A program made the position numbers and the translations under genes. From an uncultured Cryomorphaceae bacterium (lineage in GTDB: Bacteria; Bacteroidota; Bacteroidia; Flavobacteriales; Schleiferiaceae), in the NCBI GenBank assembly GCA_905182675.1, contig CAJJCK010000109.1, forward strand, positions 1 through 33,073: DNA of 33,073 nucleotides, in the 5' to 3' direction. Position 1 is the first letter of the stretch. Each line of letters begins with the position of its first letter. Shown in pieces: positions 1 to 33,073 of this stretch. The notes beneath the pieces were generated by a model. That model did not search any database. It was not told where the DNA came from and saw only the letters and a program-made list of their open reading frames with translations.

Positions 1-1
1 C

Positions 2-1180
2 ATATCTCGACTCTGGAACACGAAGAGTTACGATCAAATCATAGCGTTTGCATCGAGTGGATCGACATTAAGCGCAAAAGACAATATGACCATAGGGAGG
101 GCGTTTATGTCTGTACAGCCATTGGAAGCGCAACAAGCGCTGCAACATTACGACTTGGCCATTGCCAAGCGCATGAATAGTGAAGACCTTTATTTCTTCA
201 GGGCAGAGTCTAACTATGAATTGGGCAGATTAAATGCTGCATTAATTGATCTAGATAAATGTCTTGAGTATAGAAAAGACCATCAAAAATATCTTTTATT
301 TAGAGCCTCTATTCAATATGAAATGGGCGCTATAGATGCCGCCTACAAAACCTATTTTACCCTCTGTGAGCTTTATGATAAGCAAACTCCTTTCTTCATG
401 CTTGTAGTCATTAACCTGGAGCGAGAAATGTACAACAAGGCGCGACAACAGATAGAAGATAATATGCTGAGGTTTGAGAAAGGTCTGGACTTTTGGCGCC
501 TTACTGCAGAACAGCAAGTAAGCTTGGAATGGCATGTTTTTAAAGACTATTCCTTAGCGCTTAAGGCCCAAGAATTACTACTCAACGTTAAACCTGATAA
601 CGTGTCTTATCTTATCAACAGACTCTCATTATATCGCTTGCAGGGTTTAGATAGCTTGGGACAATGGGCAGAAAATGACTTACAGTCGAGATACAACATG
701 AACAAGCTTCCAATTGATCTCTACAAAAAGGGGCGTATTAAGGTAGGAGAATATTCACGCCTTAATGGCACCGTGGAGGACTACCGGACTTTTAGACCTC
801 ATCTATTTGAAAACACCAAATACAGCCGGTTTTACATCAGTGCATCCGGAGCCATTTTAGGGAAACATTGGGCAGGGCTAATTCAAGATGCTCAAGACAG
901 TACGATCCTGTTGTGGGACTTTCACCGCGGAGATGCTCGTTTCAGAGCAGTTGCCTTGGACACCAGTTATATTGGCTTTACACAGCTACTAGAAACACCT
1001 GACAGCAACCTCACTTACTTTGTGGAGGCAACAATACTAAACGACTCTACAGAATTTATTTATCCGGCAGGAACTTCGTCCGACTCCATACTCCGTAGCA
1101 ACGAGGTGCCCTTCAAAGAACATCCTGAGAAAAAGGATTCGATTGCACCTTTTTTACAGTTAAAACGGGATACTATTTAG
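2..1180 (+). CDS. TPR-like repeat protein, 5' end outside the window
   Basis: The reading frame is open from base 2 with no stop before the first ATG at 86. The residues before that ATG (LWNTKSYDQIIAFA, then SAKDNMTIGRAFM) read like helical-repeat coding, so the gene very probably starts to the left and the ATG at 86 is internal. The first ~200 visible residues form repeated pairs of amphipathic helices with TPR-like signatures (ALQHYDLAI, YFFRAESNYELGRLNAALIDLDKCL, LLFRASIQYEMGAIDAAYKTY). The last ~150 residues are a different, beta-rich segment with no family I recognise. TPR repeats usually mediate protein contacts; no specific role can be assigned. The 3' end overlaps the convergent SCO gene by 8 bases. 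Confidence 0.75.
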   Translation: MSRLWNTKSYDQIIAFASSGSTLSAKDNMTIGRAFMSVQPLEAQQALQHYDLAIAKRMNSEDLYFFRAESNYELGRLNAALIDLDKCLEYRKDHQKYLLFRASIQYEMGAIDAAYKTYFTLCELYDKQTPFFMLVVINLEREMYNKARQQIEDNMLRFEKGLDFWRLTAEQQVSLEWHVFKDYSLALKAQELLLNVKPDNVSYLINRLSLYRLQGLDSLGQWAENDLQSRYNMNKLPIDLYKKGRIKVGEYSRLNGTVEDYRTFRPHLFENTKYSRFYISASGAILGKHWAGLIQDAQDSTILLWDFHRGDARFRAVALDTSYIGFTQLLETPDSNLTYFVEATILNDSTEFIYPAGTSSDSILRSNEVPFKEHPEKKDSIAPFLQLKRDTI

Positions 1181-1850
1181 TATCAAGGAGTATTTGAATA
1201 TCAAGAATCAACTGTTCCATTTGAACATCATCCGTACCATCATAAAAGCCTCTGATGCGCTTCTTCTCATCAATTAAAATGACGTTTTCGGTATGAATAA
1301 AGTCATGCTCATCAAAGCTGGCGCCTTGCTCCATTACTGCGAAATACTGTCTTCTTGCTAGTCGATAGAGTTCTTCTTTCTCACCTGTAAGCAAGTGCCA
1401 CTTGCCTTTTACCGCACCTATTTTATCACCATAAGCTTGCATTACTTCGACACTATCCACCTCTGGCATAACCGTGTGGCTCACCAAGTTCAACTTAGGC
1501 TGGTCCATATAAGCGGCTTGAATTTTTTGGAAATTTTTCCCCATTTCAATACAAATAGTAGGACATGTGGTGAAGAAGAAATCGGCCACATAAATTTTCC
1601 CAGAAAGCATGGAGCTATCTGCCGGCTGACCCCATTGATCAGTAAGTGAGAAGTCGCTTACCCGGTGACCTCTGCCTATGCGCTCGAGATCGTCATCAAC
1701 TACAGCGGGATTCATATCTGAGGGGTTGTATATGGGAAGCCGAGCTGGGCGCTTTAAAATCTGAAACGAAGCAGTAGAGCCCACAACGAAGACCAACAGC
1801 ACTGCTAAAATTTTTAGCCACTCTGTTGTTTTGAGTTTTATCTTTATCAT
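1173..1850 (-). CDS. SCO1/SenC/PrrC family copper chaperone, membrane-anchored
   Basis: A thioredoxin-fold SCO protein of ~225 aa. Numbering from the upstream TTG at 1859, an N-terminal membrane anchor spans residues ~16-31, followed by the domain starting HRVSDFSLTDQWGQP. The copper ligands are all visible: C99 and C103 in CPTIC and H189 in DFIHTENVILID. Known members deliver Cu to the CuA site of cytochrome oxidase or act as thiol reductases on the periplasmic side. I chose the ATG at 1850 rather than TTG at 1859 because a -7-like TAATTTTG box occupies 1857-1864 and the anchor begins right after the ATG. It is divergent from a cytochrome c lipoprotein gene, which fits a respiratory role, but no oxidase subunit is in the window. 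Confidence 0.9.
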   Translation of the reverse strand: MIKIKLKTTEWLKILAVLLVFVVGSTASFQILKRPARLPIYNPSDMNPAVVDDDLERIGRGHRVSDFSLTDQWGQPADSSMLSGKIYVADFFFTTCPTICIEMGKNFQKIQAAYMDQPKLNLVSHTVMPEVDSVEVMQAYGDKIGAVKGKWHLLTGEKEELYRLARRQYFAVMEQGASFDEHDFIHTENVILIDEKKRIRGFYDGTDDVQMEQLILDIQILLDTK

Positions 1851-1856
1851 ATCATT

Positions 1857-1864
1857 CAAAATTA
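1857..1864 (-). promoter_or_regulatory. Possible -7 box for the SCO gene
   Basis: TAATTTTG on the minus strand matches the Bacteroidota -7 consensus TAnnTTTG. The nearest upstream TTG (1881-1879) is only 14 bases away, shorter than the usual 17-23, so the match is partial. If used, the mRNA would be almost leaderless with the ATG at 1850. Confidence 0.3.
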
Positions 1865-1873
1865 CTGCATCTT

Positions 1874-2251
1874 ATGACCAATCGCCCCACGTTTTACCAT
1901 GCTTTTTTTCTTCTGCTTTTCTCTGGTATGATATATTCATGCGGGCATCAAGATGATACTGAGATTATTCTAGAAACTACCGAGGTTTCGCAGGTTTCAA
2001 GGGAGGTTCAGGGCCTATTGGCTAAGAATACTTGCCTGGGGTGTCATCGCATAGACAAGAAATTAATAGGCCCCTCCTATTTGGAAATAGCGCAACGGAA
2101 ATATACCAAAGAGGAGCTGATCACCCTGATCAAAGAACCTCAACCAAAAAACTGGCCCGATTATCCACCTATGGCTCCAATGCAGTGGGTGAATGGCGAG
2201 GAATTGGCTACTATTGCAGACTGGATTGCTTCATTAGAAGTGAACGAATAA
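1874..2251 (+). CDS. Small class I c-type cytochrome lipoprotein
   Basis: 125 aa with a lipoprotein signal: a hydrophobic stretch at residues 10-22 ending in IYSC, so C23 is the likely lipidated cysteine. One haem-binding motif C54-LG-C57-H58 is followed by GPSYLEIAQRKYTKEEL and PPMAPM, where M100 or M103 is the expected axial ligand. This is the size and layout of single-haem cytochromes that shuttle electrons in the periplasm. The gene is divergent from the SCO gene and is the first of a tight rightward run (12 bp to the ABC-F gene). The later position as operon leader is from spacing only. The electron partner is unknown. Confidence 0.88.
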   Translation: MTNRPTFYHAFFLLLFSGMIYSCGHQDDTEIILETTEVSQVSREVQGLLAKNTCLGCHRIDKKLIGPSYLEIAQRKYTKEELITLIKEPQPKNWPDYPPMAPMQWVNGEELATIADWIASLEVNE

Positions 2252-2263
2252 AACTGGCCTCAA

Positions 2264-4138
2264 TTGGAATCAAAAAACCTTCTTTCTGTACATAAAATCA
2301 GTAAATCTTTCGGGATTAAAACCTTGTACAAAGACATCACCTTCGGTATTCACGAAGGCGAGAAAATTGCGATAATCGCAAAAAATGGTGCGGGTAAAAC
2401 AACCCTCATGCGTACCCTCATAGACCCGAGTAATGCAGATACCGGAGATGTGGTTTTTAGAAATGGTATTAAGATTCGTTACTTATCACAACAGCCCGCC
2501 TATGCAGACGGCTTAACGGTAAGGGAAGTCCTTTATCAGAGTGACCACCCAGGCTTAGATGCGCTAAGAGCCTATGAAAAGGTGCTTATGGGTGAAGGTG
2601 ATACTGATGCTATGCAAGCTGCTTTAGACCGAGTAGAGATAACCGGTGGCTGGACCATCGAAGGTCGCATTCAGGAAATGCACAGTAGAATGAATCTTCC
2701 AGACATGGAGCGTAAAGTAGATCGTTTTTCTGGAGGTGAAATCAAAAGACTCGCTCTGGCACAACTCTTTATTGAAGAGCCAGATCTCATTTTAATGGAT
2801 GAGCCCACCAACCACTTAGATTTAGATATTATTGAGTGGCTAGAGGAATATTTGATCAATTACAAGGGAGCGCTATTGATGATTACTCACGATCGATATT
2901 TCTTAGAACGCGTCTGTGGAACAATGTTCGAATTAGAAAACCTTCAGTTTTATAAGTACGAAGGCAACTACAGCTACTACCTAGAGCAAAAAGAGCTCCG
3001 TGAAGCTAATGAAGCGGCTCACCTGCATAAAGCAAAGCAGCTGTTTAAAAAGGAGTTGGACTGGATGCGCAAATCGCCTAGCGCTCGAACCGGCAAGTCT
3101 AAAGACCGCATAGATCGATTCAAAGATGTCAAAAAAGTCGCCAACCAGCGCATTGATGATACAGAAGTCACACTTGCGCTGAATTCTCAACGATTGGGAG
3201 GGAAGATATTAGAGCTCCATAAAGTCGCTAAAAGTTATCCAGACAAACTACTGATTGAACAATTTAGTTACGTTTTTAAGAAAGGTGAGCGCGTAGGAAT
3301 TGTAGGGCCTAACGGATGTGGTAAGTCTACATTGTTAAAACTCATCATGGAGCTAGAGACTCCTGATACGGGCAAGATAATCACAGGTGAAACCGTTGTT
3401 TTCGGGCATTATACCCAAGACGGAATGATAGACAAGAATGACCTCAAGGTGATTGAGGTGGTTCAGGAAATTGGAGAATATATCACTTTAAATAAGGGGC
3501 AGAAACTAACCGCTTCTCAGCTATGTGAGCGCTTTCTCTTCGATGGACATCAACAATATAGCTATGTGAGCACCTTAAGTGGTGGAGAAAAAAGAAGGTT
3601 GTTTTTGTTGACCATTTTGATGAAAAACCCCAATTTTCTCATATTAGATGAGCCCACAAATGATTTAGACATACTCACGCTTCAAGCCTTAGAAGAATTT
3701 TTAGAGGAATTTCAAGGTTGTCTACTCGTCGTTAGTCACGACAGGTATTTTCTAGACAAACTTTGTGACCACCTGTTCATCTTTGAGGGTGGTGGACGCA
3801 TAAAGGACTTTAATGGTAGGTACTACGAATGGCGCGAGGATCAAAAAAGAGTGGATGCTATCAAAACTCCAAAAGGCAAAACTGTAGGTTCTCCTAAAGA
3901 GGAAAAAACAGCGAAAAAAAATAAGCTGAGTTTCTCTGAAAAACGAGAATGGGAGGATCTTCCTATTCAAATCACCGCCTTAGAAGACAGGCGCGAAGAG
4001 CTAAACCAAATTTTTGAGAGTAATAAGCAGGATCCTGATCAATTGGTTAAGGCCTCCGAAGAGATTGAACGAATCATCACAGAACTAGACCAGAAGGAAA
4101 TGAGATGGTTAGAACTGAGTGAGTTCGAGAGCGAATAG
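2264..4138 (+). CDS. ABC-F family ATPase, Uup-like
   Basis: 624 aa with two ABC domains in tandem and no membrane segment, as in ABC-F proteins that act on the ribosome. Domain 1 has Walker A AKNGAGKTT (39-47), signature SGGEIKRLALAQ and Walker B LILMDEPTNHLD. The middle is the ABC-F linker (about residues 240-300, rich in charged residues). Domain 2 has GPNGCGKST, LSGGEKRRL and FLILDEPTNDLD. A charged coiled-coil tail covers roughly the last 85 residues, which favours Uup over EttA; I leave the symbol blank because ABC-F subfamilies are hard to separate by eye. The TTG at 2264 is the only usable start: the frame has a stop at 2249-2251 and no ATG precedes the first ATP-binding motif. Confidence 0.92.
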   Translation: MESKNLLSVHKISKSFGIKTLYKDITFGIHEGEKIAIIAKNGAGKTTLMRTLIDPSNADTGDVVFRNGIKIRYLSQQPAYADGLTVREVLYQSDHPGLDALRAYEKVLMGEGDTDAMQAALDRVEITGGWTIEGRIQEMHSRMNLPDMERKVDRFSGGEIKRLALAQLFIEEPDLILMDEPTNHLDLDIIEWLEEYLINYKGALLMITHDRYFLERVCGTMFELENLQFYKYEGNYSYYLEQKELREANEAAHLHKAKQLFKKELDWMRKSPSARTGKSKDRIDRFKDVKKVANQRIDDTEVTLALNSQRLGGKILELHKVAKSYPDKLLIEQFSYVFKKGERVGIVGPNGCGKSTLLKLIMELETPDTGKIITGETVVFGHYTQDGMIDKNDLKVIEVVQEIGEYITLNKGQKLTASQLCERFLFDGHQQYSYVSTLSGGEKRRLFLLTILMKNPNFLILDEPTNDLDILTLQALEEFLEEFQGCLLVVSHDRYFLDKLCDHLFIFEGGGRIKDFNGRYYEWREDQKRVDAIKTPKGKTVGSPKEEKTAKKNKLSFSEKREWEDLPIQITALEDRREELNQIFESNKQDPDQLVKASEEIERIITELDQKEMRWLELSEFESE

Positions 4139-4175
4139 TTATTTTTAATACCCTAATTCAAGTACGACAGCTATT

Positions 4176-4868
4176 TTGACTGAAAACAAAGCCATACTCC
4201 AACTCCGTGATATCACGCGCGATTTCAAGCTAGGTGCTCAAACTGTACATGTACTTAAAGGGATAGACCTTGACATTGAAAAGAATCAATATCTTGCTTT
4301 AATGGGTCCCTCAGGTTCAGGAAAGTCAACCTTGATGAATTTGCTGGGCTGTTTAGATACTCCGACTCTTGGATCTTATAAACTTAATGGCACTGATGTC
4401 AGCTCGCTGAACGACAACCAACTTGCAGAAATTCGCAATAAGGAAATAGGATTTGTCTTTCAAACATTTAACCTTCTACCACGATCAACAGCCCTAGAAA
4501 ATGTGGCGCTTCCACTTGTATATGCAGGTATGGGGAAACAAGAACGGTTAGAGCGTGCATCTGAAGTACTGGCCCAAGTAGGGCTTGCTGACCGCATGGA
4601 TCATAGGCCTAATCAACTTTCAGGTGGACAGCGTCAACGCGTTGCAATCGCAAGGGCCTTAGTCAATAGGCCCGCATTAATCCTAGCGGATGAACCTACG
4701 GGGAACTTAGACTCTAAAACTTCGCTTGAGATCATGAAGCTCTTTGACGACATCCAAGCTGCTGGTAATACGGTTATCCTAGTTACCCACGAAGAAGATA
4801 TTGCCCAGTATGCGAAGCGTATCATTCGTTTGGTGGATGGAAACATAGACTCTGATATTACGAAATAA
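4176..4868 (+). CDS. ABC transporter ATP-binding protein, LolD/MacB type
   Basis: 230 aa single ABC domain. Walker [10 protein letters not shown] is at 44-52, followed by the subfamily-typical [13 protein letters not shown]-loop [11 protein letters not shown], signature [15 protein letters not shown] from residue 148, Walker [13 protein letters not shown] and H-loop VTHEEDIA. The family powers LolCDE lipoprotein release, MacB efflux or FtsE-like complexes, always with separate permeases; no permease gene lies in this window, so the partner must be elsewhere. The start is TTG at 4176; the frame is closed by a stop at 4146-4148 and no ATG precedes conserved sequence. It lies 37 bp after the ABC-F gene and 10 bp before the S9 peptidase. 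Confidence 0.92.
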
Positions 4869-4878
4869 ACAACCTCTT

Positions 4879-7014
4879 ATGACCTCAATTAGATGGAGTC
4901 TTCTCACGGTTCTCATTACTTTTAGCGCTGTAGGACAAAACGTACTTACCCTTGAAGATGCCGTCTTAAGAGCTCGCTCAACTTACAATCCTGAAGATTT
5001 ACCTATGATGAAGTGGGTGCCTGGACAGGATGCCTATTCCTATCTCAAAGATGGCTACCAGACTTTAGCCATTGAACAGGTTGATGGATTGGGGTTGTAC
5101 CCAGCGATCAGCACATCAGACATCAATGAAGCTTTATCAGTACATAAAACGAAAGTTGGCGGTGCATACGTTCTGAATTGGTTAGATTCAGAAACACTCT
5201 ACTTCCAAAGCGGTGGAAAATTGTTTACCTATGGATTGGACGGAACATTAGCACTTCATCAGGAATTGGCAGAAGGTGCTTCAAATATCACGATTGCACC
5301 TAATTCACTGAATGCCGCTTATACCGTGGACAACAATGTCGTTGTAAGCTGGAAGGATGGTACTGTTAATGAACAAGTAACAACATTCGAAGACCGCAAT
5401 ATTGTTTCTGGGCAAGCTATAGCCCGTAGTGAGTTTGGTATCACTAACGGTCTGTTTTGGAGTCCTGATGGCACTGCCATAGCATTCTATCAAAAAGACG
5501 AAAGTTTAGTCGCAAACTATCCGCTTCTAGAGCTTACAACCACACCTGGTTCACTTCGGGAAATCAAATACCCGATGGCTGGGCTGTCTTCAGAATATGC
5601 GCGAGTGGGTGTTTTCCACAGGGGCATGACATCGCCGGTATACTTAGACACGGATGGCGTAGAAACTGACCAATACCTTACCAACCTGAGCTGGTCTCTT
5701 GATGGTACTATAATTACACTGGCTATTATTAACAGAGCACAAAACCACGTAGATCTGGTTGCCTTCAATGCGCAAACCGGAGCTAAGATCGGAGTGCTTT
5801 TTAGCGAAGATGATGAGCAATGGGCAGAGCCTGAGTTCCCTGCATATTGGGTATCCGACGACCAATTTATTTGGATGAGTGAGCGTGATGGGTTTATGAA
5901 CCTCTATCTCTATCACAGCAGCGGAAGACTCATTCGCCAGTTGACTAAAAACCAATTTGTAGCTACCGGAATAACCGGACGTACCGTAAAGGGGGATATT
6001 CTATTCACCGCTACCGGCGCTGATCCTCGTGAAAATCATTTATTTAGTGTTGACCTGCGTGGACGGCAAAAACAATTGACAACAGAAGCTGGCTACCATA
6101 GAACAACCGTTCAAGAAAATGGGCGTTGGTTTGTAGATAGCTACCAGAACGTCAATACCCCCCGAGTGATTCAACTGTCTTCTTATAGAGGTCAAACTCA
6201 ACAAGCCTTGCTAGAGGCTTCTAATCCTTGGAAGGAGTCCAATATTTCCGCTCCTGAGTTAGGGTCGATCACTGGTCCCGATGGTTCTAAACTGTATACC
6301 AGAATGTATAAGCCATTTGACTTTGATCCTACTAAGAAATATCCCGTATTGGTTTATGTCTATGGTGGCCCACATGCTCAAATGGTCACAAACAGCTGGA
6401 ATGGCGGAGGACCGTTATGGATGAATGAATTTGCGAATAGAGGCTACATAGTCTTCACCTTAGACAATCGCGGATCTGCACACCGAGGTACTGATTTTGA
6501 GCAGCAAATTCACCGCCAACTAGGTACATTAGAAATGGAAGATCAACTCGCAGGAATAGCTTATCTCAAATCACTTGCCTACGTTGACGGAGAAAACATG
6601 GCAGTACATGGCTGGAGCTATGGCGGATTCATGACTACATCATTGATGTTGCGTGAGCCTGGAACTTTTAAAGCCGGCGTTGCAGGAGGCCCAGTTACCG
6701 ATTGGAAATACTACGAGGCCATGTACGGAGAACGTTACATGGACAGACCGGAGGAAAACCCAGAAGGTTATGCCTTAAGCCGCTTGCACAATCATGCGGA
6801 CAGACTCATAGGCGATTTATTGCTCATTCATGGTACCGTAGATGACGTAGTGGTGATGCAGCACAACCTAAGCTTAGTACAAGAATTTATAAGTAAGGGA
6901 ATTCAGATGGACTTCTTTCCTTATCCCATGCATCCACACAACGTACGTGGTAAGGACCGCTTGCATTTGATGACTAAGGTGCTCAACTATGTTGAGGACG
7001 CATTACAGGAGTAA
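4879..7014 (+). CDS. S9 family prolyl oligopeptidase-type peptidase (DPP IV-like), exported
   Basis: 711 aa with a short signal peptide (residues 1-19, ending SAVGQ). The first ~480 residues form the DPP IV-type beta-propeller (blade motifs such as FWSPDGTAIAFY and WMSERDGFMNLYLY). The C-terminal alpha/beta-hydrolase carries the nucleophile S580 in GWSYGG, the acid D655/D656 in HGTVDDVV and the histidine H685 or H687 in MHPHN. Known relatives remove dipeptides, usually X-Pro, from peptide N termini in the periplasm. The classical acidic pair that binds the substrate N terminus is not conserved: by my alignment this region reads ARSEFG (182-187), so strict DPP IV specificity should not be assumed. 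Last gene of the rightward run; followed by a strong terminator. Confidence 0.9.
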   Translation: MTSIRWSLLTVLITFSAVGQNVLTLEDAVLRARSTYNPEDLPMMKWVPGQDAYSYLKDGYQTLAIEQVDGLGLYPAISTSDINEALSVHKTKVGGAYVLNWLDSETLYFQSGGKLFTYGLDGTLALHQELAEGASNITIAPNSLNAAYTVDNNVVVSWKDGTVNEQVTTFEDRNIVSGQAIARSEFGITNGLFWSPDGTAIAFYQKDESLVANYPLLELTTTPGSLREIKYPMAGLSSEYARVGVFHRGMTSPVYLDTDGVETDQYLTNLSWSLDGTIITLAIINRAQNHVDLVAFNAQTGAKIGVLFSEDDEQWAEPEFPAYWVSDDQFIWMSERDGFMNLYLYHSSGRLIRQLTKNQFVATGITGRTVKGDILFTATGADPRENHLFSVDLRGRQKQLTTEAGYHRTTVQENGRWFVDSYQNVNTPRVIQLSSYRGQTQQALLEASNPWKESNISAPELGSITGPDGSKLYTRMYKPFDFDPTKKYPVLVYVYGGPHAQMVTNSWNGGGPLWMNEFANRGYIVFTLDNRGSAHRGTDFEQQIHRQLGTLEMEDQLAGIAYLKSLAYVDGENMAVHGWSYGGFMTTSLMLREPGTFKAGVAGGPVTDWKYYEAMYGERYMDRPEENPEGYALSRLHNHADRLIGDLLLIHGTVDDVVVMQHNLSLVQEFISKGIQMDFFPYPMHPHNVRGKDRLHLMTKVLNYVEDALQE

Positions 7015-7035
7015 GCGTGAATTGCACCATAAAAT

Positions 7036-7068
7036 AAAACCCGCGTTCCTAGCAGAAACGCGGGTTTT
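7036..7068. terminator. Bidirectional rho-independent terminator
   Basis: A perfect 12-bp stem (AAAACCCGCGTT with AACGCGGGTTTT) and a 9-base loop. T-runs lie at the end of the stem on both strands. It lies between the stops of the convergent S9 and S46 peptidase genes and can serve both. Confidence 0.92.
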
Positions 7069-7091
7069 GATATTTATCTAAAATCGTAATA

Positions 7092-9269
7092 CTACTTACG
7101 TTTCTTACGCTTCTTCTTTGTCTTTCCTTTAACTACGGTCATTTCATCTATCAAGTGAGAAGCACCTGCGTACTTATCTATAATGAAAAGTGTGTAGCGA
7201 ATATCCACGGAGATCGTACGCTGTAATTGATCCTCAAAGAAAATATCACCTGACATCGCTTCCCAATTACCATCAAAGGCTGTACCGATCAGATGACCAT
7301 CTCCGTTAATCACTGGAGAACCAGAATTACCACCAGTAATATCATTATTAGAGATGAAGTTTACCACTAAATCTCCATTTTCGTCTGCATACTGACCATA
7401 GTCCTTAGCGGTGTACAATTCCTTCAACTTAGCAGGAACCACAAATTCATCATTCGAAGGATCTTCTTTTTGCATCACGCCCTCAATGGTTGTGACGTAG
7501 TCATAATGAACAGCATCTTGCGGATCATAAGCGCCAACAACACCCCATGACATACGTAGCGTAGAGTTCGCATCAGGTGCAAATGTTTTCTCAGGCATCG
7601 CCTTGCGTAAACCATCTGTAAACAAACGATAACCTTTATCCATTTTCTCGCTTACCTCAGCATTGCCACTTTGCGCACCAAAATATGCCGCAAGGAAACT
7701 GCTTGATACTCTACCTCCAGCATCCGCTGCGAGAACATCTGCGTCCATGTCAACCAACCAGGCTTCTAGTGCCTCTTGAGATGCGTAGATAGAGTTGTCA
7801 TAAACATCTGTTACCAAAATACTCACGTCTCCGCCCATACTATCGCGAACCTCAGTAAAAATACTTGGCTGCTGATCCACTGTCGTGTTTTTCATCCACA
7901 TGCTCCAAAGTGCCTGTGCGAGGTTGCGATCAACCTCTGCTTGATATTCAGCAAAGTGATTTTCAGCATAGGCAATCACGTCAGCTTTATCTCCTTCTAA
8001 ATCTTCTGAACTAGATAATGCGCCTAACATTCGCGCTAAACGAAAAGCATATAAAGGCATAGATGCGCCACGAATACCCGCTTCCATAAGGTAAACACCA
8101 TTTTTTACTGTGGCGTCTGTTGAAGCATAGGCCTCATTCAATAGGTCTAACGCATTTGCATAATCCGAACGACTAGCATCCGCGTTTGCCCACTCAAGAT
8201 AGCGGGCTTCAATAGCCTCTTTCTTCGCTTTAACCCTGTTTTTCTTTAGCTGCTCTGTTTGACCAATAAAGTATTTCCAATAATTGGCTGTTGATGCATA
8301 ATTAGAGGCCAAAGCAATACGAACTGCATCATCTGCATCCATAGCCTCTTTCATAATCGCTAGTTTCTGAGCGCGAATCTCAACAACACTAGGGTTATAT
8401 AAACTGATTGCTTGATCTATACCTGTTGAAGTCAAGAACCTGTCTGTAGACCCTGGAAAGCCAAAGACCATAGAGAAGTCTCCTTCTTTAACACCATTCA
8501 AGCTCACTGGCAGGTGATGTTTAGGTGTTAACGGCACATTGTCTTCACTGATTTCTGATGGATTACCATCAGCATCAGAGTAGATACGGAACATAGAAAA
8601 GTCTCCCGTGTGACGTGGCCACATCCAGTTGTCTGTATCACCACCGTATTTTCCAACACTACTAGGCGGTGCTCCTACCAGGCGAACGTCCTTGTAGGTG
8701 TTAAATACAAATAAATAATATTCATTATTGTGAAAAAAGCTGCGGACGTAGGCATTCTGTACCGTGCCCTCTGTGGCTTCTTTTGCTAATGCGTTCCCAA
8801 TTTCTTTTGCTTTAGCGGCACGTTGCGACTCCGTCATGTCATCCGTAAGCTCAGACATAACTTTATCCGTTACATCTTCCATACGCACTAGAATAGCTGC
8901 GGTAAGGCCAGGATTAGTACGTTCCTCTTCACGAGTCATCGCCCAGAAGCCATCTGTTAAATAGTCATTTTCTACAGTAGAGTGTGTTCTGATAGCGTCA
9001 TAACCACAATGGTGGTTCGTCATCATCAATCCCTGGTTTGAGATCAATTCACCCGTACAAAATCCTCCAAGAGATACAATAGCATCCTTCACAGAGGCAT
9101 TGTTGATGTCATACAATTCTGCCGCAGTAAGATTTAATCCGTTTGCCTGCATTTCCGCGTGGTTCAAACGCTTTACTAACATAGGTAACCACATCCCTTC
9201 GTGGGCTTTTGTGATTACACTACTGAATACAAGGGCGAGGGTTAACAAGCCAGCTGTAATTTTTCTCAT
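7092..9269 (-). CDS. S46 family dipeptidyl peptidase, DPP7-like
   Basis: 725 aa with signal peptide (1-22, cleavage near TKAH). S46 peptidases are exported chymotrypsin-fold exopeptidases with a helical regulatory insertion. The triad is visible: histidine in TNHHCGYD (H87 by family position, H86 adjacent), D223 in RHTGDFS and S649 in GGNSGSPV. The residue 18 after the catalytic Ser, which separates DPP11 (Arg, acidic P1) from DPP7/DAP BII (Gly, hydrophobic P1), is G667 in FDGNWEAMSGD, so I infer a DPP7-type preference. The tail KTKKKRKKRK is strongly basic. Convergent with the S9 peptidase: together they would cut peptides to dipeptides in the periplasm. The odhB terminator stands 29 bp before the ATG, so its own promoter is expected just upstream. 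Confidence 0.93.
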   Translation of the reverse strand: MRKITAGLLTLALVFSSVITKAHEGMWLPMLVKRLNHAEMQANGLNLTAAELYDINNASVKDAIVSLGGFCTGELISNQGLMMTNHHCGYDAIRTHSTVENDYLTDGFWAMTREEERTNPGLTAAILVRMEDVTDKVMSELTDDMTESQRAAKAKEIGNALAKEATEGTVQNAYVRSFFHNNEYYLFVFNTYKDVRLVGAPPSSVGKYGGDTDNWMWPRHTGDFSMFRIYSDADGNPSEISEDNVPLTPKHHLPVSLNGVKEGDFSMVFGFPGSTDRFLTSTGIDQAISLYNPSVVEIRAQKLAIMKEAMDADDAVRIALASNYASTANYWKYFIGQTEQLKKNRVKAKKEAIEARYLEWANADASRSDYANALDLLNEAYASTDATVKNGVYLMEAGIRGASMPLYAFRLARMLGALSSSEDLEGDKADVIAYAENHFAEYQAEVDRNLAQALWSMWMKNTTVDQQPSIFTEVRDSMGGDVSILVTDVYDNSIYASQEALEAWLVDMDADVLAADAGGRVSSSFLAAYFGAQSGNAEVSEKMDKGYRLFTDGLRKAMPEKTFAPDANSTLRMSWGVVGAYDPQDAVHYDYVTTIEGVMQKEDPSNDEFVVPAKLKELYTAKDYGQYADENGDLVVNFISNNDITGGNSGSPVINGDGHLIGTAFDGNWEAMSGDIFFEDQLQRTISVDIRYTLFIIDKYAGASHLIDEMTVVKGKTKKKRKKRK

Positions 9270-9298
9270 GCTTTTTAGTTTCGGTTATCAAGAAAAAA

Positions 9299-9322
9299 GG
9301 CCCTGCTTTTCCAAGCAGGGCC
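9299..9322 (-). terminator. Terminator of the odhA-odhB operon
   Basis: A perfect 10-bp GC-rich stem (GGCCCTGCTT with AAGCAGGGCC) and a 4-base loop, followed on the minus strand by CCTTTTTTCT-like T-rich sequence. It lies between odhB (stop at 9391) and the S46 peptidase start. Confidence 0.9.
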
Positions 9323-9324
9323 CT

Positions 9325-9332
9325 CAAATATA
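9325..9332 (-). promoter_or_regulatory. Candidate -7 box for the S46 peptidase gene
   Basis: TATATTTG on the minus strand is an exact TAnnTTTG match. A TTG lies 15 bases upstream (9350-9348), slightly closer than usual. The predicted start point (about 9318-9321) falls inside the preceding terminator hairpin. Confidence 0.4.
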
Positions 9333-9390
9333 AGGTTTTCGATGCGTCAATTCCACCTAAAATGGTCAAAACAACATTGGAAATATCGTT

Positions 9391-10590
9391 TTACAGACCT
9401 AAAGCTTTCATTGGGTTACCTCCCATTAAAAATTCTTCAGGATTCTCTAAGGCTTCTTTCATCGCAACTAAAGTACCAACACTTTCACGTCCATCAATCA
9501 CGCGGTGATCATAGCTTAGGGCAACATACATCATGGGGCGAATTACTACCTCACCATTCTCAGCAATAGGACGCTGGATGATGTTATGCATTCCTAGAAT
9601 TGCACTTTGAGGTGGGTTAATAATAGGCGTGGATAGCATAGAGCCAAAAACTCCACCATTTGTTATGGTGAATGTTCCACCTGTCATCTCATCCAAGGTG
9701 ATTTTACCATCCCGTACTTTTGCAGCTAGTCGGCCAATTTCCTTTTCAACTCCTGCAAAATCCATCGTCTCTGCATTACGCAGAACGGGAACCATCAAGC
9801 CTTTAGGGCCGCTAACAGCTATACTGATGTCTACAAAATCATAGCTGATTAATTCATTACCGTCTATCATGCTGTTTGTAGCAGGATACATTTGCAATGC
9901 GCGCGTTGTAGCTAGAGTAAAGAAGCTCATAAAACCGAGCTTCACACCGTGCTTCTTAAAAAACTGATCTTTGTATTTATTACGAACATCAAAAATAGGC
10001 TTCATGTCCACCTCATTAAAGGTGGTCAGCATCGCCGTTTCATTCTTGACGCTCACCAATCTGCTTGCGAGTTTGCGTCGCAAACTGCTCATTTTCTTAC
10101 GTTCAGAATTGCGTTCGCCAGATCCTGCAGAACCCATAGAAGCGATTGCCTCTATGACGTCTGCCTTGGTTACACGGCCATCTTTTCCAGTGCCGTTAGG
10201 GACTTTAGCTCCTGACTCCGCCATCATTTTCTTCGCAGCTGGAGAGGCTGTACCGGTTGCATAGGTATCAGCCTGTGCAGCTGTAGGTGCTTGCTTTTCA
10301 GCTGTCGGAGCAGGGTTTGGTGCCGCCGCTGGAGCAGCTGAACCGTCTGGGCGAGGAGCGCTTGTGTCGATCAAGCAAACCACCTGGCCTACTTCAACGA
10401 CATCGCCTTCCTCAGCTTTCAAGGTGATGACACCTGCTTCTTCTGCGGGAAGTTCAAGAGTAGCCTTGTCAGAATCAACTTCTGCAACGGCTTGATCTTT
10501 TTCCACATAATCGCCATCACTGACTAACCATGTAGCTATTTCAACTTCTGTAATGGACTCGCCTGGTGAAGGCACTTTCATTTCTAACAT
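9391..10590 (-). CDS. odhB: Dihydrolipoyllysine succinyltransferase, E2 of 2-oxoglutarate dehydrogenase
   Basis: 399 aa with the E2 layout: one lipoyl domain (1-77, lipoylated K42 in DSDKATLE), an Ala/Pro linker (about 79-108), a peripheral-subunit binding domain ([12 protein letters not shown] to DVIEAI), a second linker and the catalytic acyltransferase domain ending with H362 and D366 in [12 protein letters not shown] single lipoyl domain and this C terminus fit the succinyl enzyme (SucB/OdhB) of the TCA cycle better than pyruvate E2, and adjacency to the E1 gene settles it. It starts 11 bp after the odhA stop and ends in a strong terminator. The E3 gene is not here. Confidence 0.96.
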
Positions 10591-10601
10591 ATCTCTATGG
10601 C

Positions 10602-13331
10602 TTAGATGCTAAATACTCGTTCAATTGTTTCGCGTTGACGCTGAAGGGCTATTTGATTAGATCCACTTGCTGTAGACGCACTCGGTACCGGTGACACTAA
10701 TGTCAACTTCTGATGCATCTGCCAAAACATGTAGGTCCAAGCGCCCATGTTGGCTGGCTCTTCTTGCGCCCAAATATATTGAGTTGCATTAGCATATTTT
10801 GCTGTTTCATCTTTGATTGCTATATCGTCAAGAGGGTAAAGCTGCTCTATACGCACAATAGCAACATCATTAGCCTCTAGTTTTTCTCTTTCCTCTAAGA
10901 GCTCGTAATACAGTTTTCCAGAACACAAAACCACTTTAGTTACCTCTGCTGGTACAACATCGTGGTCTGGAATAATGGGCTGAAAAGAACCATTTGCCAA
11001 CTCTTCCATAGTGCTTTTAACCCTTGGATGGCGCAACAAACTCTTTGGAGACATCACCACTAATGGACGGCGGAAGTGACGCTTTTGTTGTCTTCTTAAC
11101 AGATGATAGAAATTAGCAGGAGTTGTACAATTTACAACAGTCATGTTTTCCTGGGCACAAAGCTGCAAGAAACGTTCTAATCTTGCAGAGCTGTGCTCCG
11201 CACCTTGACCCTCATAACCATGCGGGAGAAGCAGTACCAATCCATTTTGAACTTTCCATTTGTCTTCTGCTGCTGCAATAAACTGGTCAATAATGATCTG
11301 AGCACCGTTTGCGAAATCACCAAACTGAGCTTCCCAAATAGTAAGCGTACCCGGGGTAACCATGGCATATCCATAATCAAAACCCATTACTGCATATTCA
11401 CTCAACAGTGAATTATAAATCGCAAAACGACCTTCCTTTCCTGGAAACTCATTAAGCAGACACACTTCCTGTCCACTGTCTTCCACCGTTAAGATAGCGT
11501 GACGGTGTGAGAAGGTTCCGCGCTCCACATCTTCTCCTGAAAAACGGACATTAAAGTCTTCTGCAAGAAGTGACCCGTAAGCTAAAAGCTCTGCCATTCC
11601 CCAATCCACGCTGTTGCGCTGTTTTGAAATTTGTTCGGCGCGGTCTTTCATTAGACGCTCCGTCTTGCGTAAGAATTTCTTGTCTTTAGGAAGCGTCGTA
11701 ATAAACGTTCCAATTTCACGAAGACGGTCTAAATCGAATGTAGTGTCTGTTGACAGAAGCATGTCGCCTGGATCCGCACCGGGATACCCTGTCCATTCCT
11801 CTTCCATGAAAGGAGTGATTACATTCCGTTGAATTCTTTTTGACTCGTCAAAATCTACTTCTAACATGGTCTTAAACTCGGATTGCATTTCATCAACCAT
11901 CTGCTTGTTTGCAATACCCTCAGATAATAATTTCTGCGTATAAATTTCACGCGGATTCATATGAGCAGCTATTGCTTTGTAAAGAATAGGTTGCGTGAAA
12001 CGAGGCTCGTCTCCTTCATTGTGCCCGTATTTACGGTAACACAAAAGATCTATAAACACATCACGTTCATATCGCTGGCGGTACTCTATCGCTAATCTCA
12101 TGGCGTGAACCAGTGCTTCTGGATCGTCCCCATTAATGTGGAGAACAGGAGCAAGAATTACTTTAGCAATATCCGTACAATAGGTTGAGGAGCGTGCGTC
12201 TTTATAGTTGGTGGTGAATCCCACCTGATTATTGATCACTATATGCAGAGTCCCGCCGGTTTTATAACCGTCTAGCATCTCCATTTGAATCGTTTCATAT
12301 ACAACTCCTTGAGCAGCTATAGCGGCATCTCCGTGAATGAGAATTGGCAGTACTTTATTGCCTTCAAAGTTATAATCCTTATTTATTTTTGCGCGTGTAA
12401 TACCCTCAACAACTGGGCCCACAGCCTCTAAGTGTGATGGGTTAGGTGCAATATTCATTTTAACCGAGTGGCCATCAATGGTTTCATGAACGGTGGTGTA
12501 ACCCAAATGGTACTTCACATCACCCTCAATAGTAACATCATCAAAAGCTTTACCCTCAAATTCCGAGAATATCTGTTCTCTAGGCTTTCCAAAAATGTTA
12601 GTTAACACATTCAACCTTCCACGATGCGCCATGCCCAAGACAAATTCCTTAACACCATGACGAGCTCCGTGATTGACGGCTTCATCTAATCCTGGAATAA
12701 GCGATTCAGCTCCCTCAATAGAAAAACGTTTTTGACCCACAAACTTGGTATTCAAAAACGACTCAAAACTGACCGCTTCGTTCAGTTTATGAAGGATGTG
12801 TTTCTTCTCTTTTGTGTTTAGTTTAGGTTGGTTGTCATCTTTATTGATCCAATTCTTAACCCAGTTTCGACGTTCATCGTTGCGAATATAATTGTATTCC
12901 ACACCTATGCTTTGACAATATATAAGCTCCAAATGCTGAATGATTTCGCGCAACTTACGCGGACCAGAAGCGCCTAACTCAGTGGCAGCATTGTATGATA
13001 TGTCAAGATGCTCTTTTGATAATCCAAAATTCTCCAGCGCTAAGGTGGGCTTATACTCTCTACGCTCACGAACAGGGTTGGTATGAGTAAACAAATGACC
13101 TCTGGAACGGTAGCCTTGAATAAGGTTAAGAACGTGAAACTCTTTGATCACTTCGTCAGGAGCGCCGGCTTCAATTAAATCTTCTTCTGAGTAGACCTCC
13201 TTCGCAAAGTCATACCCTTGGAAAAACGCCCTCCATCCAGGCTCAATGTCATCAGGATTTTTAAGATAGCTTTCGTACTGTTCATCTATGAACTGTGCGT
13301 GCACACTACCTAAAAATGAAAATCTGTCCAT
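10602..13331 (-). CDS. odhA: 2-oxoglutarate dehydrogenase E1 component
   Basis: 909 aa from ATG at 13331, normal for this thiamin-diphosphate enzyme, which decarboxylates 2-oxoglutarate and passes the succinyl group to OdhB. The N terminus has the E1o motif for binding the complex ([21 protein letters not shown], first 20 residues after the Met). Further on are [25 protein letters not shown], the cofactor segment [26 protein letters not shown] and the transketolase-like half with [17 protein letters not shown] at 13352 would add seven residues, but a -7-like box at 13354-13361 leaves no room, and the ATG-initiated N terminus matches the family. Operon with odhB. Confidence 0.96.
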
Positions 13332-13353
13332 TTCAATTTGTTGGAAATTCAAT

Positions 13354-13361
13354 CAAAAATA
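13354..13361 (-). promoter_or_regulatory. Candidate -7 box for odhAB
   Basis: TATTTTTG on the minus strand matches TAnnTTTG; a TTG lies 16 bases upstream (13380-13378). It would give a leader of about 15-20 bases before the ATG at 13331. Confidence 0.4.
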
Positions 13362-13446
13362 CAACACAAAACGTGGACAAGTATTGGATTGTGACAATAA
13401 TCATAGCGGCTTATCATATGGCGCAATTAACGCATAGCCGCATTTC

Positions 13447-13475
13447 AAAAAAAGCCCCGAAACGGGGCTTTTTTT
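13447..13475. terminator. Bidirectional terminator after the DUF2795 gene
   Basis: GCCCCG-AAA-CGGGGC stem extended by A/T pairs on both sides, with long T-runs on either strand. It abuts the DUF2795 stop (13476-13478) and separates that gene from the odhA promoter. Confidence 0.93.
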
Positions 13476-13700
13476 TTAATATTCTTCTTCGTTCCAAAGG
13501 AAATCTTCCTCGGAAGGATAGTCGGGCCAGATCTCTTCTATACCCTCATATGTTTCTTCTTCTTCTTCTTCAATAGCTTGTAGATTTTCTACAACTTCAA
13601 GAGGGGCACCCGTGCGAATAGCATAATCAATAAGCTCGTCACGAGTTGCAGGCCATGGGGCATCACTTAAATAGGATGCTAATTCTAAAGTCCAGTACAT
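13476..13700 (-). CDS. Small acidic DUF2795 domain protein
   Basis: 74 aa. The first ~43 residues (YWTLELASYLSDAPWPATRD, then ELIDYAIRTGAPLEVVENLQ) match the DUF2795 fold seen across Bacteroidota. The rest is strikingly acidic: EEEEEE at about 44-49, then EIWPDYPSEEDFLWNEEEY. No signal or membrane segment, so cytoplasmic. DUF2795 has no established biochemical role. It has its own well-formed promoter (13735-13764) and terminator, so it is a single-gene unit, which suggests an independently expressed, probably abundant small protein. Confidence 0.88.
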   Translation of the reverse strand: MYWTLELASYLSDAPWPATRDELIDYAIRTGAPLEVVENLQAIEEEEEETYEGIEEIWPDYPSEEDFLWNEEEY

Positions 13701-13734
13701 AATTTATATCGAACGTTTAATTCTTTATTTCGTG

Positions 13735-13764
13735 CAAATGTAGTTTTTTAGTTCACTTGTGCAA
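13735..13764 (-). promoter_or_regulatory. Bacteroidota sigma-A type promoter of the DUF2795 gene
   Basis: On the minus strand TTG (13764-13762), 19 bases, then TACATTTG (13742-13735). Both boxes and the spacing match the TTG-N17-23-TAnnTTTG consensus. Expected start near 13729, giving a ~29-base leader. The best promoter match in the window. Confidence 0.7.
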
Positions 13765-13788
13765 CTTCTTTGCTTAAAATGTAACCTC

Positions 13789-14331
13789 CTAATAATTAGG
13801 AGTCCAAACTACCTCATCCAATCCTTCTGTATATAGAACGTATCTCGCTTGAACAAACAGGAAGTCTGAGAGCCTATTTAGAAACAGTGGTATTTCGGTC
13901 TTTACCTCGACCTGCTCTGACAAAGCCACTATGAGGCGTTCGCTTCTTCTACAGATAGTACGCGCCACATGACACATAGATGATGCCTTCGAGCCACTTG
14001 GAAGGATAAAATTCTTGAGCTCCGGTAATTTTTGACTCCAACGGTCTATCTGGGTTTCAAGTTCCTTAACCAGTGATGAACTGATCTGCGGCATGGGAAA
14101 TGAAGCTTTTCCATCCAGCGCTAAATACGACCCCATGGAAAACAACTCTGATTGAATCTCTTGTATCAAAGGAAAGCAGCCCGAAGGAACCTCCGCTGAA
14201 ACAAGGCCTAGCCATGAGTTCAATTCATCAAGCGTACCATATGCTTCTAATCGCAAGTCCGACTTAGACACCCTAGTGCCGGTAAGTAATGAGGTGGTCC
14301 CCTTATCTCCTGTTTTTGTGTAGATTTTCAC
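13789..14331 (-). CDS. PduO-type cob(I)alamin adenosyltransferase
   Basis: 180 aa. It transfers the adenosyl group of ATP to cob(I)alamin, making coenzyme B12. The family's ATP-binding N terminus YTKTGDKGTTSLLTG (4-18), the LDELNSWLG segment, the signature FILPSGSKASSMCHVARTIC and RRSER (128-132) and LNRLSDFLFVQARY (151-164) are all present, so it should be active. The start is a GTG whose first G is the last base of the purF stop TAG, suggesting translational coupling. Typical clients such as methylmalonyl-CoA mutase are not in the window. The cofactor link to purine synthesis is not obvious; the pairing may simply be local operon structure. Confidence 0.93.
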   Translation of the reverse strand: MKIYTKTGDKGTTSLLTGTRVSKSDLRLEAYGTLDELNSWLGLVSAEVPSGCFPLIQEIQSELFSMGSYLALDGKASFPMPQISSSLVKELETQIDRWSQKLPELKNFILPSGSKASSMCHVARTICRRSERLIVALSEQVEVKTEIPLFLNRLSDFLFVQARYVLYTEGLDEVVWTPNY

Positions 14332-16226
14332 TAGTAGGCGCGTTCGTTTCTCTTTTCAACGTAGAAAATAAAGCTCTTGTTCACGACTCTGTTTCCTCCT
14401 TCGGTTGGATAGTTTCCTGTGAAGTACCAATCCCCTGGATGGTTTGGACAGCTCTTGTGAAGGTCTTCAATGTCTTGATAAACGATGCTAACTTTCGCTC
14501 TTACCTCAGGTGGCGTCAACAGTTCAGCAATCTTGTCGCTGATTTCTACCGCAGTAAATGGCTCGTAAATTTCTTTTACAAAGTTCTTGATCTCACCGTC
14601 TGGCATCGCCTCTTGGGCTTTACACTTTTGGTAGATTTCTTCTATTAAATAAGATCGACCTGATTCTGTCAAAAGCGCTACCGCAGCGCGAAAGGCAATG
14701 AAATCACCCATTCGAGCCATATCTATGCCGTAGCAGTCAGGATAACGTATTTGTGGCGCAGAAGAGGCAACTATAATATGCTTGGGGGACAATCTGTCAA
14801 ATATTTTAAGGATACTTTGCTTTAGCGTGGTACCTCTAACAATACTATCATCTATTGCAACCAAATTATCATTAGGTCCAACAGATCCGTGGGTGATGTC
14901 ATAAACATGACTGACTAATTCATCTCTAGTACTGTCTTCTGCAATAAACGTACGCAGTTTCACGTCTTTCCACGCTACTTTTTCCACCCTTGGTCTAATA
15001 GATAGAATTTCCTTTAGTTGGTCATCCGTTGGGTTACCGAGCGCCTTTATTCTGTCAAATTTCATGTTGTTGAAATGGTCTTCCATTCCTTTCACAACAC
15101 CATAATAACTGACCTCAGCCGTATTTGGAATGAATGAAAATACCGTGTTCTCAACGTCTCCTTCCACTTTCTCGACCAGTTTTGGGACCAATCGACGGCC
15201 CAACTCTATGCGTTCTTTATAAATATCTCTGTCGTTTCCTCTTGAGAAGTAAATACGCTCAAAAGAACACGCTTTATACTCAAGAGGCTCCTTAATCTGC
15301 TCTATAGAAACCTCACCATGGTGCTTTACGATTAATGCCGCACCAGGAGGAATCTCTGAAATAGCGTCTGTGGGTAGATTCATTGCTGACTGAATCACTG
15401 GACGCTCAGATGCCACTACAACAATTTCGTCGTCATAGTAATAAAAGGCAGGACGAACACCTGCAGGATCACGTAACACAAATGAATCTCCGTGTCCCAT
15501 CATTCCTGCCATGGCATAACCACCGTCCCATTTTTTCGAAGCACTTTTAAGAACACCTGCAACATCTAGTCTCCTGGCAATTTCAGCAGTCGCCTCTTTT
15601 TTACTAAAGCCTTCTTCTTTTAATTCATAGTACAAACGATCATTCTCCTCATCCAGGAAATGGCCAATTTTCTCCATGATCGTAACCGTATCTGCTTTTT
15701 CTTTTGGGTGTTGTCCAAGCTCAACTAATTCAGAGAAAAGCTCGTCAACATTAGTCATATTGAAGTTACCTGCAACAATTAAATTACGAGTTGGCCAATT
15801 GTTTTGACGCAAAAACGGGTGACATGCCTCTATGGTGTTTCCACCATAAGTTCCGTAACGCAAATGGCCTAAAAACACTTCTCCTGTAAAGGGAAGATTT
15901 TTCTTTAACCAGGGTACGTCTTTCAATAAATCCGTGTTCGTGCCAATTCCTTCGGCTATTCTGCCTTGAATTTTCCCGAAAATGTCTCCAATACTATTAG
16001 GATCTACACTGCGGTACCTGGAGATATAACGCGTACCAGGATCCATATTGAGCTTTATATTCGCTATACCAGCACCATCTTGACCACGATTGCGCTGTTT
16101 CTCCATCAGAAGATACATTTTGTTCAGGCCGTAGAAAGCAGTGCCGTACTTCTCAACGTAGTACTCTAGAGGTTTTCTGAGTCTTACAAATGCAAGTCCA
16201 CATTCGTGTTTGATCGCGTCACTCAT
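14331..16226 (-). CDS. purF: Amidophosphoribosyltransferase, long Bacteroidota form
   Basis: 631 aa from the ATG at 16226; the frame also has a TTG at 16277, but MSDAIKHECGLA is the usual N terminus of this family. PurF makes 5-phosphoribosylamine from PRPP and glutamine, the first step of purine synthesis. C9 in HECG is the expected N-terminal nucleophile after removal of a short propeptide. The class II glutaminase half has NRGQDGAG and HLRYGTYGG. The phosphoribosyltransferase half has the PRPP loop AIDDSIVRGTTLKQS, and the C terminus reads GGNRVVNKSF to RAY. About 120 residues longer than E. coli PurF, as in other Bacteroidota. It lies 57 bp after the ACMS decarboxylase gene and overlaps the adenosyltransferase. 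Confidence 0.92.
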   Translation of the reverse strand: MSDAIKHECGLAFVRLRKPLEYYVEKYGTAFYGLNKMYLLMEKQRNRGQDGAGIANIKLNMDPGTRYISRYRSVDPNSIGDIFGKIQGRIAEGIGTNTDLLKDVPWLKKNLPFTGEVFLGHLRYGTYGGNTIEACHPFLRQNNWPTRNLIVAGNFNMTNVDELFSELVELGQHPKEKADTVTIMEKIGHFLDEENDRLYYELKEEGFSKKEATAEIARRLDVAGVLKSASKKWDGGYAMAGMMGHGDSFVLRDPAGVRPAFYYYDDEIVVVASERPVIQSAMNLPTDAISEIPPGAALIVKHHGEVSIEQIKEPLEYKACSFERIYFSRGNDRDIYKERIELGRRLVPKLVEKVEGDVENTVFSFIPNTAEVSYYGVVKGMEDHFNNMKFDRIKALGNPTDDQLKEILSIRPRVEKVAWKDVKLRTFIAEDSTRDELVSHVYDITHGSVGPNDNLVAIDDSIVRGTTLKQSILKIFDRLSPKHIIVASSAPQIRYPDCYGIDMARMGDFIAFRAAVALLTESGRSYLIEEIYQKCKAQEAMPDGEIKNFVKEIYEPFTAVEISDKIAELLTPPEVRAKVSIVYQDIEDLHKSCPNHPGDWYFTGNYPTEGGNRVVNKSFIFYVEKRNERAY

Positions 16227-16283
16227 AGAAGGAAAATTGTAAGTGGTGAAATTACCATAATTCACTGCCGTTATCAATAATGT

Positions 16284-17312
16284 TTATAGGAATTGCTGGA
16301 GGTCTAAATTCAACCACTCGAGTGCCGCTCCATGCAGCAACTTTCCCTTTCGCTCTTCACTCCACGGCATACTGCCAATAAGCTTTCCAGGCTCTAACTC
16401 GCCTAGTGGAAATGGATAGTCTGTGCCCAGAGCAACCCTGTTCTCACCTACCATTTCGACAATATGATCGAGCATTTTTTGATCATGAACCAGTGAGTCT
16501 AACCAAAATTGGCCTAAATACTTCTCTGGTGAAACAGGATTATCTATAGCTACAAGATCCGGACGTACATCAAAACCGTGCTTTATCCTACCCAATGTTG
16601 CGGGGAAAGATCCACCACCATGGGCAATAGCAATGCGAAGATTTGGCAGTCGCTCAAAGACGCCGCCAAATATCAAAGAACATATAGCAAGAGAGCTTTC
16701 AGCAGGCATACCAACCAACCAAGGCAACCAGTATTTGGGCATTTTTTCCTTTGCCATCATGTCCCAGGGATGAACGAAAACAGCCATATCTAAATCTTGA
16801 CAAGCTTCAAAAAATGGGAACAACTCTGGGGCATCTAGGTTCCAATCATTCACGTGTGTTCCAATCTCAATACCTTTTAGTCCAATTTCCTTGCACCTCC
16901 TTAGCTCTTGAATAGCTAACTCAGGACTCTGCATAGGTACTGTTCCAAGGCCCACAAATCGCTTAGGCTGTTTCACGCAAATCTCGGCAATGTGGTCATT
17001 TATAAACCTCGCTACCTCTAGCGTGTCTTTGGGCTTTGCCCAATAACTAAACATCACAGGCACCGTTGAAAGTACCTGCACGTCCACGCTGTGCTGTTCA
17101 CAGTCTAACAAGCGTACAGAAGGATCCCAGCAATTTGCCCCTACCTCTCTGAAAAAGGTTTCATCTTTCATCATTCTCGCGCAAGACGGCATATGATGGT
17201 CTAGTGATATAAAGCCCCCATAACCAAACCTTTCGCGGAAATTCGGAATATCTCTTGGGAGTATATGGGTATGAATATCTACCGTAAAATTTCTTGAGGT
17301 CACCTCACACAT
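16284..17312 (-). CDS. 2-amino-3-carboxymuconate-6-semialdehyde decarboxylase (ACMSD)
   Basis: 342 aa amidohydrolase-fold decarboxylase. It converts ACMS to 2-aminomuconate semialdehyde, diverting it from quinolinate. The zinc ligands are in place: H14 and H16 in VDIHTHILP, H181 in FVHPWDM and D298 in LGTDYPFPLGE, with the catalytic-region H231 in AHGGG. Offsets between these match bacterial ACMSD (NbaD). The start is ATG at 17312, 2 bp after the stop of the 3-hydroxyanthranilate dioxygenase gene, the preceding step of the pathway, so the two are certainly co-transcribed. Confidence in function is high because of both motifs and context. Confidence 0.94.
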   Translation of the reverse strand: MCEVTSRNFTVDIHTHILPRDIPNFRERFGYGGFISLDHHMPSCARMMKDETFFREVGANCWDPSVRLLDCEQHSVDVQVLSTVPVMFSYWAKPKDTLEVARFINDHIAEICVKQPKRFVGLGTVPMQSPELAIQELRRCKEIGLKGIEIGTHVNDWNLDAPELFPFFEACQDLDMAVFVHPWDMMAKEKMPKYWLPWLVGMPAESSLAICSLIFGGVFERLPNLRIAIAHGGGSFPATLGRIKHGFDVRPDLVAIDNPVSPEKYLGQFWLDSLVHDQKMLDHIVEMVGENRVALGTDYPFPLGELEPGKLIGSMPWSEERKGKLLHGAALEWLNLDLQQFL

Positions 17313-17314
17313 AC

Positions 17315-17845
17315 TTAAATAAATCTTGAATCAGCCTCCATGACTTGGTGGCAACTATTACACGTCCTAAGATCATGACTCGCGTAATATTCTTTGAATT
17401 TTGGCAGGAACTCATTTTCAATGTCCTTGAGTTCAAAAAACGTCTCATGTAGCTTTTCGTTGCATGAATCACAGAACCACATTAAGCCATCCGTAAAGCC
17501 ACGCCCTTGACGTACACGTTCAATGACCAAGCCCAAACTTCCCTCGTGACGAATAGGACTGTGTGGTGTTTTTGCTGGAACGACCATCATATCTCCTGGC
17601 CCCAGTTCCAATGTTTCCGCCTTGCCATTTACCTGAACCTTAACCGTAATATGGCCTTCAAGTTGATAGAAAAATTCCTCCGTCTCGTTATAGTGGTAAT
17701 CCTTACGAGCATTTGGACCCGCAACCACCATCACGATGAAATCATCGCTGTCTGGCGTCAGGTTTTTATTAGCAACAGGAGGCTTGAGCAGATGTCTGTT
17801 CTCGTCCAGCCACTTTTGGAAATTAAAAGGCTTCAATAATGACAT
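17315..17845 (-). CDS. 3-hydroxyanthranilate 3,4-dioxygenase
   Basis: 176 aa single-cupin Fe(II) dioxygenase that opens the ring of 3-hydroxyanthranilate to give ACMS. Iron ligands H51, E57 (in DYHYNETEEFFYQLEG) and H95 (in KTPHSPIRH) are present, as are substrate-binding R47 and R99. The bacterial-type rubredoxin-like second metal site is intact: C125 and C128 in CDSC, C162 and C165 in CNSC. These positions match the structurally studied bacterial enzyme of the same length (NbaC type). First gene of the leftward unit, divergent from the aldehyde dehydrogenase across a 94-bp gap. Confidence 0.96.
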   Translation of the reverse strand: MSLLKPFNFQKWLDENRHLLKPPVANKNLTPDSDDFIVMVVAGPNARKDYHYNETEEFFYQLEGHITVKVQVNGKAETLELGPGDMMVVPAKTPHSPIRHEGSLGLVIERVRQGRGFTDGLMWFCDSCNEKLHETFFELKDIENEFLPKFKEYYASHDLRTCNSCHQVMEADSRFI

Positions 17846-17939
17846 GAGTGTTGAGTTTAAAGCGACAAGTTAGGGAAATTCGTGGTTGATGTGCAGGCAG
17901 TGTTTGGCTTGCGTATCTTCGTAGGAACAGATTGACCTT
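17846..17939. promoter_or_regulatory. Divergent control region of the kynurenine-pathway genes
   Basis: The 94-bp gap between the two divergent pathway units must hold both promoters. No exact TAnnTTTG box is visible; the closest matches are TATCTTCG on the plus strand (about 17916-17923) and TAACTTGT on the minus strand. No clear operator palindrome is seen. Confidence 0.4.
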
Positions 17940-19379
17940 ATGAAGATTCTCAACTATATAAATGGAGTGTTACAAGCTCCAGTCAACAACAAGTATTTAG
18001 ACAATACAAATCCCGCTACAGGGGAAATCTACGGGAACATTCCTCGGAGTGATGCTGAAGATGTGGAGGCAGCCGTTATGGCAGCAAAAAAGGCCTTTCC
18101 TTCGTGGAGCGCGCTCTCTGCGGGGCAACGTTCAAATTGGCTTTTAAAAATTGCACAGGCTATTGAAGATCGCATGGATGAGCTCGCTTTAGCCGAAAGT
18201 GTGGATAATGGGAAACCCCTTTCTCTCGCTAAGGCCGTAGACATTCCGCGAGCTCGCGACAATTTCAAGTTTTACGCAACTGCCGTTTTACACGACGCCT
18301 ATGAAACCCATGACATGGGTGCAGATGGATTCAACTACACGCTACGTCAACCTATTGGTGTCGCAGGTTGTATTTCTCCATGGAATTTACCGCTCTACCT
18401 CTTTAGCTGGAAAATAGCTCCAGCTTTAGCCTCTGGAAATACGGTGGTGGCAAAGCCATCTGAGGTCACACCTGCGACGGCTTATTTACTTAGTGAAATA
18501 CTACGTGATATAGACTTCCCAAAAGGCGTACTTAATATTGTCCATGGACTAGGTGGAGAAGTGGGAGCGTCTATTGTAGAACACCCAGATACTCAAGTTA
18601 TTTCCTTCACTGGAGGGACAGAAACAGGAAAAGCTATTTCCAAGGTGGCTGCGCCGATGTTTAAAAAACTTAGCCTAGAATTAGGGGGGAAAAATGCCAA
18701 TGTGATTTTTAACGATTGTGATTTTGATGAGGCCGTAAAAACCAGCGTGAGATCTTCCTTTTCTAACCAAGGCCAAATATGCCTTTGCGGTTCTAGAATT
18801 TACGTCCAGCGTGGCATCTATGATAAATTTAAAGCTGCTTTCCTTTCTCGCGTTGCAGGATTGACAGTTGCAGATCCCTTATCACAAACCTCAAGAATGG
18901 GAGCTATAGTAAGTAAGGATCATTTTGAGAAGGTGCTCTCTTATATTGAATTAGCAAGGGAAGAGGGAGGAACAATACTCGCTGGAGGGCATGCAGTTAA
19001 ATTAGAGGGACGGTGCGAAAATGGCTACTTTATTGCCCCTACCGTCTTTGAGAATTTACCCATAGGTTGCCGCACAAATCAAGAAGAGATCTTTGGACCC
19101 GTAGTAACACTAACTCCTTTCGACACGGAAGAAGAAGCGTTATTACTTGCGAATGGGACTGTTTATGGACTTGCCTCGACAGTATGGACAACAAACCTGC
19201 AAACGGCGCATAGAATGGCTGCAGGATTGCATGCTGGTATTATTTGGGTGAACTGTTGGTTAAACCGCGATCTCAGAACACCTTTTGGAGGTGTTAAACA
19301 GAGTGGCGTTGGTCGTGAAGGTGGCTTTGAAGCTCTTAGATTCTTTACTGAGCCTAAAAATATTTGTATCAAATTATAA
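17940..19379 (+). CDS. 2-aminomuconate 6-semialdehyde dehydrogenase (aldehyde dehydrogenase family)
   Basis: 479 aa NAD-dependent aldehyde dehydrogenase. Catalytic residues: C281 in NQGQICLCGSR, E247 in LELGGKNAN and N149 in SPWNLP; the Rossmann motif FTGGTETG is at 223-230. The NQGQICLCGSR context and the C-terminal WVNCWLNRDLRTPFGG are typical of the 2-amino-/2-hydroxymuconate semialdehyde dehydrogenases (NbaE, AMSDH). It would oxidise the product of ACMSD to 2-aminomuconate. ATG start. The 4-oxalocrotonate decarboxylase gene follows 7 bp after its stop. A 2-hydroxymuconate semialdehyde dehydrogenase is the alternative by sequence; neighbours favour the amino form. Confidence 0.92.
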   Translation: MKILNYINGVLQAPVNNKYLDNTNPATGEIYGNIPRSDAEDVEAAVMAAKKAFPSWSALSAGQRSNWLLKIAQAIEDRMDELALAESVDNGKPLSLAKAVDIPRARDNFKFYATAVLHDAYETHDMGADGFNYTLRQPIGVAGCISPWNLPLYLFSWKIAPALASGNTVVAKPSEVTPATAYLLSEILRDIDFPKGVLNIVHGLGGEVGASIVEHPDTQVISFTGGTETGKAISKVAAPMFKKLSLELGGKNANVIFNDCDFDEAVKTSVRSSFSNQGQICLCGSRIYVQRGIYDKFKAAFLSRVAGLTVADPLSQTSRMGAIVSKDHFEKVLSYIELAREEGGTILAGGHAVKLEGRCENGYFIAPTVFENLPIGCRTNQEEIFGPVVTLTPFDTEEEALLLANGTVYGLASTVWTTNLQTAHRMAAGLHAGIIWVNCWLNRDLRTPFGGVKQSGVGREGGFEALRFFTEPKNICIKL

Positions 19380-19386
19380 TTAGACC

Positions 19387-20151
19387 ATGAGTACAATATC
19401 AGAAAAGGCTAATAGCCTTCACAACAGTGCGAGAACACAGAAACCTAGAGGCCAGTTTTCTAACTCAGAAGAGTATACTCTAGTGGACGCCTATAAAGTG
19501 CAGCATGCGCTCATTCAACGTAGAATTGAAGAAGGTTTTCCATTGATTGGTGTGAAAATGGGTTTTACTTCGAAGGCAAAGATGACACAGATGGGAGTTG
19601 ATGATATGATCATAGGCCAATTAACGGCTGACATGACCATCCATCGAGATCAACCATTTCAAAAGAAACTATTTATTCACCCTCGCGCTGAGCCCGAAAT
19701 CGCCTTCAGACTGTCTGAAGACATCATCGGACCTTTGACCGTAGACCAGCTCCACCTTTATATTGATGGCGTGGCAGCAGCAATTGAAGTCATTGACTCG
19801 CGATACGATAATTTTAAATTCTCTTTAGAAGATGTAGTGGCAGACAACTGCAGTTCATCTGCCTATGCGATAGGAGATTGGTGCGAAGTTCCATTGGGGT
19901 TAAATGGCTTAGACATGACCATGACCTTTGATGGAGCAATAGCCGCACAAGGAAATAGTGACGCTATTTTAGATAATCCGTTTGAAGCTTTAGCCGCAGC
20001 TACAAGACTTGCATCAGAATATGGAATTGCGTTGAAGTCTGGAATGGTAGTTCTCGCGGGAGCATCTACAGCAGCGCATTTTATCCAAGAATCCTCTAAC
20101 GTTACTCTTGATGTAGACGGCTTAGGCGTGGTTTCATTCAGTGTCGTATAA
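19387..20151 (+). CDS. 4-oxalocrotonate decarboxylase (2-keto-4-pentenoate hydratase/decarboxylase family)
   Basis: 254 aa of the MhpD/DmpH superfamily. Metal-binding acids E102 and E104 lie in HPRAEPEIAF and E134 in AAIEVIDSRY. The segment GVKMGFTSKAKMTQMGV (55-71) and the SLEDVVADNCSSS stretch look like the decarboxylase branch (XylI, DmpH, NbaG) rather than the hydratase (DmpE, MhpD), which usually has KIGLTS followed by a different sequence. It would turn 4-oxalocrotonate (from deamination of 2-aminomuconate) into 2-oxopent-4-enoate. Decarboxylase and hydratase are close paralogues and only the former is seen here; the deaminase, hydratase and aldolase are missing from the window. Confidence 0.86.
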   Translation: MSTISEKANSLHNSARTQKPRGQFSNSEEYTLVDAYKVQHALIQRRIEEGFPLIGVKMGFTSKAKMTQMGVDDMIIGQLTADMTIHRDQPFQKKLFIHPRAEPEIAFRLSEDIIGPLTVDQLHLYIDGVAAAIEVIDSRYDNFKFSLEDVVADNCSSSAYAIGDWCEVPLGLNGLDMTMTFDGAIAAQGNSDAILDNPFEALAAATRLASEYGIALKSGMVVLAGASTAAHFIQESSNVTLDVDGLGVVSFSVV

Positions 20152-20155
20152 AAAA

Positions 20156-20188
20156 AGCAAGCCGCTTCGGGGTACGAAGCGGCTTGCT
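20156..20188 (-). terminator. Strong hairpin terminator facing the leftward genes
   Basis: A perfect 14-bp stem (AGCAAGCCGCTTCG with CGAAGCGGCTTGCT) and a 5-base loop. The T-run (TTTTTT) is on the minus strand only; on the plus strand the hairpin is followed by TGAACAAAACC. It therefore best terminates transcription of the leftward genes starting at 22256, although it sits only 4 bp after the rightward decarboxylase stop. Confidence 0.88.
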
Positions 20189-20299
20189 GAACAAAACCAT
20201 GTTGCGTCAAGTGAAATTAACCATTTACACTCTATCTAAAAAGACGCTGCTTATACAATGTCAAATCTTATGCCAAAGAAGGGTAAAGAGATGTTAATT

Positions 20300-20887
20300 C
20301 TATAGTTCAACACCAAGGCTGACAAGTATTTGTGATCGCTCGTAGCTCAGTGGAATGTCGTTCCAGGTTCCCGTGTGGTCCGTAAAACTACTGTAGTAGG
20401 TAACGTCAACGCTGACTTTCCATAAATCAATCCCTAACGATGCATTATAGCCCGCCGTTGGTGTGTCAAATGTATTATTGAATGCGTTGTTACTTATTGT
20501 CCCTTGATAATGCACCCCGCCTTCTGCTCGAGCAAATTTCAACAGACGTATTCCTATCCCTGCATCTAGTTGAAGGTATTTTTGGTCAAATCGCTCGTAA
20601 AACAAATCATTGTTGCCATCGTTACCCTCCAAAAAATGAGTGTTTTTCGCATAAAAAAGCGACCCAGACGTGTAAAGCTGATCGCCTAAATATTGTCTCC
20701 CGAAAACGCCTATATGATATCCATTATCCGTAGTCTCTCCTTCAAAAATCTCCTGTGCGGATGCTGAAGCGACATCTAACCCAATGGCATTAAGCTCATA
20801 ATTCAAGCCTGTTCGTACTCCCCATTTACTCTGTCCTGTAGCTGAAACTGTTAGCACAAACGAAGCCAATAATATTATGTTTTTCAT
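20300..20887 (-). CDS. Outer-membrane beta-barrel-like protein, unassigned
   Basis: 195 aa with a signal peptide (1-19, ending SATGQ). The rest alternates hydrophobic and polar residues in short aromatic-rich strands (YHIGVFGRQYLG, LYTSGSLFYAKN, YLQLDAGIGIRLL, AGYNASLGIDLW, VSVDVTYYSSF) and ends QILVSLGVEL, an outer-membrane barrel style C terminus. About eight to ten strands would fit. This resembles the small OmpA-like/PorT-like barrels common in Bacteroidota, but I recognise no specific family. It starts 25 bp after the membrane propeller gene and ends before a strong leftward terminator, so the two are very likely co-transcribed. Confidence 0.72.
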   Translation of the reverse strand: MKNIILLASFVLTVSATGQSKWGVRTGLNYELNAIGLDVASASAQEIFEGETTDNGYHIGVFGRQYLGDQLYTSGSLFYAKNTHFLEGNDGNNDLFYERFDQKYLQLDAGIGIRLLKFARAEGGVHYQGTISNNAFNNTFDTPTAGYNASLGIDLWKVSVDVTYYSSFTDHTGTWNDIPLSYERSQILVSLGVEL

Positions 20888-20912
20888 AGAACTCTTTTCT
20901 TTTGTCCTATGA

Positions 20913-22256
20913 CTAAGGCAGTAATTGTGCCAATTGATCCTGAATCTGAGGATTAATTACATAGACCACTTGTCGCTTATCCGTTGGAGATTTCTCACGA
21001 AGAACGATCTCTACTTCGAAAATTCGTAATCCCAATCCGTTTAATTCCTTTAGAAATATGCTGCGTTGACGACGCTGAACCTCCCAGCTTTTTTTTTGAA
21101 CATTTAAAATACTGTTTAAGTCATCTGCGAGTATGGGACCGCTCAAGAGCTGGCGCAGTAAGTTAGTTTGTACTGTACTAAAGTAGCTTTCGGTAGCCTT
21201 CATTTTCGCTATCTTTCCATATAATCTTTGCCACGAGATTGTCGTTAGAAAAACGATCACCATAAGTGCTAATCCTAAAAACGCAATACGCAAAGATCTG
21301 TCTCTGGTTGAGGTAAATAAAGTTACTTGACCTCTATTCTGGCTTTGACCCGTCAAATACTCAAAACTATATCCTATGGGAAGAACATCACTGATTTTTG
21401 GTATGAGCAAAGTATACTCATTTAACGAATACATGCAATTAAGACTACTCATAAGACCTGTTTGATTGTATAACAACCCGTTTTTCAAACCCCTATCAAT
21501 GACAGTATTCCTATAAAAATCAATCTCCCATGCCCAGTTATTACTCATTACTAAAAGCGTAGTATCAGTCATTCGATGCATCTTAAAAAGCTCGACTCCT
21601 TTGTTAAAAGCAACATTCGTATTCCCTTGTTTTGACCAGGTGTGAGTTAGAAAGTCATAAGCAAACAATACACCGTTACGCGTTGTATAAAGCACTTCAT
21701 GTTGTCTATCATAAAAGCACAAGGGAACTATTCGATTTCCTCCTTCAGGTATATTAACAGAAAAAGGTGCGTTGGACATAAAGTTCCACTCCCTTCTTAC
21801 TTCAGAAAAATAGGTCAATAAATTATTTTCAAGCCAAAAACCATAACCACCAAAAGAGAAAATAGTGTCGTTCCTCTGAAATTGATAAGCATCAAAATTA
21901 TACCCTTGATAGAAAGTTCGATCTTGACGGTCAATCCTATTATTGACTGTATCAATTTCAAACACTTGGCCGGATCCAGAAAAAGTAGCCAACAACAATC
22001 CATTCGTTAAAAACAGATGACCTTTTTTACCTACAAGAGCATTGCCTTTGTCGTAATTAATGATAAAGCGTTGTAATGTGTCTATATGATCCTTGAAATA
22101 TGCGAGGTGCTCACCCGTAACCATGGATAAAACGTGAATACTACTATCAACAGATGAGCTCCACGAGACCGTCCCCTTTATTTCTTTAGCGTCAGCATGG
22201 CCTAAGCAACATAATGACAGCAATCCTAAAATAAGTGATTTATGTTTTATAAACAT
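20913..22256 (-). CDS. Membrane-anchored periplasmic propeller protein with a cytoplasmic tail, possible one-component regulator
   Basis: 447 aa from the ATG at 22256 (a GTG at 22274 is also in frame, but the ATG starts directly at the signal sequence, MFIKHKSLILGLLSLCCLG). The next ~300 residues are beta-rich with repeated blade-like units (HLFLTNGLLLATFSGSG, TIFSFGGYGFWLENN, VLYTTRNGVLFAYDF), as in Kelch-type propellers. One membrane segment (about 323-341) follows. The ~100-residue cytoplasmic tail has LLSGPILADDLNSILNVQ, then RRQRS, then REKSPTDKRQVVYVI. The last part resembles the wing of winged-helix DNA-binding domains. I infer a transmembrane transcription regulator; the family is not named from memory and DNA binding is unproven. 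Confidence 0.7.
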   Translation of the reverse strand: MFIKHKSLILGLLSLCCLGHADAKEIKGTVSWSSSVDSSIHVLSMVTGEHLAYFKDHIDTLQRFIINYDKGNALVGKKGHLFLTNGLLLATFSGSGQVFEIDTVNNRIDRQDRTFYQGYNFDAYQFQRNDTIFSFGGYGFWLENNLLTYFSEVRREWNFMSNAPFSVNIPEGGNRIVPLCFYDRQHEVLYTTRNGVLFAYDFLTHTWSKQGNTNVAFNKGVELFKMHRMTDTTLLVMSNNWAWEIDFYRNTVIDRGLKNGLLYNQTGLMSSLNCMYSLNEYTLLIPKISDVLPIGYSFEYLTGQSQNRGQVTLFTSTRDRSLRIAFLGLALMVIVFLTTISWQRLYGKIAKMKATESYFSTVQTNLLRQLLSGPILADDLNSILNVQKKSWEVQRRQRSIFLKELNGLGLRIFEVEIVLREKSPTDKRQVVYVINPQIQDQLAQLLP

Positions 22257-22342
22257 GTTACTGTATGTTATCACAAATAAGTTCTACGTAAAAATACGTA
22301 AAAATCCGATCTGCAAATGACCAGTAAATTTAGAGCTCCTGT

Positions 22343-22376
22343 AAAGCCTAGAATCCTAAAAAGGACTCTTGGCTTT
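22343..22376. terminator. Imperfect hairpin after the diheme operon
   Basis: A 15-bp stem with two mismatches (AAAGCCTAGAATCCT with AGGACTCTTGGCTTT) around an AAAA loop, 20 bp past the stop of the second diheme gene. The T-run is better on the plus strand (GGCTTTTTTA); on the minus strand only three T follow, so termination in the operon direction may be incomplete. Confidence 0.6.
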
Positions 22377-22396
22377 TTTATTCCTGTTATAAAGAA

Positions 22397-23362
22397 TTAA
22401 AGTGCCTCCATAAAACTTTGGAGGTCGGAGAGCTGAGATGTCGAAAGCCCAAGCGGTTGAATCAGTAGCGACTGATAATCATGTAATGTCCCACCGGCAT
22501 TGTATTGAAGTAGCACATCCTCTAATGTTGCAACAGAGCCATCATGCATGAAAGGTGCTGTTAGCGCTGCATTTCGCAAAGAGGGCACTTTGAAGGTATA
22601 GAAGTCTGAAGAATCTAGTGTAAGCTGACCGCGGCCGTAATCACCGTCTAACATGGAGGTGCCATTGTTATGAAAGGAATAGTCCGTAAATAGTGGCCCC
22701 GAATGACATTTAGAGCAGTTTGCCGCTCCATAAAATAATTCCATACCTCTTTTAGCAGATGGAGTTATCGCATTATTGTCTCCAGAAATGTATGCATCTA
22801 TATCAGCATCCTTATAAATTAATGTCCGCTCGTATTGTGCAATAGAACGCGTTATAGTATAAGCGGTGGCAGAATCATTAAAAGCTTGTAGGAATAGTTT
22901 TTTGTAGGTGGAGTCCTGGTTTAACCTGTTTGCCAGTAGCACCATGTTAAACGCCATTTCGTTGTGTTCTTGAATGGGTACTAAAATTTGCATTTCCAAA
23001 GTGGGGACACCGCCTTCCCGCATGAAATAGGGCTGGTACCCTATGTTGAGTAAGGAAGGGGAATTTCGTACTCCCAGACGGCCTTCTACTCCTGGAGAAA
23101 CAGTAAGATTATCTGCAAAAGCAAATTGAGATTTATGGCATGATGCGCAGCTTATAGAAGAATCTATACTGAGTATAGGGTCTTCAAACAATTGCCTGCC
23201 AAGGTTAATTTTGGATGCATCAGGTTGGTTGTCTTGAGGATAAGACATCTCTGGCCAGTTTGACAATGTGCCCGGAACTTCTGGATTGTTTCTTTCACAA
23301 GACGATATCAAGACTATAAGTCCTAGAGCAGCGAGTTTAAAACGGTGAGCTGAAGCGTTCAT
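22397..23362 (-). CDS. Diheme cytochrome c peroxidase/MauG-MbnH family lipoprotein, second copy
   Basis: 321 aa with lipoprotein signal (LIVLISSC, C22). Two haem sites: C72-AS-C75-H76 and C216-SK-C219-H220, with the family motif VPSLRNAALTAPFMHDG before the C-terminal helix. Members either reduce H2O2 (CcpA) or use it for oxidation of a partner protein (MauG on methylamine dehydrogenase, MbnH on MbnP). The segment that normally reads FWDGR between the haems, carrying the electron-hopping Trp (W94 of CcpA, W93 of MauG), is YFMREGG here, with M114 in that place. Its start lies 26 bp inside the preceding diheme gene, so translation is probably coupled. Confidence 0.9.
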   Translation of the reverse strand: MNASAHRFKLAALGLIVLISSCERNNPEVPGTLSNWPEMSYPQDNQPDASKINLGRQLFEDPILSIDSSISCASCHKSQFAFADNLTVSPGVEGRLGVRNSPSLLNIGYQPYFMREGGVPTLEMQILVPIQEHNEMAFNMVLLANRLNQDSTYKKLFLQAFNDSATAYTITRSIAQYERTLIYKDADIDAYISGDNNAITPSAKRGMELFYGAANCSKCHSGPLFTDYSFHNNGTSMLDGDYGRGQLTLDSSDFYTFKVPSLRNAALTAPFMHDGSVATLEDVLLQYNAGGTLHDYQSLLIQPLGLSTSQLSDLQSFMEAL

Positions 23363-24401
23363 CTTGAATAAGTTCTTGGTCTGTCAATGTATGTAAAAAA
23401 GAGACTAGGTCACTTATATCTTGCTCATTCAACATTAATCCAGTTCCCATGGTCATTTGTAACGCCTGATCAAGTGTCGCACTGGATTGTAGTCCCGTAT
23501 TATAGTGTTGCACCACCTCTTCGAGCGTTTGGAAAATTCCGTCATGCATATACGGAGGTGTAAGTGCGATGTTTCTAAGGGTGGGTGTTTTCATTAACCC
23601 TATTTCAGCAGAGTCTGCGGTTACGATAAAGCGTCCCAGGTCTGAGTTTAGTGAATCCGTACCGTTGTTCATGTAGGTAGGGGAATCAAACGTCTTGCCA
23701 CCATGACAGTGCCCACAATCTGCGCCACTATCATCCGGAAAGAAGGGGTTGTATTCTCCAAAAAACAATTCACGACCGCGGTCCTCTTGTTCTGTAAGCA
23801 GCGCAGATCCATTAAGGTATTGGTCGTACTTACTCCTGTACGAGACAATGCTGTTCATAAACTGCTCTAACGCCAGTGAGACGAGATAGGAGCTTGGTTC
23901 CGCTGTTCCAAAGGCACGTAAAAACTGATGTGTATACAAGGTGTCTTGAGCGAGTTTTTCTATTACATTTTCCAATGTCTCGTCCATTTCTATGGCATCT
24001 TGTATAGGCATTAAGCTTTGATCTCTCAATTTTTCAACGCGTCCATCCCAGAAGTATCCATTCGTATTCCAAAGCATGTTAACCGCGCTCATGGCCTGTC
24101 GATGACCCATGTCTCCATGGATTCCAGTGCTAAATTTTGCGGTATCCGAAAATGCATTTACCTGCTTGTGACAAGAGGAACATGACATTGAATTATCTCC
24201 ACTAAGTCGATTCTCGTAAAACAGCATCCTTCCTAGCTTTACGCCTTGATTGGTTAGCTTGTTATCTAAGGGAATATCTGGAGTAGAGAGAGCTCCGTAT
24301 TCAAGTGAATAAGGAGTTTGGTCAACGACCGGTTCCGGTGGTGTTTTGGTACAACTCCACATTATTAATACTACAGCAATATTGAACCCTAAAACACGCA
24401 T
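23337..24401 (-). CDS. Diheme cytochrome c peroxidase/MauG-MbnH family lipoprotein, first copy
   Basis: 354 aa with a short lipoprotein signal (LIMWSC, C17). Haem sites: C74-SS-C77-H78 and C229-GH-C232-H233. The inter-haem Trp is kept as W118 in GYFWDGRVEKL, followed by LMPIQDAIEMD; TPTLRNIALTPPYMHDG precedes the C-terminal helices. The axial ligand of the second haem (Met in CcpA, Tyr in MauG/MbnH) cannot be fixed by eye; Y284, M285 and Y300 are candidates. Its ATG overlaps the TAA of the MbnP-like gene by one base (TAATG). That adjacency makes MbnH-type oxidation of the MbnP-like protein more likely than simple peroxide removal. Confidence 0.91.
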   Translation of the reverse strand: MRVLGFNIAVVLIMWSCTKTPPEPVVDQTPYSLEYGALSTPDIPLDNKLTNQGVKLGRMLFYENRLSGDNSMSCSSCHKQVNAFSDTAKFSTGIHGDMGHRQAMSAVNMLWNTNGYFWDGRVEKLRDQSLMPIQDAIEMDETLENVIEKLAQDTLYTHQFLRAFGTAEPSSYLVSLALEQFMNSIVSYRSKYDQYLNGSALLTEQEDRGRELFFGEYNPFFPDDSGADCGHCHGGKTFDSPTYMNNGTDSLNSDLGRFIVTADSAEIGLMKTPTLRNIALTPPYMHDGIFQTLEEVVQHYNTGLQSSATLDQALQMTMGTGLMLNEQDISDLVSFLHTLTDQELIQDERFSSPF

Positions 24402-25369
24402 TATCTTACAACAACGCGTTCAGTGCTCATGCTTTTACCCTGTCTTAATGTCACAATATATATACCTGTTGTCTTCATTACGAAACGTTCGTTCCCGTGT
24501 TCTGAAGTACGGTGTTCAATTATTTGGCCTAATATATTTCTCACCTCTATCTGTGAACCAAATGGTACTGAAACCCAGAAGCTTCCATTCGTTGGGTTTG
24601 GATATATGGAGTAATCTAAAGACTTTAATTCCACTTCACTTAACGCGTCATTACCCTCTGACGAGGAGAATACGTGATTGTTCATGTTTGCTAACGCTTG
24701 ACGCGCAGAACCTGTTTCTCCATGAGAAATCACTCCTTGACCGACCGCTACTCCTCGAGTAAGCGCATCATAGTTTGCCACTAATTTAATCTCTAACGTA
24801 TCTGTACCCACAGCAACTCCTGAAGTTGATATCGTTTGCATCGCATAGTTTACATCGCCTAGGCCATGCAATTCAAAGCCTTGGTTAAAGGACGATGACC
24901 CCATACCTTCAGCAGCGATAAATCTATATCCCGCTGACCAACCCCAATGCATGGAAGGAGATTTAGGCGCTAGAGGGCTCTGTGGTGAATACGTGGATGG
25001 ATCCAAGTGATTTAAGCTCGTGCCCACTCCAATAGCGAATCTTACAGCGGTAATGCTGTCAAGACTCTGGCTCCCTAAATAAAGGTTTGTTGAAGCAGCG
25101 TCTAGCGCATCAATAAGCAATACTTCGGGGTAGTTAAATACCGAGTCATTGTCATAGATCACTTGTATATCTCCCATGTAATATTCTAAGCGTGAAAACT
25201 TGACCTGGTTACCTAGGTTATTCACACCTATGGAAGAAGTAGTTAAGGGCGCAGATGCCATGGTATGATCTATGGTCAATACCAACTCTTTTGTGGACTG
25301 CGAAAAGAGGGATACACTTAATGCTAGGGCAAAAAAACTGTAGGCAAATTTTTTCATGATAGATGTCAT
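24401..25369 (-). CDS. MbnP-like copper-binding protein with T9SS C-terminal sorting domain
   Basis: 322 aa (an in-frame ATG at 25357 would drop four residues). Signal peptide ends near LFSQS (24). The MbnP-like domain spans about 28-210, with VKFSRLEYYMGDIQV, AVRFAIGVGTSLNHLDP, the hallmark SMHWGWSAGYRF (139-150; W142, W144, H141) and FELHGLG. Known MbnP proteins bind copper after the diheme partner MbnH oxidises a Trp to kynurenine. Residues ~254-322 (YSIYPNPTNGSFWVSV to VVVR) are a T9SS type A sorting domain, so this version is secreted or attached at the cell surface, whereas the two diheme genes behind it encode lipoproteins. First gene of a three-gene operon. Confidence 0.88.
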   Translation of the reverse strand: MTSIMKKFAYSFFALALSVSLFSQSTKELVLTIDHTMASAPLTTSSIGVNNLGNQVKFSRLEYYMGDIQVIYDNDSVFNYPEVLLIDALDAASTNLYLGSQSLDSITAVRFAIGVGTSLNHLDPSTYSPQSPLAPKSPSMHWGWSAGYRFIAAEGMGSSSFNQGFELHGLGDVNYAMQTISTSGVAVGTDTLEIKLVANYDALTRGVAVGQGVISHGETGSARQALANMNNHVFSSSEGNDALSEVELKSLDYSIYPNPTNGSFWVSVPFGSQIEVRNILGQIIEHRTSEHGNERFVMKTTGIYIVTLRQGKSMSTERVVVR

Positions 25370-25473
25370 ATTTTTAGCAAGTTAACCATTTACTGGTGTG
25401 AGTTGTTCATACGTAGAAAATTTAAAACAATAAACCTATGGCCTTGTTGTACCTGATCTAATCAACGCGTTAT

Positions 25474-25881
25474 ATGGAACCACGAGGCACCTTGTTAAAA
25501 AAGATAAGACCAGAAATTAAGTCCGTTAATACGAAGGCGCAATCTCTGGACATAGAAACTTTCCAAAACGAGACTTTAAGACCGATTTTGAAATTTCAAA
25601 ACGATCTACTTCTAGAAGTTTATCGACAATACATTGCTCAATACAAGAATGCTTTTTACGAATTACACGAGCTACAGAAACCTGATTACATTAATCATTC
25701 TCTAAAAGCAAACCATACCTTTAGAAACCTCATGATTGGCACGGTCATAGGACTGTTTTCCGTAGAGGAATACCTTTATTATGCAGGGCAATCTTCCGTG
25801 ATTAATAAACGTATCATTTCGATGCTGGTCCAGCGTTACCAAGACCAAATGCATCTTTTAGATCAAAGACTCTCCATTTGA
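25474..25881 (+). CDS. Small helical protein of unknown function
   Basis: 135 aa, no signal, mostly alpha-helical. It resembles a Bacteroidota family of ~140-aa proteins with the pattern ETFQNETLRPILKFQNDLLL, a middle helix pair, then FRNLMIGTVIGLFSVEEYLYY and a C-terminal helix. Some relatives are labelled glyoxalase in databases, but I see no vicinal-oxygen-chelate metal motif and do not support that name. ATG at 25474, divergent from the MbnP operon by 104 bp. Its last 24 bases overlap the 3' end of the convergent DUF2461 gene. Confidence 0.75.
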   Translation: MEPRGTLLKKIRPEIKSVNTKAQSLDIETFQNETLRPILKFQNDLLLEVYRQYIAQYKNAFYELHELQKPDYINHSLKANHTFRNLMIGTVIGLFSVEEYLYYAGQSSVINKRIISMLVQRYQDQMHLLDQRLSI

Positions 25882-26529
25882 GTCGGTCGTCAGCACGTCT
25901 GACATAAAATCCACAAATGGTCGAATATCCTGTACAGCACTGCTAATACGCTCAGAGAAAGCACTGTTTTCCACTTCGGAGTTATTAAAATGAATCATAA
26001 ACAAGAATTGCTTCTTTCGAATCAAATCAATATCTGGGTGGTCCTTGTCAAAAGCTCTTGGTGCTGATTTTAACTCATCACCTGTTAATTCTCCCCAAGT
26101 GTTTTTAACTGATTTTTGGCTGATAATTTCTCTGAACTCGTCACCTGAAACAGCCAATTCCTGGCGAATGCGCAACAGATCTTTCGGTTCAGGCGCCCAA
26201 AAACCACATGCTAAGAAACTATCCTCTGGAGAGATGTGTAGGTAATAACTCCCCCTATTGTTTGGCTGTGCACGACGAAAAGCAATACCGAAATTGGTTT
26301 TATAGGGTGTTTTGTTTTTTGAAAAACGGACATCTCTATAAATGCGCATTAGCTTCCACCCTTCCAGCGAATCATGAACACTAATTTGATTAAATAACTG
26401 GACACAAAATTCCTTGACTTCCGTTTCAAGCTCTTTGAAGTGAGGCTTTTGCTTTTCAAACCAATCTCTAGTATTATTCTCTTTGAGACTGCTGAAAAAC
26501 TGAAAAACTTTTGGATTGATACTATTCAT
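25858..26529 (-). CDS. DUF2461 domain protein
   Basis: 223 aa, full length for the DUF2461 (TIGR02453) family. Typical motifs: FFSSLKENNTRDWFEKQKP near the N terminus (12-30), RIYRDVRFSKNKTPYKTNFG (64-82 region), GSYYLHISPEDSFLACGFW and the KKQFLFMIHF segment near the C terminus. No signal or membrane segment; presumably cytoplasmic. The family's function is unknown. It is 14 bp or more downstream of the DUF2490 gene on the same strand and may share its transcript; it converges on the small helical protein gene. Confidence 0.9.
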   Translation of the reverse strand: MNSINPKVFQFFSSLKENNTRDWFEKQKPHFKELETEVKEFCVQLFNQISVHDSLEGWKLMRIYRDVRFSKNKTPYKTNFGIAFRRAQPNNRGSYYLHISPEDSFLACGFWAPEPKDLLRIRQELAVSGDEFREIISQKSVKNTWGELTGDELKSAPRAFDKDHPDIDLIRKKQFLFMIHFNNSEVENSAFSERISSAVQDIRPFVDFMSDVLTTDSNGESLI

Positions 26530-26543
26530 GGAACTTGACTGGT

Positions 26544-27218
26544 TTAAAATGTGATCAAAGTCATCACGTTCAATTGATCACGACTGGAACTCTCAAACAA
26601 CTGATTCATATAGCCCGCTTCTATACGCGTCTGTTTATTTAATTGATAACCAACGCCCACGTAAACTCGATTGCGATCAAAAAAAGCGCTTTTGGTGTTA
26701 AGAAACACTTCATTGTAGGCAGAAAGATAAAGCATTGAGCGGCTGTCTTCAGCTTTGATTAATGGGAGTTTAGCAGCTAAGAAATAACGTAAACGCATTT
26801 TATAATCTCCTTCAATAAAACGTTGCTCAAAGCGATAGCGATGAGTGAGTGAAACTATACCAATGCGGTCCTTGGAAATAAATTGCTGAAAAATACGATG
26901 TTCATTTACGAACACTTTATCTTCTGTTTGAGGCACGTAATTCCCTGACAGTATGTACCCGTAACCCAACAGAACATTATGATTATTATCAGATATATTA
27001 TAACCAAGCCCTGTCCTTAACAACAGTTGTTCTAAATCTCCAACAACGTCATAATTGCGATACTGGACCTCATTATGGATGTTCCATTTACTATTCAATT
27101 TTTTACTTCCAATGTAAATAAGCCAGTTTCCTAAGTCACTCTCTTGAGCCATCATGTTATTAGGAAACATGAGTAGAGTGGCTAATCCTACAATTAAAAA
27201 CTTCGCCTTTTTAAACAT
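26544..27218 (-). CDS. DUF2490 family outer-membrane protein
   Basis: About 224 aa from the ATG at 27218; an ATG at 27236 would add six residues ahead of the signal peptide (FKKAKFLIVGLATLLMF to MMAQ). The mature part begins with the DUF2490 pattern SDLGNWLIYIGSKKLNSKWN and continues with barrel-like strands (WNIHNEVQYRNY, LLLRTGLGYNI, NVLLGYGYILSGNY, YRFEQRF, RVYVGVGYQLN) to a terminal MTLITF. The final Phe and strand pattern fit an outer-membrane barrel. Function unknown for the family. Single promoter not identified. Confidence 0.85.
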   Translation of the reverse strand: MFKKAKFLIVGLATLLMFPNNMMAQESDLGNWLIYIGSKKLNSKWNIHNEVQYRNYDVVGDLEQLLLRTGLGYNISDNNHNVLLGYGYILSGNYVPQTEDKVFVNEHRIFQQFISKDRIGIVSLTHRYRFEQRFIEGDYKMRLRYFLAAKLPLIKAEDSRSMLYLSAYNEVFLNTKSAFFDRNRVYVGVGYQLNKQTRIEAGYMNQLFESSSRDQLNVMTLITF

Positions 27219-27397
27219 AATGAGTAATCTCTCCATTAAAGAATTCAGGACTTACTTTTAAGATTGTCCCGTGCTATTTTCCTTATTTCAAACATTTTAT
27301 CGGGGGTAGAGTTCAAAATAAAGCTCCATCACCGGATAAATTGGCATCACCTGTTGTCAGAAGCGCGAGCACATTCTTTAGAGCAGTAGAATAACCA

Positions 27398-27853
27398 TTA
27401 ACAACAACCTGAACCTGGGGTACAATCAGGTTGAATCGTCTGTTTTGGTTTTCTCTCTGGTATACCACATTTGTCTTTCGCCAAGCAATCCGTTTGCAAG
27501 GCTGTAAGAATGAATTGGTAACCATCGTGGGACAATCCGTACACTTCGATTGTTGCACCTTGGTACTCTACTCGCAATTCAGCCTCTCCCCTTAGTTGTA
27601 ATTGCTGGGTGGAAGCTTCTAGAATTACTTTAAGTTTTGGCAACGTCAACCTGTGGTCGTAATCTTCCGCAGTATACATTTGAAGGTTGACCAGTGACTC
27701 CTTGCGCATGACTCCACCGCAATCCAAGAAAAAACGATCGAGCTGACCAACCTCCGTAATATGAAAATGAGCAGGGACTGCAGTCCCATTAGGCAAGGCA
27801 AAAGATAATTCGTTGGTATAATCTAATTGCGAATAAAATTCCTGTAAAGTCAT
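27398..27853 (-). CDS. DUF6428-like protein with a cysteine-rich tail
   Basis: 151 aa. The core (residues 1-120) has HFHITEVGQLDRFFLDCGG, KESLVNLQMY and YDHRLTLPKLKVIL, matching the DUF6428 family often found beside arsenic-resistance genes. The last 30 residues hold five cysteines: C123, C128, C144, C150 and C151, ending CTPGSGCC, a tail that looks suited to binding a thiophilic metal or metalloid. No arsenic genes accompany it here. A -7-like box TAACTTTG (minus, 27878-27871) is 18 bp before the ATG. The 160 bp between its stop and the DUF2490 gene hold no gene that I can support. Confidence 0.75.
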   Translation of the reverse strand: MTLQEFYSQLDYTNELSFALPNGTAVPAHFHITEVGQLDRFFLDCGGVMRKESLVNLQMYTAEDYDHRLTLPKLKVILEASTQQLQLRGEAELRVEYQGATIEVYGLSHDGYQFILTALQTDCLAKDKCGIPERKPKQTIQPDCTPGSGCC

Positions 27854-27870
27854 CTTTGATTATTTGGCTC

Positions 27871-27878
27871 CAAAGTTA
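27871..27878 (-). promoter_or_regulatory. Candidate -7 box for the DUF6428-like gene
   Basis: TAACTTTG on the minus strand is an exact TAnnTTTG match, 18 bp before the ATG; no matching TTG is found at the right distance upstream. Confidence 0.3.
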
Positions 27879-28009
27879 CATTCTATCTCGACATTGAACC
27901 GTAATGGTAGTGTGTTGTGAAAACTTAACATTGAGTTTACACGACCTTATCTTTCCCGTAACAGAAAAATAACAAAAAAATTCACCTTTGCATTAAAATT
28001 ACTCATTTC

Positions 28010-29218
28010 ATGAATTCAAGAACGAGTATTGCGTTTGCCATCATTATACTTTGCAGTTTTAAAATGTCAGCACAGCAAGGCGTAAATGAAATAAGTTTCG
28101 GGAAAGGTCTATTAAACTATGTTGCTGCAGACAGCAGCTTTAGTGTAAAATTTGCACCAAGATTTCAAGTACGTTATTACGGAACGAGTGATTTTTCCGA
28201 CGATGGCCTAGCACCTGTAGATCATGACTTTTTGGTACGTCGTTCAAGATTTAAGTTTGACGGATGGGTTGTACACCCAAGCATTGGATACAAAATGGAA
28301 TTTGGTTTGTCAAATAACGATATGTCAGGTGCTAATGCGTTCACAAAAAATTCTCCGCGATACATTCTTGATGCCGTCATTAAATGGAAATTCGCACCGG
28401 GCTTTGAACTCTGGGCTGGCCAAACAAAACTTCCTGGCAATGTTGAGCGTGTAATTTCTTCTGCCAACTTACAGCTGGTAGATCGTTCCTTACTGAACAG
28501 TAAGTTTAATATTGATCGCGACTTGGGGATACAGTTGCGTCACACCACGAAACTTGGTGGACAATTCATTTCCAAAGAAAAATTTGCGATCTCTCAAGGA
28601 GAAGGTAGAAATATTGCCACAGGTAATGAAGGTGGTCTTCAATACACAGGACGTGTAGAATTATTCCCTCTAGGTGGCTTTACCAAAAAAGGTGAATACA
28701 TGGGCTCCTCTACGGTTAGAGAGGAAAAGCTAAAAATAATGGCGGCTTACACTTACGACTTCAATGCAGATGCCTCAAAAACAAGGTCCAACATGGGAGA
28801 CTACATGTTTCTTATGGATGGCTCGCTACATCAAACGAATATTACTACGCAGTTTATTGATCTAGTCATGAAATACGAAGGGTTTTCTTTGATGGCGGAA
28901 TATGCAGATCGTAGCGCTACGAACCCTATTGCAGTGGAATTGGACGGAACCGAAACTGGAGACATCGTCACTGTAGGAAGTGCTTTTAATATGGCAGTAG
29001 GTTACTTTATTTCAGAAAAAATAGAAGTTGCAGGTCGTTATACAACGCTCAACTATGCTGACGTAACAGGTACTTCTCCTGCAACCATGTACACTCTGGG
29101 TCTGAATAAATTTGTTGTTGGTCACAAACTAAAGGTGCAAGGTGATATTAGCTACTCAACTAAAAATGGAGAAAGCGACGCAATCATTTTCAGAACAGGA
29201 TTTGAATTGCATTTCTAA
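28010..29218 (+). CDS. Phosphate-selective porin O/P family protein
   Basis: 402 aa with signal peptide (1-21, ending KMSAQ). The OprO/OprP-type barrel is recognisable from VKFAPRFQVRYYG, FLVRRSRFKFDGWV, GYKMEFGLSN, the loop ELWAGQTKLPGNVERV, DRDLGIQLRH and the end FRTGFELHF with the terminal Phe of outer-membrane proteins. This family passes phosphate or polyphosphate across the outer membrane. The PiT phosphate transporter gene follows 55 bp later, so together they form a phosphate route across both membranes. Upstream, CACCTTTG (27983-27990) is a near match to the -7 box. No recognisable Pho-type operator is seen. Confidence 0.9.
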   Translation: MNSRTSIAFAIIILCSFKMSAQQGVNEISFGKGLLNYVAADSSFSVKFAPRFQVRYYGTSDFSDDGLAPVDHDFLVRRSRFKFDGWVVHPSIGYKMEFGLSNNDMSGANAFTKNSPRYILDAVIKWKFAPGFELWAGQTKLPGNVERVISSANLQLVDRSLLNSKFNIDRDLGIQLRHTTKLGGQFISKEKFAISQGEGRNIATGNEGGLQYTGRVELFPLGGFTKKGEYMGSSTVREEKLKIMAAYTYDFNADASKTRSNMGDYMFLMDGSLHQTNITTQFIDLVMKYEGFSLMAEYADRSATNPIAVELDGTETGDIVTVGSAFNMAVGYFISEKIEVAGRYTTLNYADVTGTSPATMYTLGLNKFVVGHKLKVQGDISYSTKNGESDAIIFRTGFELHF

Positions 29219-29273
29219 CTTAACCTTCAGATAACATTGCAGGTATAAATTAGCCCTACGAAACACAAACACT

Positions 29274-31517
29274 ATGGACAGTATATTTTACTTGATGATC
29301 TTCGCACTGGCAATTTTAGCAGTTGCTGATCTTATTGTAGGTGTCAGCAATGATGCCGTGAACTTCTTGAATTCAGCGATTGGCTCTAAAGTCATTTCAT
29401 TCAGGAATATTTTGATTATTGCCAGTTTAGGCGTTTTTGTCGGTGCTGTATTCTCTAGCGGCATGATGGAGGTAGCACGAAAAGGGATCTTTGTGCCCTC
29501 TAAATTCTATTTTGATGAGATCATGTTCATTTTCATGGCGGTCATGATTGGAGATATTCTGTTATTAGACTTCTTCAATACCCTAGGCATGCCTACATCG
29601 ACTACTGTATCTATCGTTTTTAACTTACTTGGTGCTGCTGTTGTAATGGCATTGATAAAAATTGGCCTGTCAGATACCGAAACCGCAGCTGATCTATCCA
29701 ATTACATCAACACTGAAAAGGCGAAACAGATCATCTCAGGTATTCTTCTTTCTGTTGTCATCTCCTTTACTGTGGGTATGATTGTACAATGGGTCTCCAG
29801 ATTAGTATTCAGCTTCCAGTACGAGAAAAAAGTAAAAAACTTTGGTTTCATTTTCGCAGGCATCTGTTTAACTGCAATCGGGTACTTTATATTCTTCAAG
29901 GGTCTTAAAGGCACACCTTTCTATGGCGATATAAAAGGCTTTCTCGCTCAGAATACTCTTTTAGTCATTGCATCGATGCTGGCATTTTGGACACTTTTAA
30001 TGTTTATCATTGACAAAGTATTTAAGATCAATGTACTTATTATCGTAATAGGTCTTGGTACTTTCGGATTGGCGTTAGCCTTTGCAGGAAATGATCTGGT
30101 TAACTTTATTGGGGTACCTATGGCGGCTTACCACAGCTACGAAGCCTGGTCCGTATCCGGTATACCTGCCTCAGAGTTCTCGATGGAGATATTATCAGAA
30201 AAGGTTCCTACAGAGCCAGTTTTACTCTTCATTGCCGGAAGCATCATGGTGGTAACCTTGGCTTTCTCCAAGAAAGCACGCACCGTCTCAGATACCTCTA
30301 TAGATTTATCTCGTCAGGGTGATGGAAGCGAACGTTTCCAACCTAATTTTTTATCTAGAAGCATTGTAAAAGGGTCAACTAAACTCGTAAACGCCATCAG
30401 TACTATTTTACCGTCTAGTGTTCAAGCAAGAATCACAAGCAGTTTCCAGACACCTGCACTTGAAATTTCTGAGGAAAAGGCTAAGGCGCTTCCAGCCTTC
30501 GATATGATTCGTGCATCTATCAATCTTGCCGTTGCAGGAATTTTAATTTCCATTGCAACGAGTATGAAGCTTCCGTTATCTACTACCTATGTCACCTTTA
30601 TGGTAGCAATGGGTACATCACTTGCGGATCGCGCTTGGGGTAGAGAAAGTGCCGTTTATCGCGTAGCAGGTGTTGTGAATGTAATAGGTGGATGGTTCTT
30701 TACAGCGTTCAGTGCGTTTACATTCGCAGGTATCTTAACGTACATAATTTACATGGGACGCGGCGCTGCCATAGCAATTCTATTACTATTCGCCGCTGTT
30801 CTGGTTGTTCGGAATTATTTGAGCCACAAGAAGAAATCTAATGCACAATCGGATCATACTTCATTAAAAAAATCTGCCAGTCATACGGTACAGGAGATTA
30901 TTGAAGAAAGCGCTGATAATGTTGCTAAATCGATGTATCGTACTACTCGGATTTTCAATGGTGTTGTAGATGGGCTGTCAAATCAAGATGCTGGCGCATT
31001 GAAAAAAATGCGCAAGCGGATAGGTACATTCGAAGAAGAAGTAGAATCCTTGCGAAATCATTTATTCTACTTTATCAAGAACCTTGACGAAACGAGCGTT
31101 CGTGGTTCTAATTTCTATATCATGGTTCTCGCGAATTTGACTGATGTGGTACAATCCTTAGAGTTTATTGCAAAAAAGAGCTATAAGCACATCGATAATA
31201 ATCACAAGGCATTAAGTAAAAGTCAGATTAGTGATTTGAATGAAATCCAAAGTATGTTTAACGGGATACTTGTTTCGGTTGAGCAAGCATTTACATCACA
31301 GAACTTTAGTGATTTAAGTACTTGTCTAGAAAAAGAAGATTCAATTCTTGCATTGATATCAGAAAAAATTGATGTGCAAATAGCAAGAACTCGAAAGGAA
31401 GAAGTCAGCCCAAAGAATACGACACTTTACTTTAACCTTCTTCTAGAAACTAAAGATTTGGTCAAGGCTGTAATGCGATTGGTTGAGGAGTACCATAACA
31501 GTAGTTCAAACAGCTAA
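29274..31517 (+). CDS. Inorganic phosphate transporter, PiT family, fused to a PhoU-like domain
   Basis: 747 aa. The membrane part has both PiT signatures: GVSNDAVNFLNSAIGSK (23-39) and FAGNDLVNFIGVPMAAY (from residue 270), plus about ten further hydrophobic segments, ending near residue 520. A soluble C-terminal part (about 537-740, HTVQEIIEESADNVAKS, IFNGVVDGLS, then long charged helices) resembles the PhoU/DUF47 helical bundle, which in other bacteria is encoded separately. PiT proteins import phosphate as a metal-phosphate complex with protons or sodium. The fusion is common in Bacteroidota. ATG start; co-oriented with the phosphate porin. It converges on the unassigned gene 36 bp away, with no clear terminator. 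Confidence 0.94.
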   Translation: MDSIFYLMIFALAILAVADLIVGVSNDAVNFLNSAIGSKVISFRNILIIASLGVFVGAVFSSGMMEVARKGIFVPSKFYFDEIMFIFMAVMIGDILLLDFFNTLGMPTSTTVSIVFNLLGAAVVMALIKIGLSDTETAADLSNYINTEKAKQIISGILLSVVISFTVGMIVQWVSRLVFSFQYEKKVKNFGFIFAGICLTAIGYFIFFKGLKGTPFYGDIKGFLAQNTLLVIASMLAFWTLLMFIIDKVFKINVLIIVIGLGTFGLALAFAGNDLVNFIGVPMAAYHSYEAWSVSGIPASEFSMEILSEKVPTEPVLLFIAGSIMVVTLAFSKKARTVSDTSIDLSRQGDGSERFQPNFLSRSIVKGSTKLVNAISTILPSSVQARITSSFQTPALEISEEKAKALPAFDMIRASINLAVAGILISIATSMKLPLSTTYVTFMVAMGTSLADRAWGRESAVYRVAGVVNVIGGWFFTAFSAFTFAGILTYIIYMGRGAAIAILLLFAAVLVVRNYLSHKKKSNAQSDHTSLKKSASHTVQEIIEESADNVAKSMYRTTRIFNGVVDGLSNQDAGALKKMRKRIGTFEEEVESLRNHLFYFIKNLDETSVRGSNFYIMVLANLTDVVQSLEFIAKKSYKHIDNNHKALSKSQISDLNEIQSMFNGILVSVEQAFTSQNFSDLSTCLEKEDSILALISEKIDVQIARTRKEEVSPKNTTLYFNLLLETKDLVKAVMRLVEEYHNSSSNS

Positions 31518-31553
31518 GTTTTAAATTCAATAATCTTTAACTTATAAATAAAA

Positions 31554-32495
31554 CTACCGTTGTAGTTGATTTAAGTCCGCTCTATTTTCTTTGAGTATAG
31601 ATATATTGAAAGCCTCGACCGCCTGCTCAATACGTTTTTTCCGGATGGATTCGCGGACTAAAATCGCTGGTCCTGTAATTAATACAATTGGGTACAGGGG
31701 AACAGTAACTATACCCCAAAAGTTATTCCAACCCCGAATTCTCTGCGCCGCGGAAAAATTTGCATAGGCTTCAAAACTTTGATCCATGGCAATCAATTTG
31801 GCCTCTTTCGCTGAAAGCGTATCATTTTGATAAATCACGCCCCTTCTTTTATATACCTTCATCTGGTCAATTTTGCGACTAGTCCGTGCTTCATTCAAAG
31901 GCTCCATATTGTTCGTTGCCAATGTTTCGAGCTTTCTATTAACGATGATCACATCTGGGTGGTTCAACTCCTGCGGTAGATCATTAGAAGTCGTGTCCTC
32001 GATTTCTGGTTCAACTTTAATAGAGACGTCCGTAGAACCCTGTTCTTCATTAAGGACCGTCGTCTGCGGTAATTCTGTGACATATGAGACCAAGGTGTCT
32101 TTATTATTATTTGACTTAGTGGATAACAAAATGCTAGGTTGTATCTCAGTTAGGGAGGGCGCAATTATATCTAATGTCTTTGGCAAAGAACCCCCATTGC
32201 GACGAATATAATTTCTAAGATTTCTCAACTCCTCTTCACTAAGATCCCAGTTGACAAGAGCGGGGTATGTACGAAAGCACTTGTTATAATGCTGGTCATA
32301 CTTGAAGTTCATTTTATACCCCTCGTAAATGATGGTCAATTGATGGAATTCAGCCGGTGTAATAGGGACAGTAATTCTAGCCTCTTTATAAAGTACTGAA
32401 GTAATGTTACCAAAATTATCATTATCAATTTTCAATTCCTGAGCAGCAGCTAAGGAACAAATCAATACAAGTAGGAGTGTTATGTAACTTTTCAT
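31554..32495 (-). CDS. Exported protein of unknown function
   Basis: 313 aa from the ATG at 32495; a TTG at 32513 would put six residues before the signal peptide (MKSYITLLLVLICSLAAAQ). Numbered from the ATG, residues ~20-105 are a compact region (ITVPITPAEFHQLTIIYEGY, KYDQHYNKCFRTYPALVNWD, LRNLRNYIRRNGG). A long low-complexity acidic/Thr-rich linker follows (about 110-215), then YKRRGVIYQNDTLSAKEAKL. A hydrophobic segment (about 259-279, WGIVTVPLYPIVLITGPAIL) is followed by a basic helix. I do not recognise the family. It is the last gene before the tRNA remnant. It may be anchored to the inner membrane by the C-terminal segment. Confidence 0.75.
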   Translation of the reverse strand: MKSYITLLLVLICSLAAAQELKIDNDNFGNITSVLYKEARITVPITPAEFHQLTIIYEGYKMNFKYDQHYNKCFRTYPALVNWDLSEEELRNLRNYIRRNGGSLPKTLDIIAPSLTEIQPSILLSTKSNNNKDTLVSYVTELPQTTVLNEEQGSTDVSIKVEPEIEDTTSNDLPQELNHPDVIIVNRKLETLATNNMEPLNEARTSRKIDQMKVYKRRGVIYQNDTLSAKEAKLIAMDQSFEAYANFSAAQRIRGWNNFWGIVTVPLYPIVLITGPAILVRESIRKKRIEQAVEAFNISILKENRADLNQLQR

Positions 32496-32699
32496 TTTTT
32501 TAAATCTATACAAATGAAGTTAGTTGTTCATTGATGTTTTAACGTGAATGGTAATCTCAAATAAAGGGGTAATGTTACTAATTTCAGTAAACGAAAAAAG
32601 ATTTTGACACGTATATGTTTCAGATATGAAACTTCTTGTATGTGTTATGAGCTACTATTTTGTTTTAGAAACTTGCAGGGACAAAATATCGAGAAAAAT
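32496..32699. other. Gene-free stretch between the last gene and the tRNA remnant
   Basis: About 200 bp with no credible open frame. It presumably carries the promoter of the exported-protein gene on the minus strand, but no exact TAnnTTTG box is seen. A short palindrome GTTTCA-GATA-TGAAAC lies at 32617-32632. Confidence 0.5.
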
Positions 32700-32725
32700 A
32701 AAACCCCACTGAAAAGTGAGGTTTT
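32700..32725 (-). terminator. Terminator of the former tRNA-Ala gene
   Basis: An 11-bp stem with one mismatch (AAAACCCCACT with AGTGAGGTTTT) and a GAAA loop. On the minus strand it is followed by TTTATTTTTC. It starts 7 bp past the 3' end of the tRNA remnant, where a tRNA terminator is expected. Confidence 0.75.
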
Positions 32726-32732
32726 AAACTTG

Positions 32733-32777
32733 TGGAGAAGATGGGAGTAGAACCCACGACCTCTTGACTGCCAGTCA
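32733..32777 (-). pseudogene. 3' part of a tRNA-Ala(GGC) gene, probable attachment-site remnant
   Basis: On the minus strand, this reads as the tRNA from the anticodon loop to the discriminator base: loop CTGGCAG (anticodon GGC), 3' anticodon strand TCAAG, variable loop AGGTC, T arm GTGGG-TTCTACT-CCCAT, acceptor CTTCTCC and A73. Position 70 is T, as required for the G3-U70 identity pair of tRNA-Ala. The 5' anticodon strand is TATGA instead of the pairing CTTGA, and the D arm and 5' acceptor are absent, so the gene is broken exactly at the anticodon stem. The T loop has T at position 57, normally a purine, suggesting decay. This is the classic scar of integration into a tRNA 3' end. Confidence 0.8.
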
Positions 32778-32912
32778 TAAACGAAAGACAAACAGCAGCA
32801 AACATCAATTCAATAAATAAAAAAAATTGTCTTTTTAAACTTGGCTAGTTAAGAAACTCTAGAATCAAATCATAAATAGATATGTCTTTATAAAAGTTAT
32901 ATCCGATTCAAT

Positions 32913-32931
32913 GTGTCACATTTAGTGTCAC
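32913..32931 (+). repeat. Direct repeat GTGTCAC x2, 12-base period
   Basis: GTGTCAC at 32913-32919 and again at 32925-32931, separated by ATTTA. About 135 bp from the tRNA junction. Short direct repeats near attachment sites can be recombinase arm-type sites, but two 7-mers are weak evidence. Confidence 0.4.
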
Positions 32932-32978
32932 TTACTTCTGTGGGGTCTTTTTTATAATTGGTAAGAACAAAAAAAAAC

Positions 32979-33059
32979 TTAAACCCCTATAAAACAGGGG
33001 ATGTTCATTATAAATATATCATAAATAGCTATCACACCCCCTGTTTTATAGGGGTTTAA
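32979..33059. repeat. 26-bp inverted repeat with self-folding arms
   Basis: Arms at 32979-33004 and 33034-33059 pair with one mismatch across a 29-base AT-rich spacer. Each arm also folds alone: CCCCT-ATAAAAC-AGGGG on the left and CCCCT-GTTTTAT-AGGGG on the right (5-bp stems, 7-base loops). On the minus strand a run of ten or so T follows the left arm, so it could end leftward transcription; on the plus strand TTTCCTTTTTG follows the right arm. Confidence 0.85.
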
Positions 33060-33073
33060 TTTCCTTTTTGTTG

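What the first reader, a model, noticed from the sequence alone, without database searches (positions are those of the whole stretch)
32733..32777. tRNA-Ala(GGC) 3' remnant marks a probable integration junction
Sequence shows 45 bases of a leftward tRNA-Ala, anticodon loop to A73, joined to unrelated AT-rich DNA at the anticodon stem, with the tRNA's terminator behind it (32700-32725). Tyrosine recombinases often integrate at tRNA 3' ends; the element restores the tRNA at one end and leaves a 3' copy at the other. The terminator on the left means the element should extend to the right of 32777. The T-loop change at position 57 fits a copy released from selection.
Basis: partly seen in the sequence, partly recalled or inferred. 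Interest (0 to 1): 0.72.

Follow-up and report, generated by a model that had tools for sequence, protein, structure and literature searches.

The report
Displaced tRNA-Ala fragment at integration site
Near the end of this marine bacterial contig lies the back half of an alanine tRNA gene, cut at the spot where DNA-inserting enzymes split the same gene in sister species; it is very probably the scar of an inserted mobile element, a well-known kind of feature, but the element itself lies off the contig.

Summary
Window 32777-32733 (- strand) matches the last 45 bases of the genome's own tRNA-Ala(GGC) at 43/45. Similarity stops abruptly at T30 (9/29 upstream, near chance). The tRNA's terminator follows at 32700-32725. 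The intact gene lies on another contig (C146) with a homologous terminator.

In same-genus genomes the same gene is cut at the same word, TGACTGGCAGTCAA: two 5' halves run straight into tyrosine-recombinase genes, and several 3' fragments start at it. The fragment lies upstream of a block, in the orientation, where the closest relative (G011) has its intact tRNA-Ala. The intact copy keeps the ancestral upstream neighbours. This is the standard intact-gene-plus-displaced-3'-fragment geometry.

Not shown: the element. The window is the whole contig and ends 296 bp past the junction. That stretch has no integrase and no relative, and the contig needed to join fragment and intact gene is missing. 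The adjacent gene (31554-32513) normally follows tRNA-Pro(GGG), so the locus is also rearranged.

Verdict: ordinary kind of feature, new instance. [quoted passage not shown]

The parts
32733..32777 (-). 3' fragment of tRNA-Ala(GGC), anticodon stem to A73 (T30-A73), two T-loop substitutions
   Evidence: 43/45 to C146:3820-3864, 9/29 upstream of the break; no tRNA called
32764..32777 (-). crossover core word TGACTGGCAGTCAA (nearly palindromic anticodon stem-loop)
   Evidence: 5' halves in G002 and G005 end with it beside integrases; 3' fragments in G009, G002, G007 start at or within a few bases of it
32700..32725 (-). intrinsic terminator of the tRNA
   Evidence: homologous to the terminator behind the intact gene on C146; hairpin
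32778..33073 (.). AT-rich (28% GC) non-coding DNA joined to the fragment; putative right end of the element; contig ends here
   Evidence: no relative in 60 genomes beyond short chance matches; contig length 33073; GC
32966..33072 (.). imperfect 107-bp inverted repeat at the contig end
   Evidence: self-match on the opposite strand, 77%
31554..32513 (-). 319-aa gene without a Pfam match; orthologues follow tRNA-Pro(GGG) in relatives
27393..31518 (.). block (DUF6428 protein, porin O/P-like, PHO4 phosphate transporter) that lies on a different contig in the closest relative
17646..26529 (.). block colinear with G011 C5, where it is followed about 1 kb later by an intact tRNA-Ala in the same orientation as the remnant

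Best explanation
The 45 bases are the displaced 3' fragment of tRNA-Ala(GGC), left when a tyrosine-recombinase element integrated at the anticodon stem-loop of the gene. Strand exchange inside the core TGACTGGCAGTCAA would join the element's right end to the old 3' half, its terminator and the downstream DNA, which is what the window shows. The other end would rebuild an intact gene from the native 5' half and a 3' half carried by the element; the intact copy on C146 is the candidate. The fragment is no longer expressed and has begun to decay. SHOWN: the fragment, the sharp break at the core, the intact copy with a homologous terminator, and splitting at the same word beside integrases in sister genomes. 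INFERRED: that C146 and the window are two sides of one locus, that this element restored the 3' half, and that an element body lies or lay to the right of 32777.
For: 43/45 identity with a sharp edge. The same edge is used in sister genomes: 5' halves in G002 and G005 run directly into tyrosine-recombinase genes, and 3' fragments in G009, G007 and G002 start at or within a few bases of it. The remnant faces the same downstream block, in the same orientation, as the intact tRNA-Ala of the closest relative G011, while the intact gene here keeps the ancestral helicase and CotH side. The right flank is shared with no other genome. The intact gene is followed by a second 3' fragment, so the site has been used more than once. 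Anticodon-centred sites with a displaced 3' fragment are the commonest arrangement in the Islander survey (PMC4383910).
Against: No integrase is seen on the window or C146. The contig ends 296 bp beyond the junction, and the contig bridging to C146 is absent. The integrases caught in the act at this gene restore the 5' half, not the 3' half. The duplicated stretch includes the terminator and about 75 nt beyond, longer than a minimal att site. The ancestral genes 195-aa, porin and ammonium transporter would lie between the intact gene and the fragment, and the locus has been rearranged.
Confidence: 0.66

Rival explanations
1. Rearrangement scar: recombination between repeated tRNA or att sequences (site-specific or homologous) moved this segment and left a half tRNA at the breakpoint, without an element end at this place.
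For: The 319-aa gene belongs behind tRNA-Pro(GGG) in relatives. 27393-31518 comes from another locus. The tRNA-Pro is missing from its expected place on C43, and its other neighbour gene sits near tRNA-Phe on C226. The core is nearly palindromic, and inverted joins of two 3' halves are seen in G052.
Against: A plain rearrangement does not predict that the break falls on the integrase crossover word; recombination between two tRNA-Ala halves would restore tRNA sequence on the other side, but the right flank is not tRNA-like.
Confidence: 0.2
2. Ordinary decay: a duplicated tRNA-Ala plus terminator lost its 5' half by deletion, unrelated to integration.
For: Three copies of 3' half plus a similar terminator scaffold exist in this genome, which a tandem duplication history would also give; homology includes the terminator.
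Against: The edge coincides with the recombination word used in several sister genomes; only a minority of possible deletion end points would fall there.
Confidence: 0.1
3. Assembly chimera near a contig end of a metagenome-assembled genome.
For: The junction is 296 bp from the contig end, next to an inverted repeat, and the sequence is partly repeated on C146.
Against: The copy carries its own T-loop changes and a deletion in the terminator region, the longest exact word shared with C146 is 38 nt, and the break sits on a biological core.
Confidence: 0.04

Closest known systems
Genomic islands in tRNA genes, anticodon-centred ('A') sites with displaced 3' fragment (Islander, PMC4383910; Williams 2002)
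   Same: tRNA target, crossover at the anticodon stem-loop, displaced 3' fragment in the same orientation as an intact copy, integrases beside the same site in sister species.
   Different: No integrase or island body is visible for this fragment; the duplicated stretch extends through the terminator.
5'-half-restoring integrases (5' fragment class of Islander, 159 of 3919; pTN3-type in Thermococcales, PMC8371274)
   Same: The integrases found at this gene in G002 and G005 leave a 5' fragment, and in G005 the intact gene carries element-derived upstream DNA.
   Different: The window fragment is the 3' half, so it was not made by that polarity unless the palindromic core was used in reverse; no sequence relationship to pTN3 integrases was tested.
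Tycheposons and tRNA-bounded flexible islands of marine bacteria (PMC10872708)
   Same: Marine bacteria with small genomes, tRNA-bounded variable cargo, tyrosine recombinase.
   Different: No tycheposon gene modules were tested or seen here.

Membership tests
Genomic island in a tRNA gene (Islander definition) | Fragment of a tRNA gene ending or starting at a known sublocation (anticodon loop, T loop, 3' junction) | tested here: met
   Starts at T30, inside the anticodon stem; same word as in sister genomes
Genomic island in a tRNA gene (Islander definition) | Intact copy of the same tRNA gene in the same replicon, fragment downstream in the same orientation | tested here: inconclusive
   Intact copy present and gene order fits, but the bridging contig is missing
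Genomic island in a tRNA gene (Islander definition) | Integrase gene between intact gene and fragment | tested here: inconclusive
   None in the window or on C146; the interval is not assembled
Genomic island in a tRNA gene (Islander definition) | Relatives with an empty site | tested here: met
   G009 and G007 have CotH-like gene, tRNA-Ala and 195-aa gene adjacent; this shows empty sites for the gene, not for this exact junction
5'-half-restoring integrative element | Native 5' half left beside the integrase, intact gene with native 3' flank | tested here: not met
   The window carries the 3' half with a terminator; the 5'-restoring arrangement is met in G005 only
Tycheposon | tRNA at one border with the characteristic recombinase and replication modules | not tested
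   Element body not assembled

The most novel reading that the evidence does not exclude
The remnant is one product of a recombination system in these small-genome marine Schleiferiaceae whose nearly palindromic tRNA-Ala core works in both polarities (leaving 5' or 3' fragments, and inverted joins) and moves small gene cassettes between tRNA genes, with copies of the integrase gene's own 3' end marking cassette ends.
Probability: 0.1. Interest if true: 0.7.

Novelty: new member of a known kind. Interest (0 to 1): 0.33.

Why it matters
It pins an integration hotspot, tRNA-Ala(GGC), to a base-level crossover word in a genus of small-genome marine Flavobacteriales known mostly from MAGs, and helps explain gene-order turnover around that gene. 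The remnant itself is ordinary. [quoted passage not shown]

Tried and rejected
(1) Extending the contig: no overlapping contig, and the rest of the ammonium transporter gene that should bridge C146 and the window is missing from the bin. A scan of viral contigs for the junction found none; viral-contig hits to the intact gene word were tRNA clusters and one prophage-like contig with no visible link. (2) Homologues of the right flank in 60 genomes: only short chance matches. (3) The sequence preceding the 3' fragments in G009, G002 and G007 does not match the window's right flank. (4) Integrase or integrase 3'-end copies in the window or on C146: none. (5) Relatives of the integrase in viral contigs: none. 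(7) A functional small RNA was considered and dropped: no Rfam match, no conserved copy, decayed T-loop.

Full report
WHAT IS THERE. The window is the whole of contig C109 of a 1.64-Mb, 248-contig genome bin. Records of same-genus relatives bear Schleiferiaceae or Cryomorphaceae (marine Flavobacteriales) titles. On the minus strand, 32777-32733 matches bases T30 to A73 of tRNA-Ala(GGC) at 43/45; both differences are in the T-loop. The next 29 bases upstream agree at only 9 positions, so the break is sharp. The intact gene is at C146:3791-3865. Homology continues past the tRNA through the terminator for about 75 nt, and the longest exact shared word is 38 nt. The window copy is therefore a distinct, diverged locus and not an assembly echo of C146. 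No tRNA is called in the window.

THE BREAK POINT IS AN INTEGRASE SITE. In same-genus genomes the same gene is cut at the same place. In G002 (L041) and G005 (L044) the 5' half runs to TGACTGGCAGTCAA and then directly into element DNA with a tyrosine-recombinase gene. In G009, G007 (two loci) and G002, 3' fragments start at or within a few bases of the same word; the G002 and G007 fragments share the sequence preceding them, so they are not all independent. In G013, G004 and G006 contigs end inside the tRNA, which is expected if its halves are repeated. Empty sites exist: in G009 and G007 the CotH-like gene, tRNA-Ala and the 195-aa gene are adjacent.

POSITION. The ancestral order, seen in G001 and others, is helicase, CotH-like gene, tRNA-Ala, 195-aa gene, porin, ammonium transporter, then the genes found in window 22274 to 14331. 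In this genome C159 and C146 carry the two parts of a CotH-like gene and so very probably adjoin. They give helicase, CotH, kelch gene, intact tRNA-Ala, terminator, a 1.4-kb insert with a 299-aa gene, a second 3' fragment with terminator, 195-aa gene, porin, ammonium transporter, contig end. The closest relative, G011, has helicase, tRNA-Ala, a 268-aa gene, then the block equal to window 26529-17646. The window remnant thus faces the same downstream block, in the same orientation, as the intact tRNA of G011, while the intact tRNA here keeps the ancestral upstream side. If the missing contig joins them, the fragment lies downstream of the intact gene in direct orientation, which is the Islander configuration (PMC4383910). 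That join is inferred.

COMPLICATIONS. Between the remnant and the 26529 boundary lie a 319-aa gene and a block (27393-31518) that is on another contig in G011. Orthologues of the 319-aa gene lie just downstream of tRNA-Pro(GGG) in G009, G018, G020 and G021, and with one SPFH-domain gene between in G010. In this genome that tRNA-Pro is missing from its expected place on C43, and the SPFH gene sits near tRNA-Phe on C226. Genes have moved between tRNA loci, so a rearrangement explanation for the remnant is not excluded.

POLARITY. The integrases actually caught beside this gene restore the 5' half. In G005 the native 5' half is left with the integrase, and the intact tRNA with the native 3' flank carries upstream DNA matching G003 at 93% over 215 bp (tRNA included), with no other shared DNA. 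Such 5' restoration is rare: 159 of 3919 Islander islands, 'seldomly encountered in bacteria' (PMC8371274). The window fragment is a 3' fragment and needs the common 3'-restoring polarity, or the nearly palindromic core acting the other way round. The second view is speculative.

VERDICT. A real, well-placed integration scar of a common kind. Its element is not assembled, and its exact history is blurred by rearrangement.

Noticed in passing
L058:9657-14094 (G001), L108:9573-13926 (G014), L173:774-3470 (G024), L171:7612-8937 (G011), L057:687-1738 (G010): Tandem arrays of the last 70-90 bases of a tyrosine-recombinase gene (coding ..KQLDVEDLPEL-stop), all on one strand, separated by 0.6-1.4 kb of small cargo genes. 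In G001, G014 and G010 they lie upstream of tRNA-Ala, in G024 upstream of tRNA-Met. Integrases whose N-terminal parts are only about 45% identical share a nearly identical 3' end. This could be an integron-like array with the integrase's own 3' end as the recombination site, or plain tandem duplication.
   Followed up: partly
L044:616-1801 and L055:9073-11240 (G005); L060:8956-9170 (G003): Integrative element in tRNA-Ala(GGC) that leaves the native 5' half and restores the gene with its own 5' half and upstream DNA; it carries an RNase_T-family exonuclease gene beside the integrase and a GmrSD restriction gene near the other end.
   Followed up: partly
L008:5246-5344 (C146, same genome): A second tRNA-Ala 3' fragment whose 5' side is an inverted copy, giving a palindrome centred on the T-loop TTCGAA with a terminator on both sides.
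   Followed up: partly
L050:9734-9816 (G052): Two tRNA-Ala 3' halves joined head to head at the anticodon palindrome, as expected for an inverted join at the core.
   Followed up: no
window 32966-33072: 107-bp imperfect inverted repeat with near-perfect arms (AAACCCCTATAAAACAGGGG) exactly at the contig end.
   Followed up: partly
L194:7086-8307 (C226), L195 (C43), window 31554-32513: The SPFH-domain gene and the 319-aa gene, both behind tRNA-Pro(GGG) in G010, sit near tRNA-Phe and beside the tRNA-Ala fragment in this genome; tRNA-Pro(GGG) is not found on C43.
   Followed up: partly
L042:87-355, L048:1179-3451, L049:182-774: The 3' tRNA fragments of G002 and G007 are preceded by a recurring sequence with the palindrome GTTCGGAATATTCCGAAC; in G002 and G007 (L042, L049) they are followed by a gene that looks like a small nucleotidyltransferase of a toxin-antitoxin pair (the last reading by eye only).
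   Followed up: no
L045:8800-8910 (G012): A tRNA-Ala pseudogene with an insertion in the D-loop region, near repeats containing GGGGTTACGATTT.
   Followed up: no
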